From: Haloarcula vallismortis ATCC 29715 | GTDB lineage: Archaea > Halobacteriota > Halobacteria > Halobacteriales > Haloarculaceae | Direction: 5' to 3' | Assembly (NCBI RefSeq): GCF_000337775.1 | Contig: NZ_AOLQ01000015.1 | Location: 1-64,000, forward strand | DNA: 64,000 bases | In this document: piece by piece, positions 1-64,000 of the stretch | Numbering within the stretch: the stretch's first letter is position 1 | How the letters are laid out: each line of letters starts with the position of its first letter | The notes under the pieces: generated by a model | Told to the model about the DNA's origin: nothing | Database searches by the model: none | Seen by the model: only the letters and a program-made list of their open reading frames with translations | Position numbers and translations under genes: made by a program

Positions 1-64
1 GTTGGATTTAGACAGGCTGGCAGCTACTGTTCACAGTTCTTTCCTTGACGAAAGTCCAGAGAAA

Positions 65-238
65 TTACTCGCCAAAGCTCTGTTCACCATAACCGCCCCC
101 ACCATACCCACGATACAAAATTTCCCGCTTTACAAGCACTGCAGCAACAAACGAAATTCCAGTCGCGACAAGAGCAAGAATGGTCCGTCGGGTGGCCTGC
201 CTCGACCCCGTGGTTTTGATTTCTTCATCTGAAGGCAT
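65..238 (-). CDS. Small single-span membrane protein with GYG-rich C-terminal tail
   Basis: A 57-residue reading frame. It has a charged N-terminus with an RR pair at residues 17-18, one hydrophobic segment (about 19-36, TILALVATGISFVAAVLV), a short basic stretch, and a glycine/tyrosine tail containing GYGGGGYGEQSFGE. I do not recognise a named family. The layout (cytoplasmic N-terminus, one membrane span, exported GYG tail) fits a small surface peptide. The tail resembles the end of the CBM lipoprotein at 4724-6844 (GSEGYGMDGYGGTQ), so the two may share a localisation or interaction signal; that is inference. The gene diverges from the sugar oxidoreductase at 747. A longer frame on the other strand covers the same bases but looks like a shadow. 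Confidence 0.5.
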   Translation of the reverse strand: MPSDEEIKTTGSRQATRRTILALVATGISFVAAVLVKREILYRGYGGGGYGEQSFGE

Positions 239-746
239 CAGTACGGTGGTGTAAGCCTTCTTGCTCCTGTAGCTACCCTATGTCGGCGGCTATTTTCGTC
301 CATCATTAACAGGAGTCCAGTGACGGAGAGCGTTTTAGTAAACACGTCATACTGTTAGCTGCTGTACCATAGCCGGTCATTGATCACCATGTAGAACGGA
401 CAGGGCCCCAGATACCACGCGTGCAAAGATCACTGGAAGTAAACGTTGACTGGTTTGGTTGGCAAGAGAAGTTTGATCAGGAACGGACCGTGGGCAGTTC
501 ACGACTGAACATATGCTTAGTCGTTGATCTGATGTTCTGATTAGATCCGACAAGATCGGAGTGGTTAGCACTCATATAATACACCGTGTCTGTTTTAGAA
601 CTACATAAGATGGCCGAATACTAATAAACAAGATATAATCCCAAATATTGTCACAGTCATATTGCGAGAGTAGTTGGTCGTTGTAGGCTGTCTGAGTGAA
701 CAGTACGAGGTTACTACTATTGAGGCTACTGTCCCACTCTCAATCG
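239..746. other. Intergenic region, no gene seen
   Basis: About 500 bases between two divergent genes. The short frames here have no recognisable product. The stretch is AT-rich close to 600-660 and presumably carries the promoter for the oxidoreductase at 747. Confidence 0.4.
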
Positions 747-1883
747 ATGACGTACACTGTCGCAGTCATTGGGACTGGTGCAGATCCGGACGACCCGGAT
801 ACCGACGGGTTCGCGATGGCATATAGACATGCAAGCGCGTACAGGCGCTTAGATTCATGTGAACTTACCGCCTGTGCCGATGTCGTCCCAGAGAATGCGA
901 AAAACTTCGGTGAACGATGGGATCTCCCGGACGGAAACGTTTACACGGATACTGAGAAGATGCTTGATGCTGTCGAACCCGACATCGTCAGTGTCTGTGT
1001 TCCGCCTCATATTCACGCACCTGTCGTGACGACGTGTGCTGAAAGTGGGGTAATGGACGCGGTCCACTGCGAAAAGCCGATGGCAACAAGATGGGAAGAT
1101 TGTCAAACAATGGTGTCGGCGTGTAAGCGGGCCGGCATCCAACTCACGTTCAATCATCAACGCAGATTCGGAAAGCCGTTCCGGAAGGCCAAATCGCTGC
1201 TTGAAAACGGGAAGATAGGTACGTTAGAGCGAATCGAGCTCGGTGGGAAGAATCTGTTCGACTACGGGTCACACCTGTTTGACCTCTGTGGGTACTTCAC
1301 TGATCAAGCGATGGCAAAATGGGTGATGGCTGGGATCGAATACAGCGAGGAAAACGTACAGTTTGGGGCTCATAACGAGAATCAGGCCATCGCACAGTGG
1401 CGGTATACGAACGGTGTCAACGGGCTTGCATCAACAGGGGACGGTGGAATTGTCGACTGTCATATGCGACTGCTGGGTACAAATGGAGTCATAGAAATTG
1501 GCGGCGAGGTTCCTCTACGGATCCGAACTGGGAAAAGCTGGAAAACAATCGACACCGACGGAGAGGACGTACATGGTCCTAACGAGACAATATTCGACGC
1601 TGCAAAGCAGAAAATCAGCGCTCGAATGCCGGGAGCCACCGTAGAAAGCGCAAGACCGGAAAGCTATATCGACCGTGCCATAGCAGATACCGTCGACGCG
1701 CTTTCCACAGGTCGTGAACCTGAACTTTCAGCAGATAATGCACTGCAAGCGACCGAGCTTATATTCGGATGCTGGGAGTCCGCTCGCCGGTGCGGACGAG
1801 TTGACTTCCCGCTTGAGATCAACGACAACCCGCTGGAGTCAATGGTCGAAAGCGGACAAGTACTCACAGCTGACAATCAGTAA
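747..1883 (+). CDS. Gfo/Idh/MocA family NAD(P)-dependent sugar oxidoreductase
   Basis: A 378-residue cytoplasmic dehydrogenase. The N-terminal Rossmann fold opens with VAVIGTGADPDDPDTDGFAM, in which the GxG nucleotide loop is followed by an extended acidic insertion. The family signature CEKPMA, which carries the catalytic Lys, is at about residues 111-116, and the C-terminal alpha/beta domain follows. Members oxidise or reduce sugars, or nucleotide-sugar hydroxyls, with NAD(P). I start at MTYTVAVIG because the nucleotide-binding strand must lie at the N-terminus; an in-frame ATG 51 bases upstream adds a leader without family support. The gene precedes a flippase and lies at the edge of a glycan cluster, so a role in making a sugar precursor is reasonable. 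The substrate cannot be read from the sequence. Confidence 0.85.
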   Translation: MTYTVAVIGTGADPDDPDTDGFAMAYRHASAYRRLDSCELTACADVVPENAKNFGERWDLPDGNVYTDTEKMLDAVEPDIVSVCVPPHIHAPVVTTCAESGVMDAVHCEKPMATRWEDCQTMVSACKRAGIQLTFNHQRRFGKPFRKAKSLLENGKIGTLERIELGGKNLFDYGSHLFDLCGYFTDQAMAKWVMAGIEYSEENVQFGAHNENQAIAQWRYTNGVNGLASTGDGGIVDCHMRLLGTNGVIEIGGEVPLRIRTGKSWKTIDTDGEDVHGPNETIFDAAKQKISARMPGATVESARPESYIDRAIADTVDALSTGREPELSADNALQATELIFGCWESARRCGRVDFPLEINDNPLESMVESGQVLTADNQ

Positions 1884-2122
1884 AATCCAGTATACTTGAC
1901 CAGTTATAGCCGGTCTAGAGGCACCGTCAAGGGGGGCCTGATAGTTCAGCCGTATTGCAGTTATCCCGTTCATAACAAACAGATGGTATCCGAAGTGTGT
2001 AGCAACGGAGAGTCTATGCAGGCACAGCAATACAGAGTATTGAGTGGGCAGAACGCACTGGTGTCCGTCAGTCGATCTACTATATTAGCTCGCCACAGAC
2101 GTGACGGGGAGTTCGGACGACA

Positions 2123-3628
2123 ATGCTAGATAAACTGAAACGGTTGATAAAACGGCTGCTCCCAGCCAGTGACGATGTCATGGAGCAAGTTGTAAAAAGT
2201 GGCGTTTGGGTCGGCGCAATGAACGTCACTGAACGGGGTTTAGAGCTGCTATTACTGATCATCGTCGCTTCACTGTTATCTCCACGTGCATTCGGGTTGA
2301 TGGGGATTGCGCTGCTGACGCTATCCTCACTCAAGAAATTCTCAGAGTTGGGCATCAAGTCCGCACTGATACAGGCCGAGAAGGACAACGTTGACGACGA
2401 ACTCGACACGGCTTGGACAATCGAGACAGCTAGAGGGACAGTAATCGCCTTGATCCTGTTCTTCGGGGCTCCGTTTATCGCTTCGTTGTTTAACCAACCT
2501 GCTGCGACCAACCTATTTCGGGTCATCGCTCTCTCGCCGTTCATTGTTGGGTTACGAAACCCTGCTGTCGTCTATTTTCAGAAGAGTCTAGATTTCCACA
2601 AAGAGTTCGTCTACAGAGTCAGCGGTGCGGTGGCATACTTCGTCGTCACCGTAGGCATAGCTCTGTATGATCCAACCGTCTATGCACTGGCAATCGGATA
2701 TATCGCCGGCGACGCCGCTCGGTTTCTCGTCTCGTATATCGCGGACGGATACCGACCATGGCCTGCCTTTGACCTCGATATTGCGAAGAAGCGCTACAGT
2801 TTCGGGAAGTGGATGACTGCCAATTCCATCTTGTATTTCCTGTACAGCAGAGGAGACGACGCATTTGTCGGCTGGGCGCTCATGGCGAGCGCACTGGGGT
2901 TTTACCAACTCGCCTACCGGCTCTCGAACGCGCCAGCGACCGAAATCACACAGACGATCTCCAGTGTGACGTTTTCGGCGTATTCGAAAGTTCAAAAAGA
3001 TGTCGAGAAGCTCCGATCGGGATATTTCCGGACACTCAGGATGACCACTTTGGCATCGTTCCCAGCGGCGGTGGGTATTGCGGCGGTCGCACCCGCATTT
3101 GTCGCAGCATTCTTTACCCCAGAATGGCAGCCAATGGTTCCAGTAATGCAGTTGCTAGCTATCTACGGGCTCCTGCGTTCGATGGGTGCGACGATGGGAC
3201 CAGTCTGGAAGGCGGTTGGACGACCGGACTATATCGCTAAACTCTCCGCTGTACGTGTGATTCTCATTGCTATATTCATCTACCCGGCCACGATGCTGTA
3301 CGGAATTGAGGGTACCGCAGCCCTCATTACGGGGATCTATATCTTCCCAATGATGCCGATAGACGTCTATCTGATTTCCCGAACAATTGAGGCGTCTCCG
3401 GTTCGAGTGCTCAGAGAGGTCTCCTATCCACTGGCAGCAAGTCTTGGGATGGCAGCCGCAGTGACCTACGTCTATCAGACGGTGACTCTCAATGCGCCGG
3501 TACTGGAGTTTATTCTGATAGTTCTGGTCGGTATCGGAGTATATGTGGCCCTAGCTTTGGCCCTCATGTTTAGCTTCAATTGGGAAGTCAAGCAGAACCT
3601 TGAGTCAATATTCGATACGTTTGCGTGA
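2123..3628 (+). CDS. Polysaccharide/oligosaccharide flippase (MOP superfamily, Wzx-like)
   Basis: A 501-residue integral membrane protein with about 12-14 hydrophobic segments, the usual length for Wzx-type exporters. The N-terminus has a short basic amphipathic stretch (KLKRLIKRLLP), then a helix with GVWVGAMNVTERGLELLLLI. This layout is typical of the polysaccharide-synthesis branch of the MOP exporters, which flip lipid-linked glycans across the membrane. The internal sequence SLDFHKEFVYRVSG fits the conserved segment after the fourth helix. It follows the oxidoreductase by about 240 bases and precedes a small unknown protein. Archaeal relatives flip dolichol-phosphate-linked sugars or export surface polysaccharide; which one applies here is not determined. 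Confidence 0.87.
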   Translation: MLDKLKRLIKRLLPASDDVMEQVVKSGVWVGAMNVTERGLELLLLIIVASLLSPRAFGLMGIALLTLSSLKKFSELGIKSALIQAEKDNVDDELDTAWTIETARGTVIALILFFGAPFIASLFNQPAATNLFRVIALSPFIVGLRNPAVVYFQKSLDFHKEFVYRVSGAVAYFVVTVGIALYDPTVYALAIGYIAGDAARFLVSYIADGYRPWPAFDLDIAKKRYSFGKWMTANSILYFLYSRGDDAFVGWALMASALGFYQLAYRLSNAPATEITQTISSVTFSAYSKVQKDVEKLRSGYFRTLRMTTLASFPAAVGIAAVAPAFVAAFFTPEWQPMVPVMQLLAIYGLLRSMGATMGPVWKAVGRPDYIAKLSAVRVILIAIFIYPATMLYGIEGTAALITGIYIFPMMPIDVYLISRTIEASPVRVLREVSYPLAASLGMAAAVTYVYQTVTLNAPVLEFILIVLVGIGVYVALALALMFSFNWEVKQNLESIFDTFA

Positions 3629-3686
3629 TCAAAATGAGACAGGCAATCCAGATCAGTCGGTTCGGGGAACAGAGAGGGAAAGCGCG

Positions 3687-4187
3687 ATGAAGCGTCGAAC
3701 AATGCTTGCTGGCGTCCTTCCGTTTTTACAGGGCGGTCGCTGGTTGGATCAGATGCTGCTCGTAAATCAAGGTGAAATCGTTGAAAAACGGTTCATCGGA
3801 ATCGCTGAGGGGGAGACGACTGAGATCGCTTCCATTGACGATGATGGGACGACTGTTTCATCCGAGCACGAGGGCCAGCTTGGACAATCCCCCAGAGAGA
3901 TATCCACAGAGGTCGCAGCTTCGCTTCGAGGAACGTACGACACTTTACGATTCCACATCACTGTGGCCCACCACGGCGGTAGCCTCAATATATTTGGCCG
4001 GACCGGATTGGAAGAATACCGGACATCAAGAGCTCTCTACAGCGGGGTCGCGGTGGGTAACCACATTTCGTTTCAGACATCTCTCCTGAACAGAGACACC
4101 ATCATCTCGTTGTCGTGTCTGGCAGACGAGAAGGAGGCGCTGCAACGTCGGTGTCAGGTTGGTGTCGAAGACCCAACGGCGGAGTGA
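3687..4187 (+). CDS. Hypothetical protein with short basic/hydrophobic N-terminus
   Basis: A 166-residue protein of no family I recognise. I choose the start MKRRTMLAGVLPFLQGG: a short basic and hydrophobic leader that could be a weak export signal, although it lacks a full Tat motif and a lipobox. The longer frame upstream overlaps the end of the flippase gene and reads as non-coding. The body is mixed alpha/beta, with FHITVAHHGGSLNIF and two cysteines near the C-terminus. It lies 58 bases after the flippase and may be co-transcribed. About 540 bases without a gene follow. Confidence 0.5.
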   Translation: MKRRTMLAGVLPFLQGGRWLDQMLLVNQGEIVEKRFIGIAEGETTEIASIDDDGTTVSSEHEGQLGQSPREISTEVAASLRGTYDTLRFHITVAHHGGSLNIFGRTGLEEYRTSRALYSGVAVGNHISFQTSLLNRDTIISLSCLADEKEALQRRCQVGVEDPTAE

Positions 4188-4723
4188 GAAGGGACTCTAC
4201 GGGAGCGACTCACTCAGCTCGCGAGAATACGCATTGCATGAGATATCTCATGGGGACGGCCACTGAACTGAATGTACTCCAGGAGTCCCTACGATTGGCA
4301 GGTAGACACGGGAACGGCAGCCATTCGTTAATCATTGCTGAGAATACCACGACTATCAGACGGACTGATAGAGATTATGAACCCCTCGAGAACACCTTGA
4401 GTATCTTGAATCCACAAGACAACCTGAGCAGATGGTGACGTGGTCTCTGAAACAAGACTCTGTAATATAGGCCTATTTATTCATCACAGAACGAATCTGA
4501 TAGCCGCAAATGAAGGCGATATGGAACGGTAGTATCATCTTAACATCCAAGATACACCGCAGTACAATGGTGCTAAATGAAGAATAATTTCTCAGATGTC
4601 AATTTCAATCATAAGATTCTCTTAAAATCTGGTATGCAAAAAAGTAGCTTATGAGTAAAAAATCATGTAAACAAAACTCAACCGGTAACAAGGGATAAAA
4701 TAGTAAATAGGGATTACCGAAGT
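4188..4723. other. AT-rich intergenic region upstream of the CBM lipoprotein
   Basis: No gene is convincing here. The second half (4440-4720) is clearly AT-rich and leads into the promoter of the lipoprotein gene. Confidence 0.45.
4695..4702 (+). promoter_or_regulatory. Candidate TATA box for the CBM lipoprotein operon
   Basis: ATAAAATA ends 22 bases before the GTG start at 4724. This spacing would give an almost leaderless transcript, the common arrangement in haloarchaea. It supports the GTG start. Confidence 0.35.
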
Positions 4724-6844
4724 GTGACCAACGAAGAACAGAATCGCTCGCACGACAGTGGTGACGTATCGCGAGATGATAGTAGTACGACGGGAACAAC
4801 CGTCGTAGACCGCCGCACGTGCATGAAATTGGCAGGTGTTGCCGTTGCTTCCTTGGCAGGATGTGCCGGTAAAGGAGGTCCTACCACGGGAGGGTCAGCA
4901 GCAACAGTCGGCTACGGTGGTGAGCCTGCAGTTACGACACAGCTCACCGCAGTCGATGTTTCGAAGGTAGCCGAAGACGCCACTAAGGCACGTTCGATCA
5001 GCAGCCTCAGTATCGATTCCCCACTCTCGACAACACTGTCTCCTGGTTCCTCTGATCTATTTGCGTTCAGACCCGACAGCGAAGACGTGGCGGTTGAATT
5101 CACACCGGATACAGACACGGGTGTTGCTGCGCTCGGATTGTTCAACCCCGACGGGGAGCTACTCTCACAGGCGTACGCGAGTTCGGATGCACCGGTGTAC
5201 CTCCCGGAGTCGCTCTCGGCCAGCGGCACACACTACCTGCAAGTCATGGACATCGGTCGAAGCGGTGGCGATTACTCACTGACCATTTCAACGGATAGCA
5301 CGACGCAGTCTCAGTCACCGTATGAAGGGTCTGTCAGAGCTATTCCCGGCCGTATCCAGGCGCAGAACTTCGACATCGGTGGCGAAGGCGAGGCGTACCA
5401 CGACACGTCTGGTGGAAATATCTACGGTTCCGCAAACAGAGATACTGACGTTGATATCCGGCCGACCGAAGACGAGTCCGGAAAGTACAACATCGGCTAC
5501 TTCCAGGCCGGAGAATGGCTCGAGTACACAATCGATGCCACATCTGGAACGTACGATATTAGTGTCCGAGTGGCGTCGGCACTTTCTGACGGGCGACTCG
5601 AACTGTCTATTGGAGATCGTAGCCTCACAACTGTTACGGTCCCCAATACGGGCGACTGGACCTCGTGGGAAACAGTCACCGTAGAAGACATCGAAATCGA
5701 ATCCGACCAGCAATCGACGCTTCGCGTCGAAGCACTGGATTCCGGTGTAGAATTCAATTGGGTCGAATTCGAGAAAATCGAGACTCAAAAACCATACAAT
5801 GGGACTCGAGTCACGATTCCCGGACGCATCAAGGCACAAAATTTCGACACAGGTGGCGAAGGAATATCATACAGCGATACGACCGCTGGGAACGAGTACG
5901 ACACCAGTTATCGTGACACCGATGTCGACATCCGAGAGACACAAGACAGCACCGGTGAGTACAACATCGGTTACTTCGAGGACGGCGAGTGGCTCGAATA
6001 CTCTGTCGATGTTTCGCCTGGTCAGTATGACCTCAGGGCCCGCGTTGCAACAACGCGAGACGATAGGCAACTCAGGTTCTACCTCGCCGATCAAGAATTA
6101 GGAACCATCGACGTTCCCAACACAGGTGGATGGACGACGTGGGAGACTGCCACGTTAGAAGATGTTACCATCGATGCTGACGGACAACAGGTGCTTCGGG
6201 TCGAAGCCGTCGGATCAGGTATCGATTTCAACTGGGCTGAGTTCGAAATCGCTGAGAACCAACCATTCGACGACGTTCCGACGCTTCCCGGCAGGATACA
6301 ATCACAAGCATACGACCTAGGCGGCGAAGGCGTGTCGTATCATGATACCACTGCTGGTAATGAGTACGACCTCGGCTATCGGGGCTCTGACGTCGATATC
6401 CGGGAAACGCAGGACAGTTCCGGGACGTACAACGTCGGGTATTTCGAGGACGGCGAATGGCTCGAATATACCGCTGAGGTGCCGGCCGGAACATACGACA
6501 TCAACGTCCGCGTTGCGACGACACGCGATACCAGGCAACTGCAGTTCAGCCTCGACGGTGAGCAACTTGGGACAGTAGATGTGCCAAATACCGGTGGCTG
6601 GACAGCATGGGAGACAGCAACCCTCCCTGACGTAACGGTTCAGGATAGTGGTACTCACGTCATCCAAGTGAAGGCAATCGGCTCCGGCATTGACTTCAAC
6701 TGGTTCGAATTCAATGAAGCGGCAGAGACGGAGACAACAACTGAAACTGAGACAGCAACAGAAACCGAGACTGCAACCGAGTCAGATACTGACGACTTCG
6801 GCAGCGAAGGCTACGGAATGGATGGGTACGGGGGTACCCAATAA
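4724..6844 (+). CDS. Tat lipoprotein with three CBM6-type carbohydrate-binding modules
   Basis: A 706-residue exported protein. The N-terminus has twin arginines at 30-31 (DRRTCMKLAGVA) and a lipobox LAGC with Cys47, so it should be exported by Tat and lipid-anchored outside the cell. Residues about 98-190 resemble a bacterial pre-peptidase C-terminal (PPC) beta domain. Three tandem repeats follow (about 205-348, 358-502 and 514-664). Each opens with PGRI.(A/S)Q..D.GGEG and holds YN(I/V)GYF..GEWLEY, a ...TGxWTxWET core and (D/E)FNW.EF, the pattern of CBM6 sugar-binding modules. The C-terminus is a Thr/Glu linker (TETETATETETA) ending in GYGMDGYGGTQ. No catalytic domain is visible, so it likely binds glycan. 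The next gene starts 12 bases later, which implies an operon. Confidence 0.85.
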   Translation: MTNEEQNRSHDSGDVSRDDSSTTGTTVVDRRTCMKLAGVAVASLAGCAGKGGPTTGGSAATVGYGGEPAVTTQLTAVDVSKVAEDATKARSISSLSIDSPLSTTLSPGSSDLFAFRPDSEDVAVEFTPDTDTGVAALGLFNPDGELLSQAYASSDAPVYLPESLSASGTHYLQVMDIGRSGGDYSLTISTDSTTQSQSPYEGSVRAIPGRIQAQNFDIGGEGEAYHDTSGGNIYGSANRDTDVDIRPTEDESGKYNIGYFQAGEWLEYTIDATSGTYDISVRVASALSDGRLELSIGDRSLTTVTVPNTGDWTSWETVTVEDIEIESDQQSTLRVEALDSGVEFNWVEFEKIETQKPYNGTRVTIPGRIKAQNFDTGGEGISYSDTTAGNEYDTSYRDTDVDIRETQDSTGEYNIGYFEDGEWLEYSVDVSPGQYDLRARVATTRDDRQLRFYLADQELGTIDVPNTGGWTTWETATLEDVTIDADGQQVLRVEAVGSGIDFNWAEFEIAENQPFDDVPTLPGRIQSQAYDLGGEGVSYHDTTAGNEYDLGYRGSDVDIRETQDSSGTYNVGYFEDGEWLEYTAEVPAGTYDINVRVATTRDTRQLQFSLDGEQLGTVDVPNTGGWTAWETATLPDVTVQDSGTHVIQVKAIGSGIDFNWFEFNEAAETETTTETETATETETATESDTDDFGSEGYGMDGYGGTQ

Positions 6845-6856
6845 CACACTAGATCA

Positions 6857-8116
6857 ATGGCAGAACGATACAACACGCCCGCGGAGGGCACGCTCGATTG
6901 GCACGTACCGCTTAACGAAAACTTCGAAAAACTCGACAATCACGTCGAACTCCGGGACGCTGAGTCTAACATCAGTCAGTACGAACCGAAGACAGGGTCG
7001 AAGTTCCTAGCGACCGATACCGGCACAGTATACATTGGCGACGGCACCAACTGGAACCGCGTCGGGAGCCTCAGTTCATCCGATGATTCAGTTTCTGAAG
7101 CCGACGACGGTTCGCTCATCGCCCCGCCGGGCGAAGTACAGTCCGTAATCGATCAGGCGTCGAAGTCACATACATGGGCACAGGGCCCGAGCCGGACTGT
7201 AAAGCTCGTCTCCGGGGAGAACTACTTCCCGTCAGATACTATCAAGCTGAGACGGAACGTCCGACTCGAGTGTAACGGTGCTCGGATTATTCCGGAAGGC
7301 GACTTCAACGTCATCGAGATGTACCGTGGGACACAGCTCATCGATCCGTTCATTGATACCCGGTCTGTTAGCTGGAACTCGACACAGGTCGTCGTCGGCG
7401 CACCGGACGCAGACAAGATTGAACTGGCGAACCGCGCAACCGTTGAAAACGCCTATCTCTGGGGCACTCCCGGGGAGGGCATCGGACTGCAGTTCTTGGG
7501 CGGGACGAGACCCTGCTCGATGCAGATCGCTAGCGGAACAATATACGGGTTCGATATCGCAATTGACCTCTATGCCAACGGGGACGATTACAGCGGACAG
7601 GGCGACTGGTCGAACGGGAACCAGTTCTACGGCTCATTAGAGGCCTTCCGCGTTGGCGTCAACCAGCGCTCTGAGGGCGCTGAAGTCTCGGGGAACGTCT
7701 TCAAGTTGATGGTCCAACCCGACAACGACGTGAGCGAGTGGCTGTGGTACATGGAGGACGATCCCCGCTCTGACAGCGAGCGAGACGACAATATGTACCG
7801 GAAGTCCGGGAATACCATGATGGTGTATCCGTGGGATAACAACAATTACATGGACAACAATCCGTTCGCCGAGAGCGACGATCGGAAGCCGCCGCTATGG
7901 TATATCGGCGAAGGAATAAACTACGGCAATTCACTCGTTGACCAGTCCGGGAAGCTGGGGAACCAGTACATCGTCAACAATTCGGACTACCCAGATCGGA
8001 ACGGGATTTTCACCTATCACGGTGGGAAGGTCACCGGCACCAGACAGTTCTCACACCCGCCTGCGTACCAGCGGAACAGCGATAGTCGGATGTGGCACGA
8101 GGACTCGAAGAACTAA
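6857..8116 (+). CDS. Parallel beta-helix protein with tail-fibre-like N-terminus (paralog A)
   Basis: A 419-residue protein without a signal peptide. The N-terminus (NTPAEGTLDWHVPLNENFEK) resembles the start of virus tail-fibre and baseplate proteins, where G..DW..PLN.NF is common. A short KFLATDTGTVYIGDG segment follows, as in adaptor regions, and then a long repetitive body typical of right-handed beta-helices (RLECNGARI, SNGNQFYGSLEAF, GAEVSGNVFK, YGNSLVDQSG, PDRNGIFTYHGG). The family is often linked to polysaccharide lyases or depolymerases, but I cannot point to catalytic residues. It follows the CBM lipoprotein by 12 bases. A paralog lies directly downstream in the opposite orientation. 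The role and the export route are unknown. Confidence 0.75.
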   Translation: MAERYNTPAEGTLDWHVPLNENFEKLDNHVELRDAESNISQYEPKTGSKFLATDTGTVYIGDGTNWNRVGSLSSSDDSVSEADDGSLIAPPGEVQSVIDQASKSHTWAQGPSRTVKLVSGENYFPSDTIKLRRNVRLECNGARIIPEGDFNVIEMYRGTQLIDPFIDTRSVSWNSTQVVVGAPDADKIELANRATVENAYLWGTPGEGIGLQFLGGTRPCSMQIASGTIYGFDIAIDLYANGDDYSGQGDWSNGNQFYGSLEAFRVGVNQRSEGAEVSGNVFKLMVQPDNDVSEWLWYMEDDPRSDSERDDNMYRKSGNTMMVYPWDNNNYMDNNPFAESDDRKPPLWYIGEGINYGNSLVDQSGKLGNQYIVNNSDYPDRNGIFTYHGGKVTGTRQFSHPPAYQRNSDSRMWHEDSKN

Positions 8117-8129
8117 CCCTCGTAGGACT

Positions 8130-8147
8130 CGCTATGCCATCATAGCG
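8130..8147. terminator. Hairpin between convergent genes, candidate bidirectional terminator
   Basis: CGCTATG-CCAT-CATAGCG forms a perfect 7-bp stem with a 4-base loop in the 45-base gap between the two convergent beta-helix genes. It lacks a strong T-tract, so its terminator role is inferred from position. Confidence 0.4.
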
Positions 8148-8161
8148 TGCGATATAGCGGT

Positions 8162-9463
8162 CTACTTGTTCTCATTGCGCGACTGAGGGTGCCAATTTCG
8201 GCTGTCATTTCGCTGGTAAGCTGGGTTTGTCTCGTATTCCGTTGTCCCGACGACAAATCCACCGTGTGCAGTAAAGATACCATTTCTGTCTGGTGTATCT
8301 GAATTGTTGAGCACGTATTGGTTTCCTCGCGCCCCGCTCATATCCACAAGTGAGTTTCCATACCGGCGACCGCGTCCGATAAACCAGAATGGTGCATCTC
8401 GATCACTCTCTGAATAGTATGAGTTGTTCCGCTTGAACGAGGATACGTCCCAGGGATATGCCATTACCGTATTGCCTTTCATCATGTATATATTATCGTC
8501 TCGGGACTCACGTGGATCGTCCGCCATTTTCCAGAGCCATTCACTTACCTCTGGATCGGGCTGAGTCTGGACGCGAACGGTATTTCCGCTTACCTCCGCA
8601 CCGTCCGACCGCATACTAATCCCGATCCGGAAATCTTGTATCCGTCCCCAGAACTGGTTCCCGTTCGACCAGTCGCCCTGTGAATCACGGTTCTCACCGG
8701 TAGCGTAGAAATCTATGGCCCGGTCAAACCCATCGATGGTTCCGTTTGCGGTCTGCATCGAGCAGGGTTTCGAACCACCACGGAACTGTATGCCGATGCC
8801 CTTGCCTGTATCTCCAAGGAGGTATGCGTCTTTCACCCAAGCGCGGTTGGCTGTATCCAACTTTTGTGCGTTTTGAGGACCGATAACGACCTGTATCGAA
8901 CTCCAGCTTTTGCCGCGGGTATCGACAAACGGGTCAATGAGAACGGTATCACGGGCGAGCTCAAAGACGTTGAAATCACCTGTCGGAACTACTTTAGCCC
9001 CATTGCACTCCAGTCTGACACCTCTTTTTAGACGGATAGTCTCGGATACTTCGTACGTCTCACCGGATACCATCTTGACGGTCTGTGCAGGAGCCTGCCC
9101 GAACTCAGATCCAGTAGATGCGGTATCGATAACATCCTGGAGCTGCCCCGGTTGAGCGATGAACGTTCCGTCACTCATTACTGTGGTTCTCCCACTGTTC
9201 TCGCCAAGTGAGACCGAGCGAGCGAGTCCTGCCGCGCTACCGAACTCCAGCCACTCCTCCCCGTCTCCAAAAAAGATACGTCGCGAGTCTGTTGCGAGGA
9301 ACTTGGCACCCGCCTTCGGTTGATACTGGTCCAAGTTTTCTGCAGCATCCTTGATTTCGACTTCCGTGTCGATGCGAGAGAAATTTTCGTTCAGCGGGAT
9401 ATGCCAGTCCTGTGTTCCACGATCCGGACGCTGATAGCTATGATTCGGCGTCTCTTTAGCCAT
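8162..9463 (-). CDS. Parallel beta-helix protein with tail-fibre-like N-terminus (paralog B)
   Basis: A 433-residue protein closely related along its whole length to the gene at 6857-8116. Both share DWH(V/I)PLNENF, GAKFLATD or GSKFLATD, RLECNGA, KPCSMQ or RPCSMQ, QGDWSNGNQF, a (V/A)YPWD segment and NNSD.PDRNGIFT.HGG. I choose MAKETPNHS as start because it aligns with the paralog's MAERYNTPA; an ATG 18 bases upstream lacks that support. Like the paralog it has no signal peptide or membrane segment. The two genes converge, so they arose by inverted duplication or by separate capture. A glycan-binding or glycan-cleaving beta-helix is the likely fold; the activity is not shown. Confidence 0.75.
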   Translation of the reverse strand: MAKETPNHSYQRPDRGTQDWHIPLNENFSRIDTEVEIKDAAENLDQYQPKAGAKFLATDSRRIFFGDGEEWLEFGSAAGLARSVSLGENSGRTTVMSDGTFIAQPGQLQDVIDTASTGSEFGQAPAQTVKMVSGETYEVSETIRLKRGVRLECNGAKVVPTGDFNVFELARDTVLIDPFVDTRGKSWSSIQVVIGPQNAQKLDTANRAWVKDAYLLGDTGKGIGIQFRGGSKPCSMQTANGTIDGFDRAIDFYATGENRDSQGDWSNGNQFWGRIQDFRIGISMRSDGAEVSGNTVRVQTQPDPEVSEWLWKMADDPRESRDDNIYMMKGNTVMAYPWDVSSFKRNNSYYSESDRDAPFWFIGRGRRYGNSLVDMSGARGNQYVLNNSDTPDRNGIFTAHGGFVVGTTEYETNPAYQRNDSRNWHPQSRNENK

Positions 9464-9533
9464 ATCGATCACTTTACACAAACCAAGTAAAATATACTGA
9501 TGCTACTCTCCAAATAAAATTTCGGGGGAGCCA

Positions 9534-10715
9534 TTACTCGGTCAGCGGTTGTGCGTAGACGGTCTCTTCAGGGCCCTTTTCCAGCTCCCGATACACTCTC
9601 TCGAAGCCGTCGACCATCGATTCAGTCGTAAATTCGCTCGCCGCTCGCTGCCCTGCGGCGGTTCCGAGCGTTTCGGCAAGGGACTGGTGCTGATGTAGGC
9701 GGATAGTCGCCCACGCAATTTCGTCGGGTGCCTGTACGTCGACGAACAACCCCGTCCGGTAATTCTCCAACAGATCGCTAGTCCCGTCTACAGGTGTCGC
9801 GACGATTGGAAGCTCAGCAGCCATGGCTTCGATCACTGCACCTGGGAGCCCCTCGTAGTGAGAGGGGAAGACGAAGACATCTATCGAGCCGAGAATTGCT
9901 GGAACATCCTGTCGAGTGCCGAGGAAATGAATTGAATCAGCACAGCCGAGTGAATCGACTCGTTCCGTCATCCGCTCTCGGTCGGCCCCATCACCGACGA
10001 AAACAAGATGTGCGTCGGGGATTTCGGAGACGATAGTTGGCCATGCATCGAGGAGATCAAAGTGTCCTTTCCGCTCAACAAGACGACCGACGGTTCCGAT
10101 GACAGTGTCCTCCGTCGGGATGTCTAGCTCTGATCGCAGGTTCGCCGGGTCTGTTGTCCGATACTGTTGTACGTCCCGCCCATTGTAGACCACCGCCACG
10201 TTTTCTTCGTCTGCACCACGTTCAATGGCGTATTCCCGTCCCGCTGTGGAGTTCGAAACGATAGCGTGTGAGAGTGATATCGTCATCCGGTCGAGAGTAC
10301 GGCGGACAAACGGTTCCTCATTAGGGACTTCTCGAATGCCGGTAATAATGGTTGCAGAACAGAACACGCCAGCGATCCTGGCGATTACGTTGTCGTAAAA
10401 AAGGAACGACTGTATGAGGTCGGGTTGTTCACGGCGGGCGACGAGACAGAACTTGAGCGGGGCGAACAAATAGACGAGTGGGCTTTCGACTCCATCTATC
10501 GCCCCATTCGCAACACGACCAGCGTCCGTCAGCGACCGAACGGTGACGTCCGGTGAGAGGTCTGTCGCAAGCGGATTCGTAGAAAATATTGTCCAGATGG
10601 TGACGTCATACTCGTCTCCATTGACCTCATTCGCTAGGTCAACAAGTGTGCGCTCGGCACCACCGACGACAAGCGCGCCGATGAAGTACCAGAGGGTCGT
10701 ACGCTCCGCTGTCAT
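9534..10715 (-). CDS. Family 4 glycosyltransferase (GT-B fold)
   Basis: A 393-residue protein with two Rossmann-like domains. The N-terminal acceptor domain opens with LWYFIGALVVGGAERTLVDL, the GGAE loop common in GT4 enzymes. The C-terminal donor domain has GTVGRLVERKGHFDLLDAWP, then VFVGDGADRERM and the signature HYEGLPGAVIEAMAAELPIV, which contains the E-x7-E donor motif. Such enzymes transfer a sugar from a nucleotide donor, with retention, on the cytoplasmic face of the membrane. It is the promoter-distal member of a minus-strand run that includes the sulfatase-like gene and a GT2 enzyme. Donor and acceptor cannot be read from sequence. Confidence 0.88.
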   Translation of the reverse strand: MTAERTTLWYFIGALVVGGAERTLVDLANEVNGDEYDVTIWTIFSTNPLATDLSPDVTVRSLTDAGRVANGAIDGVESPLVYLFAPLKFCLVARREQPDLIQSFLFYDNVIARIAGVFCSATIITGIREVPNEEPFVRRTLDRMTISLSHAIVSNSTAGREYAIERGADEENVAVVYNGRDVQQYRTTDPANLRSELDIPTEDTVIGTVGRLVERKGHFDLLDAWPTIVSEIPDAHLVFVGDGADRERMTERVDSLGCADSIHFLGTRQDVPAILGSIDVFVFPSHYEGLPGAVIEAMAAELPIVATPVDGTSDLLENYRTGLFVDVQAPDEIAWATIRLHQHQSLAETLGTAAGQRAASEFTTESMVDGFERVYRELEKGPEETVYAQPLTE

Positions 10716-10788
10716 TCCTGTATTACTCCGCTTGGTTGTGTGCTATTGCGATGGAGCGTGTACTCCGTGTTCATGCGAACGATCATAC

Positions 10789-11985
10789 TCAGAGATAGCC
10801 CATGTTTTCGAGCTGTTCTGTCGTGCTTTCGTCGATGTCACGTACTTCCTCCTCACTCTCTCCGGAGAGGATGGCCGCGATATCCGCCCGCGCTTCCTCC
10901 GCGGTAAACTGTGGGTTGCCATACGACTGATGTCCCGGGGTGAATCGACGATATGAGTCTCGAATCTTCTTGTTGTGGAAGACCTGTCGTCCGAAGGGCT
11001 TCTGCAGTAGCAGTGCCAGATAGATGATCGATGACGTCGTTTTGTGCCCGTCGACAAACGTGTGACCACCATGTTCGTCCCAGAGGCTCTTGATCGTCCG
11101 CTCAAACCCGCCAGTGAGACTGACGACTTTCTCAATGGGTCCCGGTAACGAGCCGTAGCGAATGTGGTTCAGATGTGTGTACCCAGTCGTCCGACCCTCT
11201 CCTTCTCTGTTTCCATCCACCCGACCGAAATCAGGTTTGGAGGACATCGCACTCGCGACCGTCGGTAAGATGTCCACATGATGTAAGAGCCCGTTCTCAT
11301 CAGAGGGCGCCAGATCCGGATGAATGAACGATGTCGGAACGTAAACGACTTCAGGCGTCGCAAGGTGTGTGTGTCCGAAGTACCCGTATTCTCCGAGTAC
11401 CTCGCCGTGGTCACTGGTATAGATGACGAGGGTATCTTCACGAAGCCCCCTGCGTTCGAGCGTCTGAAGTACGCTCTTGAACTCTTCGAACGAGCGGTCG
11501 ACACCGTTGTAGTAGTCTTCTCGCGCCGTGTGCGGGTCTGACGATACGCGCCAGAGGTATTCAAGAGCTGTCTCGCTGCGGTATTCGTAGTCGTCCCAGT
11601 CAAATCCGTTATACGGCGCGTGGCCACCGGGACGACGCGCAACGTGGACAAAGGGGGGCTCGATGTCGTTAATCGATTTTCGCGGGGGATTAGCAAACAT
11701 CTCCGCAATACTGTTGTTCATGCCGCCTTGAGCAGCTATTGAAACTCCGTGGCTCTCAATATCGAATACTGAGCGGACGTTCACGGGTACAGAATGCTTG
11801 AAACTGTGGATGTTGTTGTTCGGTGGCAATAGCCCAGTCAGTAGACTCCCAAACGACGTGGGCGTGTGTGTTGATGCTGCAACGGTCTTGTGGGTCTGCC
11901 CGAGCTTCGCGAGATCGTCGTTAATTGCGTTATATCTGACAGCGTCGTCAACATATATCAGGACGTTCTCTACGTCGAAATCCAT
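10789..11985 (-). CDS. Sulfatase-like protein of the alkaline phosphatase superfamily
   Basis: A 398-residue protein. Metal-ligand aspartates are at the N-terminus (LIYVDDAVRYN). The region that normally holds the sulfatase nucleophile reads THTPTSFGSLLTG. A second metal site is visible as YTSDHGEVLGEYGYFGHTHL, with the expected Asp-His and a later His. Canonical sulfatases carry C-x-P-S-R for formylglycine formation; here Thr41 takes the Cys place and Phe45 the Arg place. That is closer to phosphodiesterases and phospho-group transferases of the superfamily. No signal peptide is visible, so it probably acts in the cytoplasm on lipid-linked or soluble sugars. It lies between two glycosyltransferases, and a role in glycan modification is inferred. 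Confidence 0.72.
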   Translation of the reverse strand: MDFDVENVLIYVDDAVRYNAINDDLAKLGQTHKTVAASTHTPTSFGSLLTGLLPPNNNIHSFKHSVPVNVRSVFDIESHGVSIAAQGGMNNSIAEMFANPPRKSINDIEPPFVHVARRPGGHAPYNGFDWDDYEYRSETALEYLWRVSSDPHTAREDYYNGVDRSFEEFKSVLQTLERRGLREDTLVIYTSDHGEVLGEYGYFGHTHLATPEVVYVPTSFIHPDLAPSDENGLLHHVDILPTVASAMSSKPDFGRVDGNREGEGRTTGYTHLNHIRYGSLPGPIEKVVSLTGGFERTIKSLWDEHGGHTFVDGHKTTSSIIYLALLLQKPFGRQVFHNKKIRDSYRRFTPGHQSYGNPQFTAEEARADIAAILSGESEEEVRDIDESTTEQLENMGYL

Positions 11986-12096
11986 ACTACCAGAGGTTGG
12001 CTACTACAACAGTATAGTAAAGACACCCCTACGAAGTATGAAGCAGCGGGTAAAAACACTACCAAAGGGCTATGCAGAGCATCTATCTAGAGCGTC

Positions 12097-13053
12097 TCAT
12101 TTCGTAATTGCTTCATTTTTAATCGAGTTGAGAGTCTTCATTGCGCTTTTTGCCGGTTTGTAGCTGAATCTGCCCCCGAGCGCAGCGAGTACGAACATCC
12201 ACCTGTCAGTTCGAAACGGCCAGTAATACACTGATTTAAGTAGTTGTGTTCTCGCATCGGAGTATGCTCTGGCGCGTAGCGCTTCCTGTCCGAGAGTGAA
12301 CAGCAGCGACGCGAGGAAAGCCCGCTCATATTTTCGTCCGTACCGCGCAGCGAGCGCCCGATGTTTCTCGACCATCAGCGGGTAGGAGGTGTCTCGTTTT
12401 TCAGTGTAGTTGTTACTGATTCGGTCCGCACTTTGGGGGCAATTTCGGCGTGTCAATGCTTTCGTGATTACGCGAAACTCAGTGTGTAACGAGAGTCGTA
12501 TCAGCCACTCTCTATCTTGCCAGCTGGGAAACCGCTCGTCAGGGAGGCCGGCTTGTGGGATAATGTCTGTCGCGACCATCAGTGTCGAGAATTCACCGAA
12601 TGACTCACCTAAAAGGAGATCCTTTGTCACGTTCCCTTCGGTTGTAAAGATAACCTCTCGTGTGTAGTCTCCGTAATCATACTCACAGCCAGTGTAGACT
12701 ACGCCGACGCTGTCAGCGCTTTCTTCCATCTCGGAGGTCTGTCGAGCAATCTTCTCCGGGTCCCATTCGTCGTCGTCATCTAACAACGCGATGTACTCCC
12801 CGTCTGCCCGTTGAATTCCTGTGTTCCGTGCCTGGTTCGCACCTCTGTTCTCTTGATGACGGACACAGTTGATTTCGATACCCTCTAGTGACTCTCCAGC
12901 AAGTGTATCGGCTGCTGGTTGCGGAGAATGATCATCTACAACGATGAGTTCGATGTTTGAGTACGTCTGATCTGCGACGCTCCGTACTGCACTCCGAAGC
13001 TTGTCCGGCCGTTTGTATGTTGGGAGGACAACGCTAACGAGCGGATTTGGCAT
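12097..13053 (-). CDS. Family 2 glycosyltransferase (GT-A fold)
   Basis: A 318-residue protein. The N-terminus is the classic GT2 start (PLVSVVLPTYKRPDKLRSAV), followed by IELIVVDDHSPQ, QENRGANQARNTGI and the metal-binding LLDDDDEWDPEKI, the DxD motif at about residues 88-91. The usual acceptor-side RNCPQSADRIS segment and a helical tail follow. I choose MPNPLVSVV as start, because the 9 extra upstream codons precede the first beta strand and have no family counterpart. It lies 65 bases downstream of the large membrane protein, on the same strand, in the glycan cluster. It should transfer a sugar with inversion from a nucleotide donor to a lipid-linked acceptor. Confidence 0.87.
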   Translation of the reverse strand: MPNPLVSVVLPTYKRPDKLRSAVRSVADQTYSNIELIVVDDHSPQPAADTLAGESLEGIEINCVRHQENRGANQARNTGIQRADGEYIALLDDDDEWDPEKIARQTSEMEESADSVGVVYTGCEYDYGDYTREVIFTTEGNVTKDLLLGESFGEFSTLMVATDIIPQAGLPDERFPSWQDREWLIRLSLHTEFRVITKALTRRNCPQSADRISNNYTEKRDTSYPLMVEKHRALAARYGRKYERAFLASLLFTLGQEALRARAYSDARTQLLKSVYYWPFRTDRWMFVLAALGGRFSYKPAKSAMKTLNSIKNEAITK

Positions 13054-13117
13054 ATAGCTGGTGGTGGTTTGGGGTATCAAAGTAAAGTTAGTGTCTGGCT
13101 ATGCGTCACGCTGCTGG

Positions 13118-14908
13118 CTAATTTTGGGGCGTCACAGACCAGCCAGTGAACCCACCATTGGCGTAAACCTTGTTTGCTGTCGGATCGTTGTGCATCCTCA
13201 CCAGACTGTCTTCATCGTAACGGAATAGATACTCCTGTTGGTCTTTTGTATAATACGAAGCAGTGTGCTGTTTGACATCGTGTGTCTTCGTGACGACGTA
13301 GCCTCGGCCGAATGTGTCAGATGCAATAACATCCGGGCTAAAGTAGCCAAGATTCCGTGGCAAGTTATTATCCACACCGAAACTCTGAGGGTAGTAGCGC
13401 GGATGGTTTGTACCCAAGACGAACGCTTCCATCTTGTGTGACGTATCCATTGCATGAATAGGAACCCCTTCATCGATATTTGTTGCCATGAATTGAGACC
13501 CGTCATACTCTGCGTAGGTCATGTGACGGTTTGGCTCGTAGGCTGCATTTGCAGCGAGACAGGCGCTCAAAAGCACGAGCACCGTCAAGCAAACCGTGAT
13601 TACTGAGCGCCGCCTGACAGCGCTATTAATAAGCGCCAGTCCGACAAGAACTGCAGCGAACAGGAGTGCGTATCTATTTACTCTGATTATTCCTTTTACG
13701 ATAAGATTGCCCAAGAGGAAGGTCGCCGCGACACCGATCCCCGCGACAAAGTGAACTGAGCCAAAGCCCCACTCGTACTGCATCCCCTTGGAGAGAAACC
13801 AGTACAGGGTGAAAAGGACGAATAACCCAGCGATAGCGAAGTAAATTGTGGTCGAGCCATACAGCGTAACGAATTTTTCAGCGAGTTCCACCGGGGAGAA
13901 CTGGACGGACCCCGCTCGCTGCACCTCTCTAGCCGCTGGATTCGCGTTATCCTGCGACGCAACGACTTTTATTATAGCCTGACGAGTCTGGCCAAAGTTG
14001 GTGAGCCAAGCGAATAGGAGCGGAAGGAAGGCCACGCCGAGTCGCGGGCTGAGTTGCGGGGTGGACGACAGGGAAAGTCGTCCGAATACCCCGGAATAAA
14101 CCGAAGTCAACAGTAGTATACCCAACATAAACAAGGTTGTCATCGGATGCGAGTAGATGACAAACAGACCAAATAGGAGAATCAATAGAAGATACTCATT
14201 GTCGTTGCTCCGTCGATACAGTTCTGTAAGTGTAAGGAGAACTGGGACGATCATGAATGAGTTCATCGCCGGATGGTTTGAGAGATGGAAGGTCGTATAC
14301 AGGAGCGTGCTGCCAGCTGCTAATCCAGCCGCTAGACTCCCTCGTTTATCAGAGAGTGTCTTCACAAGGACCCCGATTCCGATAATCTGGAGCGTCGTAA
14401 ACAGCAACGCTACCAGATATGGCATCGCGTCCATCGGGACACCTAGCATTGCCATCTCGGCCATCAACACATGTTCGCCTGGGTACCAGATTCCCGGAAG
14501 TGAGCCGGTTTCCAGAATCGCCCTGACGTCGCCGAAGTGTTGCAACGCGTCTGCCGTTCCCTGTCCATAGAACCGATAACCGCGGGCTTTCGGCAGAAAG
14601 AAATACAGCGCGTAGTTTGAAAGCACGAGGCCAAGACCGTGTCGCCAGTACCTCGTTTGCGTAATAGCTGCTGCTATCAGTGTCAATATTCCACCAATCA
14701 GGACCGAATAGAAAGCGAACCAGAATAGCTGGGATAGTCCATCTACCAGCGAGGTTTCATATCCGGTTACCGGTTGGATGGACAGGAAGAGTACGGTCTC
14801 GAGGACGAGAATACCGGATAGGAGTATGACCAGATATTCCTGTATGTCGCGGTTGGCGAACTCAAAGCTGTCAAACGACTCCTGATCAAGATTAGTCTCG
14901 TGACTCAT
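13118..14908 (-). CDS. Polytopic membrane protein, GT-C-like (putative surface-glycan enzyme)
   Basis: A 596-residue protein with about 12 membrane helices, then a soluble C-terminal segment of about 130 residues ending in the hydrophilic GGFTGWSVTPQN. A soluble stretch early in the protein (YRFYGQGTADALQHFGDVRA, and GIWYPGEHVLMAEMAML) has the acidic/aromatic look of an extracytoplasmic loop of GT-C enzymes, which use polyprenyl-phosphate sugars or transfer whole glycans. I cannot assign a named family with certainty; a Wzy-type polymerase is an alternative. Its place between a GT4 and a GT2 gene on one strand supports a role in surface-glycan assembly. About 235 bases without a convincing gene separate it from the upstream GT4. 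Confidence 0.6.
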   Translation of the reverse strand: MSHETNLDQESFDSFEFANRDIQEYLVILLSGILVLETVLFLSIQPVTGYETSLVDGLSQLFWFAFYSVLIGGILTLIAAAITQTRYWRHGLGLVLSNYALYFFLPKARGYRFYGQGTADALQHFGDVRAILETGSLPGIWYPGEHVLMAEMAMLGVPMDAMPYLVALLFTTLQIIGIGVLVKTLSDKRGSLAAGLAAGSTLLYTTFHLSNHPAMNSFMIVPVLLTLTELYRRSNDNEYLLLILLFGLFVIYSHPMTTLFMLGILLLTSVYSGVFGRLSLSSTPQLSPRLGVAFLPLLFAWLTNFGQTRQAIIKVVASQDNANPAAREVQRAGSVQFSPVELAEKFVTLYGSTTIYFAIAGLFVLFTLYWFLSKGMQYEWGFGSVHFVAGIGVAATFLLGNLIVKGIIRVNRYALLFAAVLVGLALINSAVRRRSVITVCLTVLVLLSACLAANAAYEPNRHMTYAEYDGSQFMATNIDEGVPIHAMDTSHKMEAFVLGTNHPRYYPQSFGVDNNLPRNLGYFSPDVIASDTFGRGYVVTKTHDVKQHTASYYTKDQQEYLFRYDEDSLVRMHNDPTANKVYANGGFTGWSVTPQN

Positions 14909-15143
14909 TTATTGCCCTTCTGACCTGCCACACAGCGTGATATCAACGTCTTTCGCACTCTTATGTACAGTAGATATTAAGTAATCAGCAACTAACGCGT
15001 TTGAGGCTATCACTCTCATCGAATTCAGGCCACGGGCAGCGTCAATAAACCATCTGAGACTGAATATCGATTGTTTTATCGAAGTACGACAGGGGCATAG
15101 AACTGAGCAACCTGAACCAGTCGGGCCTCGACACGTCATTCGT

Positions 15144-16334
15144 TCAGAGTTCGTCCTTAATCACGGGCGTGGGGCTGCTGGTTGACTCCGTTTTTTCTTG
15201 AATCACAGAGTCGCCGATTTCAGCCACTTGGCCCAGTATTTGTGTCGTTGCTCGCACTGTTTCTTCCCAGTTGTACCGCGTCGTGACTATTTCTCGACCG
15301 TGCTCTCCGAGTTCTGAGAGACGGTGCTGGTCGCTAAGTAAATCAACAATCGCTGTCGCGAATCCCTCAGCATTGCCGACTTGGACTGTTTCTCCAGTTT
15401 GGTTAATTATTTCCGAGGTCTGCTCAAGATTGCTGGCAACGACTGGTGTTTCACAGGCTAACGCTTCGATAACTGTCCGTGGAAACCCTTCAGTCCGACT
15501 CGGAAGGACAAAGAGGTCCGCTGCTCGGAATACCGAGGGCATTTGCTGATATGGGACACGGCCCAGAAATTCCACAGCATCTGTGAGTCCTTTATCAGCG
15601 GCCGTCGATTCAAGACTGTCTCGAAGCGGGCCATCGCCGCAGAAAAACAGCGATGCGTCTGGACACCGATCTCGTATCGTATCGAACGCATCTAATACGT
15701 CCTGGGGCCGCTTCCCGTCGACTAAGCGGCCGACAAATACAATTGCCTGACCGCTCTGGTTCGCGATACGGGGATAATCTCGTCCAGTAGGTGTAAAGCG
15801 GCTGGTATCGATTCCGTTGTTTACAACCGCGATGTCAGCGTCGACACCGAGATCACGGAGTTTAGATTGCTCGACATCGGTGTAACAAAGCGTGACATCG
15901 GCCGAATCGTATGTCCACTTGCCCAGCGTACGCAGGTGTGCACGCGAGAACCAGAACGGACCTCGTTGTGAGTTGAGGCCGTGGCATGTGATTGCAACTG
16001 GGATATCAGCCATTCGGCAGTACAGTGCGGCCACGTTACTCGAGAAAAACAGGTGAGAGTGGGTATGAACCACGTCGTAGTTTTCCACACCACGCAAATC
16101 ACGAACAGTATTGGCGAAGATTTGATTGCCGAGGAGCTCTATCCTCGGCGGTTGTTTGATCAGAGTGTACCCGTTCTGATCAGTGACCACCCGCTCTTCG
16201 ACATCGTCCGAAACAGTCAAGACGGTGACCTCGTGGCCCATCGCAGCCTGATCGCGGCTCAGGGCATGTATGTGATATGGCGCACCACCGACGGTTTCAG
16301 GAAAGATATCTTGCGCGACCCGGAGTATGTGCAT
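15144..16334 (-). CDS. Family 4 glycosyltransferase (GT-B fold)
   Basis: A 396-residue protein starting MHILRVAQDIFPETVGGAPY, the acceptor-domain glycine loop. YDVVHTHSHLFFSS and PVAITCHGLNS are conserved GT4 features. The donor domain shows IVFVGRLVDGKRPQDVLDAF, LFFCGDGPLRDSL and SRTEGFPRTVIEALACETPV with the E-x7-E donor-binding motif. The C-terminus (about 25 residues) is a hydrophilic tail. It lies 130 bases downstream of the asnB-type gene on the same strand. The enzyme is cytoplasmic and uses a nucleotide-activated sugar; its specificity is unknown. Confidence 0.88.
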   Translation of the reverse strand: MHILRVAQDIFPETVGGAPYHIHALSRDQAAMGHEVTVLTVSDDVEERVVTDQNGYTLIKQPPRIELLGNQIFANTVRDLRGVENYDVVHTHSHLFFSSNVAALYCRMADIPVAITCHGLNSQRGPFWFSRAHLRTLGKWTYDSADVTLCYTDVEQSKLRDLGVDADIAVVNNGIDTSRFTPTGRDYPRIANQSGQAIVFVGRLVDGKRPQDVLDAFDTIRDRCPDASLFFCGDGPLRDSLESTAADKGLTDAVEFLGRVPYQQMPSVFRAADLFVLPSRTEGFPRTVIEALACETPVVASNLEQTSEIINQTGETVQVGNAEGFATAIVDLLSDQHRLSELGEHGREIVTTRYNWEETVRATTQILGQVAEIGDSVIQEKTESTSSPTPVIKDEL

Positions 16335-16464
16335 TTATTTCGGCCAATCATTACAGGTAGACGGGTATAGTTAATAGTCCGATTTTTTGAGTAATACGCC
16401 TCTATAACCGGTTCGCGAGACCAAATTGAGGCGTGCGATCACATTGGACCTTGACTTCGTTTGC

Positions 16465-18354
16465 CTATTCGAGGACTCCCTGTTCTTGCATGCGCAGAGC
16501 CCAGTGTTTGAAAACGTATACCGTCCAGAGGAACCGCGAGTGGTCGTGGTTTCCATTGAGATGCTCTTCGAATAGGTTTAAAACCGCAGTGGTATCGAGA
16601 ATTCCCAGATCGGTAGAACGGACCATCGAGATGAACTCGTCAGCGAGTTCGTGTTTGAACCACTCACCGATCGGCATGTCGAACCCGTGCTTGCTTCGCT
16701 GTAAGATAGACTCCGGCAGCACATCATCGAAGGCTCGTTTCAGCACGCGTTTTCGATCACGGCCAGTTAGTTTGTGATCTGTTGGGAGACTGAGTGCATA
16801 CTCAACAACATCAGTATCGAGGAACGGAACACGTACCTCAAGAGAATTGTACATACTGGCCTTATCAACTTTTGTGAGCATTTGATCTGGGAGCGACAAG
16901 CGGGTGTCAACAGCCTGTATCCGTGCCAGACTTGCCTGATCAGTCAGTTCGGGCGATATCGCGGCGTGCTGTGTCCGGAGGGTGGTCTGCCCAGCTTCGA
17001 TTGGGTCAACGTTCGTGACGGACTGGATAGCTTGGTCATCGGACACACGCATTAAATCGAAATGACGTTCGGGAACCGATCGCTCTCCACTTCGGTTTAT
17101 GAACCACTGTCCTTTGTATACGGCGTCGCCGATTGCAGTCCCACGCGAGGCTGGTAGCGCATTCACAGCCGGTTCAACGGCGTATTTTCGTATTTGCGAT
17201 GGCAGCGCTCGATAGTATTTTGACAGGGACTCAACTCGGTACTTATCATAACCAGCAAACAGTTCGTCGGCACCGTCCCCCGAGAGTGCGACCTTGACGT
17301 TATTTTTCGTGGCTCGAGACACAGCGTAGCTCGGCATCAGTGCCGGATCAGCGAAGGGTTCCCCCAGTTTATTCAGAACAGCCGGCACGGATTCGCGGAC
17401 GTCATTGGCTGTGAGCGTGATCTCGTGATGATCGGTATCGTGGAAAGACGCCACCTCTCGTGCCGCCCAGGACTCGTCAAATCGATCTTGGTCGAAGCCG
17501 ACGGTAAACGTTTTTATCGGCTCATCGAGTAACTGTGCCATCGTCCCGACGATTATCGTCGAATCAATTCCCCCGCTGAGGAACGCTCCAAGTTCAACAT
17601 CAGCCATCAGACGTTTTTCGACCGCCGATTCGATGAGCGAGCGTAGGTGTGAGGCAGCGGTGTCAATACTGGGGTCACGGGGAGTGATCGACGGCTCGTG
17701 GTATTTGTCGCGGTCGATACCGTCGTCGGATATGAGTATCCGCTCGCCGGGTTGGACCTTCGAGACGTTACGGAAGGCCGTTTTTGGTGCCGGAATATAG
17801 CCGAATGCGAAGTACTGAGCAAGTGCGTCTCGGTCGATGCCGCCAAGTTCCATATCGCTCTCGAATAGGGAACTGAGCTCGGAGGCAAACGCAAGCTTGT
17901 CGTCCGTTTCGGCGAGAACGAGCGGCTTGATACCCATCGGGTCACGGGCCAGTAATAAACGGTTTCGCTCGCTGTCCCACAGAGCGAACGCGAACATTCC
18001 GTCGAGTTCGTCGACGAAACTTGGACCTTCTTCCTCATAGAGATGAACCAGCACTTCCGTGTCGGTCTCAGTGGTAAACCGGTGTCCAGCGGATATGAGT
18101 TGATCTTTGAGACGACCGTAATTATAGATCTCCCCGTTGAAGATGACGGATACCGTACTGTCCTCGTTGTGAATTGGCTGTCCGCCGCTCTCGGGGTCGA
18201 TGATACTGAGTCGTCGATGTGCGAGTCCGACGTTTCCATCTGTAAAAATTCCGTCATCGTCAGGACCTCGATGACGCTGACAATCGTTCATACGTTCAAG
18301 ATCATCAGTTACAGGTGAGCCAGATCGAAGATACTGACCACAGATTCCACACAT
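16465..18354 (-). CDS. asnB: Glutamine-hydrolysing asparagine synthetase-type amidotransferase
   Basis: A 629-residue protein of full AsnB length. It starts MCGICGQYL, so Cys2 can be the N-terminal nucleophile after Met removal. Residues 1-200 form the class II glutamine amidotransferase domain (RHRGPDDDGI, FNGEIYNY, DTEVLVHLYEEEG, DGMFAFALWD). The synthase half has the ATP-pyrophosphatase loop LSGGIDSTIIVGTM and LSGDGADELFAGYDKY. It could make asparagine. Relatives inside glycan loci also amidate uronic acids on surface sugars, and with glycosyltransferases on both sides I find that equally likely. Sequence alone does not separate the two. The next gene (18621) is divergent. Confidence 0.82.
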   Translation of the reverse strand: MCGICGQYLRSGSPVTDDLERMNDCQRHRGPDDDGIFTDGNVGLAHRRLSIIDPESGGQPIHNEDSTVSVIFNGEIYNYGRLKDQLISAGHRFTTETDTEVLVHLYEEEGPSFVDELDGMFAFALWDSERNRLLLARDPMGIKPLVLAETDDKLAFASELSSLFESDMELGGIDRDALAQYFAFGYIPAPKTAFRNVSKVQPGERILISDDGIDRDKYHEPSITPRDPSIDTAASHLRSLIESAVEKRLMADVELGAFLSGGIDSTIIVGTMAQLLDEPIKTFTVGFDQDRFDESWAAREVASFHDTDHHEITLTANDVRESVPAVLNKLGEPFADPALMPSYAVSRATKNNVKVALSGDGADELFAGYDKYRVESLSKYYRALPSQIRKYAVEPAVNALPASRGTAIGDAVYKGQWFINRSGERSVPERHFDLMRVSDDQAIQSVTNVDPIEAGQTTLRTQHAAISPELTDQASLARIQAVDTRLSLPDQMLTKVDKASMYNSLEVRVPFLDTDVVEYALSLPTDHKLTGRDRKRVLKRAFDDVLPESILQRSKHGFDMPIGEWFKHELADEFISMVRSTDLGILDTTAVLNLFEEHLNGNHDHSRFLWTVYVFKHWALRMQEQGVLE

Positions 18355-18620
18355 TGCTCACGTAATCTACACCGGTGCTCAAAATTATACTCTCCCTACA
18401 CGGACGAGTTAGCTGGATTATTCTCCGCTCTGTGGTACCTACGTCTGGTCTGCAAGTTCGTTGTGTCACTCTCATAGGGCAGTCCGACCCAATATACGAC
18501 CTGACGAGCTGATTCGAGAGATTCGAACCAACCAAATCACTGCCGAAGAGTCAGAAATGCACACCGAGAATCGGTGTAAGGTGAGTATAAACAAGCCCTC
18601 CCACACAGATTGTGAAACTG

Positions 18621-19790
18621 ATGGTAAACACTGGGCCAATAGCGTTCTTTGTTCCCTCTCTGACAGTCGGTGGTGCTGAGCGTGTGACAGTTTCTGTCGC
18701 CAACGGACTCTCGAAGCGCGGATATGAGGTAGATCTTGTGGTGTCATACAACGAGGGGGATTTCCGGTCCGATGTCGGCGGGAATGTAAATATTGTCGAC
18801 CTCGGAACGCGGCGGATTCCAGGGATAGGAATCGGTGCAAGCGTTCCCGCTTTGGTCCGATATCTATCCCGACGATCTCCTGAGATTCTTTTTTCACAGA
18901 TGACATATGCTAACAGTATTCATATGATTTCACAGGTTCTGTCTGGATCTGATACCGTCACTATATCTACAATACATACCACGCTCGGGATGCAGGAGGA
19001 ATCGAAAGAGAAATTTGTCCAGTGGTTGCAGCGTCATCTAGCCCATCAGTCAGACCAGTTCGTCGCCGTCTCTGAAGGTGTCGCTAACAGCGTCGTGGAA
19101 CATGTCGGCGTCGACCGCGAGAAGGTGTCTGTTCTCTACAACCCTATCCCAATCCCCGAGGTACAGGAGCAGGCAGGGGAGTCGGTGGATCATCCCTGGA
19201 CCGACTCGGCGAACCTTGACGTTGTTCTCGGTGTCGGACGCTTAGAGAGAGCGAAGAACTTCGAGTCGTTCCTCCGCGCTTTCGAACGGGTCCATACTGC
19301 TCGACCGGACACGCGTGCAATAGTTGCCGGTGGTGGGTCGAAGCGGACCGAGCTCGAAAGGCTCGCAGCCGAGTTAGGTATCGACGATGTGGTTTCGTTT
19401 CCTGGTTTTGTCGACAATCCCTACGGCTACATGGCGAATGCGGATGTCCTCGCAATGTCTTCAATCCACGAGGGTCTGCCGACCGTCCTCATCGAGGCAC
19501 TTGCTTGCGGATGTCCAGTCGTCTCAACCGATTGTCCCAGTGGCCCAGCAGAGATCCTCAAAGACGGTGAGTTTGGTCCACTCGTGGATGTCGATGACGA
19601 CGAAGGACTTGCAGCGGCCATCCAGACGACGCTCGACGATCCACTCCCGAGCGATGTGCTGGTTGAGCGTGCGACCGATTTCGCCCCGGCAGCCGTGATC
19701 GATCAGTACGAAGCGTTTATTCGAAACTTCGTGTCGGTGGAGGACACCAATAATCTCGGTAGCCGCTCCGAGCCGCTCAGCCAGTCATGA
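18621..19790 (+). CDS. Family 4 glycosyltransferase (GT-B fold)
   Basis: A protein of about 389 residues. The start MVNTGPIAFFVPSLTVGGAE puts the GT4 glycine loop near the N-terminus; a GTG three codons upstream (18612) is an equally possible start. The donor domain has VLGVGRLERAKNFESFLRAF, AIVAGGGSKRTELERLA and the E-x7-E signature in SSIHEGLPTVLIEALACGCP. PSGPAEIL.DGEFGPLV is typical of GlcNAc- and Gal-type GT4 enzymes, but the specificity is not certain. This is the only plus-strand gene in the glycosyltransferase block. It diverges from asnB and converges on the DUF1616 gene. Confidence 0.87.
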   Translation: MVNTGPIAFFVPSLTVGGAERVTVSVANGLSKRGYEVDLVVSYNEGDFRSDVGGNVNIVDLGTRRIPGIGIGASVPALVRYLSRRSPEILFSQMTYANSIHMISQVLSGSDTVTISTIHTTLGMQEESKEKFVQWLQRHLAHQSDQFVAVSEGVANSVVEHVGVDREKVSVLYNPIPIPEVQEQAGESVDHPWTDSANLDVVLGVGRLERAKNFESFLRAFERVHTARPDTRAIVAGGGSKRTELERLAAELGIDDVVSFPGFVDNPYGYMANADVLAMSSIHEGLPTVLIEALACGCPVVSTDCPSGPAEILKDGEFGPLVDVDDDEGLAAAIQTTLDDPLPSDVLVERATDFAPAAVIDQYEAFIRNFVSVEDTNNLGSRSEPLSQS

Positions 19791-19857
19791 GTTGGCCTGT
19801 CCTACAATAATCATCAAACTGTCTAAGACCGACCTGCAGGTTCTTGTCGTTGGTAGC

Positions 19858-20793
19858 TCACGTTACGTCGACCCAGATGTGGGTCTCACGGTACGCATTT
19901 TCAGCTGTGGGTTGGTCCGGGAGGCCACCCCTGTACAACAGATACGTCAACCGCAAGCGCTCCCCTTCCAGTACTGGCGTAACCATGTGACGTTGCAGCC
20001 AGCGGTCTCCAGTTGCAGTCCGGTTGTTATAACTATCGAGGCGTGTCCGCTCAGTTACTTCTCCTGTCGGCGCGACTCTGGCCAACTGCACGACGACGAC
20101 GTACTCAGTTGTCTCCATTTCGTGGTTGGTGACCGTGAAATACATCTGTTCGGACTCGCCCATCGCGATCTGTTCGGGATAGCCACTGGCCTCCAGATCG
20201 CCGGCCTCACTCTCGGTCAGCAGCCCGAACTCTGTGTACGCTTCGCCGCGTTGTGGCTGAGCCGCGACCAATGTTACACTGGCAAACGTGACAAGAATCG
20301 CCACACTCACAGCAATAGTTCCTAACTGTATTCTCTCCCCGTCGGAGCGTCCACTGGCTGCCTGTGAGGTTCCAGAAGGCATTGAGGCTTGGCCGAGGCC
20401 CGTCGGAGTCCTTTGGTGGCGCCGATACCATGCGATCCCAGCTGTCACCACAGTTACGATGGCAAGGGCAGTAATAACTGGTGTTGGGCGAATCGGCCAC
20501 GGTGTGAACTCAAGATTGACTCCGACGATGATTGCCAAACAGATACTCGCCGCAACTGAGTACAGTAGCCGTTCGGTGGCAATTAATCGGTGATTCTCAT
20601 ACTCCGAGTTCCAAGTGGGAAACAGCGACGCGACCACGGCATAACCCGGAACGAAGAGCAAGAACGGGAGCGCGATGGCTGCGAGAAAGACTCCGTCGAG
20701 AGACGACAGTGAAGCGAGGAGTACAACCACTGTGTAGCCAACGGCAGCAAGCAAATCCACAGTCGCTGGCAGAGTATCAGACCACCTTCCCAT
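19858..20793 (-). CDS. DUF1616 family membrane protein
   Basis: A 311-residue protein. Two pairs of membrane helices lie in the first 130 residues (VDLLAAVGYTVVVLLASL, LPFLLFVPGYAVVASLFP), and a further helix lies at about 165-185. LPFLLFVPGYAVVASLFP is the hallmark of DUF1616 proteins. An extracytoplasmic beta-rich domain follows (YTEFGLLTESEAGDLEASGY, QMYFTVTNHEMETTEYVVVV), ending in HIWVDVT. The family has no assigned reaction but is common in archaeal surface-glycan clusters. It follows the GT2 gene at 20894 by 100 bases on the same strand, so the two are probably co-expressed. Confidence 0.78.
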   Translation of the reverse strand: MGRWSDTLPATVDLLAAVGYTVVVLLASLSSLDGVFLAAIALPFLLFVPGYAVVASLFPTWNSEYENHRLIATERLLYSVAASICLAIIVGVNLEFTPWPIRPTPVITALAIVTVVTAGIAWYRRHQRTPTGLGQASMPSGTSQAASGRSDGERIQLGTIAVSVAILVTFASVTLVAAQPQRGEAYTEFGLLTESEAGDLEASGYPEQIAMGESEQMYFTVTNHEMETTEYVVVVQLARVAPTGEVTERTRLDSYNNRTATGDRWLQRHMVTPVLEGERLRLTYLLYRGGLPDQPTAENAYRETHIWVDVT

Positions 20794-20893
20794 GCGTTCC
20801 GCTCACGCCTACGCTGTAATAAGTAACAACTGCATACCGGCGTTTGATCGCGTCGCTTCCGGACCAGAAACGACGTACACCCATCTTGAGTGG

Positions 20894-21736
20894 TTACTCC
20901 GGTTCTGTTCGGGAGAGATACTTTTGTTGTAACCGCCAGATGTACCCCTGAACTAACAGAAGAGATAGCTTCGGAACGAACGAACTGTATCTGATCCCGC
21001 TTGACTCGTCGCCATAGAAAGCCTCCATCGGTACGTCCTGAACAGTCATTCCATTAGCGTCTAACTGAATGAGCATATCGTTCAGGAATCCGTAGTCGTC
21101 AAACAGATCGTTCAGCGAGAGTTGTTCGAGCGCTGTTGCGGAAATCGCAGTGTATCCGTTCTGTGGGTCGCGCATTTTCCAGTGGCCGCTCGCGATTTTT
21201 GTCAATATCGTAAGTAGTGCGTTCCCAAAAAACCGCCAATTGGACATCTGAGCACAGTGACGCCGTGATATCAAGCGGTTACCCTTCGCATAATCAGCTT
21301 TTCCTTCAACCACTGGGTCAAGGATCTCATCGAGGATGTTCGGATCCATCTGACCGTCACCATCGAGGACCGCAATCGCATCCATGCCGCTCATAAGCGC
21401 GAGCTCGTACCCAGTCTGTATGGCGGCCCCGCGACCACCGTTTGTCTGGTGACGGACCGGGACGATCCGCTTGTCGAGGAACGTCTGGCTTTCAGATATC
21501 GTCGTTCCTGCCCCGTCGGCGACAACTATTTCACCTGCCGAATCATCTGTTACACCTGCCTGTTTTACTTCGGTGTCGACGTACTCCTTGATTTCGGTCC
21601 ACGTGCCGTCTGTCGAGCAGTCGTCGATAACGAACACCTGATCAACGTACTCCGGAAGTGAGTCGATAACACCACTAATAAACCCCTCCTCATTGTACGC
21701 AGGAACAACAACACCGATTATCGTACCGTTATACAC
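20894..21736 (-). CDS. Family 2 glycosyltransferase, dolichyl-phosphate sugar synthase-like
   Basis: A 280-residue protein. It has the polyprenyl-phosphate sugar synthase pattern: IIGVVVPAYNEEGFISGVID, VFVIDDCSTDGTWTE, HQTNGGRGAAIQTGYELAL, and DAIAVLDGDGQMDPNILDEI with the DxD-type metal site. YAKGNRLISRR and MRDPQNGYTAIS follow. An insertion at about residues 55-85 is acidic. The C-terminus has a hydrophobic patch but no long membrane domain. Family members charge dolichyl phosphate with a sugar for protein glycosylation (AglJ/AglD-like). Together with DUF1616 next door this suggests supply of a lipid-linked donor. Confidence 0.84.
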   Translation of the reverse strand: MYNGTIIGVVVPAYNEEGFISGVIDSLPEYVDQVFVIDDCSTDGTWTEIKEYVDTEVKQAGVTDDSAGEIVVADGAGTTISESQTFLDKRIVPVRHQTNGGRGAAIQTGYELALMSGMDAIAVLDGDGQMDPNILDEILDPVVEGKADYAKGNRLISRRHCAQMSNWRFFGNALLTILTKIASGHWKMRDPQNGYTAISATALEQLSLNDLFDDYGFLNDMLIQLDANGMTVQDVPMEAFYGDESSGIRYSSFVPKLSLLLVQGYIWRLQQKYLSRTEPE

Positions 21737-22117
21737 GCTATCGCCCCCCTGAGAATGAGCGGCGTCGCTTCGGTTCTGTAAGTTGCACAGTACGGTTGCA
21801 TTGCTGGAGGGCAGCCGCTACGGTGCACACAGAGCTATCGACAAGTGAGCTACTCATCTCGGATCTGGTTTCATGCCAGACCCATGCGCCAACAGCAACC
21901 TCTGGTTCAGTGATAGTCATGGTCGGTAGTAGGGCACTCACCGGTCACCGATAGGGCCCTCTCTGCCGCCATGTTAGACAAATCGATCTATTGTTATTCC
22001 TTACTTTCTGGCGTTAGCGGTCATATACAGTGAGCTGCAGGTTGATAAATATCTTGTTAGGTCAATATACAAAAGTGCCTGTGTACGTCGGTTCCCACGA
22101 TAGGAGGGCGAGAGAGG
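21737..22117. other. Intergenic region, no gene seen
   Basis: About 380 bases upstream of the GT2 gene and downstream of the CARDB protein gene. A short minus-strand frame touches the GT2 start, but I see no family resemblance. The right half is AT-rich. Confidence 0.4.
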
Positions 22118-23962
22118 TTATTCGAATTGGTCCTGATACATCGTTCTGATGTTCTCCTGACGACTAGCGGTTAGATTCTCGTACGACGTCCCGTAGGTGT
22201 CGTTGGCCAGCTCGTCCCATGACTCAATTCGGTCACCAGAATCAGTCTGGAACTGTGCATCGAAGTCTTCTTCGACCTTCTGTTGGGTTTCGATTTCTAA
22301 GCCAGTGAAATTAAATTTGTCACCAGCTTTCACATCGGCCCCATACTCTTGCCGGGCGATCTCCTCACGCGTTCGCACTTCTGTGGCCGTAAGGCCGTCC
22401 GCAAACGGCTGACGGTCATGAACCTCTTCGATCTGGCGCTTCGTTTCACTGCTCACCTCATCATAGTAGAGCCCGTACTTATCCTGAGTTATCTCATCAA
22501 GCGAAGCGCGATCGCCCTCGGAGACACTGGTACTTCCGTCGGAACTGCCGGACCCACCAAGGCCCCTTGCCCATGACGGCTTGACTGACATGGCTGTTGA
22601 CGCACGCGCGTCGTCTGAGTAGAGACCATAGACGTACGCCTGCAGTTTCAGTGGTTCTACCGGATAATCTGTCGAATCGGTTACAGTGTATTCAATTTCG
22701 AACCGAACACGAGTCGACTCACCAGGTGCAAGCGTGACGTTTCTATTGACTCCATAGGCCTCCGGTTGGTCATCGTCATCGCTGTCGATGCGATGCTGGA
22801 TCGATTGGGTCCCAGTTATGTTACCAGTGTTCGTTACGTCCGCTGAGAATACAGCCGTATCACCGATGTACAGAACGTTTGGTCCATCTAGATCCGACAC
22901 TTCGAAATAACTATCTTCCACTGTCATGGAAACTGTCTCTCTGTCGTCAGCAGTTCCAAGCGAATAGTTGTGCGTCCCGCGGCTCAAATTCGTCGTGTGC
23001 ACGCCAATGGACATCGTTGTCGTCTCGTTAGCAGCAAGTGAGACCGACCGCGAATAGGTGGTGTTCGTGAGATTACTGCGGAGGGTGACGGTGTCGGTAC
23101 CGTTCACATCGCCAACGTTCTCAACAGCTACAGAGACATTAGCAGTTTCACCTCTCGTTACATTGGCTGGAGCAGTCATGTTCTGTATCCGGAACGTCGC
23201 CGGTTGCTGGACATGGAGGGTGCCGGTCGTTGTTTCGTTGTCTGTGGCGATCTTGTATTGGTACTCATCTGGAGTCAGGTCATCAGTGTTGACCGTGGCA
23301 GTGCTCACCTGACTCTGACCGCCCGCAAGCGAGTATGTGCTCTCATTCAGGGTTTCAGCATCTGAATATTGGCCGTTTCGATCCGTATCGACAGCGAACC
23401 GAATCGTCTGGACGCCGCGATACGCACCGATATTGGTCAGGTTTGCCCTGATTGAGGCGTTCGTCCCACGGACGATAGTAGCGTTTGCACTGGTGTCAGC
23501 GAGTACAAACGTGGGCGGGGTGAGGATGGCTACATTACCAGTTGCTTCCAGAGACGACGATTCACCGACAGCGACGGCGTACGTGTACTCTCCGGTATTG
23601 AGTTGCTCAGGTTTTATAGCTAGCGTTACGTCCGTCGGTTCAGTTGCCGAAACCTCAACCTGTTTTACTGTTTCAGGAGACTGTTGGTCCCCGTCCCCAC
23701 TCAGGCGCAGCGCTACCTGTTTTGTTGTTGTCTCCGACCCCGCGTTTGTAATTCGAAGCTGCACACGCAACGGCTCGTCCGGCCGGATTTCGGCAGGAGA
23801 CTGCACAGTGTTGATCTCCAGTTGGTCCTCATCCACAGTGGTCTCGGAATCCGCAGGCATATCAGCGATGCCACCGATTCCAAGCCCCAGCGTAGCCCCT
23901 CCGAGAACTAACATTCCAGCAACGCACCCGATCACTAATTTTCCATAGCCTATTGATGACAT
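22118..23962 (-). CDS. Large CARDB-type surface protein with C-terminal helical repeats
   Basis: A 614-residue protein. The N-terminus is a signal or anchor helix (YGKLVIGCVAGMLVLGGATL). About four immunoglobulin-like CARDB domains follow (residues 45-465), each with phrases such as VQLRITNAGSETTTKQVALR, IRANLTNIGAYRGVQ, VSVAVENVGDVNGTDTV and FSADVTNTGNITGTQS. CARDB domains are extracellular adhesion modules. After a Ser/Gly linker, the last 130 residues (485-614) hold three imperfect helical repeats (about 488-520, 532-571 and 581-613) sharing E(I/L)x...YG..Y and a closing acidic helix ending QF. No C-terminal anchor is visible. It probably sits on the cell surface. It is next to the glycan cluster but likely in its own transcript. 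Confidence 0.72.
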   Translation of the reverse strand: MSSIGYGKLVIGCVAGMLVLGGATLGLGIGGIADMPADSETTVDEDQLEINTVQSPAEIRPDEPLRVQLRITNAGSETTTKQVALRLSGDGDQQSPETVKQVEVSATEPTDVTLAIKPEQLNTGEYTYAVAVGESSSLEATGNVAILTPPTFVLADTSANATIVRGTNASIRANLTNIGAYRGVQTIRFAVDTDRNGQYSDAETLNESTYSLAGGQSQVSTATVNTDDLTPDEYQYKIATDNETTTGTLHVQQPATFRIQNMTAPANVTRGETANVSVAVENVGDVNGTDTVTLRSNLTNTTYSRSVSLAANETTTMSIGVHTTNLSRGTHNYSLGTADDRETVSMTVEDSYFEVSDLDGPNVLYIGDTAVFSADVTNTGNITGTQSIQHRIDSDDDDQPEAYGVNRNVTLAPGESTRVRFEIEYTVTDSTDYPVEPLKLQAYVYGLYSDDARASTAMSVKPSWARGLGGSGSSDGSTSVSEGDRASLDEITQDKYGLYYDEVSSETKRQIEEVHDRQPFADGLTATEVRTREEIARQEYGADVKAGDKFNFTGLEIETQQKVEEDFDAQFQTDSGDRIESWDELANDTYGTSYENLTASRQENIRTMYQDQFE

Positions 23963-24364
23963 GTGTACGCAGATAAGTTACAACTCATTATTGTTACGAT
24001 CGCTATACCCACTGGTAGACGCTCTTTGCAATCAGTTTTGAAGAGCGGATTTCTTCAGGATATATCCCAGAACAGGTAGCATTCGTTTACCACCAGACGC
24101 GTCCATGGAAATGAGAGCGTCTAGCCGCTGTCGTAGTAAGTTGATACCGTTCGTCGGTGTCTCAATGAAACGGCTGTCGGAAACTGAATCGTCGGAGAGC
24201 GCATCAGCTTATTACCCGGTCCCAGAATTGATGCGGCGGAGTTCCTCATACGCGGGAGGTCCGTATTTGATTGTACGTTCAGCTCCCAGCAAAAAGAAGG
24301 ACACGGACGAATCTACATAGATGCGCTCGTACGATCTTGCTGGTTTGAAATCGAGACGTGACGG
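23963..24364. other. Intergenic region, no gene seen
   Basis: About 400 bases between two minus-strand genes. A 71-codon plus-strand frame (24105-24320) has no family resemblance and I do not call it. Confidence 0.4.
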
Positions 24365-24646
24365 TTACGCCATGTTCTTCCGTTCAATTGTTTCCCAAAT
24401 ATCGACACCCTTCTCCGTGATATCGTACACACGACCTTTCTTTCGATCCTCTGAAACCAGTAAATCAACTAGTTCTGACTCACGAAGCTCTTGCAACGCG
24501 CGTGAGACATGTGCAATGCTCATTTCTCTATCGTCCGCGATTAACGACGGTGTCGCAGGGCCTTCTGACAATCGGCGGAGCGTCTCGACTCGATACCGTG
24601 AACTGATCACGTAGCTCACTTCATCCCACTGATCAAAGTCTGCCAT
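24365..24646 (-). CDS. Small winged-helix transcriptional regulator
   Basis: A 93-residue protein that is one winged helix-turn-helix domain. The recognition region is SLIADDREMSIAHVSRALQE, followed by a wing (EDRKKGRVYDITEKG). The pattern VISSRYRVETLRRLSEGPAT is the usual opening of haloarchaeal ArsR/MarR-like regulators. There is no sensor domain, so it may act as a simple repressor or activator. The gene stands alone, with about 790 bases upstream and 400 downstream, so its target is not evident. Confidence 0.78.
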   Translation of the reverse strand: MADFDQWDEVSYVISSRYRVETLRRLSEGPATPSLIADDREMSIAHVSRALQELRESELVDLLVSEDRKKGRVYDITEKGVDIWETIERKNMA

Positions 24647-25437
24647 CGTATTCTATTCGTATGCACGAGCGTCCCAGCTACTGTCTTTGGATACAGACCC
24701 GTGTACAGTGATATTCCATGTGCCTGTGGTTAATTGTTTCGCTTGTATCGCTTGGTCTCGCTTCATAGACATACACCATCCCGGTTGATTATCCTGCATA
24801 CTGAGTATATGGTGAGTAATGTCGTTCTTCCATCTGATCTGCGGATAGTGCGTTTCACCGACTCATTCAGCCATGAGCAGTGATTTACCAATAAAGAAAA
24901 CTGGGAAGCCGGTAAATTTTCAATTCCTGACGACTTTCTATAGAGAAATTTCACCGAAGAGCCTGTATGTGCATGGTGATTTCAGCGGCGTGGCTAGCTG
25001 TTCAATTGGGGTTTATAAGATTACGTTACTTGTACGACTCACAGAAGCAGTCAATATACGCTACTATTTATCTTGGGTAATCATAACGCAGCAATCGCGT
25101 ATATTCGCAATATTACCGAGTCTAAGCGATTATCATAGTCGTTTTGCGTATTTGTCGTGTCTCAGCGGACACCGAAGCTTCATCCTACCGTGGATCGTCA
25201 ACGACCAATTCGGAGAGCACCGTTACTCCCAGGATACCAACGCAACTACGGACTACCCTTACCGGTAACCATCGAAATATTGTCTAATAAATTACATAAC
25301 AAAGTATTAAGTGGCAAGGTGATGTTGATTTGAAATGCTGGCTGACAGCGTAACAATCCGTCAATACAGCCGGGGGGCTGTGTGAGCGCGATTCCAGACG
25401 GGTGGACGATGTCGCAGCACACAGGAAGTGGGTAAAT
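24647..25437. other. AT-rich intergenic region, no gene seen
   Basis: About 790 bases between divergent regulator genes. A 131-codon plus-strand frame (24873-25268) is open because the DNA is AT-rich; its composition is unlike the acidic neighbours and I see no domain. Confidence 0.4.
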
Positions 25438-26073
25438 ATGGGAGTCAAAGACACCGCACAAACTGAAGCAGAACCGGATAATAAACTGAACGACGAATCT
25501 GTCCCAGCGCCGGAGGGGAAGGAAAGCAGTGCCGACCAAGCGGCGTCGCAAGAGCAGGGCGATTCTGATGCATCCCTAGATGTTATATTTGAAGTACTGA
25601 AAAACAGTCGCCGTAGAGAGGTCCTTCACTTTCTTCGGGAACGAGGCGAGCAGGTATCTCTTGGAGAGCTTGCAGAACACGTCGCGGCCATCGAGAACGA
25701 AACTACGACTGATGCGTTGACATCAAGTGAGCGCAAGCGTGTGTACGTCGGTCTTTACCAGTGCCATCTCCCGAAAATGGACGATATCGGCGTCGTTAAT
25801 TTCAATCAGGACCGTGGGCATATCACCCTTACCGAAATGGCCGACGACTTCGAGAAATACCTCGAACGCTCCGAGGATGACAAGAGTGATCGGCAATGGT
25901 ATCAGTATTACGCAGCTGTTTCGATACTGGGCGCGATGGTCCTTGCCGCCTCTGTCACCTTCTCACTCTCCGGGGGCATGGTTCTGGGACTGTTCTCCCT
26001 GGTCGTAGGCGTTGCAGGTGCGTGTTCCGTATATCACTGGTCTGTAGAGCGGGAAGCGTCAGAAAGCGAGTAG
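25438..26073 (+). CDS. DUF7344-type HTH protein with C-terminal membrane helices
   Basis: A 211-residue protein (223 if it starts at the GTG at 25402). An acidic, disordered N-terminus of about 45 residues leads to a winged-helix domain with the haloarchaeal DUF7344 phrases SRRREVLHFLRERGEQVSLG, SSERKRVYVGLYQCHLPKMD and VVNFNQDRGHITLTEMADD. Two hydrophobic helices close the protein (AAVSILGAMVLAASVTFSL and MVLGLFSLVVGVAGACSVY). A membrane-tethered DNA-binding protein is therefore likely. The start MGVKDTAQTEAE gives the normal acidic N-terminus. The gene converges on the phnM-like gene with 58 bases between them. Confidence 0.75.
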   Translation: MGVKDTAQTEAEPDNKLNDESVPAPEGKESSADQAASQEQGDSDASLDVIFEVLKNSRRREVLHFLRERGEQVSLGELAEHVAAIENETTTDALTSSERKRVYVGLYQCHLPKMDDIGVVNFNQDRGHITLTEMADDFEKYLERSEDDKSDRQWYQYYAAVSILGAMVLAASVTFSLSGGMVLGLFSLVVGVAGACSVYHWSVEREASESE

Positions 26074-26131
26074 CCCGAGAAAGCCAGATTGGTTCCACAC
26101 TTAGTTTTACGCCGTACGTGCACCAAGTCAG

Positions 26132-27277
26132 CTATGCCGAACAGTACACTTCTTGGCCGGCAACATATGTTCGGACTATCGACGGAGCCGGGTTCGGATC
26201 AATAATAATAATATCGGCTCTTGCCCCACGCTCCAACCGCCCCCGGTCGTATAAGCCGGCAGCAGCAGCTGGTGCAGTAGAAACACGCAACACCCGGTCT
26301 TTCAGCGAGTCACGGTTTTCAATGAAAACGGATCTAAGCAGTGATTGCGGCCGAAAGTCGCTACAAAGGATGTCTACAACGCCGTCTTTGATGGCCTGAG
26401 ACGCATCGGGCCCGTCCCACAAGCTTCCACCGCGAACCACATTCGGCGCACCCATCGCAACAGTCAGATTTAGCTCAGTTGCACGCTGCGCAATGCGGTG
26501 GGAAAGCGGGTACTCGCTGATGTCTACCCCGATGGCAGCGGCGTTACTTACACTTGCAACAGTCTCATCGTCGTGTGAGGCAACCGGTATATTTCTACTG
26601 CTCGCTGAATCCGTGATCTTTCGCGCACGCGATACTATTTCTGTGTCAGAGACGCTTCCCCGGCGTGTTTCCAGGGCCTGAATGCTTGTTTCCAATTCCT
26701 CATCGAGGCGGTCATATCGTTGTGCAAGTGTATTTTCACCGGCAAACTGACCCCGTCCGGAGGTGTGTGAGACAAGGGAGACGAGGTCGCCCCCTGATCG
26801 GATTTCCTGTGAGACAGCGTCAACTGCCGCTTCGTTGGTCAGTTCACACCGCATATGAAGTCTGTTATCAATCCGGGCACCAGTCTCGTGGTCGAAGTCC
26901 CGTATATGCTCGGCGAGACGACGGGCTAATTCGATGCTCCGGTGATTATCTGGAACGTCTTCGAAGGAAATAGCATGATACTTGGTCGTAACTCCCGCGC
27001 TGGCATTAGCGATATCACACCGATCCAGAGCAATGGTCGTGTCGACGCGCTCGCCAGCTCTTGGAAACAGATGGCGTTCGATGTCATCACCGTGGAGATC
27101 AACCAGTCCAGGCAGGACGTATTTTCCCGTCGCATCAATATCGTGAGTACCATTAGATTCTGCTTCCACTGAGACTATTTTCCCGTCCGAGAACGTTACC
27201 GTCCCGTTCTCTATTTCTGTGGTCGGCGTAACAACAGTTCCTCCCGAGATCGATGTCTGGTTTGCATTATCACTCAT
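26132..27277 (-). CDS. phnM: PhnM-like amidohydrolase (phosphonate C-P lyase pathway)
   Basis: A 381-residue amidohydrolase-superfamily protein. The PhnM signature is VLPGLVDLHGDDIERHLFPR, with the first metal ligands where most amidohydrolases have H-x-H. Further matches are CDIANASAGVTTKYHAISFE, LVSLVSHTSGRGQ, PVASHDDETVASV, and VAMGAPNVVRGGSLWDG. In C-P lyase pathways PhnM removes diphosphate from ribose-1-methylphosphonate 5-triphosphate. No other phn gene is visible in this window, so it is an orphan. It could serve a phn operon elsewhere or act on a related nucleotide. About 710 bases without a gene lie upstream. Confidence 0.82.
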   Translation of the reverse strand: MSDNANQTSISGGTVVTPTTEIENGTVTFSDGKIVSVEAESNGTHDIDATGKYVLPGLVDLHGDDIERHLFPRAGERVDTTIALDRCDIANASAGVTTKYHAISFEDVPDNHRSIELARRLAEHIRDFDHETGARIDNRLHMRCELTNEAAVDAVSQEIRSGGDLVSLVSHTSGRGQFAGENTLAQRYDRLDEELETSIQALETRRGSVSDTEIVSRARKITDSASSRNIPVASHDDETVASVSNAAAIGVDISEYPLSHRIAQRATELNLTVAMGAPNVVRGGSLWDGPDASQAIKDGVVDILCSDFRPQSLLRSVFIENRDSLKDRVLRVSTAPAAAAGLYDRGRLERGARADIIIIDPNPAPSIVRTYVAGQEVYCSA

Positions 27278-27988
27278 GTGCTGTGATTCCCTGTAAGATG
27301 GTCAATGTGGTAACCCTCCACTGTCGAAAGTCATGAATATATGCTCGCTACGGCTATGGCACGGTCGGATATAGAGTTTATATTTATATGTAATAGACAG
27401 TTGGAGCAGCGGTTTTTCACAGGCGGGATAATTTGAGACCATCTTGTCACTCACACTGTTACCTCATAGAACAAACGCAGGTCACTCAAGCAGTGTAACA
27501 TGGTCTGAGTTTTCGATCCAGCCTGCAGAAATCAATATCCGCAACAGATTCTGGACAGTATCAACATATCAATGGTTGATAGTTTCTAAGTTGTATGTAT
27601 ATAATATCATATCAGGGTGGACAAGGTAACAGTAATTCTTACGTATTCACATTTATTAGGTTACACTTACTTTTATAACACCGGGTTAACAGGCTGAACG
27701 GGTATGTTTGACCGGTGATTTTTCCCTATTATTCCCATAGCTGGGAAGAGTATAATAGCACTTACGTAAACAGCAAGGTCGTTTGTAACAATATTACGGT
27801 ACTGAATGGTGAGCGATTCTAGCGACCCAGCCTGCTCACCAGCATATCAGTCGTTGTCTGATAGCGTAGTCGAGAAGCAACTGTTGACTTGAAGCTGTTG
27901 TGAGATGGTAGGTGTAACTACCACCGAGGTGGTGTTTGCATGTTCATAACCCGAAGATTTTACCCACCAGCGTTTGGAACACTTTTGT
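27278..27988. other. AT-rich divergent intergenic region
   Basis: About 710 bases between phnM and the xylose-dehydrogenase-like gene. It is strongly AT-rich from 27360 to 27780 and contains no convincing gene. It should carry two divergent promoters. Confidence 0.45.
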
Positions 27989-29059
27989 ATGAAAGATTGG
28001 ATTGACACATATGACGATCGTGACTGGCAAACCACCACAGAGGGAAGCATTCGATTCGCACTATTAGGCCTCGGCTGGTGGACAATCGATCTAGCACTCC
28101 CCGCAATCCAGGACTCTGATTTAGGTGAGGTCACGACGTTCGTCAGCAGCTCTTCGGAAAAGGCCAAACGCCTTGCAGATGAAAATGGTGTCGACCACGG
28201 GATCAGTTACGAAGAGTTCCACGACGGGGTAGCTGCCGACGCGTTTGATGCTGTCTACATCGGGACACCGAACGCCTTGCATCTGGAATACGCCGAAACA
28301 GCCGCGGAATTAAACAAGGCGATCCTGTGTGAGAAACCAATGGAGGCGACAGTCGGACGGGCAGAAGAGATGGTTGCGGTCTGTGAAGATGCCGCTGTCC
28401 CGCTGATGATTGCCTATCGGATGCAGACCGACCCTGCTGTCAGACGCACAAAGGAACTCATCGAAGACGGATTCATTGGTGAGCCAGTATCCGTATATGG
28501 AAATAATAGCCAGCCGCTGCTTGAAATGAATCCGGCCATGGACCAGTGGCGGCTCGATCCGGATCTGTCAGGGTATGGAACCTCAGTGATGGACTTGGGG
28601 ATTTACTCGATCAACACAACTCGATTCTTGCTCAACCGGGAACCACTGGCGGTCCAATCACGGATGGATTCTCACGACGAGGCTTTCGAAGATGTGCCTG
28701 ATGAGCGCTCTAGTGCCCTGCTTGCGCTGGAAGACGGTATCAAAATGGTCACAACCGATAGCCAGAACGCCCACAGTGATACGCAACTAAAGATAACTGG
28801 CACCGACGGGCAAATCGACCTCCGTCCAGCATTCCATGGGAAGGCGAAGCTCCACCTGACTCGAAACGAGACCACAGTAACTGTCGAACACGACAGTTTT
28901 GACGCGGAAGATGAAATGCGGGAGGAGTTCGATTACTTCGCTGACCGCGTTCTGACTGGTGCTGATATTGTTCCGGACGGCCGCCATGGTCTCCAAGATA
29001 TGCGGGTTATCCGGGCAATTCACCAAGCTGCGGAGAACGGTGAAATTGTCGAGTTGTAA
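27989..29059 (+). CDS. Gfo/Idh/MocA oxidoreductase, haloarchaeal D-xylose dehydrogenase-like
   Basis: A 356-residue protein. The Rossmann loop is RFALLGLGWWTIDLALPAI, and the phrases EEFHDGVAADAFDAVYIGTP, NALHLEYAETAAELNKAILC, EKPMEATVGRAEEMV, LMIAYRMQTDPAVRRTKELI and DQWRLDPDLSGYG follow closely. As I recall them, the haloarchaeal NADP-dependent D-xylose 1-dehydrogenases (Gfo6/Xdh) share this GWW loop and most of these phrases. EKPM carries the catalytic Lys. The reaction would be oxidation of xylose or a similar aldose to its lactone. The start MKDWIDTYDDRDWQ places RDW about as in those enzymes; an ATG 15 bases upstream is less likely. No other pentose genes are nearby, so the substrate may differ. 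Confidence 0.83.
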   Translation: MKDWIDTYDDRDWQTTTEGSIRFALLGLGWWTIDLALPAIQDSDLGEVTTFVSSSSEKAKRLADENGVDHGISYEEFHDGVAADAFDAVYIGTPNALHLEYAETAAELNKAILCEKPMEATVGRAEEMVAVCEDAAVPLMIAYRMQTDPAVRRTKELIEDGFIGEPVSVYGNNSQPLLEMNPAMDQWRLDPDLSGYGTSVMDLGIYSINTTRFLLNREPLAVQSRMDSHDEAFEDVPDERSSALLALEDGIKMVTTDSQNAHSDTQLKITGTDGQIDLRPAFHGKAKLHLTRNETTVTVEHDSFDAEDEMREEFDYFADRVLTGADIVPDGRHGLQDMRVIRAIHQAAENGEIVEL

Positions 29060-29959
29060 CTAAGTCGTTCGAGTTTTTCCACTCTTACCTCAAGTTCGTT
29101 TGCTCGGGACTCAATCCGATACGAATAGCGGCTGTTTTGTTACCTCAGTGAAAAGTGAATGCAGCACTATCAGAGTATACATTTCGAATTAGATTCTAGA
29201 TGAATGGTCCTACACCACCCACCGACTAGAATTGAATCTCACCTTTTCGAGGTACGGCAAGCCAAGAGTCGCTACGAGGGTTTACAGGTCATCGCACTAG
29301 CTGCCGGTTAAAAATGTGTGGCCTATAGATGAAAGTAATAACATCCGTACATCTGTTATAGAGGGTGCCAGCAGACCGAGGCACCAGCGGCGGCAAGTGG
29401 TATCGGGTATTTTAATTCTAAATGACAGCCTACTGGTTGGACTCGCCGGATTCGATATACAATTAAATTTGGCTATGTTTTACCATCTAAGAGCATCCAA
29501 GTTTTGTTTGACATTATTTGGAACTACAAGCACGGTCTTATATTATCAAACGTGAGTATGCAGATAGAAGTATAATATCCTGTCTTATATTTTCTATATA
29601 CGTGTGAATCCTGTGTTCATATTTTCGCTACAGAACAATACTGATCGAGATCCACTGCAGTGATAGCGCAGTCAGTCGCTCGCGCCGCAAACAAGTCAGA
29701 AGACACCGTCAATGAGAACACGACCTGTCGTGAGATACCTGGCACTGCTGATGCACGGCCGACCGTTCGGTCGTCATCGGCAAACTTCCTGTTAACAGAG
29801 AACGTTCAATGTTGACTTGGTCCCGAAGAGCGTTTTCAGAGCCCTACTGTGTGACTATGAAGATCATACAGAATTCCAACGGGATCCGTTGGTCAACACA
29901 CGCCACAGATACCTGGGTAATCCGAAAGTCATATACCGCACATTAGGCCAACCTAAAGC
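29060..29959. other. Long AT-rich intergenic region
   Basis: About 900 bases. Frames at 29316-29555 and 29817-30230 have no family resemblance, and the latter overlaps the next gene in another frame. The stretch 29410-29620 is very AT-rich. I see no repeat or RNA gene. Confidence 0.4.
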
Positions 29960-31174
29960 ATGGATAAAACAGCTGATTCAGATGGTCTCACCCGCCGCAA
30001 CTACCTCTCTGGTAGTGGCTTGGTCCTCGGCACTGCTATTGTTGCTGGCTGTTCCGGTAACGGTGCCGAACCGACCAGTACAGCTACATCGAACAATAAT
30101 GGCACAGACAGATCGACTTCATCGGATAGTGGCTCCTACACTACCTCACTTTCTCCTGTCGGGAAAGTCAAGTTTGACTCCGTCCCGGAGAACGCTTTCA
30201 CGATGTACAATCAGTATGCAGACATGTTAGTTGCGCTTAACCACGGTGACGCGGTCAATTCGATGTTTGTGCCAGAGATGGCTGGACCATCGATGAACAA
30301 CTACTATAAGCGACTTTCTGTTGTCTCTTTTGATTGGGAAAATCTCCCAAATCCCTACGATAATTTCAGCAAGGAATTCTTCTACAGCCTCGATAGTGAC
30401 ATTCACTTCCTTGACCCGGCATGGGCGATCACACAAGAGAACTGGGATGTGACCGATATCGAGGAAGTTACCGACAACATCGGACCCTTTTTTGGAAATT
30501 TTTACAGCGGAACACACGCTGACCCGCAGGAACCATACAGTGAGGACTACCAGTATTACACACTGTGGGAGCTTTTCAGTCATGTCGCAACTGTGTTTCG
30601 AGAGCGGGAGCGGTATGAACAGCTCAGGGCCGTTCATGAGGAACTCATCGAAACCATTCAGACGAACCTTCCGCCGGAGGAGGATCGGCCGACGGCAGTT
30701 CGGGTTACACTTGGCGACGGCCAGTTCTGGACGTATCACATCAACCACCCAGGATTCTGGCTCGCCGACACGCGTCCGCTCGAAGCCGACGACGCTTTCA
30801 TGGATGAAACGTGGGACGGTCTGTGGGGTTCGGTCGGCTACGAAACAATGCTGGAGGCGGACCCTGACGTGATTCTCCACCTTTGGGGAATGACGCCGCG
30901 GTACGACATGGACTCGGTCCGTGAGTCTCTCACGTCACACAGCGTCGGCCAAGAGCTTTCAGCGGTCAAGAACGACCGCGTGTACGCACACGGGATGCGG
31001 TACCAAGGGCCGATTATGAACCTCTTCCAGATAGAGATGACCGCGAAACAACTGTACCCGGACGTCTTCGGCGAGTGGCCAACCTACGAGGATGGGACCC
31101 CATATCCCGAGATCCCGACGGGCGAGCGGCTCTTCGACCGTGATCGCGTCGCCGAAATAATAACGAACGGATAG
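29960..31174 (+). CDS. ABC-transporter substrate-binding Tat lipoprotein (TroA/FepB fold)
   Basis: A 404-residue exported protein. Twin arginines at 12-13 (TRRNYLSGSGLVLGTAIVAG) and Cys31 in the lipobox VAGC mark a Tat-exported, lipid-anchored binding protein. The body follows the periplasmic-binding fold of Fe-siderophore and cobalamin binders: VKFDSVPENAFTMYNQYADM, ETMLEADPDVILHLWG, HSVGQELSAVKNDRVYAHGM. It should capture an iron complex, a cobamide or a similar ligand outside the cell. No permease or ATPase gene is adjacent, so it either pairs with distant transporter genes or is a stand-alone binder. It is followed by a broken surface-glycoprotein gene and then the origin. Confidence 0.8.
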   Translation: MDKTADSDGLTRRNYLSGSGLVLGTAIVAGCSGNGAEPTSTATSNNNGTDRSTSSDSGSYTTSLSPVGKVKFDSVPENAFTMYNQYADMLVALNHGDAVNSMFVPEMAGPSMNNYYKRLSVVSFDWENLPNPYDNFSKEFFYSLDSDIHFLDPAWAITQENWDVTDIEEVTDNIGPFFGNFYSGTHADPQEPYSEDYQYYTLWELFSHVATVFRERERYEQLRAVHEELIETIQTNLPPEEDRPTAVRVTLGDGQFWTYHINHPGFWLADTRPLEADDAFMDETWDGLWGSVGYETMLEADPDVILHLWGMTPRYDMDSVRESLTSHSVGQELSAVKNDRVYAHGMRYQGPIMNLFQIEMTAKQLYPDVFGEWPTYEDGTPYPEIPTGERLFDRDRVAEIITNG

Positions 31175-31260
31175 GGCCCTCAGAGAGAATCAGAAACTGC
31201 ACCGACCGAGAACGATTTCTCGCCCTGCACAGCGTTCGTGAACGACGCTACACGAACAGC

Positions 31261-31781
31261 CTATGGTGGCTGTTTTGACGGCTCATAAGCCCAGCTATCG
31301 GTGGTTCCCGCGTCGCTCTCCAGTTCGAGCCTCACCGTGAATTCCGACCCTGGTGCGACTGTCGTCGTACCCGTGACAGACTGGTCGGCGGCAGCCTGCG
31401 TGGTCACGAAGCCGTCGGCCGTGGTGAGTGTCGCGTCGCGGTCGGTGGTTTCGTAGGTATCTTCGACGCTGTCGGCGGAGTCGACCAGACCTATCGCTCC
31501 GGGACGGAGAAGCCGGCTGTTATTTCGTCGGCGTCACCGTCGTGAACCGGGGTACCGCTCCGATAGTCCAACTCAGCGAGTTCGACAGCGACAAAGTACG
31601 TGTCGTTGTCGGGGTCATCGACGACAATGACGTTCGAGGCATTGCGCCCCAGCGTATCTTCGCCGGCGTTCGGCCCGACGTTCGTTCGGTTGACCCAGAG
31701 GACCACCAGTCCCGCGAAAAATAGGCTCCTGAATTTATCCGTAGTCCCCGTCGTGTTTCCAGCAGGTAAGGCTGAAAGCAA
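31261..31781 (-). pseudogene. Frameshifted remnant of a BGTF-domain surface glycoprotein
   Basis: Two minus-strand frames join into one protein-like sequence. The upper part (31494-31781) reads LFFAGLVVLWVNRTNVGPN then DPDNDTYFVAVELAELDYRS. Near 31495-31515 the frame shifts and continues GLVDSADSVEDTYETTDRDA, AAADQSVTGTTTVAPGSEFT, VRLELESDAGTTDSW, stopping at 31261. The phrases DADSVE..YETTDRDAT and TGTTTVAPGSEFTVR are typical of the BGTF domain of haloarchaeal S-layer and other surface glycoproteins. Neither end looks complete. The gene is therefore a decayed copy with a frameshift, probably also truncated. It lies between the binding lipoprotein and the replication origin. Confidence 0.6.
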
Positions 31782-31988
31782 TATCTGGAAGAGGAACCCG
31801 TCTCGAGAGTGTATCGGACACGCGGTCTCTGTCCGTCGATCCCATCGGAGTATCAGTGTTCCGTGCCATGTTCGTTAGAGCCGCCTAATCGAGATATATC
31901 GCTTCCAGATTTTGGGCTGGTCAAAAACAAGATATTCGATTCCCAGTATGAGTCTGGAGCTACACACCACTGTCAGGTCGATACCGTA

Positions 31989-32670
31989 ACACCACTATGT
32001 CTGCAGTATCACCGTTTTAGAACCCTTCTTCTATGCGATTACTGCGGACATCGTGGCGTCTTACAGAGTAGGTTGGGCGACAGTCGAGCAGAGAACACCA
32101 TAGTGTCCGCAGTAATCCGGTTCTGTTCTCTCAAGCACTGTTAGAACAGCGGACATCGTGGTGTTCTAACTGTGGCCAAATCCAACCCACACCACAATGT
32201 CCGCTGTTCTCCGTCGTTCCCGTCTAGAACAGCGGACATTGCGGTGTGTTTGGAGGCGGGACAGATCGTGGAATCAACTGCAGAGGGACTGACCGAGCGA
32301 AACCGTGCCACTGGTGGGTGAGACCACTCCCACCCCACTTTGTCCGCTGTTCTTCGAAGACAGTCAAGGAGGGGGTGAGTAAGGGGCAAGAATTGAAGGA
32401 ATATCCGACCGTTAGGAGAGTGGATCAACACAATATGTGGGATTTCCAATATTATGTACTACTGTAGCCTGTTCTGCTACAGCTGCCAAACTGCATTACG
32501 GTCTAGCTCTCATTATATTATAATAAACCTTTCTCTCATACATAGTCACATTTCCTCCCCCTCCCTCCTCTCTCTAGTTACTGCGGACATAGTGGGGTGG
32601 GAGGGTCCCCGCAATCACTTATAAGCAAAAGAACAGCGGACACTCCGGACACTGCGGACAGGGGTGGTTT
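31989..32670. repeat. Upstream array of origin (ORB-like) repeats
   Basis: Copies sit at 31989-32007 (minus), 32039-32062 (plus), 32093-32115 (minus), 32142-32169 (plus), 32188-32210 (minus), 32225-32250 (plus), 32330-32354 (minus), 32578-32603 (plus), and a compound pair at 32630-32670 (plus). The best plus-strand form is GAACAGCGGACATCGTGGTG; several copies have TTACTGCGGACA instead of GAACAGCGGACA. Plus and minus copies alternate as facing pairs. The copy at 32141-32169 also has outer arms TTAGAACA and TGTTCTAA that are perfect inverted repeats. Confidence 0.82.
32511..32575. other. Candidate DNA-unwinding element and pyrimidine tract
   Basis: CATTATATTATAATAAAC at 32511-32528 is the most AT-rich run inside the repeat array. 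Just after it, 32551-32575 is an unbroken run of 25 pyrimidines on the plus strand. Easily melted DNA next to initiator sites is expected at an origin. The assignment rests on composition and position. Confidence 0.5.
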
Positions 32671-32705
32671 TATATGGTATCATTCCAATACGTCAGGTAA
32701 CAACT

Positions 32706-33950
32706 ATGGGGATGTTCGAACGCGATACCGAGATATACCTGGACCGGGACGCCCTCCGAGAGGACTACCAGCCCGCAAATCTCGTCGGGCGCGACACTGA
32801 ACTGAACAGATACCGGGCGGCTCTCCAGCCCGTTATCAACGGCGAACAGCCGAACAACATTTTCCTGTACGGAAAAACAGGAGTCGGAAAAACGGCGGGC
32901 ACGCGGTACCTTATCGACCATCTGGAAGAGGACGCGGCGAAGTACGAGGACATCGACCTTACGGTGAAGATGCTGAACTGCGACGGGCTTTCCAGCAGCT
33001 ATCAGATAGCCACTCGCCTCGTCAATGAATTCAGGGACGAAACGAGCCAGATAAGTACCACCGGGTACCCCCGGGCAACGGTGTATGACATGCTCTGGAC
33101 CGAACTTGACTCCTGTGGTGGCACTATTTACATCGTTCTTGACGAGGTCGACCACATCGAGGACGATAGTATTCTCTATCAACTTCCGCGTGCGCGAGCG
33201 AATGATAACTTGAGTTCTGCGAAGATCGGCATCATCGGTATCTCGAACGATTTCTCTTTTCGGGATGACCTGTCCCCGAAAGTCAAGAGTTCACTCTGTG
33301 AAGAGGAAATCCAGTTCCCCGCATACGACGCCAAGGAGTTGATACAGATCCTGCAACAACGCGCTGACGTAGCATTTCACGACGGCGTTCTCGAAGACGG
33401 CGTCATTGAACTGTGCGCTGCCTACGGCGCGAAAGACGCCGGCGACGCGCGTCAGTCACTTGACCTGCTCATGAAAACGGGTGACCTGGCCCGCGACAAA
33501 GCCACAGACACGATCTCGGAAGACCTTGTTCGAGAGGCACGCGACGTTCTCGAACGCGGTCGGATTCAGGAAGGCATTTCGGGACTGACCCAACACGGTC
33601 ATCTGGTCGTGTACGCAATGGTAACGCTTGACCAGGAAGGGAAGACACCGGCCCGGACACGAGACATCAGACCTCGATACACAAACTTCGCCGAGAAGGC
33701 AGGCATCGATCCGCTTGTGCCACGCCGGATGCGTGACCATCTCGGCGAACTGTCGATGTTAGGCATCATTTCGGCAATCGAGCGGAACGAGGGACGCCGC
33801 GGGGGAACTTATCGTGAGTACTCTCTCGAGATGGACCCGGAAATGATTCTCGCAGCACTTGAAAAGACTGTTGATGATGTTGGAATTCACAAATCCGTTG
33901 CTAACCTCGTTGACAACGAAGCGACGCTCTCGGACTTTCAGTCCACTTAG
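32706..33950 (+). CDS. orc1: Orc1/Cdc6 replication initiator
   Basis: A 414-residue AAA+ ATPase. The N-terminus (RDTEIYLDRDALREDYQPAN) and LVGRDTELNRYRAALQPVI are standard for archaeal Orc1/Cdc6. Walker A is LYGKTGVGKTAGTRYL and Walker B is IYIVLDEVDHIED. Sensor 1 lies in IGIIGISNDFSFRDDL. The C-terminal winged helix (HLVVYAMVTLDQEGKTPART) binds origin DNA. It should bind the flanking repeats and load the replicative helicase. I start at MGMFERDTEIYLD; an ATG 42 bases upstream lies within the promoter and repeat zone, and MFERD at 32712 is possible. It is the only initiator gene in the window. Confidence 0.92.
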   Translation: MGMFERDTEIYLDRDALREDYQPANLVGRDTELNRYRAALQPVINGEQPNNIFLYGKTGVGKTAGTRYLIDHLEEDAAKYEDIDLTVKMLNCDGLSSSYQIATRLVNEFRDETSQISTTGYPRATVYDMLWTELDSCGGTIYIVLDEVDHIEDDSILYQLPRARANDNLSSAKIGIIGISNDFSFRDDLSPKVKSSLCEEEIQFPAYDAKELIQILQQRADVAFHDGVLEDGVIELCAAYGAKDAGDARQSLDLLMKTGDLARDKATDTISEDLVREARDVLERGRIQEGISGLTQHGHLVVYAMVTLDQEGKTPARTRDIRPRYTNFAEKAGIDPLVPRRMRDHLGELSMLGIISAIERNEGRRGGTYREYSLEMDPEMILAALEKTVDDVGIHKSVANLVDNEATLSDFQST

Positions 33951-34100
33951 GAACGGCGGACATCGTGGTGTCAAAATCAGCCGGTTCGGGGCGGTTTTCA
34001 GGATATAGAACAGCGGACAGAGTGGTGTTATCGCCGACGGTCAGGGCCTCCGTTATTCTCTCCAATACCGCGTAGAACTCCGGACACGGTGGTGTCTATT
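33949..34100 (+). repeat. Downstream array of origin (ORB-like) repeats
   Basis: Three plus-strand copies lie at 33950-33973, 34007-34029 and 34074-34100, spaced about 57 and 67 bases apart. All share GGACA and GTGGTGT. The first begins at the last base of the orc1 stop codon. Unlike the upstream array, all three face the same way. Confidence 0.8.
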
Positions 34101-34501
34101 AGAGCCACCATTTCTTTTGCTGCGATGATACTTGTGGTGAAGCTCATGGATATTACTTCTGAGAATGAAAATGTGACTGATACACATATAGCACTATCTC
34201 CCGTAGTGGATCTGCGGGAAGTAGTTTTTTGCGTCAGATAATTGCTTGTTCGAAAAATTAGCGATCATCCCGAACGTCTCTTGGATTGGGCCTTACATCT
34301 GATGAAGCCTTCCGACACGGCCCAACAAATACGCTTGTGAGGTCTCCTGAAACAATCGAATACGTTTATTATAACTTTGACCTGGCGGCTGTTCGACAGT
34401 AGGTATGTCTGGTGTTCAGGTGTCGGCTAATCAGAGTGGACGTCTCACGAAGTACAGACAGAGAAACTACCGGGCCGGACGAGATTTCCTGTCCCCCACG
34501 A
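34101..34501. other. Intergenic region downstream of the origin
   Basis: About 400 bases with no convincing gene. It is AT-rich around 34130-34260 and 34350-34380. A plus-strand frame starting at 34405 overlaps the HalOD1 gene on the other strand and looks like a shadow. Confidence 0.4.
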
Positions 34502-34864
34502 TTAGCTCTGTCTTCTACAATTGTTGTCAACGGCTGACAGCTGAATCAGTCCGTCAGCGCGAACTGTCACCAGAATGTTTTGATACTGAAACGTTATGGT
34601 CTGGGTCGCTGGCCCGGTCGACTGGTTTGGCTGCGTACCGAATAGCAGTGTCTCAATCGCGTCGATGTCAATGTAGTCATGCATCGGCAAGCCACGATAC
34701 GGTTTTGCCTCTCTGTCTGTCTGATCGGCGATGGCCTGAACAATGACTACAGCCAGCTCTTGCTCGCTGGTTGGGTCGTACCAAACTTCGGTTAGAGTGC
34801 TATCCGGTGCCACAGATTGGCTCGTATCCCTATCAGCTTCCTTGGTTTGGCTCTCGTCAGTCAT
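34502..34864 (-). CDS. HalOD1 output-domain protein
   Basis: A 120-residue acidic cytoplasmic protein. After a disordered, charged N-terminus, residues about 25-110 match the haloarchaeal HalOD1 domain: ELAVVIVQAIADQTDREAKP, LPMHDYIDIDAIETLLFG and TITFQYQNILVTVRADGLIQ. HalOD1 domains are found as stand-alone proteins or as outputs of haloarchaeal signalling proteins. Their reaction is unknown. The promoter region, 34865-35112, is shared with the divergent lipoprotein gene and contains a CTATACT direct repeat. Confidence 0.78.
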   Translation of the reverse strand: MTDESQTKEADRDTSQSVAPDSTLTEVWYDPTSEQELAVVIVQAIADQTDREAKPYRGLPMHDYIDIDAIETLLFGTQPNQSTGPATQTITFQYQNILVTVRADGLIQLSAVDNNCRRQS

Positions 34865-34973
34865 TTAACTAGTAAACAGCTGGAACGTACATATAGCACA
34901 TGTATGAATATTCGGGCATATTGAGTACTGGAGCTGATCTACCCTTTGCTAGAATAATGGCTGTTTTGATGAA

Positions 34974-34993
34974 CTATACTAAATAGCTATACT
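34974..34993. repeat. CTATACT direct repeat, 13-bp period (copy 1)
   Basis: CTATACTAAATAGCTATACT: two identical heptamers 13 bases apart with AAATAG between. The same design occurs upstream and downstream of the parA operon. It lies between the divergent HalOD1 and lipoprotein genes. It may be a binding site for the partition-module DNA-binding protein or another regulator. Confidence 0.55.
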
Positions 34994-35112
34994 ACAACCA
35001 CATCGACCAATCCACACATCCCGGACAAATATGTTGATAACCACATTAGAATATGTGATAACAATAGTCATGCACCAGCGGATAGTATTTGACTGTTGAG
35101 GTGTCCATCTCC

Positions 35113-35829
35113 ATGCACCAATTATCCAGACGGGAGTTACTCGGGGGCGTGTGCGCGGGAGCAACTGTCTTTGCCGGTTGCAGTGGCGATCAAAACAGTG
35201 AGGCAGGCAAAACAGAGAGTGGTGGCGGCGCCGAACCCATGTCTGAACAAGATGAGACAACCGCTACAGATACATCGACGGGTAGTGGGACTGGTGACAG
35301 GTCGACACAGTTCGGCCAGGTCACACGGTTCCCGGAATCGTATGCGATGACAGTCACGATGCAGTCCGAGGGACGGACTATCGAGATGACCGGTCGTTTC
35401 TATCAAGGGGATATGTACTGGTCTTTCGACCAGCAGGGACAAACGATGGAAATGTACTACCTCGGCAACAAGACGTATACTGTAGCTGGAGGGAAGTGTC
35501 TCCGAGGAACGATGCAACAGGGGATGGACCGCGACGAGGTTAACCCGGGGCAGTTCTCCAATCAACCGGAGGAAAACCCGGAGATCACGCCGGTCGGCCG
35601 AGATACCATTGATGGTGAAGAAGTACTAGTGTATGACATCTCTCAGGACGGCTCCCAGGAGCCAGTGACATACTACATCCTCGCGGATTCCGGATATCCG
35701 CGACGTATTGAGGCCGAGTCAATGCGGTGGGACTTCCACTCTTGGGGTTCAGTTGAACCGATCCAGAAACCCGATGGAGAATGCCAATCGATGTCCGGTG
35801 GCGGCATGCCAACTGACGGTGGCAGTTAA
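35113..35829 (+). CDS. Tat lipoprotein, possible LolA/LppX-like carrier
   Basis: A 238-residue exported protein. MHQLSRRELLGGVCAGATVF has twin arginines at 6-7, and the lipobox FAGC places the lipidated Cys at 23. A Ser/Thr/Asp linker follows to about residue 65. The rest is beta-rich: YAMTVTMQSEGRTIEMTGRF, DMYWSFDQQGQTMEMYYLGN, EEVLVYDISQDGSQEPVTYY and YILADSGYPRRIEAES. The repeated strand pattern, where a value is measured then converted with a slope-like LADSGYPRRIE end, resembles LolA/LppX-fold lipoproteins. That is a fold-level guess. It lies beside an RND exporter island and converges on a TetR gene. Confidence 0.7.
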   Translation: MHQLSRRELLGGVCAGATVFAGCSGDQNSEAGKTESGGGAEPMSEQDETTATDTSTGSGTGDRSTQFGQVTRFPESYAMTVTMQSEGRTIEMTGRFYQGDMYWSFDQQGQTMEMYYLGNKTYTVAGGKCLRGTMQQGMDRDEVNPGQFSNQPEENPEITPVGRDTIDGEEVLVYDISQDGSQEPVTYYILADSGYPRRIEAESMRWDFHSWGSVEPIQKPDGECQSMSGGGMPTDGGS

Positions 35830-35856
35830 TCGCTCAGCAAGCCCTGACTTGACTGG

Positions 35857-36456
35857 CTACTCGGAGAGTAAACACTTCTCGACATACCGCCGAAATTCGG
35901 TTCGCACGTCGTCGATAGTCTCCTCGTCGCTGGTAATCCGTTCCGCCTGAATACCGACTAAAACGGTGTGGAACAGTGCGGCTGTCTGGGATGGGTCTTC
36001 AACATCAAATGCGCCTGCATCAACACCCGATTGGATGACACGGGCGATCTGTTTTCGAATGAAATCATCACTCCTGCGAAAGAGGCGGTTGTAATCGTCG
36101 TCGTGTGCTGCTTGCGCTCGCAATTCAATTACGGCCTGCGAAAACTCGACATCACTGTTGCTGCTGGTGCCGAATATTTCATCGACGATTATCTCGATAT
36201 ACTCCTCAGGAGATTGGTTGGGAAGTGGAACCTGATTTTCGACCTGCTCCAGCATATAATCGAGAAGATCTACCAACAACTCGTCCTTATCATCGTAATG
36301 ATGATAGATGAGCGACTGACTCTTCCCGAATTCATCCCCGATTTTTGAAATAGTCAGATCCGCGTACCCGTGCTGACGTAATGCATAGAATGTCGCTTCA
36401 AGGATCTCCTCGCGAGTTCCATCTGGGTTCTGGAAAAAGGATATCTCGTTAGTCAT
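35857..36456 (-). CDS. TetR family transcriptional regulator
   Basis: A 199-residue protein. The N-terminal HTH is standard for TetR: TREEILEATFYALRQHGYAD, LTISKIGDEFGKSQSLIYHH and YDDKDELLVDLLDYML. The C-terminal helical domain (residues about 70-195) is the ligand-binding and dimerisation part and is specific to this group. The gene diverges from the CARDB and RND-exporter operon at 36943, across about 490 bases. That is the usual place for a local repressor of an efflux system. A second TetR gene follows the exporter. Confidence 0.85.
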   Translation of the reverse strand: MTNEISFFQNPDGTREEILEATFYALRQHGYADLTISKIGDEFGKSQSLIYHHYDDKDELLVDLLDYMLEQVENQVPLPNQSPEEYIEIIVDEIFGTSSNSDVEFSQAVIELRAQAAHDDDYNRLFRRSDDFIRKQIARVIQSGVDAGAFDVEDPSQTAALFHTVLVGIQAERITSDEETIDDVRTEFRRYVEKCLLSE

Positions 36457-36942
36457 CTTTGCGTCGACCGTTTCCTGCTTGTCTGCTACGGTTCAAATGG
36501 CTCACGGTTTCACGCCTCTCGTTGTCGAACATAAGACCACTTTGGGTTGTATTTTCTATCACTGAACTGAGTAGCAGGTGCGATTGCAGATAACTATACT
36601 GTTGACTAAACATTCAATATACTTAAGGGTATTGTGGTAAACTATCTCAACGGAATGCAGCGGATTGTCCTCACGTTCATTGTCCTCGTAGATACATCGC
36701 TCTGCTGCCACAGCCCACTAATATTGCATAATATTCGTAGAGCCTGTGTTATCATCGATGGATCGAGAAGTAGTAGTAGCTTTGACTGACACATCTGCTT
36801 CCGCTTGGTCCCGGAAGATACGAAAGTGCTATATGTGATTGAACGTTTAGTCAACATCACGAAATGGCTACTCACAAACGAAGAATTCAGAGACGGAATG
36901 TCGCTAGCAACGAGACGCGGTTTGAACGGCTGCTCAAGTAAC
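36457..36942. other. Divergent promoter region, TetR gene and export operon
   Basis: About 490 bases with no convincing gene; the open frame upstream of MASTKYK is an extension lacking a signal peptide. It includes a single CTATACT at 36594-36600 and an AT-rich run at 36590-36630. Confidence 0.4.
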
Positions 36943-38877
36943 ATGGCCTCTACAAAGTATAAACTGCTACTTCTAGCTGTAGTCGGGATTACCGTTACCA
37001 GCGGAACGGCCACCGCTGCGGTCGTTGGGAGCCCCGATATCGTGGCAACGATTGAAGACGACACTGTCGCTCCGGGCGAACAAAAGACCATAGAAATTTC
37101 ACTGGTCAACACCGGGGACTTGCAAAGTGGCTCTGCTCGAAATCCGGCGTTAAACAGCGAGGTAACCGCTGCCAAAGGACTCACTGTGTCACTTAGCTCT
37201 GGCGACGCGCCAATATCAGTCAAGAACTCGAAGCGAAGCCTCGGGACTCTCCAAGTCGGCCCAAAGGTGACAGTCCCGTTTGATATCAGCGTGGACGAAG
37301 ACGCGGACTCTGGAACACACGAAGCACAACTGAAATTGCGGTATAAGCACGCAAGCTTCATCGCCGAAGATACGGGGGCACGAGACGAGAACGAGAACAC
37401 TCGCACTGTCGACGTTGAAATCGATGTCACCAACGATGCCACGTTCAATGTGACCGATATTGATTCGAATGCACGTGTCGGCTCCACAGGCACGGTGGCA
37501 GTTAGCGTCGAAAACACTGGAAATAACGCCGCACGGGACGCTGCGGTAACGCTGGAATCACAGAATCAGGACCTCACAGTGAGCGGCGGCGCTGCCACTT
37601 CGAGGTTCGTTGATAAGTGGGAACCGGGAGAAGTCAGGACGTTCAATTATCGTGTGAGTTCTACTGAAGCTGCGGAGCCAGAGCCGTACGGATTTGAGCT
37701 CTCGGCCGCATTTGATAACGAAGAGGGCCTCCGAACACAGTCTGTAGCACAATCCATCGCGGTCGCACCTGACCCGGAACAGCGGTTCTCGGTCGTCAAT
37801 TCAAGCAGTTCTGTCGCGGTCAGTAACACAGGCACATATGAGGTGCAACTCCGCAACACGGGCCCGTTGACTGTTGACGACGCATCTGTCACGTTTGTTT
37901 CACAGAATGCTGATATAACGTTTGGAAAGAGTTCTTCCACAACCGCCTACGTGGGGGCATGGGAACCTGGGGAAGTCCGGACCGTCCGCGTCGACACAAC
38001 GGCGAGCCCCGATGCCGAGGACCGAAGCTACGCGCTGTCGGCCAGCGTGCAGTATGACGACCAGGAAGGCGATACCAGCACATATGATGATGTGCAATTA
38101 AGCCTCACTCCTGCGCCTGAACAGAACTTCGATGTGTCAAACATTGATACGTCGCTTCAGGCCGGCGAAGACGGCTCATTGAGTGCAACTCTTACAAACA
38201 CTGGAACACGTGACGTCGAGAACGTCGTTATCAGATGGGAAGGCCAGCAGTCGACACTGTCGCCAAAAGAGTCACAGTATGCTGTTGGAGATCTCGCTGC
38301 GGGCGAATCAGCCAACTTCAGCTTCGGCGTTGATGTGTCCAACAGTGCAGAGGCAGGCGCTCGGCAATTTGACTTCGGCGTGAGCTACCGCGACGACAAC
38401 GGTGACAGGGTCGGAGCGGACACACTCGAAATCCGCTCCGAAGTGGCTGGTAGTCAGGACGAATTCGACATCGAGATGCAAAATTCGTCGCTTGGTGTGG
38501 GACAGGCCCGGTCGGTCACGTTTACGATAACCAACACAAAGGACAAGACGCTGACAAGCATCGAAGGGAAGGCGTTCGTCAATGACCCGCTCAGCAGTAG
38601 TGACGATGAAACGTTCATCGCTGCACTGGAACCCGGAGAGTCGGAAACGGTCTCCGTCCAGCTTTCGGCGGGGAGCGATGCGCTGGATAAGACGTATCCG
38701 CTCAATCTGGACTTCCAGTATGAGACGCCTGATGGGGAGAAACGGGTTTCTGACACCTACAGTCTCCCGATAGAAGTCAGTGACCAGTCCGGAAGCGGAG
38801 GGACGCCACTGTGGTTGGTCGGTGGCATTGGACTCCTTGCCGTTGTCGGCGGCGTGGTCTGGTACAGGCGACAGTAA
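36943..38877 (+). CDS. CARDB/COG1361-type surface protein with C-terminal membrane anchor
   Basis: A 644-residue exported protein. MASTKYKLLLLAVVGITVTS with TATAA gives a Sec-type signal. The body is about five immunoglobulin-like repeats, each with a phrase such as VEISLVNTGD-like openings, GTVAVSVENTGNNAARDAAV, YEVQLRNTGPLTVDDASVTF, GSLSATLTNTGTRDVENVVI or SVTFTITNTKDKTLTSIEGK. Each domain includes W.PGEVRTF or L.AGES..FSF strands. The C-terminus is one membrane helix (LWLVGGIGLLAVVGGVVWY) and RRQ. The stop is 27 bases before the RND exporter start, so they form an operon. It may be an external adaptor or substrate-binding partner for the exporter. Confidence 0.8.
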   Translation: MASTKYKLLLLAVVGITVTSGTATAAVVGSPDIVATIEDDTVAPGEQKTIEISLVNTGDLQSGSARNPALNSEVTAAKGLTVSLSSGDAPISVKNSKRSLGTLQVGPKVTVPFDISVDEDADSGTHEAQLKLRYKHASFIAEDTGARDENENTRTVDVEIDVTNDATFNVTDIDSNARVGSTGTVAVSVENTGNNAARDAAVTLESQNQDLTVSGGAATSRFVDKWEPGEVRTFNYRVSSTEAAEPEPYGFELSAAFDNEEGLRTQSVAQSIAVAPDPEQRFSVVNSSSSVAVSNTGTYEVQLRNTGPLTVDDASVTFVSQNADITFGKSSSTTAYVGAWEPGEVRTVRVDTTASPDAEDRSYALSASVQYDDQEGDTSTYDDVQLSLTPAPEQNFDVSNIDTSLQAGEDGSLSATLTNTGTRDVENVVIRWEGQQSTLSPKESQYAVGDLAAGESANFSFGVDVSNSAEAGARQFDFGVSYRDDNGDRVGADTLEIRSEVAGSQDEFDIEMQNSSLGVGQARSVTFTITNTKDKTLTSIEGKAFVNDPLSSSDDETFIAALEPGESETVSVQLSAGSDALDKTYPLNLDFQYETPDGEKRVSDTYSLPIEVSDQSGSGGTPLWLVGGIGLLAVVGGVVWYRRQ

Positions 38878-38904
38878 CCGTCCGAGGCTAACGTATATGT
38901 CACA

Positions 38905-41397
38905 ATGTTAGATTATCAGAAATATATCGACGTACTAGACGATTGGATTGTTAACCGTGACAAGACAGTCGTCGCCGTGTTCATCGTCACAACCCTCATT
39001 CTGTCGGCGGGGTTCGGCATGACTGCGACCGACTCAGGGACATCACAGTTCACTGACGGCGTTCCTGCACAGGAAGCGTTCGACGAGGTCAATGACAACT
39101 TCGAGCGCGAACCGTTCGGTGAAGGGACTGGCTCTACGACACTTATTCAAAAGGACCAGAACGTCCTGTCGAAGCCGGCCATCCTCAACATGCTGAAAGC
39201 GCAGAACCGGCTTACGCAGCGCGAATCACAGGACGTTGTCGGAACGACGAGTGTCGCACAGGCCGTCGCCCAGACACTTGACCCGGACGCGGACACACTG
39301 CCTGAACAAATCGACACTGTGGAAGCAGCCTCACAGACGGAGATTAAATCGGCCACCAGAACGACGCTTGAGCGCCAGCCGGAAGTTGCAGGGCTGCTCA
39401 GCAACGACCTAAACCGAGAAGCGCCGTCGGCCTCTGCAACTCTGACAACTGTTACACACGAAGTTTCGGGTGTGTCAAGCAGTGCTGGGACAGAGGGGTC
39501 ATCACCACTGACACCCATTCAACAGGAAGCGGAGTTCATTGTCAGTTCGGTTGACGGTGATATCTCTGTCTTCGGCAGTGGACTCATCTCTGCAGAGCTG
39601 AACAGTGTTATCTCCGATTCGCTGGGGCTCGTGGTCCCAGCCGCCGTGGTCCTGATACTGTTCTTCCTTATTATCGCATACCGAGACCCGTTTGATCTGT
39701 TGATTGGCCTCGTCTCCCTTGCGATGGCAATTATCTGGACATTCGGGTTCATGGGATGGGCCAGTATCCCCTTCACGCAGATGCTGATCACAGTCCCGCC
39801 GTTGCTTCTCGCAATCGGGATTGACTTCGGGATTCACGCTGTAAACCGATACCGCGAAGAGCGGGTCGAAGGAATCGAACCGACGCCTGCAATGCGGACC
39901 GCAACCGACCAGTTGCTCCCGGCGTTTTTCATTGTGACAGGAACGACAGTGCTGGGATTCGCCGCAAACGGGACCAGCCAACTCGGTCCAATCCGCGATC
40001 TCGGCTTCGTGGCCAGCGTCGGCATCATATTTACGTTCCTCATCTTCGGTATCTTCCTCCCGTCGTTCAAGCACTTCATGGATCGCCAGCGTGTGCGATA
40101 CGACCTCCCTGAATTCAGCATCGCCCCGATTGGCTCTGAGGACTCCGCGGTCGGGAAGTCGCTAACTGTCGGTGTGACAATCGCCCGTCGAGCTCCGTAC
40201 ATATTCTTTGCCCTCATACTGGTGTCTACTGCGGCTTTGGGGGCGTATGGAACTGGGATTGATACCCGGTTCACTACGGAGGATTTCCTGCCACCGGAAG
40301 AGAATCCTGAATACGTTGAGGTTCTGCCGGAAGCTGTGGCTCCAAGCGAGTACACAGTCACGAAGCAGATAAATTATCTCGAAGACACGTTCGAGAGCGG
40401 CGAGAGTGACACAGTAACGATATACGTCGAAGGGTCGTTACAGGACGGAACGGCGCTCGAGGAGATTCACCGAGCGAATCAGGACCCGCCCGACTCCTTT
40501 GTTACAGCTGAGGGGAGTGCAGATACGACAAGCATCCTCACTGTTATCAACCGGTACGAGCGTGCTTCGCCGGAGTTCCGGCAACTCGTCGCACAGAACG
40601 ACCAGAACGGTAACGGTGTCCCTGACCAGAATCTCCCGACCATCTACAACGCGCTGTATGAGTCACCGTACGGTGACCGTGCGGCGTCGTACATGACTGA
40701 CGACTACACGCGAACGCGCATCGTGTATTCTGTCGAGTCTGATGCGAGTCAGCAGGAAGTAACAGATGATACGAGAGCCGTTGCGGATGAGTTCCGGATG
40801 GAGGCGACCGCGACTGGTAGCGTTGTAGTCCTGAAAGCGGTCTCTGACGTTATCGCCGAGTCAGCGTACATCAGCTTAGGCCTCGCGATCCTCGCGTCTG
40901 CAGCGTTCCTGTTCTTTGCTTACTGGCTACTTGAAAGACGTCCCGGGCTGGGGGCTGCGAATCTGGTGCCGATACTGCTCACTATCGCCGCCTTGGCTGC
41001 GACAATGCGATATCTGGATATCCCGTTCAACGTCCTTACCGGAACGACGCTATCAATCGGCATCGGGCTTGGTATCGATTACTCCGCCCACCTCGTGCAT
41101 CGATTCTCCGAGGAGTACCGCGGCGACACCGGCTTGCTTGAAGCACTCGACATTAGTGTCCGCGGAACCGGTGGCGCGCTGGCGGGCAGTATGGTCACCA
41201 CAACATCTGGAACCGGGGTACTCGTCCTCGCGGTTGTCCCCATCCTGGGCCAGTTTGGACTGTTGATTGCCCTCAGCGTCCTCTATTCGTTCATTGCGTC
41301 CATACTGGCTCTCCCGACATCGATTGTCATCTGGGACCACAGTCGTGGAACGCTTGAGACACTGCTCTCCTCACGTACAACAGGGAGCATGAATTAA
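38905..41397 (+). CDS. RND superfamily exporter (MmpL/HAE3-like)
   Basis: An 830-residue membrane protein with the RND duplicated plan: one helix, a large extracytoplasmic domain (about 45-235), five helices, then a sixth helix, a second large loop (about 465-645) and five helices. The first core has VVPAAVVLILFFLIIAYRDP, LLAIGIDFGIHAVNRYREER and FFIVTGTTVLGFAANGTSQL. The second has ISIG-type GLGIDYSAHLVHRFSEEYR. The G(I/L)D(F/Y) aspartates in helix 4 of each core are the expected proton-relay positions. Family members export lipids, hopanoids or amphiphiles. It follows the CARDB protein by 27 bases and is flanked by two TetR genes. Confidence 0.88.
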   Translation: MLDYQKYIDVLDDWIVNRDKTVVAVFIVTTLILSAGFGMTATDSGTSQFTDGVPAQEAFDEVNDNFEREPFGEGTGSTTLIQKDQNVLSKPAILNMLKAQNRLTQRESQDVVGTTSVAQAVAQTLDPDADTLPEQIDTVEAASQTEIKSATRTTLERQPEVAGLLSNDLNREAPSASATLTTVTHEVSGVSSSAGTEGSSPLTPIQQEAEFIVSSVDGDISVFGSGLISAELNSVISDSLGLVVPAAVVLILFFLIIAYRDPFDLLIGLVSLAMAIIWTFGFMGWASIPFTQMLITVPPLLLAIGIDFGIHAVNRYREERVEGIEPTPAMRTATDQLLPAFFIVTGTTVLGFAANGTSQLGPIRDLGFVASVGIIFTFLIFGIFLPSFKHFMDRQRVRYDLPEFSIAPIGSEDSAVGKSLTVGVTIARRAPYIFFALILVSTAALGAYGTGIDTRFTTEDFLPPEENPEYVEVLPEAVAPSEYTVTKQINYLEDTFESGESDTVTIYVEGSLQDGTALEEIHRANQDPPDSFVTAEGSADTTSILTVINRYERASPEFRQLVAQNDQNGNGVPDQNLPTIYNALYESPYGDRAASYMTDDYTRTRIVYSVESDASQQEVTDDTRAVADEFRMEATATGSVVVLKAVSDVIAESAYISLGLAILASAAFLFFAYWLLERRPGLGAANLVPILLTIAALAATMRYLDIPFNVLTGTTLSIGIGLGIDYSAHLVHRFSEEYRGDTGLLEALDISVRGTGGALAGSMVTTTSGTGVLVLAVVPILGQFGLLIALSVLYSFIASILALPTSIVIWDHSRGTLETLLSSRTTGSMN

Positions 41398-41541
41398 TGC
41401 GGCCCGCTCGTTTCGGTTTCCGTCCATCTGAGGCCCATGATGAGCAAACTGAACGGATTGGTCAGGATTGCCCCGGTGCAGAGTTCGAAGAAGCCCCACT
41501 GTGCTGTCGGCCAATCCACAATCAGGAGGCCGACTGTCTGT

Positions 41542-42138
41542 ATGACTAGAGACAGTGACGGCCTAAGTGCAACTGAAGAAGAGATTATGCACGCAACCCA
41601 TCGAGCGCTGGTAAACAGTGGATACGCTGAGCTTTCGATATCACTTATCTCTGACGAACTCGACAAGGCCAAATCAACGATCTACCACTATTACGATTCA
41701 AAAGACGCCTTACTACTCCGCTTTCTCAGATTCACCGTTAACCGGTTTGAGGAGACAATCAATACGAGCATCGGTGACCATCCGAAAGAAGACCTCAACC
41801 ACATCATTACGACGCTCCTTCCGTGTGACCTCACTGAGGAGAAACGCCAGCTTCACAGCATCCTAGTTACACTCTCCCCGCAAGCGCTGGAGCAAGAGGT
41901 GTTTCGTGAGCAGTTCACCGAGATCGATGCTCGACTCTCCACAATCATCGAAAAAACTGTTCGTCGAGGCATAGACGCAAACGTGTTTCGTGCGGCGGAC
42001 CCGGCACACGTGGCCGAGTACATTCTGGCAACGATTAAAGGGACGATGTATAGCCGCCTCACAACCAATCGTGAGGCCGCAACGGTAGCAGCGAAATCGT
42101 CCCTTTCCTCATATATCGATTCGCATTTGATTTCGTAG
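41542..42138 (+). CDS. TetR family transcriptional regulator
   Basis: A 198-residue protein. The HTH is clear: ATEEEIMHATHRALVNSGYA, ELSISLISDELDKAKSTIYH and YYDSKDALLLRFLRF. The ligand-binding domain is unrelated in detail to the TetR at 35857. I choose MTRDSDGLSATEEE as the start because the 35 upstream codons have no family support. It is 144 bases downstream of the exporter and in the same direction, so it may be in the export operon and sense the exported compound. It converges on the LUD-domain gene. Confidence 0.83.
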   Translation: MTRDSDGLSATEEEIMHATHRALVNSGYAELSISLISDELDKAKSTIYHYYDSKDALLLRFLRFTVNRFEETINTSIGDHPKEDLNHIITTLLPCDLTEEKRQLHSILVTLSPQALEQEVFREQFTEIDARLSTIIEKTVRRGIDANVFRAADPAHVAEYILATIKGTMYSRLTTNREAATVAAKSSLSSYIDSHLIS

Positions 42139-42392
42139 CTCCTGTCGGTTTGGTCCTTGCCGAACTCTCTCTATCGTACGGCTTGAATTACGCCGTCCGA
42201 TAAATTAATTTTGCTGGAGTGAGGAGAAAAGAAATGCACTCAATCGCGGTTTTTCGATAGCGTGCTTATACTGTCGGCTATCCCTATTGTAAGATATTTG
42301 GCACTCGGGATGGTATCGGTCTTGACAGACGTACAGCCGACAGTAGTAGACTGGAACCGATGATCGGCGTCCAGCCTTTGATTGCAGGCCAG

Positions 42393-43049
42393 TTAGTAGC
42401 CGAGGTGTTCGCGGATGAGGACAACGGTAGTGCGACCGTCTTCGAGTTCCTGACGGAGAATGAGTTGTTTAGCGATTGCAGAGTCGACGCCGTAGGCCTC
42501 CTTGGCACGCTCGTTTTCCAGCGGGTACGCGACGGTTTCCAGTCGGTCGAGCGCGTCTTCGAGCGTCGGCACGATCTTGTTCACGCCACTGACAATGACG
42601 ACGTTACTGGCCGCGAACGGATACGCACCGATGCGGCTCCCCGAACGGTCCGCCGCGACGAGTTCGCCGGTCTGGGAGATGCCGTTGATGCCACCGAGGA
42701 AGTAATCGGCTGTCTGTGACTCTCGACGAGCAGCCTGGCGTTTTGCGTCGTCGTCGATACTCCAGATTTGGTCGGGAAGGCTCTCCCACTCGTGGTCCCC
42801 CTCGCTCAGGTATTCGACGAAGCCGATCTCTTCGAGCGTCGTCGAGTGGCCGTTCATTACAGACGCCTCCGCCGGAATAAGTGACTTCAGTTCCGTGAGG
42901 GCATCACCGGCTGAGTCAACGACGACGACATCGAATCCGTTTGCTTCTAGGTTTTCGACGGTCTCTTCGATGGTGTCTTCGGATGCCAGTTCGTCCAGCG
43001 ACTCGTCGATATCTGCGTCGTCCGCGTAATCTGATTTCTGTTGAGACAT
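42393..43049 (-). CDS. LUD-domain protein (lactate-utilisation LutC-like)
   Basis: A 218-residue acidic protein. VVVVDSAGDALTELKSLIPA, ASVMNGHSTTLEEIGFVEYL, ADYFLGGINGISQTGELVAA, NVVIVSGVNKIVPTLEDALD and YGVDSAIAKQLILRQELEDG are typical of the LUD domain, which in LutC-type proteins supports L-lactate oxidation. Here it is solitary, with no lutA or lutB nearby, so its role is less clear. The cysteine-rich Fe-S part of LutB is absent. It converges with the TetR gene at 42138. Confidence 0.82.
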   Translation of the reverse strand: MSQQKSDYADDADIDESLDELASEDTIEETVENLEANGFDVVVVDSAGDALTELKSLIPAEASVMNGHSTTLEEIGFVEYLSEGDHEWESLPDQIWSIDDDAKRQAARRESQTADYFLGGINGISQTGELVAADRSGSRIGAYPFAASNVVIVSGVNKIVPTLEDALDRLETVAYPLENERAKEAYGVDSAIAKQLILRQELEDGRTTVVLIREHLGY

Positions 43050-43352
43050 ATTGCGTTGTATGAGTGTAACAGCATTAATACGAAGATCCAGCTACTACAA
43101 AAGTGCTCGCGGACACCGGTGTCAGGTAGTTACACCGGTGATACCCCATTTTCAGTTAAGACGCAATGTGTCGACGAGCTCTCCGTGAAACCCGCTATCC
43201 AAGATTCAGCTTTTGTCCGCCCCGATGCGACCGGATACGTCTCTCTTCGGAAGCAACATGTGCTCTCCGATTGTCGACTCTGATATCAATTGCTGAAAAC
43301 CGGGGGGTAGCATATATTTCCCTCCATTGATCATATTATGCTATCAATGCAA
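43050..43352. other. Intergenic region, no gene seen
   Basis: About 300 bases between divergent genes. TATTATGCTATC-like AT-rich sequence near 43310-43345 could be the promoter of the zinc-ribbon gene. Confidence 0.35.
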
Positions 43353-43535
43353 ATGGCTCGTGAGGAAACTACAGACGCTCTCGGGACACCCTCGAAGATG
43401 GTACTGTTCTGTCCGGACTGTGATTTCGAGAGTGGCATGATCGGGGGAGACTGGGACGTTTCGAACACCGGACGTACGACTATTTATTACTGTCCGCAAT
43501 GCCGGCACTCGTTCAGCGTTGGCAACCGCCGGTGA
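43353..43535 (+). CDS. Small zinc-ribbon protein
   Basis: A 60-residue protein with two CxxC knuckles: VLFCPDCDFESGMIGGDWDV and YYCPQCRHSFSVGNRR. The four cysteines should bind one zinc. The central DWDVSNTGRTTIYYCP strand is typical of a haloarchaeal small zinc-finger family. The start MAREETTDALG is preferred over an ATG 15 bases upstream because the acidic, disordered start is usual. Such proteins are thought to act as small regulators or adaptors, but no target is evident. Confidence 0.72.
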   Translation: MAREETTDALGTPSKMVLFCPDCDFESGMIGGDWDVSNTGRTTIYYCPQCRHSFSVGNRR

Positions 43536-43614
43536 CGCATATGGAGGGTATGCCGGACGTAGGCGGATACTGTGCCTGACGACACCGAAAACTGGGTACG
43601 GCGAGAAACCGAGT

Positions 43615-43995
43615 TTAGTCGTCGCCCGGTACCACCGCAGTGGATTTCCGCCCGTTGTCCTGCCAGCTAAAGCAACCCGCTAGCACCGGCGCCGTGACGT
43701 TGTACCGGACACTGAGCAATGCGGGAATGAGCACAGCTGCGGACTTAGACGAGGTTTTCGCGAGCACAGCGGCCAGTCCGCTGCTCTGCTGGCCCAGTTC
43801 AAATGCGCAGGCCGGAATGCGATCCCAACAAACGCGGCAGCAACTGGATTCGGCCCGTCCCGATAGCATCTGTAAGATCAAGGGGGACAAACAGCTCTAC
43901 GCAGCGGCAGGCATCACCAGCCACTGCGTGATTGCGCCAATGCCGATGTCCACCGGGTCCTCGCTCAGTTGGCGAAATATTTCGGCTGCAGCGGC
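43615..43995 (-). pseudogene. Remnant of a bile acid:sodium symporter-family gene
   Basis: In one minus-strand frame, an upstream piece reads EIFRQLSEDPVDIGIGAITQ then WLVMPAAA, followed by an in-frame TAG near 43900. The same frame continues with CWDRIPACAFELGQQSSGLA, AVLAKTSSKSAAVLIPALLS and VRYNVTAPVLAGCF. The first piece matches the Q-x3-MP helix of BASS-family transporters, and the second the E-x-G-x-Q-(N/S)-SGLA helix and the last helix. The middle of the transporter is missing and a stop interrupts it. This is a decayed, internally deleted copy. Frames on the plus strand here are shadows. Confidence 0.6.
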
Positions 43996-44309
43996 ATCCC
44001 TATCTCAAGCCTGAACAGTCGGGTAGTGGGGACACGCAATCCAAACCTGGGAGCCACTAAAACTAATCGGCTATGCACCGAAAATATACCAACCGACTGA
44101 AGGGTGCTGTATTATCGGCGAGTTCAGCCAGTCTCCATACTGGTACTAGTCACGATTGGTGATTTACTGCTGTCCAAACGTAACTAACTAGGAACTACGA
44201 TTAGTAGCACATCCCCAGCAATCTGGAGCATGACGAGTCAACCCCCGGTACTGCTACACCGGGAGAGACACCAGTACAGTGCACCGGTTACAGCAGAGGT
44301 GGCTCGCCG
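43996..44309. other. Intergenic region, no gene seen
   Basis: About 310 bases upstream of the coiled-coil gene. No domain or repeat seen. Confidence 0.35.
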
Positions 44310-44747
44310 GTGAGCACCTTTGCACGTAACATCAGTTCCTGGCTAATCATCGCCACTGTCGTTGCCACCAGTGGGGTAGTCGGGACAACGGTTGCATTCC
44401 AGGATTCTGCACAGGACGTACAGACAGCAAACGAAGCCCTTCGCGCTGAAAACGAGGAGTTACGTGAACAACTGAACGAGACTGAAGAAGACCGACGGGC
44501 AGCAAAAGCCCGTGCTGAAGCGCTCGACGAACAGTTAGAAACACGTAACGAGGACGTGGACACACTTGTCTCGGAACTGGAAAGGAAAGAAAAAATGCTG
44601 AATGCCAGTCAAGCCCGACTCGCGAAGTCCCGAGAAAATCAAGCGGGTATGTCGCGATCTGAAATGAAAAAACGGCTTGATTACCTCTGTGCACAACCAG
44701 AAAACAGAGAGAGATTCGGCTGTCAAGAGTTCGGTCACGATGAGTGA
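44310..44747 (+). CDS. Secreted or membrane-anchored coiled-coil protein
   Basis: A 145-residue protein, probably from a GTG start. MSTFARNISSWLIIATVVAT begins a hydrophobic segment (about 10-31) that can be a signal or anchor. Residues about 35-108 are a highly charged coiled coil (NEALRAENEELREQLNETEE, RRAAKARAEALDEQLETRNE, LVSELERKEKMLNASQ). The end has two cysteines in YLCAQPENRERFGCQEF, which may form a disulfide outside the cell. I do not recognise a named family. It is a single gene with long gaps on both sides. Confidence 0.62.
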   Translation: MSTFARNISSWLIIATVVATSGVVGTTVAFQDSAQDVQTANEALRAENEELREQLNETEEDRRAAKARAEALDEQLETRNEDVDTLVSELERKEKMLNASQARLAKSRENQAGMSRSEMKKRLDYLCAQPENRERFGCQEFGHDE

Positions 44748-45333
44748 TAAAACGGGCTCGGTTCCAAACTAAAGTACATCTCAAAACTACCGAGCGTTGT
44801 TCCACAACGCTAAGTGTGGTCATTGGACGATGGTTCTCGTTCCATGTCGCGAATCCGTATAGATTTACAGTCGGCGGTAACAGCTGTGGGAACCTAGATC
44901 TGCTCGAAATGTGTTGCTACTGTGGTTCCTATCTCTTGCTCACAGTGCTTTCAAAGGATATTGAAGAAATGGCTGTCAGATGAGCTGTCCGTAAATCATA
45001 TCTAATTCTTCCGTAGAATGTGGTTTTGAGTGTGCTACACCGCATATTCTGAACTATTGCCGGGCTGATGGTTGCACTGTCTGTGACTGGGAAAACCGAT
45101 GGGGAGCACTTGTATCGAGCCGGTGCGAGATAAAATTCGATATATCGACATACCATTTATACTGTATACTTCGACAACTCCCCGTATCTGTCTTGTTATG
45201 GGTTTCTCATGCAGAAAACAACACAAGACAAATTATTAGTAGCGCGACGGAAATACGCTACGTACGAAATTTAGACAGTGCAGACTACCCAGCCGGAACC
45301 GTCCGTGGGTTACCCAATTGCACACTCAAATCA
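44748..45333. other. Intergenic region, no gene seen
   Basis: About 590 bases. AT-rich at 45120-45180, including TTATACTGTATACTTC, related to the CTATACT element but without the 13-base spacing. Frames here do not resemble proteins. Confidence 0.4.
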
Positions 45334-46569
45334 ATGACCCAAACTCGCTACTCCACAATGGATCTGGCCGACTGCGAGGCATTCTATCGTGGAACCGTCG
45401 TGCCGACGATGAAAGACGACGACCTCGACCCAATTGCTGAAACTCCCACATACGCATGGCTGAACGAGCAGTTTCCAGGATTCGTCAAGCATCTCCAACG
45501 CCGGTTCGACCTGTCTCCGGGACAGTTCTACGACGAGATCGGGGTCCCTGAAGCACCGACTCAATCAGGATCTTTCGAGTTCCTCTCCGAGAAGACACAG
45601 CGAGCCATCGAGGGGTACCTCGCCGAACTTTCAACTCGACGGGGGCGCGCTGACGCGACTATCGACACACGGCGGGCGATTTTGCGTCGCTACGCAAAAG
45701 TATATACCAATATCCACGATACAAAAGATCTGCTTGCACCACTGGAGAACCCTGATGAACGCGTTGCAGAAATGGATCGGGTTGCAGCGACCTTTGACGC
45801 ACTTGATCAACTAGACGAGACCATGACGACGCTTGCGTCCCGGCGTAAATACGTTCAGGACACACGGCAGTTCTACAAGCACCTCGTGATGTTCGGCAAT
45901 GCCGCGTACAATCCGCTCGCTGATCTTGAAATCCGGTTCGGGTGGGATACGACTCCGTCCTGGGACAACAAAGCACTCGATAGAGACGCTGTCCAGCGCC
46001 TGTATGCAGCGGCGACTGAGCTTCGCGACAGATTCATCGTGGTCGCATGTTGTGGATGGGGATTGCGGCCGAGTGAGGTCGCATCGCTACACATCCGACA
46101 GCTCAACCTTGATCCGGATGGTGACTCCCATCCGTACATAGAATTCGGCGACGGCGAGCGGAAAAATGGTCCCGGAACTGTGGCTCTGATGGCCGGTCTG
46201 GAGACAGTAGAGCGGCGTATCGAGGCGCTTACCGATCCAGAGTGGAGCGGGTATCTTCTTCCTTCTGCATCCGCAGATAGCGGTCATCTAACTGCCGAAA
46301 CTGTCCGTCGTCGGTTCAAGTCAGTGGCCGACACCGCAGACGTCACCGTTGACGGCGACACGCCGACGCCGAAAACCGGCCGCCGGTTCTGGTATACTAC
46401 GTATGGCGCTGCTGTTAGGAGAGTTGCGGACCGGTTTGAAGATGTTGCGGCCGAGCAGGGCTCGGCGTCCGCTCAAGTTGTGCTCGATAACTACCTTTCC
46501 GAGGCTGAAGCTCGGTCTCACAGGCGGGCGGAGATGCGCGAGACGCTCGCGGGGTTGTTCGCGGAGTAA
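45334..46569 (+). CDS. Tyrosine recombinase/integrase-like protein
   Basis: A 411-residue protein. An N-terminal SAM-like core-binding domain (ATIDTRRAILRRYAKVYTNI) precedes the catalytic domain. Box I is CGWGLRPSEVASLHIRQLNL, with the first Arg. A later Lys is in GERKNGPGTVAL. Box II is TGRRFWYTTYGAAVRRV, which has an Arg but no clear His. The probable nucleophile Tyr is in VVLDNYLSEAEARSHRR. Loss of the His in box II suggests altered or regulatory activity. It lies directly upstream of parA on the same strand; similar pairs occur on haloarchaeal plasmids, where the protein may resolve dimers or help segregation. The start MTQTRYSTMDLADC is chosen over an ATG 141 bases upstream. Confidence 0.76.
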   Translation: MTQTRYSTMDLADCEAFYRGTVVPTMKDDDLDPIAETPTYAWLNEQFPGFVKHLQRRFDLSPGQFYDEIGVPEAPTQSGSFEFLSEKTQRAIEGYLAELSTRRGRADATIDTRRAILRRYAKVYTNIHDTKDLLAPLENPDERVAEMDRVAATFDALDQLDETMTTLASRRKYVQDTRQFYKHLVMFGNAAYNPLADLEIRFGWDTTPSWDNKALDRDAVQRLYAAATELRDRFIVVACCGWGLRPSEVASLHIRQLNLDPDGDSHPYIEFGDGERKNGPGTVALMAGLETVERRIEALTDPEWSGYLLPSASADSGHLTAETVRRRFKSVADTADVTVDGDTPTPKTGRRFWYTTYGAAVRRVADRFEDVAAEQGSASAQVVLDNYLSEAEARSHRRAEMRETLAGLFAE

Positions 46570-46613
46570 CCTCGATTTCTCGGAATAGAATCTTTGCACG
46601 GTCACTGATATGG

Positions 46614-46633
46614 CTATACTGCATAGCTATACC
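46614..46633. promoter_or_regulatory. CTATACT direct repeat upstream of parA (copy 2)
   Basis: CTATACTGCATAGCTATACC has two heptamers 13 bases apart, as in copy 1 (34974). It lies 12 bases upstream of the parA TATA box, where a bound protein would contact the BRE and TFB site. It may be an operator for autoregulation and possibly the partition site. Confidence 0.55.
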
Positions 46634-46645
46634 GTCTGACTAATC

Positions 46646-46653
46646 TTTATATC
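46646..46653 (+). promoter_or_regulatory. Candidate TATA box for parA
   Basis: TTTATATC lies 22-30 bases before the ATG at 46676, giving a near-leaderless transcript. It supports MLTYTVYSEA as the parA start and not the ATG 21 bases further upstream. Confidence 0.42.
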
Positions 46654-46675
46654 TGTGGGGCGAATCCGATACGGT

Positions 46676-47521
46676 ATGCTGACCTACACCGTGTATAGCG
46701 AGGCCGGGGGTGTCGGCAAGACAACAATGGCGGCGAACCTCGCCGTTGCTGACGCCCGCGCTGGTCATAACGTACTGGCAATCGACATGGATCCACAGGA
46801 GGGAAGCCTTTCGTTCCTGTTTGATGTCGCGGACCGTCGAACGGACTCAGAGGCCGACAGTTTAGTTCGACATCTCGTCGAACGGTCGCGGGGGCCGTTT
46901 GCTGATCTCATTGAAACTTCTGAGGGTGTCGATGTTCTCCCTGCACACAACTCTTTAGAAGTCCTCTCGAAGCATCTGCGGCGGCGTGAGGAAGAAGCAG
47001 CGGATTTCGGTGAAAACTGGAACCCGAATGTCCAGCTCCTTCGTGTGTTAAAAGATGCAGGCGTTCCAGCAGAGTATGACACTGTCATTATCGATCCGCC
47101 GGCAACCGCGGACGTGAAACTGTACAACGCGTTGCATGCGACACGAAACCTCGTCATTCCGTTCGAACCGAGCGGGAAGGGTCAGCAGTCCGTCCAGGGC
47201 CTTGCAGACCTTGTCACCGGACTCGAAGACACGCTAGACATCAATGTTGGTGTGTTAGCCGCTGTACCGAACCGATTCAAAGGGACCAACGATCAAGAAG
47301 AGATGCTCAAACGGCTCCGTGCGGAGTCGTATGATATCCCCGTCGTGTTCCGTGAGCGAACGTCCTTGCTTGAAGGGTGCTGGCGCAAACAGTGCTCGGC
47401 GTTCAAATACATCGAAGAACACCGGAGTCGGGAACGTGATTATGAAATTGAAACGCTGGAGCAGTTCGAAAGTCTGGCGGCACACCTCCGGCAGACTCGG
47501 GAACAGGAGGCAACAGCATGA
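46676..47521 (+). CDS. parA: ParA family partition ATPase
   Basis: A 281-residue ATPase that starts almost directly with the P-loop: VYSEAGGVGKTTMAANLAVA. DMDPQEGSLSFLFDVADRR and VIIDPPATADVKLYNALHAT are the Walker A' and B regions. In ParA and MinD proteins the P-loop normally reads KGGVGKTT; here the first Lys is Ala (A10) while the second Lys (K15) remains. ParA should segregate the replicon by forming a DNA-bound gradient stimulated by a partner. The last four bases overlap the start of the small partner gene. A direct repeat and a TATA box lie just upstream. Confidence 0.88.
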   Translation: MLTYTVYSEAGGVGKTTMAANLAVADARAGHNVLAIDMDPQEGSLSFLFDVADRRTDSEADSLVRHLVERSRGPFADLIETSEGVDVLPAHNSLEVLSKHLRRREEEAADFGENWNPNVQLLRVLKDAGVPAEYDTVIIDPPATADVKLYNALHATRNLVIPFEPSGKGQQSVQGLADLVTGLEDTLDINVGVLAAVPNRFKGTNDQEEMLKRLRAESYDIPVVFRERTSLLEGCWRKQCSAFKYIEEHRSRERDYEIETLEQFESLAAHLRQTREQEATA

Positions 47522-47901
47522 AGTCCGGCTCAGGCGACGATCCGTTTGCAGAGGCGGACACAGATACGGAGCCGGAATCAGACGACCAACAGGATGGGGT
47601 GGCGGCTGCTGAACGCGAATCCACTACCGTAGAAACTGCGACTCAACCCGATATCCCATACAAATTCCGGCGGGACTCTGTCAAGCAGGATCGCAAACAA
47701 CGCCCGATCTTTATTCGGCCTGAGGTCGAGGAACGGGAGTCCACTTTTCTCCGCAACCTAGAAGACGCAGTCGGCGAAGATGTGTACAAGACAGACGCAC
47801 TAGAGGCCGCCCTCGTCGTCGCCATGGATAATCCGGATCTTGTTGCAGAAAAGCTCCGTGAGTGGGGGTACGACTGGGAGCAGTCAACCGGTTCCCGCTA
47901 A
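47518..47901 (+). CDS. Small partner protein of ParA (putative DNA-binding adaptor)
   Basis: A 127-residue acidic protein. The start codon overlaps the parA stop (ATGA), so the two are translationally coupled. The N-terminal half is disordered and acidic. The C-terminal half has RPIFIRPEVEERESTFLRNL and DALEAALVVAMDNPDLVAEK, which looks like a small helical fold with a strand, as in haloarchaeal plasmid proteins encoded after parA. It could be the ParB-like protein that binds the CTATACT repeats, but there is no HTH I can prove. Confidence 0.62.
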   Translation: MKSGSGDDPFAEADTDTEPESDDQQDGVAAAERESTTVETATQPDIPYKFRRDSVKQDRKQRPIFIRPEVEERESTFLRNLEDAVGEDVYKTDALEAALVVAMDNPDLVAEKLREWGYDWEQSTGSR

Positions 47902-48429
47902 TATCCTGTTTTCTGCCCGTAAGTAGCGCTGTCGACGCGCCTGCATCTGTATCCTGCTGGTAATTTGTCTCCTGTGCAGGGCTCCGTCCTGATTTGGTAA
48001 ACTGCTGGACAAAACTGGAACTGGTAGTTGTGCCTGCTGACTATCCTTGTCGGCTGGCCCCTTCGAATACTCCTCCCAGCTACAACGATTAGTTATACTG
48101 TTTAGATATACTCTATAACTATCCTAAATAGATATTTCTGGTGGCTATAAAGAGCAACTGGTACTAATAGCTAAAGACTTTAGTCAACCTTCGTAGCTGC
48201 TATGATGAGTTGATGCGAGCTATCTCTATCAGATCTATGTTGACTGTTCAAGCGGGTACCGCTGCTGAGTAGTGAGACAGAGTGTAATCTCACGAAGGCA
48301 GAAGTTGACCAATCCGTAGTGAGTACGACCAATGTAACAATCAACCGACAAGGTATCACACCCGGTCCCCGCGGCTTTCGACCGAACGCCTCTCGCTGCC
48401 AACTGAGTGTCTAACTGTGACTGGGGGCA
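47902..48429. other. Intergenic region downstream of the partition operon
   Basis: About 530 bases between convergent genes. It contains the CTATACT-type repeats at 48093-48138 in an AT-rich run (48090-48170). I see no gene. Confidence 0.45.
48093..48138. repeat. CTATACT-type repeats downstream of the parA operon (copy 3 and a degenerate copy)
   Basis: TTATACTGTTTAGATATACT at 48093-48112 follows the 13-base-period pattern, with TAG before the second heptamer as in the other copies. A more degenerate version, CTATCCTAAATAG then ATATTTC, lies at 48119-48138. Copies on both sides of the operon suggest a partition site. Confidence 0.5.
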
Positions 48430-49467
48430 CTAAATGAAGGTTCGAACAGCGTGCAGAATATCTGCTGGCTGTTGTGGCTCGAAGCTCTCCTGATACTCGA
48501 TATCCGATTTTGCCAAGCGAGCTATTCCGTCTAAGCCGATGCTGTGATGGATGGGTGAAGCCACACCAGTGACAGCTTTCGTCCAGAAGTTCTGGCACAA
48601 CAACCTGCGTTTATACGACTCGCCCTGCACGAAGGCGCTCACAGCAGCTCGACCGGACTGCGCTGCATGTACCATTCCGAAGCCAGTCAGGCGGTTCGCC
48701 AATCCGATGGCGTCGCCCGCTATATGTACTGTGCAGTCGTTTAGCTCGTATGAACAGTGTGAAAGACTCCGCAAGCCGTTTGAAACGTCAGTTCCGCTGT
48801 GCAGGGCCTCACGCTCTGGGGGCTCGATATCGATTTCTGCAAGCAACTGCTGCATATCCTCGTACAGTTCGGAAGGGGATTTATCATCTCGACAGCCGAG
48901 GCCGACAGTTGCTTCCTCCGGTGACTGTGGCACGATCCAGAGGAAGTAATTCTCGTACGCAAGCGCTCGTGGCTCGGGATACAGATGGGAGAAGTCGGCC
49001 TCTATTCTCCCGCTCAGCGTCGGACACGCCACGTCATACGATAGGGGCGTAAACCGGCTTGAAATCGGGAACTGACCGGTGGCATCAATCAGTAGATCCG
49101 ACTCCGCAGATAACCTTCGAAACTCCGCTTCGTCGACTTCCGCGTTCTCTGTGATTTCTGTGCGTTCGAGCGTGCCTGCCCAGTGTTTCTCTAACTCTCC
49201 TCTGTTCAATATCACACCATCGGGAACATTTACAGCAGTTTTCCCGCTGGAGCCGACGAATATCCCGGTATTAGATTCTCTAACGTATCCCGGAACATGT
49301 CGATCTAGTGGTAGCTGCGAATAGTCCCAGACCATCTCCCCCCAGGCCCCTCTCCGATTACCGCTGTATGCGCCCTTATCATAGAGTCGCACGTCCGCAG
49401 TAACCTCTTCAGCCAGTTGTGCTGCTGCCAACCCGGCGAATCCCCCTCCGACGATAGAAATCCTCAT
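48430..49467 (-). CDS. FAD-dependent oxidoreductase, geranylgeranyl-reductase family
   Basis: A 345-residue flavoprotein. MRISIVGGGFAGLAAAQLAE is the dinucleotide-binding loop. LLIDATGQFP and VHIAGDAIGLANRLTGFGMV are the second and third FAD contacts; the latter matches GDA.G..NP.TG.G of the geranylgeranyl reductase group. Members reduce isoprenoid double bonds of archaeal lipids or quinones, or oxidise other substrates. I choose MRISIVGGG as start because 11 upstream codons precede the first strand. The gene stands alone between the partition module and an IS element, so the substrate is not indicated. Confidence 0.8.
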   Translation of the reverse strand: MRISIVGGGFAGLAAAQLAEEVTADVRLYDKGAYSGNRRGAWGEMVWDYSQLPLDRHVPGYVRESNTGIFVGSSGKTAVNVPDGVILNRGELEKHWAGTLERTEITENAEVDEAEFRRLSAESDLLIDATGQFPISSRFTPLSYDVACPTLSGRIEADFSHLYPEPRALAYENYFLWIVPQSPEEATVGLGCRDDKSPSELYEDMQQLLAEIDIEPPEREALHSGTDVSNGLRSLSHCSYELNDCTVHIAGDAIGLANRLTGFGMVHAAQSGRAAVSAFVQGESYKRRLLCQNFWTKAVTGVASPIHHSIGLDGIARLAKSDIEYQESFEPQQPADILHAVRTFI

Positions 49468-50168
49468 ACTCTCCCTTCTGTTGGAAACTATTTCAAACAT
49501 ATCTTATTCGCTCACACCGCATTGATACAGTGCCCTGTGAGTGTGAGCGGTCGCGTTGTGCTGCTGAACAACACGACGTTGGTCCGAATCTCCTGCTTTT
49601 GCAGCACCGTTTGGGCATCGGGGCTCTGAATCTGACACCTGCGGATAAAGCTAGACAGCAGAGTATACAAGCTCAAGTTAAACAGATTAATTGCCGACCA
49701 CGGCGCCTAGACGCGTCGGAAGTGCCTTTTAGACGTTTAACCTTGTACGATCAGATTGACGATCCAGAAGTGTTTTTCGCCATATATCCAACTTTACCGA
49801 ACGCCAAAACTACAAGCGGCCGCCTTCTGGCTGTGGGTCCGAATATATGAAGCTAGGTTTGTAGCTTATGTATATATAATTCGAAATACTTGTGCTTATT
49901 GTCAGAGATGAATATAAAAGCGCCAAATTTGACTGTATATTAAACCACTCACTGTTGGCGCGGCGTTCGGATACCTAAAATATACAAATTAAGCAACAAC
50001 TAGTTCCAACAGTGTTGAACTCTATTATTGGGTTTGTCCTGTGGGTGAGAATGAATAACGATTGTACTAGTGTTATCGTGGGCAGAAACGAGTACTTCAA
50101 ATCGTCCGAATGACCGGCCACGCGCTACAGTCACCATCTTGTAACTAAACCGCATATAACGTCTAACC
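49468..50168. other. Intergenic region beside the IS element
   Basis: About 700 bases. The AT-rich middle (49840-50040) has no gene. A plus-strand frame at 49530-49850 has no family resemblance. The right end is the insertion site, with the 7-base target copy TCTAACC at 50162-50168. Confidence 0.4.
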
Positions 50169-50913
50169 GGCACTGTCTAGTTGAGCGAGTTTGAGAAGTG
50201 AGCAGGCCGTAGCGAGAGGTGTTCATGACACTCGCAGACCTGCTCAGGGAAACGTTAGAGGAGGACAGTCAAGACGTTTGGGAGAACGAGCGCACCCCGA
50301 CACCCGTCCGGCGATTTGGGGTGCGTCTCCATACGGCGGGGCTGTCGATCAGGGAGACGGTCGCTATCTTAGAGTTGTTGGGTGTCGATCGTTCTCACGG
50401 TGCAGTCTGGAACTGGGTTCATACGTTGTCTGAAGCACAGAGCGACCCGCCGACGGCGTCGCCGTCGCGGGTCGCGGTCGACGAGAAACAAATCGAGGTT
50501 GACGGCGAAAAGAAATGGTTGTACGCCGCTGTCGACACCGACTCAAAACTGTTGCTCGAAATTGATGTGTTCAGCCGCCGCGGGACTGACCCCGCGGCGG
50601 CGTTCTTGCATCGGCTCACTCAGAAACACGATGTCGCCGATTCAGTGTTTCTCGTGGATGCTGGCGGCTATCTGACTGCCCTCTCACGTCACGATTTGAG
50701 CGGTCGGCTCGACTATCGAATCCGGAACCACATCGAAAAGTGGTTCCAAACTGTGACCATGCGAATCGACCGCTTTCACTCCTTCTGGAGGGGCAGTCAA
50801 TCTAGCGCGAAACAGTGGTTACGACGCTTCAGACACCACTACAACCACGAACGACCGAATCAAGCTCTTGACGGAAAAACGCCAGCTGAGGAAATCAAGA
50901 ACTAGACAGTGCC
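50169..50913 (+). mobile_element. IS6 family insertion sequence, complete
   Basis: 745 bases bounded by perfect 14-bp inverted repeats, GGCACTGTCTAGTT at 50169-50182 and AACTAGACAGTGCC at 50900-50913. Seven-base direct repeats TCTAACC lie just outside (50162-50168 and 50914-50920), as expected for a target duplication. One intact transposase gene fills the element. The intact ends and transposase suggest a recent insertion. Confidence 0.9.
50225..50905 (+). CDS. IS6 family transposase
   Basis: A 226-residue DDE transposase. The N-terminal HTH is in PVRRFGVRLHTAGLSIRETV and LGVDRSHGAVWNWVHTL. The DDE residues are in VAVDEKQIEVDG, VFLVDAGGYL and HHYNHERPNQALDGKTPAE. It is the short haloarchaeal type. 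The start MTLADLLRE is preferred; an ATG 6 bases upstream is possible. The stop lies within the right inverted repeat. Confidence 0.9.
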   Translation: MTLADLLRETLEEDSQDVWENERTPTPVRRFGVRLHTAGLSIRETVAILELLGVDRSHGAVWNWVHTLSEAQSDPPTASPSRVAVDEKQIEVDGEKKWLYAAVDTDSKLLLEIDVFSRRGTDPAAAFLHRLTQKHDVADSVFLVDAGGYLTALSRHDLSGRLDYRIRNHIEKWFQTVTMRIDRFHSFWRGSQSSAKQWLRRFRHHYNHERPNQALDGKTPAEEIKN

Positions 50914-51273
50914 TCTAACCTAAGTCAGAAGTGTAACTGTTGACTGGTAAGATTCGGACTACTGATAAGCGATAACGACTCTGTCGTGTGTCTCAGGTGG
51001 GCAATCCGTTCATAGCAGTCTGATCTGCTGGCTGTGAACGGAACGAAATACATAGGCCATACAGCAGGAGACTGGTGCTATCTCAGTTGTACAGTTTGAC
51101 TATATCGGATGAAACTTCAGTTGGGCTATCCCCTACTCCAATGGCTGATGAGTGATTGAGAGTACCACGTGGGGGCCAAGTATGTCGATAGCGGTCTGGT
51201 GCCGCTCGCGTCAGCAGGCATATTTTTCCGCAACGCAGTGTAGCGGCGATAGCATCTTTGATATATATGAACG
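50914..51273. other. Intergenic region, no gene seen
   Basis: About 360 bases downstream of the IS element. The second target copy TCTAACC is at 50914-50920. I see no gene or repeat beyond that. Confidence 0.4.
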
Positions 51274-52074
51274 CTATCTGCTACAGGCAGCCGCAGACTC
51301 TAAATTAACTTCGATGACGTTTGCTGCCTCCATCACTATCTGAGGAAGGTCACTCTTGAAGGACTCACCAGAAAGCCGCATTTTTGGTGCGGTTACACTG
51401 ATCGCACCACAAACTGTCCCATCAACGTCCTGTATCGGGGCACCTACAGACCGCATACCACGAATCTCCTCCTCATTGTTTACCGCGTATCCCTTGCTTC
51501 GGATTTCTGCAAGCTCCTCACGCAGTTCACTTGGAGTAGTAATCGTTTTGTCTGTCTGCTGAACGAGTTCCTCAGTGGCCAGTATGTCAGTGACTCGGTT
51601 TTCATCAAAATGTGCCAGCAGCGCTTTTCCTGTCGCAGTACAGTGGAGATACTGTGGCGCCTCTCTGGTCCGCCGTTGGTAATCCATTGCTACCGTTTTC
51701 CCCCCATTATACTCGTACAGCGTTACCTCCCTGTTCCGGTACGCGACTGTGAGATGGACCCATTCGTTCGTCTCCTCGGCTAAACGCTCTACCTCTTCCT
51801 TACCGATTTGATAGAGATCGACCCGATTCCGGACACTTTCACCGAGTGGTACGAACCGCACCCCCAACCGATATGTGCTGTCTGACTTCTCGATGAGCCC
51901 TTCTGCATTAAGTGTCTGCAGATATGTATGCAGTGTACTTTTCGCAACATTCACCTCGTCACAGAGGTCTGCAAGTGTCACTTCAGACTGTGACTGAATC
52001 TCGTGCAGGATTTCGCTCGCAGTCTGAATCGACTTAATCTGTCGGGAGGAGGTCGGCGACTCGCGTTCAGTCAT
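51274..52074 (-). CDS. IclR family transcriptional regulator
   Basis: A 266-residue protein. The N-terminal winged helix (IQTASEILHEIQSQSEVTLA, LCDEVNVAKSTLHTYLQTLN, GLIEKSDSTYRLGVRFVPLG) and the C-terminal effector-binding domain (LHCTATGKALLAHFDENRVT, YAVNNEEEIRGMRSVGAPIQ, DVDGTVCGAISVTAPKMRLS) are complete. IclR proteins sense small metabolites. The gene diverges from the NhaC-type antiporter across about 360 bases, so that gene is a likely target. Confidence 0.87.
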   Translation of the reverse strand: MTERESPTSSRQIKSIQTASEILHEIQSQSEVTLADLCDEVNVAKSTLHTYLQTLNAEGLIEKSDSTYRLGVRFVPLGESVRNRVDLYQIGKEEVERLAEETNEWVHLTVAYRNREVTLYEYNGGKTVAMDYQRRTREAPQYLHCTATGKALLAHFDENRVTDILATEELVQQTDKTITTPSELREELAEIRSKGYAVNNEEEIRGMRSVGAPIQDVDGTVCGAISVTAPKMRLSGESFKSDLPQIVMEAANVIEVNLESAAACSR

Positions 52075-52431
52075 ATGCTGAGTTTGTTTATCGCGGTTAT
52101 ATGATTTTGGTATATCGAACGGTCAGGCTGGTTGTCCGCGCTTTGCCTTACCACACCGGAGTCCGACCAGTCTGACTTGCTTCAGTAAACCGCAGTTTAC
52201 AGTAAATATGGACTCCCCTGATTTGGCCTGCTCTCCCTGCATCTCTCCATGAACTTTTATTAATGATGCTGTCCTTGAGGCAAACGACATGCGCAGGTGC
52301 CACAGTCGCTGTAGGCGACAAACCAGCCGTACAGCACATAAGAAGCCGATTCAAAGCTCACCAGTCGGAAACTCTGTGTGTACAAATACACCGGTGGGAC
52401 ACGGGAAACAGACGTAATCGAGTCGATAAGA
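52075..52431. promoter_or_regulatory. Divergent regulatory region between iclR-type and nhaC genes
   Basis: About 357 bases with two outward promoters. An AT-rich run (GGTTATATGATTTTGG) lies near 52097-52112, close to the regulator start. I see no clear operator palindrome. Confidence 0.35.
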
Positions 52432-53898
52432 ATGAGCTCCGAATTTGACATCAAACTGTACGACGATATTGATCCCGAAAACCGTCCCTCTCTGGGCGAG
52501 GCGCTGATACCGATTATTGGGATGCTAACCGCACTGGGCATAGGTATCGGAATATATGGGCTTGACCCGCAGTTCCCACTCCTCTGGGGCATTGCATTCA
52601 CCGGGTTGTTCAGTTACTACCGGTTCGACATCTCTTGGGACGAGATGTATTCCGGGATTACACATACGTTGCTAATGGGCATTCAAGTCGTGTTCATCCT
52701 GTTTATCGTCTATGCTCTCATCTCGACTTGGATACAGGCCGGAACGATTCCGACGCTCATGTACTATGGGCTTGACCTGCTGCACCCGATAGTGTTTCTG
52801 CCACTCACTGCGATTATTACTGCGGTGATAACGTTCGCTATCGGGTCATCGTGGACCGCAGCAGGGACACTCGGTGTTGCCTTCATCGGCATCGGTTCCG
52901 GACTTGGACTCCCTGAACCGATGACCGCGGGCGCAATTCTCACAGGTGCATATACTGGAGACAAACAGTCGCCACTCTCGGACACAACAAACCTCGCTTC
53001 GGCGGTGACAAACACCGACCTCTACGATCACATTAATGCGATGCGTGCAGGCACTTTCCTCGCCTTCTTCATTGGTGTTATACTGTACGCTGGCCTCGGG
53101 ATACGTGCGTCGGGAGCCATTCCTGCGGACCGGATCGCCGAAATACAGACAGCGCTCACGGGGTCGTTCACGATCTCCCCGCTCGCTTTCTTGCCGCTTC
53201 TCGTCACATTTGGGCTGGCGATATACGGTATCTCTGCGATTCCAGCCCTCGGTGCTGGTGTCTTCGCCGGCGCAATAACGTCGGCTGTCCTTCAGGGGAA
53301 CTCGTTCACGTCGGTCTGGACCGTCGCACAAAGCGGAACAAGTCCGGAAACTGGAATGGAGCTCGTGAATGGACTCCTCTCAAGCGGTGGCATGGTTGGC
53401 GGCGCGTGGGCTGTAACAATTGCGATCGCCGCCCTCTCCCTAGGAGGCTTGTTCGAGTGCACCGGGATTATCGCTGTCCTAGCACATCATCTGGGCCAAC
53501 TCAGCAAAAGCGTCGGCAGCCTCACCGGCATCACGGTTCTGTCATCCGTCTCGATGAATGTCCTTGCGGCAGAGCAGTACATCAGTATCGTCGTTCCCGG
53601 TGTGACGCTCGGGAGTCTCTACGAGGAGAAGGGACTCAAGACGGAAAATCTCTCCCGGGCGATTGAGTCTTCCGGCACCGTCACCAGTGCGCTTATTCCG
53701 TGGAATAGCGGCGCGGTGTTCATGGCTGGTACGCTTGGGGTCAGTACGTTCCAGTACGCCCCTTACTACTTTCTGGGCTTCCTTTCGCCGCTTATCCTCA
53801 TTCTCATGGGAGTTACCGGCTGGCAAATCACGTATACCGAGACCGAGGCCGATAGCCAGACACCGAGCAATATGGCTGCGCCGGCGGATAGTGACTGA
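52432..53898 (+). CDS. nhaC: NhaC family Na+/H+ antiporter
   Basis: A 488-residue membrane protein with about 11-12 hydrophobic segments. ALIPIIGMLTALGIGIGIYG, IITAVITFAIGSSWTAAGTL, and PMTAGAILTGAYTGDKQSPL, SDTTNLASAV are typical of NhaC: the GDK.SPLSDTT loop is a family signature. SMNVLAAEQYISIVVPGVTL and ESSGTVTSALIPWNSGAVFM follow in the second half. The family exchanges Na+ for H+, but several members exchange malate and lactate, so substrate remains open. I start at MSSEFDIKLYDD; an ATG 54 bases upstream is less likely. The divergent IclR gene suggests metabolite control. Confidence 0.88.
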   Translation: MSSEFDIKLYDDIDPENRPSLGEALIPIIGMLTALGIGIGIYGLDPQFPLLWGIAFTGLFSYYRFDISWDEMYSGITHTLLMGIQVVFILFIVYALISTWIQAGTIPTLMYYGLDLLHPIVFLPLTAIITAVITFAIGSSWTAAGTLGVAFIGIGSGLGLPEPMTAGAILTGAYTGDKQSPLSDTTNLASAVTNTDLYDHINAMRAGTFLAFFIGVILYAGLGIRASGAIPADRIAEIQTALTGSFTISPLAFLPLLVTFGLAIYGISAIPALGAGVFAGAITSAVLQGNSFTSVWTVAQSGTSPETGMELVNGLLSSGGMVGGAWAVTIAIAALSLGGLFECTGIIAVLAHHLGQLSKSVGSLTGITVLSSVSMNVLAAEQYISIVVPGVTLGSLYEEKGLKTENLSRAIESSGTVTSALIPWNSGAVFMAGTLGVSTFQYAPYYFLGFLSPLILILMGVTGWQITYTETEADSQTPSNMAAPADSD

Positions 53899-54310
53899 CC
53901 GCACTGCCCGCTGATAGCGGGTAATTAGCTCGAAACTCCACAGCGATTCTGCGTCACAGGCAACACAGATACCCTTCGAGATAGGAATCCTCATTTATAT
54001 AGCAACAGAATTTGGCTATAACGAACTATTTAAATATAAATATGCGACAAACAAACTCAAAAGTACTTATTAGTGCACAACTACCTCATTTATGCACTTT
54101 TACCGGGAGAATATAGAAATAATCCGTCATTCGACACGGTCTTGGGTACATTCTCTCGCCGGCGCTTGAGATGCTTGGATGAGAACCTCTCTGTACGAAG
54201 GCGTTTGACTGTCAGAGCAAGAACGGCTGAACACCCGGAACTAGCGACGATTAATCACTGAAGCACAGTTCACTATGCTCTGTAACGCCGGATGCTCTCG
54301 TCAGATGCGC
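53899..54310. other. Intergenic region, composition boundary
   Basis: About 410 bases. It is AT-rich at 53990-54110. No convincing gene; a 62-codon frame at 54073-54261 has no family resemblance. To the right the DNA becomes clearly richer in G+C. Confidence 0.4.
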
Positions 54311-54715
54311 TCAGACCACGACAACACGGTCGGTTTGCCAGCACCCTCGGAACTCGCCGACGGACTGCACTGACAGACCGAACTCGTAGGTGGTTGTCCG
54401 TCCATCCGGGCCCGTAATCGTCACCCGCTGCTCAGCGTAGTTCTCGTCTTGCTCGATAGGGCCCCGCACAGCCTCTTCGAAGTCGATCATCGGGCGGTAC
54501 TGTGGTGACTGGACCATGGCTATAAACCGTTCGAGGGGGCCAGTTGAGCGGCGGTTGGCCGGGGAGGCAAAATTGTACGCCGTCATAATCCCCGCGTTTT
54601 CAAACGGGTCATCGTTCGTTTCCAGCGCATCGAGCTGGAGGGCAACAGCATCGCCAGGGCTGTATGTCTCGCTGGGCGTCGGAAGGCCGGGCACCGGGTG
54701 CTCGTGTTCAGACAT
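54311..54715 (-). CDS. DUF4864 family protein
   Basis: A 134-residue soluble protein. After a proline-rich N-terminus, the key segment is GIMTAYNFASPANRRSTGPL, then ERFIAMVQSPQYRPMIDF. FASPANRR(A/S)TGP is the DUF4864 hallmark. The C-terminal strands (AEQRVTITGPDGRTTTYEFG) fit an NTF2-like fold. The function is unknown. MSEHEHPVPGLP is the most likely start, since upstream codons have no family counterpart. It diverges from the LOV-like gene, with only 50 bases between the called starts. Confidence 0.75.
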   Translation of the reverse strand: MSEHEHPVPGLPTPSETYSPGDAVALQLDALETNDDPFENAGIMTAYNFASPANRRSTGPLERFIAMVQSPQYRPMIDFEEAVRGPIEQDENYAEQRVTITGPDGRTTTYEFGLSVQSVGEFRGCWQTDRVVVV

Positions 54716-54765
54716 TGGTATCGCAGGGGCAAGCGGTATCTGTAACAGGTGCCGCATCATGATGA

Positions 54766-55404
54766 ATGGCAGGTCTGAGCAGCTACGCGCAGGATATCGA
54801 CGGGAGTTTGTGCCCCCGGGAGCTAAAACTAGCAACTGCGAATATGGCCGCACTCAGGGACGCACTTATCGAAACCATGCTGCTTGAGGAGAAGCAGTTT
54901 CGCCGCCAGCTTCCGGACCTTGTCGAAACACACCAACTCCGGAATGTTGATTCAGATACTGCCGACGAGTCACCGACGGACATTCTTCAGTCTCTTGATG
55001 CGCTCACGTCCGGCTCTGTGACTCCCTTCGAGCGAAAGACTATCAGAAAAATGGTTCGACTCGGGATGGCCCCGCTGGGCCTGACACTCACTGGCCCGGC
55101 GTATCAGGACAACCCAGTCCGATATGCGACACAGACATTCCAGGAGATGACTGGCTACTCGCTGGCGACGCTTCGCGGCGAGAACCTTCGATTGCTGCAG
55201 GGACCAGCAACGAACCCCGATGCAATCGCAACGCTTCAGGAGGGGATCGACATCTGGGAACGGCGGACCGTCGAACTATGGAACTACCGGGCGGATGGCA
55301 CACGCTTCAGAAACCGGGTGACGATAGTTCCACTCACCGGTCCCGACGGCTCCATCACGAACTGGCTCGGGGTGCAGAAGGCCATCGACACGGCAGAGGA
55401 CTAA
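54766..55404 (+). CDS. PAS/LOV-like sensor protein lacking the photoactive cysteine
   Basis: A 212-residue protein (186 if it starts at the ATG at 54844). A helical N-terminal part precedes one PAS domain at about residues 105-208. It reads NPVRYATQTFQEMTGYSLAT, LRGENLRLLQGPATNPDAIA, and VELWNYRADGTRFRNRVTIV, PLTGPDGSITNWLGVQKAI. These match LOV domains, in which G(R/K)NCRFLQG carries the cysteine that forms the flavin adduct. Here the Cys is Leu (GENLRLLQG). It may still bind FMN but could not form the adduct, so redox sensing or a loss of flavin is possible. There is no kinase or other output domain. Confidence 0.78.
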   Translation: MAGLSSYAQDIDGSLCPRELKLATANMAALRDALIETMLLEEKQFRRQLPDLVETHQLRNVDSDTADESPTDILQSLDALTSGSVTPFERKTIRKMVRLGMAPLGLTLTGPAYQDNPVRYATQTFQEMTGYSLATLRGENLRLLQGPATNPDAIATLQEGIDIWERRTVELWNYRADGTRFRNRVTIVPLTGPDGSITNWLGVQKAIDTAED

Positions 55405-55450
55405 CTACTGGCGGCACGACTCAGCGATACGTCCGACTCCGGGTGTCTGG

Positions 55451-56443
55451 TCAGTTTGCAGTGTAGAGGAGGTACGCCAGCGTCGCCACCATTCCGGCAG
55501 CAATCAGCAACGCCCATCCAGTCAGCCGGATACGCTGCCCGTACACGCTCAAACTGCCGTCGTCGGTTCCGAGTATCGTAACAAGCCGACTCGGGTGCCT
55601 GAACGGACTCGGTGGTTTTGGCGCAGACAGCCGCTGCCTGAGCTGCCGGTACTCGGTGAACGACCAGACGCCGTACAGGCACAGTGAGAGGACCATCCCG
55701 ACCCAGAAGCTGAACCCCGCGAGCATCGGAAGCCCGACCGGTCCCAGAAGTCCTGCCTGAATCTCCTGTGGCGGGCCTCCGAACCCATCGGTGGTGTTCA
55801 GGAGACCGAAAACCAGCGCAACCAGCGAGAGCCAGAACCCGACGAAACAGACACCGAGTCCCTGTTTCGATAGCCGGTGGACTGTCTCGCCGTGACTGTC
55901 AACCCAGGTCTCGCGTGGCGCTGGCTGCACCTCGCTTGCCGGACGGAGCGCCTGCTGACCCGGGTTCTTCGCCCCCAATCCAGCCAGCACCCCGATGACC
56001 GAGAGGAAACCGCCGATTGCGATGGCTCGCAGTGGCCACGGCGTCCGCTCTCGAATGAGGAACGCATCATTCGGGTCGGCCGGTGAGACGTACGCGCGGG
56101 TCGTTGCTCCCGGCTGGTAGGACTCGACCACTGACTCCGCCCTCGACCGGTCGGAGTACGTCCGAACGCCTGTGCTCGGGAACACCTGTTCGCTAGTGTA
56201 CGTTTCCCCTCGATACTGGTACGTGTAGCGAATCTCCGGCTCGTAGTCGACCCCACGGCCGCCTTCCATGCGGTCGACACGAGCGTCTGTGATGGTTGCC
56301 TGGACGGCAACGGCGTTGTCGACCGCCTGTGACTGCTGGACGTAGTCGTACCCTCCGAACCCGAGAAGGCCGACCGCGAGGAGCAACAGAAGCGCGCTCT
56401 TCTGTGAAAGGTGGAGGGTCGTGATTCCGAGCGGGACCTTCAT
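55451..56443 (-). CDS. DUF3592 domain membrane protein
   Basis: A 330-residue protein. One N-terminal membrane helix (SALLLLLAVGLLGFGGYDYV) leads to an extracytoplasmic beta domain with DUF3592 phrases: VQATITDARVDRMEGGRGVD, YEPEIRYTYQYRGETYTSEQ, YQPGATTRAYVSPADPNDAF. Then four or five more helices follow, such as AIAIGGFLSVIGVLAGLGA and GFWLSLVALVFGLLN, with hydrophilic loops. I choose MKVPLGITTLHLSQKS as start. The function is unknown. It converges on the LOV-like gene (stop at 55404). Confidence 0.75.
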   Translation of the reverse strand: MKVPLGITTLHLSQKSALLLLLAVGLLGFGGYDYVQQSQAVDNAVAVQATITDARVDRMEGGRGVDYEPEIRYTYQYRGETYTSEQVFPSTGVRTYSDRSRAESVVESYQPGATTRAYVSPADPNDAFLIRERTPWPLRAIAIGGFLSVIGVLAGLGAKNPGQQALRPASEVQPAPRETWVDSHGETVHRLSKQGLGVCFVGFWLSLVALVFGLLNTTDGFGGPPQEIQAGLLGPVGLPMLAGFSFWVGMVLSLCLYGVWSFTEYRQLRQRLSAPKPPSPFRHPSRLVTILGTDDGSLSVYGQRIRLTGWALLIAAGMVATLAYLLYTAN

Positions 56444-56547
56444 ATCAGTACACAGTATTGTGTCCCTGTCGTATGAGCGTAGCGCTCGAAACAAACCGCT
56501 TCACGGCTCGGTCATGTTCTATCAGGGGCAACCGAATCAATACGCCA

Positions 56548-58173
56548 TCAGTCGTCTACCTTTCCGTCGCGTCGGTCACGCTCCCTGGCTTCCGGGTCCC
56601 GCCCTGCCGGCTCACCGTGCCCGCCGCCACCGGGTGTTCGGACGGAGACGGTCGACCCGGCCGCGACATCAACAGAGGTCTTCGCTGGGACCGGCTCGCC
56701 GTCGACGAGATTCTCCCCTGTCGCGCCGTCTTCGCCGCCGTCGATTCCTGCAGGGGCCGTCCGCCGACGCTCCGTCAGCAGTGATACGGTGGCGTCGGTC
56801 TCAACGGTGACAGTGCGTTCGATTCCCAGTCCCCCGCGGTACCGGCCGTCGCCACCGCTCGACGGCCGCAGCGCGTACCGCTCGACCCGGAGCGGATACT
56901 CGGTCTCCATCGCTTCGACGGGCGTGTTGAGCGTGTTCGTCATGCCGACCTGCACGCCATCCATCCCGTCTTTCCCGGGCCGGGCTCCGAATCCGCCGCC
57001 GATTGTTTCGTAGTAGGTAAACTCCCCGGCTCGATCGCCGATGATGAGGTTGTTCATAGTTCCCTGTCCACCGGCAGGAACCTTACTTGGGGCCGCCTCT
57101 GCGAGTGCCGCCAGCGTGACGTCCATGACGCGCTGGCTCGTCTCGACGTTGCCACCGACGACCGCAGCCGGCGGGTTCGGGTTGAGTACCGACCCCTCAG
57201 GTGCGGACACGGACACCGGCTCGTAACAGCCGTGGTTCGGCGGAATCTCCGGGTCGGTGATCGCTCGAACGACGAAGTAGACCGCGCTCTTTGCGACTGA
57301 AAGCGGCGCGTTCAGGTTGCCCGCCACCTGGTCGGCGGTCCCGGCGAAGTCGACAGCTATCGAGGCCCCATCGATGGTGACGGCCACCTCGACTGGGATG
57401 TCGTCGTCGGTCACGCCGTCGCCTTCGAGGATATCCTGCGCCCGATACGCTCCGTCCGGGAGCGAATCGAGTTCAGCTTCGACCCGCTCACGGGAGTACT
57501 CGATGACGGCACCGAACGCATCGAGCAGGGTCGAGCCGTGTTCTTCGAGAAGTTCACCGATGCGCTCCTCAGCCCGTCCGTTTGCGGCGCGCTGGGCCCG
57601 GAGGTCCGCCTCACGCTCGTCTGGTGTCCGGACGTTGGCACGGATAAGGTCGTGGACCGCCTCGTTGGGCTCGCCGCCGTCGACGAGCCGAACAGCAGGC
57701 AGACGGAGCCCTTCCTCGTAAATCTCCTGTGCGCCCGGTGGCATGCTTCCCGGCGAACTCCCGCCAACGTCGGCGTGATGGGCGCGCGAGACGGCGTACC
57801 CAATCACCTCGTCGTTCGGCGCGATGGTCGAAACGAGCGTGATGTCCGGGAGGTGTGTTCCGCCGGCGAACGGGTCGTTAACGACGAACACGTCACCCGG
57901 TTTCGGGTCCTTCTGGAGGACAATATCTACCGCGTCGGGCATCGCGCCGAGGTGGACCGGGATGTGTTCCGCCTGTGCAATCATGCGACCAGACGCGTCG
58001 AAAAGCGCCGTCGAGCAGTCCTGGCGTTCCTTGATGTTCGGGGAGTACGCCCCGCGAATGAGCACGTGGCCCATCTCGGCTGCAACGCTCTCAAGCTGGT
58101 TTCTGAGGATTTCAAGCGTTACGGGGTCGATCGAATCCTGTCTGTCACCCGGTGTCATGGCTTCGTCGTTCAT
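56548..58173 (-). CDS. hyuB: Hydantoinase B/oxoprolinase family subunit
   Basis: A 541-residue protein. [80 protein letters not shown] and [20 protein letters not shown] are typical. The C-terminus has [20 protein letters not shown]. HyuB pairs with HyuA in ATP-dependent cleavage of hydantoins, 5-oxoproline and related lactams. The start codon overlaps the hyuA stop (ATGA), so the pair is coupled. An in-frame ATG four codons further in is also possible. Confidence 0.9.
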
Positions 58174-60173
58174 GTCTCGCTCACCTCCGCTGTCAGTGTG
58201 CCGTCATCGCGGACCCGCACGTTCCAGGCCGGTGGGACGACAATTGTACTCTCATCGCCCTCGATAACCGCGGGGCCGTCGATTCTCTCCCGTGGTGGCA
58301 GCCGCGCCCGCTCGTAGACCGGCGTTTCGCGGACCTCGGCACCGAACACCGCCTCCCGAGATTCCTTCTGTGGGTCACCCTCGGCGGCGTACTCAACCGG
58401 TGGGGCGCTCCGTTCGACGGTCGTCGTCACGCGACAGTTCACCAGCTCGACGGACTCGTCCGCTCGATACCCGTACGCGGTCTCATGCGCTGTGGCGAAC
58501 CGCTCGCGGGCGTTTGCGGTGTCGAACGGTCGGTCGATGTCCACAGTAAGTTCGAAACTCTGACCGGCGTACCGGAGGTCGGCGGAGCAACGTACTGTTG
58601 CCGCCTCGCGGTCGCTGACCTCTGCCAGCAGTTCCTCGGCCAGCTCATCGTAGACTGTGTCGACATCCTGGGGGTCGACCGCGTCAAGCGGGCGCTGGTA
58701 CGTCCGTACGGCGTCGCGCTTCTCGTCGGCCGCGAGCAGGCCGTATGCCGACAGCACGCCAGAAGCGCGCGGAATTACCACCCGGTCGATATCGAGGCTG
58801 TCCGCGATTGCGGCCGCGTGCATCGGTCCGGCACCTCCGAACGCGGCAAGCCCGAATTTCCGAGGGTCGTACCCGCGCTCGACGGTCACAGAACGGATTG
58901 CCCGGGTCATGTTCGCATTGGCGACGCGGTAGACGCCACGAGCGGCCTCGCGGGGACCATCGAGACCCGCCTCGTCGGCAAGGTCTGCAAGCGCGTCGTA
59001 TGCTGCGTCTTCATCGAGCGATAGTTCCCCACCTAAACTGGTGCTTGCGCCGATATAGCCCAGCACGAGGTTCGCGTCGGTCACTGTCGGCTCAGTCCCG
59101 CCTTTCCCATAGCAGGCAGGACCGGGGTTTGCTCCGGCGGAGCGCGGGCCGATGCGGAGTGCGCCCCCGGCGTCAACCCAGGCAATGGATCCGCCACCTG
59201 CGCCGACTGTTTCGACGTCGACCATCGGTGTCTTGATCGGCCGTTCGTTGATGACGCCCGCCGTCGTCCGCTCGGCTTCCCCGTCGCGAACGAGGCTCAC
59301 GTCGCTAGAGGTCCCGCCCATATCGAACGTGACCAGCCCGTCATGTTCGTCGGAGTCGTCGGCCGCCATCGAACCGGCCCCGACGACGCCGGCGGCAGGA
59401 CCCGAGAGGACCGTCGTAACAGCGTTCCGCCTGACGGTGTCTGCGTCGGTGATGCCGCCGTTTGCCTGCATAATCCGGGGCTGTGGGACCCCGAGTTCCC
59501 GCGCCCGGTCGGTGAGGTGACTGATGTAGTGGTCAATCGCCGGCCGCACGTACGCGTCGACGACGGTCGTCGACGTCCGCTCGTACTCGCGGAACTCGGC
59601 GAGGACTTCGTGTGAGGCTGAGACGGGCACGTCGAGTTCGTCCCGCAGGATGTCTGCGACGCGTGTTTCGTTTTCTGGGTGGGCGTACGCGTGCAAGAGC
59701 GAGACGGCGACAGATTCGACATCCATCTCGTGTAACTGTGCGGCGATCGCCCGGACTTCGTCCTCGTCGACGGACTGTTCGATACCGTCAGTGGTCGTCC
59801 GTTCGGAGACTTCAAATCGCCGGCGTCTGGGCACCAGCGGTGTCGGCTTTTCGGCGGACAGGTCGTACAGCGACGGACGATCCTGCCGGCCGATTTCCAG
59901 CACGTCTCGGAACCCTTCGGTCGTGACGAGCGCGGTCTTTGCGCCGTCCTCTTCGAGGAGCGCGTTGACCGAGACGGTCATTGCGTGGGAGAACTCGCTG
60001 ACGGTCTCCGGGTCGATGCCGGCCTCCGCACACGCTTTCTCGATGCCGGCGATGACGCCCTCGCTCTGGTCCTCAGTGCTCGGGACTTTCGCAGTCACGA
60101 GTTTGCCGTCGAGCGACAGCGTCACGTCGGTGAAGGTTCCACCGACGTCGACACCGATCCGCCGGCCGCCCAT
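58170..60173 (-). CDS. hyuA: Hydantoinase A/oxoprolinase family subunit
   Basis: A 667-residue protein. The ASKHA-type ATP-binding start IGVDVGGTFTDVTLSLDG is clear. FSHAMTVSVNALLEEDGAKT, LVTTEGFRDVLEIGRQDRPS, PRIMQANGGITDADTVRRNA, LVTFDMGGTSSDVSLVRDGE, VGAGGGSIAWVDAGGALRIG and AAFGGAGPMHAAAIADSLDI are hallmark segments. The start codon follows the transporter stop directly (TAG then ATG). With hyuB it forms an ATP-dependent amidohydrolase. Substrate may be a hydantoin or 5-oxoproline. Confidence 0.92.
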   Translation of the reverse strand: MGGRRIGVDVGGTFTDVTLSLDGKLVTAKVPSTEDQSEGVIAGIEKACAEAGIDPETVSEFSHAMTVSVNALLEEDGAKTALVTTEGFRDVLEIGRQDRPSLYDLSAEKPTPLVPRRRRFEVSERTTTDGIEQSVDEDEVRAIAAQLHEMDVESVAVSLLHAYAHPENETRVADILRDELDVPVSASHEVLAEFREYERTSTTVVDAYVRPAIDHYISHLTDRARELGVPQPRIMQANGGITDADTVRRNAVTTVLSGPAAGVVGAGSMAADDSDEHDGLVTFDMGGTSSDVSLVRDGEAERTTAGVINERPIKTPMVDVETVGAGGGSIAWVDAGGALRIGPRSAGANPGPACYGKGGTEPTVTDANLVLGYIGASTSLGGELSLDEDAAYDALADLADEAGLDGPREAARGVYRVANANMTRAIRSVTVERGYDPRKFGLAAFGGAGPMHAAAIADSLDIDRVVIPRASGVLSAYGLLAADEKRDAVRTYQRPLDAVDPQDVDTVYDELAEELLAEVSDREAATVRCSADLRYAGQSFELTVDIDRPFDTANARERFATAHETAYGYRADESVELVNCRVTTTVERSAPPVEYAAEGDPQKESREAVFGAEVRETPVYERARLPPRERIDGPAVIEGDESTIVVPPAWNVRVRDDGTLTAEVSET

Positions 60174-61382
60174 CTACAGCACCCCCGCGACGCTGAGCAG
60201 CGTCCGAACTCCGAGCCACACGACGATGAGCGTCACGATAGCGCCGAGGGCATTCGCTACTGACCCGTTCGTGTACTCACCGAGGAGCTCACGCTGGTTC
60301 ATCGCGTATATCAAGAACACCGCGACGATCGGCAATAAAATCCCGTTGACGACCTGTGCGAACACGATGATCTGGACGGGACTGCCGCCCAGCAACACCG
60401 AGAGAATCCCGACCCCGAGGATGGTCCCCCAGACAGCACGGAACTGTGTGCTTTGCATGTCCGAATCCCAGCCCAGTGCACCCGTGGTCGCCCACGCGCC
60501 CGCGAGCGGGGCAGTCGTCGCGCTCGTGAACCCGGCGGCGAAGATGCCGATGCTGAAAAACAGTTCGGCGTACGGACCCGCGATGGGTCGCAGCTGTTCG
60601 GCCATCCGGCCGATATCGCTGATTTGCGTGCCCGGCTCGAAGGCCGCGGCCGCGGTCACCATAATCGTGATTGTGATCACGCCGCCGACGACGATTGACA
60701 GCACCGTGTCGATGCGTGAGTGGCCGATATCCTCTGGCCCGCTCCACCGCTCCTGAACGTTACTCGCGTGCAGGAACAGGTTGTACCCGACGATGGTCGT
60801 TCCGACGAGGCCGGTGATGAGGTACAGCGACCCCGAGGGGATTCCGGGGACGAACCCCATCGCAATCGCACCCGGGTCGGGACCGATGAGAATTGCCGAC
60901 GCAACGAACGAGAATGCCATCACGGCGACCAGCCCAATGAGCGCTCGCTCGATCAGCTTGTAGCGCCCAGTGTAGAGCAGGAGGCCGGCGACGAGTCCCA
61001 TCACGACGCCCCACACCGTCGAATCGATACCCGTAATGGTCGCGAGCCCTGCGGCACCGCCGAGGATATTCCCGGCTTCGTAGGCAGCAGTCCCAACGCC
61101 GATCGCGCCGACAACAAGGAATATACTCAGGTACTCGACGATTTGATTGTCGAACCGCTCTCGAAGCGCTTCGCCGAGTCCCTCCCCAGAGACAAGGCCC
61201 AGCCGCGCACTCATCTCTTGGAGAACAATCGTTGCAACGATCGAGAAAACCATCGTCCACAGGAGTGCGTAGCCGAACTCCGCCCCGGTGACGCTCGCAG
61301 TCGTGACCGTGCCTGGGCCGATGAACGCGGCGGCGACCATCGCTCCCGGGCCGACGGCTTTGAGTCGTTTTGTAATGCTCAT
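60174..61382 (-). CDS. Nramp-like transporter lacking canonical metal-binding residues
   Basis: A 402-residue membrane protein with about 11 helices of the Nramp (LeuT-like) fold. In metal-transporting Nramp proteins helix 1 has DPGN; here it is GPGT at residues 22-25 (AAFIGPGTVTTASVTGAEFG). Helix 6 normally has MPH; here it reads TTIVGYNLFLHAS, with Val198-Gly199-Tyr200 in its place. Both metal ligands are thus replaced. The gene is first in an operon with hyuA and hyuB, with no spacer. A role in importing the substrate of HyuAB is a plausible inference; an Nramp-type protein also sits with oxoprolinase genes in Bacillus (YcsG), as I recall. Confidence 0.85.
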   Translation of the reverse strand: MSITKRLKAVGPGAMVAAAFIGPGTVTTASVTGAEFGYALLWTMVFSIVATIVLQEMSARLGLVSGEGLGEALRERFDNQIVEYLSIFLVVGAIGVGTAAYEAGNILGGAAGLATITGIDSTVWGVVMGLVAGLLLYTGRYKLIERALIGLVAVMAFSFVASAILIGPDPGAIAMGFVPGIPSGSLYLITGLVGTTIVGYNLFLHASNVQERWSGPEDIGHSRIDTVLSIVVGGVITITIMVTAAAAFEPGTQISDIGRMAEQLRPIAGPYAELFFSIGIFAAGFTSATTAPLAGAWATTGALGWDSDMQSTQFRAVWGTILGVGILSVLLGGSPVQIIVFAQVVNGILLPIVAVFLIYAMNQRELLGEYTNGSVANALGAIVTLIVVWLGVRTLLSVAGVL

Positions 61383-61562
61383 GATTGTTGGTTTTGATAG
61401 CCACTGTCACGGTCCCGGCAGGTGACGAAAAGTATTGTTAAGACCTGTGTGTGTCCGGAACATCGGTTGTATGAACTCTATGTCTGTGCCGCTAGGTGTG
61501 TGAACAAGTATGACACACTTCAGCCCCGGATAGGAGTCTATCTGGGTCCCAAGCGGGGGTAT

Positions 61563-62108
61563 TCACGGTTCCCGTGTTCTCAAAAGTACCTTCGAAACAC
61601 TCTCTTCGATTTCAATTTCGAACGGGAGGTCAGTAATGCTACCGCGGATGAATCGGATCATCAACCATCGGACCGACTCGGATGGGAACACCACGTGGAA
61701 ACTCCCCTTTTCGTCGCGTCGGACAGTCAGGAATCCACACAGTGAGAGCCAGTCGAGCACGTCTTCGAGTGAATCAAATCGTTCGGCATACTCTTGAGCG
61801 TGGTACTGCGCCACCTGATCGATCATTTCGAGCACTTCCTGGTCACGTGCATCTGGGTCGGTAAACTGGCTCAGGAGTGCATGAAGGAGGTCGATGTCCA
61901 GCAGGACGTGCTCGCCTGTCGAGAGCATCTCGTAGTACGTCTGAAGGTGATCGCTGTCACTCGCATGGGCCGAGTCGAAGTTTGCCGCGTAGAACGCGAT
62001 TGCTTCGCGGATCAGTTGGCTTTGACTCTCCCCAGTTCGGTCGGTCAGCCCCTCTAACGTCTCCTTTGTCTCCTCGTCGAGAGAGACGGTGACGCGGTCG
62101 GTTGGCAT
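61563..62108 (-). CDS. Ribbon-helix-helix transcriptional regulator
   Basis: A 181-residue protein. The N-terminus is a clear RHH domain: DRVTVSLDEETKETLEGLTD, RTGESQSQLIREAIAFYAAN. The rest (about 130 residues) is mixed alpha/beta with HLQTYYEMLSTGEHVLLDID and EKGSFHVVFPSESVRWLMIR. It may sense a ligand or partner, but I do not recognise a domain. I start at MPTDRVTVS, since the strand must begin there; an ATG 15 bases upstream is less likely. It lies upstream of the hydantoinase operon on the same strand, 180 bases away, and could regulate it. Confidence 0.8.
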   Translation of the reverse strand: MPTDRVTVSLDEETKETLEGLTDRTGESQSQLIREAIAFYAANFDSAHASDSDHLQTYYEMLSTGEHVLLDIDLLHALLSQFTDPDARDQEVLEMIDQVAQYHAQEYAERFDSLEDVLDWLSLCGFLTVRRDEKGSFHVVFPSESVRWLMIRFIRGSITDLPFEIEIEESVSKVLLRTREP

Positions 62109-62210
62109 AGTGGCCCTCGTCACTGGATGGCCTTAATATCGTGTCGTTTGGTGACAGAGACCTCTCAGACCGCAGCAAGACCGGCACGTCTGGACGGCAT
62201 CCGGAACCAG

Positions 62211-63464
62211 TTACGGCCAGGTACCGCTCTGCTTGCCGGCGTTCATGACCCGCTGGAGTGCAACGACGTATGCAGCGGTTCGGAGCGACGGGAGGTTTCG
62301 CCCCTCGTACGCATCGATGAGGTTCCCGAACTGCTCGACGATAATTGAATCCAGTTCCTCGTTGACGCGTTCTCCGGACCAGTAGAAGCGCTGCCTGTTC
62401 TGGACCCATTCGAAGTAGGACACGATGACGCCGCCCGCGTTCGCGAGGATATCCGGAACGACCAGCGTCTCGCGGTCACTGAGAATATCGTCCGCGGTGG
62501 GAGTAATCGGGCCGTTTGCAGCCTCTGAGATGACATCAGCGGAGATCTCATGCGCCAGCGACTCGCCGATGGCGTTTTCGAGTGCGGCCGGAATCAGCAG
62601 GTCGATATCGAGCGTGAGCAGCTCCTCGTTGGTGAGCTCTCCCTCGGCCTCCGGATAGCCGACGACGCTCCCGGTTTCGCGTTTGTAGTCCTTGACTGCG
62701 ATGGGGTCGAACGACGCGTCGCTGTATATCGCCCCGCTCGAATCGGAGACAGCGACGACGTTGGCACCCATCTCGTAGATGAGTTTCGCCGCGATCCAGC
62801 CGGCGTTCCCGTAGCCCTGAACCGCGACCGTCGCGCCTTCGAGGTCCTTATCGAGATACTCGAAGGCTTCACGCGCCGCGACGACCGTCGACCGCCCGGT
62901 CGCTTCGACGCGGCCTTCGCTGCCGCCGCTTGCGAGGTCCTTTCCGGTTATCACGCCGGGTTCGGTCGTGTTTTCGAGTGTCTCGTAGGTGTCCTTGATC
63001 CAGTTCATCTCGCGCTGGCCTGTGTTGACATCGGGCGCGGGCACGTCGCGGTCGGCACCTATCAGCGGCGTCAGTTCCTTCGCAAACGAGCGCGTGACCC
63101 GTTCCAGTTCACTCTCCGAATAGTTACTCGGGTCGATGACGATGCCGCCTTTCCCCCCGCCCAGTGGGATATCGCTCGTCGCCGTCTTGTAAACCATCCA
63201 GCCGGAGAGCGCCTTGACCTCGTCGCGGTCGACCTCCGGGTGATAGCGGATGCCGCCTTTGTAGGGGCCGCGGTCACCGTTGAACTGTGACCGGTACGCA
63301 CGGAACACCTCGACCGACCCGTCGTCCATCTCGACAGACAGGTTCGTTTCAAGTATCCGCTCGGGCGCTTTCAGCCGCTCCAGTTGTCCTTCTGAGATGT
63401 CCAGGTGCTGTGCTGCGGAATCGATCTGTGTCCGCAGGCTCTGGTACGGATTTACATCAGACAT
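62211..63464 (-). CDS. gdhB: Glutamate dehydrogenase
   Basis: A 417-residue enzyme of the hexameric GDH type. [40 protein letters not shown] with the catalytic Lys and glycine-rich loop, [20 protein letters not shown] and [20 protein letters not shown] are diagnostic. The nucleotide loop is [19 protein letters not shown], and [16 protein letters not shown] is typical of the end. It interconverts glutamate with 2-oxoglutarate and ammonia. Haloarchaea have several GDH paralogs; the coenzyme cannot be read with certainty. An inverted repeat lies 55-76 bases upstream of the start. Confidence 0.93.
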
Positions 63465-63518
63465 GTCTCCACAGGACTCATAGAGATACCAAAAGCTATC
63501 TATTTCTACCAGAAAGAT

Positions 63519-63540
63519 TACTATACCAATCGATATAGTA
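63519..63540. promoter_or_regulatory. Inverted repeat upstream of gdhB
   Basis: TACTATA, 8 bases, TATAGTA: a perfect 7-bp inverted repeat 55-76 bases before the gdhB start. It could be a dimeric-regulator site. The protein is unknown. Confidence 0.4.
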
Positions 63541-63580
63541 GATACTAATTTGAGGGCTTACATCGGCACTTGAATGCGAA

Positions 63581-63889
63581 TCACTCAGATAGTTTTACAC
63601 TTCTATCAAATTTCGATACAACTACGTCTCCTGTCTTTTCTGTCACCCGAACAGCGGTGTCCGTATCGAGTGCCACAGCGTCTGCAACCTGTTCCGTTCC
63701 ACGTACTGGAACGTCGACACGATCGACGTCCGGAATCAGGCAGTCACGACGTCCGGCGCGTTCGAGCAGGACGTCACCGCTGGGGAAGTGCCAGACCCGC
63801 GTCACGGTTCGAAACACTGGCACCGACAGCGGTGCTTCGATGTGCCTGATAGCTCTCTTCTTCATCAAGCGACGTTGTACGTCCATCAT
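63581..63889 (-). CDS. Hypothetical small beta-rich protein
   Basis: A 102-residue protein with a basic N-terminus (MMDVQRRLMKKRAIRHIEAP) and beta-like strands: VFRTVTRVWHFPSGDVLLER, CLIPDVDRVDVPVRGTEQVA, TAVRVTEKTGDVVVSKF. I do not recognise a family. Codon choice on this strand looks coding, but overlapping frames exist on the other strand. A longer start at 63934 is possible. It lies upstream of gdhB on the same strand, 116 bases away, across the inverted repeat. Confidence 0.42.
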   Translation of the reverse strand: MMDVQRRLMKKRAIRHIEAPLSVPVFRTVTRVWHFPSGDVLLERAGRRDCLIPDVDRVDVPVRGTEQVADAVALDTDTAVRVTEKTGDVVVSKFDRSVKLSE

Positions 63890-64000
63890 AGCTGATCTGA
63901 GGCGGAAGCTGCTGGCTCTCTGAACGACGAGCAAGGACTGCCTGTATCGGCGACTGCGTGATGGCTGTCACGTGTCATGCGTTCCGGCCGTCGACCCATG

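Follow-up and report, generated by a model that had tools for sequence, protein, structure and literature searches.

The window, a stretch of 64,000 nucleotides from Haloarcula vallismortis ATCC 29715, includes the gene for a protein whose relatives are annotated as "Nramp family divalent metal transporter". This gene precedes the two genes of a hydantoinase/oxoprolinase-family enzyme, and the residues typical of the metal site of Nramp importers are absent from its product. The locus raises the question of what such a carrier transports, and whether its gene belongs with those of the enzyme.

Genes of the locus

The features of the locus are listed in Table 1. On the minus strand the order of transcription is RHH protein, Nramp-like carrier, HyuA and HyuB. 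A preliminary description of this DNA had placed the carrier, HyuA and HyuB correctly, and had stated that the carrier stop codon abuts the start of hyuA and that hyuA overlaps hyuB. Both junctions were confirmed in the sequence, the former reading GTG CTG TAG ATG GGC and the latter being a common ATGA. The gene for the RHH protein is a conserved gene located outside the coordinates of that description. Approximately 140 residues of the C-terminal part of this protein are conserved without a Pfam match and possibly form an effector-binding domain.

Table 1. Features of the carrier-hyuA-hyuB locus, with positions in the window
Feature	Position	Strand	Basis
RHH (CopG-type) protein, probable local regulator, upstream of the carrier	61563..62123	-	profile search; conserved neighbour
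Nramp-like (PF01566) carrier, 402 aa	60174..61382	-	profile search and alignment to solved structures
GPGT, codons 22-25, TM1, at the DPGN position	61308..61319	-	structure alignment; 66/66 homologues
YEAGN, codons 101-105, TM3, with orphan-outgroup residues Y and N	61068..61082	-	comparison with published sites
TTIVGY, codons 195-200, TM6, at the (A)TxMPH position	60783..60800	-	alignment; Tyr in 66/66 homologues
AQVVNG, codons 342-347, TM10; A, N and G are orphan-outgroup residues	60342..60359	-	A-N-G in 66/66
Carrier TAG followed by hyuA ATG, zero spacer	60171..60176	-	junction sequence
HyuA, ATP-binding subunit of hydantoinase/oxoprolinase-family enzyme, 667 aa	58170..60173	-	Pfam Hydantoinase_A and its N- and C-terminal domains
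hyuA/hyuB overlap, ATGA	58170..58173	-	sequence
HyuB, metal-site subunit, 541 aa	56548..58173	-	Hydantoinase_B, 672 bits, 519/519 positions

The carrier matches PF01566 with 346.6 bits (cut-off 29.8) over profile positions 1–356 of 357 and aligns full length with solved Nramp structures, which suggests, on profile and alignment grounds, that the Nramp fold is retained. The AlphaFold model, computed with 11 orthologues as input, presented a mean pLDDT of 37.5, too low for a statement on the fold. The carrier scores below the curated models for MntH (194 bits, cut-off 430) and for the nramp subfamily (110 bits, cut-off 272.5), and the generic NF037982 (cut-off 50) is the only one of these NCBI-type cut-offs that it passes.

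In HyuB, residues D52, H107, D110 and H132 match the D-H-D-H metal site of CapB, which is essential in caprolactamase (PMC8453981), and in HyuA the nucleotide motifs (GxxPGP and the Asp motifs) are intact. Since the metal site is kept, the HyuAB enzyme is probably active. The two-subunit plan and these motifs are common to the window HyuAB, N-methylhydantoinase, caprolactamase and the hyuABC products of Pseudomonas NS671. The window proteins differ from these enzymes in that they reach 531 and 248 bits where the NCBIfam models for caprolactamase require 1000 each, in a cassette without a carbamoylase gene, and in having a predicted substrate. They also fall below the curated equivalog cut-off for acetophenone carboxylase.

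The glutamate dehydrogenase gene at 62211-63464 was considered as a further member of the cassette and rejected, since it is near the cassette in part of Haloarcula only. Elsewhere in the window, the gene at 52378-53898 (plus strand) encodes a transporter that scores above the NCBIfam cut-off for the ArcD arginine/ornithine antiporter (806.6 bits against 650), and a gene for an IclR-type regulator is located near it (51274-52074, minus strand).

Metal-ligand positions and place in PF01566

In the alignment with solved Nramps, IGPGT of the carrier falls on IDPGN and VGY falls on MPH, which upholds the reading of both motifs in the preliminary description. The GPGT of TM1 is present in all 66 distinct haloarchaeal homologues. 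The Tyr of TM6 is likewise present in 66/66, preceded by Gly in 64 of them, within a TM6 motif that is TTVVGYN, TTIVGYN or closely similar to these, and A-N-G of TM10 is also invariant. Asp, Asn, Met and His are thus replaced clade-wide by Gly, Thr, Val and Tyr, and the invariance of GPGT and Tyr rules out both chance and a sequencing slip. The canonical SLC11/Nramp metal importers, such as MntH and DMT1, share with the window carrier the PF01566 match and the structural alignment; DPGN and MPH are theirs, whereas the window carrier has neither and scores far under the MntH and nramp cut-offs.

An unrooted tree, inferred by maximum likelihood from 44 PF01566 proteins, recovered the canonical SLC11 proteins (ultrafast bootstrap/SH-aLRT 100/99), the NRMT-like proteins (100/100) and the pxpA-type Nramps (100/100) as groups. 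The clade of the window carrier received 90/92, and 89/95 together with two bacterial GPGT proteins.

Cellier (2022, 2023) divided PF01566 into Slc11, NRMT and an "orphan" outgroup, which is without the features that transport of Mn and protons requires (PMC9606685, PMC10606218). By alignment, the window carrier has the outgroup residue at all ten sites outside TM1 that are named in the accessible text of these sources (Y101, N105, T195, V198, Y200, T237, A342, N346, G347 and G391). From these diagnostic residues, as distinct from the group's own sequences, the carrier looks like a member of the orphan outgroup. The same accessible text gives neither a function nor a gene context for this group. 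The preliminary description had called the metal-binding motifs lost. This is probably the wrong word, as the carrier bears orphan-outgroup residues and the unrooted tree gives no direction of change. Given the match at the diagnostic sites, the ligands may never have been present in the line of the window carrier and may have been gained in Slc11.

The NRMT Mg2+ transporters belong to the same superfamily and have an altered metal site, and the EleNRMT-type structure 7qia is the second-best solved match of the carrier. The NRMT-like proteins in the comparison set keep NDAG and TxxA/S-P-W, whereas the window carrier has GPGT and TxxV-G-Y. In terms of the motifs that define NRMT (DxxG in TM1 and TxxA/T in TM6), it is without the TM1 Asp and presents TxxV.

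Other PF01566 proteins with unusual TM1 motifs were also observed. The only other member in the window genome (G000:C38:152449-153549; loci L002 and L191) has GPATI in TM1, is without DPGN and MPH, and has an E1 dehydrogenase component encoded nearby. A haloarchaeal branch (L103 and L108, also L106, L107, L109 and L111) is without the metal ligands and presents GSGS in TM1; a TauE/SafE-type permease is encoded next to the L103 member, and the L108 and L109 members are followed by genes for similar small membrane proteins. In a further branch (L089, L104 and L105) TM1 has GPGS or GPGG. The L089 member sits between sulfatase and heparinase genes, and these neighbours hint at yet another organic substrate.

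Conservation of the cassette among haloarchaea

Neighbouring genes were tallied in 61 haloarchaeal loci, 60 of them informative for HyuA (L177 ends with its contig). In 57 of these 60 loci, which are related and not independent, HyuA is the same-strand gene directly downstream of the carrier; it is near the carrier but reversed in L092 and absent in L093 and L094. HyuB is present in 58/61 loci and the RHH gene in 55/61. The order persists though the identity of the carrier falls to about 61%, and the distances among carriers are correlated with those among HyuAs (Mantel rho 0.60; permutation p 0.001). The gene order of the cassette is beyond chance. Of 392 Halobacteriales genomes, 112 have a member of the carrier clade, and 34 of the 95 sampled genera are represented. 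Haloarcula hispanica and Haloferax mediterranei are among the species with the cassette. The preliminary description had named a missing association in other genomes as a ground for giving up its proposal, and the link with HyuAB recurs across many genera.

The association is not complete on either side. GPGT-type relatives without HyuAB are those of L093, L094 and two bacteria; these two, both plasmid-borne and neither adjoining HyuAB, are the only bacterial GPGT members found, in a search without bacterial chromosomes. HyuAB similar to the cassette type also occurs without the carrier. Cassette HyuAs cluster together, with three of 20 non-cassette HyuAs inside the cluster. Carrier-less haloarchaeal HyuAB were tried as a pointer to an alternative transporter and set aside, their neighbours including no consistent transporter. 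Cassette-less Haloarcula genomes (L213-L216) have HyuAB elsewhere, with a HyuA that is 62-65% identical, behind sulfatase-like and small membrane-protein genes and without a transporter. This pattern looks like replacement, most cassette carriers having no second HyuA.

An extra gene is present in 39 of the 61 loci, mostly right after hyuB, and its product of approximately 235 residues belongs to the Asp/Glu/hydantoin racemase superfamily (PF17645, PF01177). Its nearest solved relatives are maleate isomerase and then arylmalonate decarboxylase, and nearly all the products retain two cysteines that align with maleate isomerase cysteines. A search of the window genome gave no match to this gene. 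In L093 (6197-12214), which has the carrier without HyuAB, the racemase-superfamily gene comes directly after it, and the neighbours are creatininase-family, hydantoinase/carbamoylase-type amidase, arginase-family and Lrp-type genes.

Candidate substrates of the carrier and its enzyme

A ligand-free carrier of the Nramp family tied to a ring-opening enzyme is already known. In Corynebacterium glutamicum, PxpT is needed together with PxpABC for growth on 5-oxoproline, and plasmid-borne pxpT restores the growth of the deletion strain; metal transport by PxpT was left possible by its authors (PMC13274462). Its homologue YcsG, whose gene is located with those of 5-oxoprolinase, has been reported as a Mn importer (PMC10448178). 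Other pxpA-adjacent Nramps, through which the comparison with the window was made, have GPGF and GGTVGGY in five bacterial records, and none of the metal-site residues D, N, M and H. The Pxp clusters and the window cassette thus each combine a ligand-free PF01566 carrier with a local regulator and an enzyme that opens lactams at the expense of ATP. They differ in each part: the pxpA-adjacent Nramps have a branch of their own in the tree, are 20-23% identical to the window carrier and have GPGF/GGY in place of GPGT/VGY; PxpABC is unrelated to HyuAB; and the regulator is of the GntR type, against RHH in the window. Ligand-free PF01566 carriers are therefore found beside ATP-dependent lactam- or ureide-opening enzymes in two branches and with two unrelated enzymes. 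What is new here is the PF01566 branch with HyuAB, a pairing that was not found described in the searchable literature, where a search for Nramp with hydantoinase in archaea returned nothing. Several pxpA clusters (L087, L113, L116 and L085) also carry a gene for a "putative hydro-lyase" or for a glutamate cyclase domain, which hints at D-glutamate/5-oxo-D-proline chemistry in those operons.

We consider it fairly probable, from sequence and gene context, that the window carrier imports a small cyclic organic compound that feeds HyuAB, and not a divalent metal. The carrier would act as a PF01566 secondary importer, with inward direction and coupling to an ion as predicted features; HyuA would use ATP to activate the ring amide, which HyuB would then hydrolyse at the bound divalent metal. 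Carrier, hyuA and hyuB are presumably on one transcript, with the RHH protein as the probable local regulator. The proposal of an Nramp-derived organic carrier in the preliminary description is in this respect favoured by the recurrent HyuAB link, by the PxpT/YcsG precedent and by the ligand-free pxpA-adjacent Nramps, although its wording of the motifs as lost finds no support. Points that count against organic import are the Mn report on YcsG, the relatives without HyuAB, the HyuAB without a carrier, the need of HyuB for a divalent metal, and the fact that a canonical DPGN Nramp was looked for in the genome and not found.

Among candidate compounds, 5-oxoproline (pyroglutamate), which would be opened to glutamate, is the most likely, as a tentative choice. 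PxpA gave no match in the window genome, and the cassette HyuA is the only HyuA there. A HyuA was present in 32/32 Haloarcula genomes searched, and in 14 of the 16 with the cassette, the cassette HyuA is the only one. The missing PxpA, the single HyuA and the presence of a HyuA in all 32 Haloarcula fit a housekeeping task, such as the recovery of an unavoidable metabolite. In Haloarculaceae, PxpA was found in 7 of 146 genomes and by coordinates never near an Nramp, so a PxpA-Nramp pair was rejected for this family. The HyuAB of Ti plasmids, with a HyuA about 44% identical to that of the window, has been proposed to open lactam opines (PMC6733357). A call between oxoprolinase and hydantoinase from a single residue was abandoned, as the residue named in the literature had no certain placement.

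The second candidate is a hydantoin-like cyclic ureide (a 5-substituted hydantoin, N-methylhydantoin or a creatinine-like compound), in which case the cassette would correspond to the bacterial hyuABC-type clusters, the carrier would do the work of Mhp1, the LeuT-fold permease for hydantoins, and the racemase-superfamily protein would be a hydantoin racemase. The nearest solved enzyme to both HyuA and HyuB is one deposited as N-methylhydantoinase, the two-cysteine racemase-superfamily gene is frequent in the loci, and in L093 this gene and the carrier adjoin the creatininase-family and amidase genes. We regard the ureide as somewhat unlikely, since the window genome is without the racemase-superfamily gene, the cassette is without a carbamoylase, and the near-universal HyuA of Haloarcula is better suited to a housekeeping metabolite. 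The one good carbamoylase match of the genome was rejected as a partner of HyuAB: it adjoins xanthine-dehydrogenase-type and Bmp-type transporter genes, in an apparent purine catabolism cluster that it probably serves. It is less likely still that the carrier moves another organic solute, with HyuAB acting on its product, on an imide or on a different lactam. The neighbours of the GPGS (sulfatase/heparinase) and GSGS (TauE) branches, and the likeness of the extra gene to maleate isomerase and arylmalonate decarboxylase, would agree with such a solute, whereas the tight carrier-HyuA-HyuB order favours the substrate of HyuAB itself as cargo.

Metal supply is conceivable because HyuB requires a divalent metal, its metal site being kept; the carrier would then move the metal by other ligands, as claimed for YcsG/MntG. 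Besides the YcsG report, this reading has in its favour that NRMT, a PF01566 member whose site is altered, is able to transport both Mg2+ and Mn2+ (PMC8806188), and that a search of the window genome gave no canonical Nramp with DPGN. Against this, all four ligands are replaced throughout the clade, whereas NRMT-like proteins keep the TM1 Asp; no metal regulator adjoins the carrier, whereas the DPGN Nramp of L115 adjoins mntR; and a general metal leaves the tight link to one enzyme unexplained. We therefore consider this reading very unlikely, and import of a cyclic substrate of HyuAB is retained as the preferred one.

On a broader scale, the orphan PF01566 branch might consist of importers of small cyclic amides and ureides; taken with PxpT, ring transport could then be old in PF01566 and the Slc11 metal site a later gain, a view that we offer with some reserve. 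If the proposed function is true, the database label "divalent metal transporter" would be wrong for a clade that is present in over 25% of the Halobacteriales genomes sampled, and there would be a candidate function for the orphan outgroup with which Slc11 evolution is rooted. The cassette provides an independent test of the published dispute between Mn import by YcsG and 5-oxoproline uptake by PxpT. It pairs an Nramp without the ligands with an unrelated enzyme for ring opening, in genetically tractable archaea, and transport of organic rings by the PF01566 scaffold can be decided from it.
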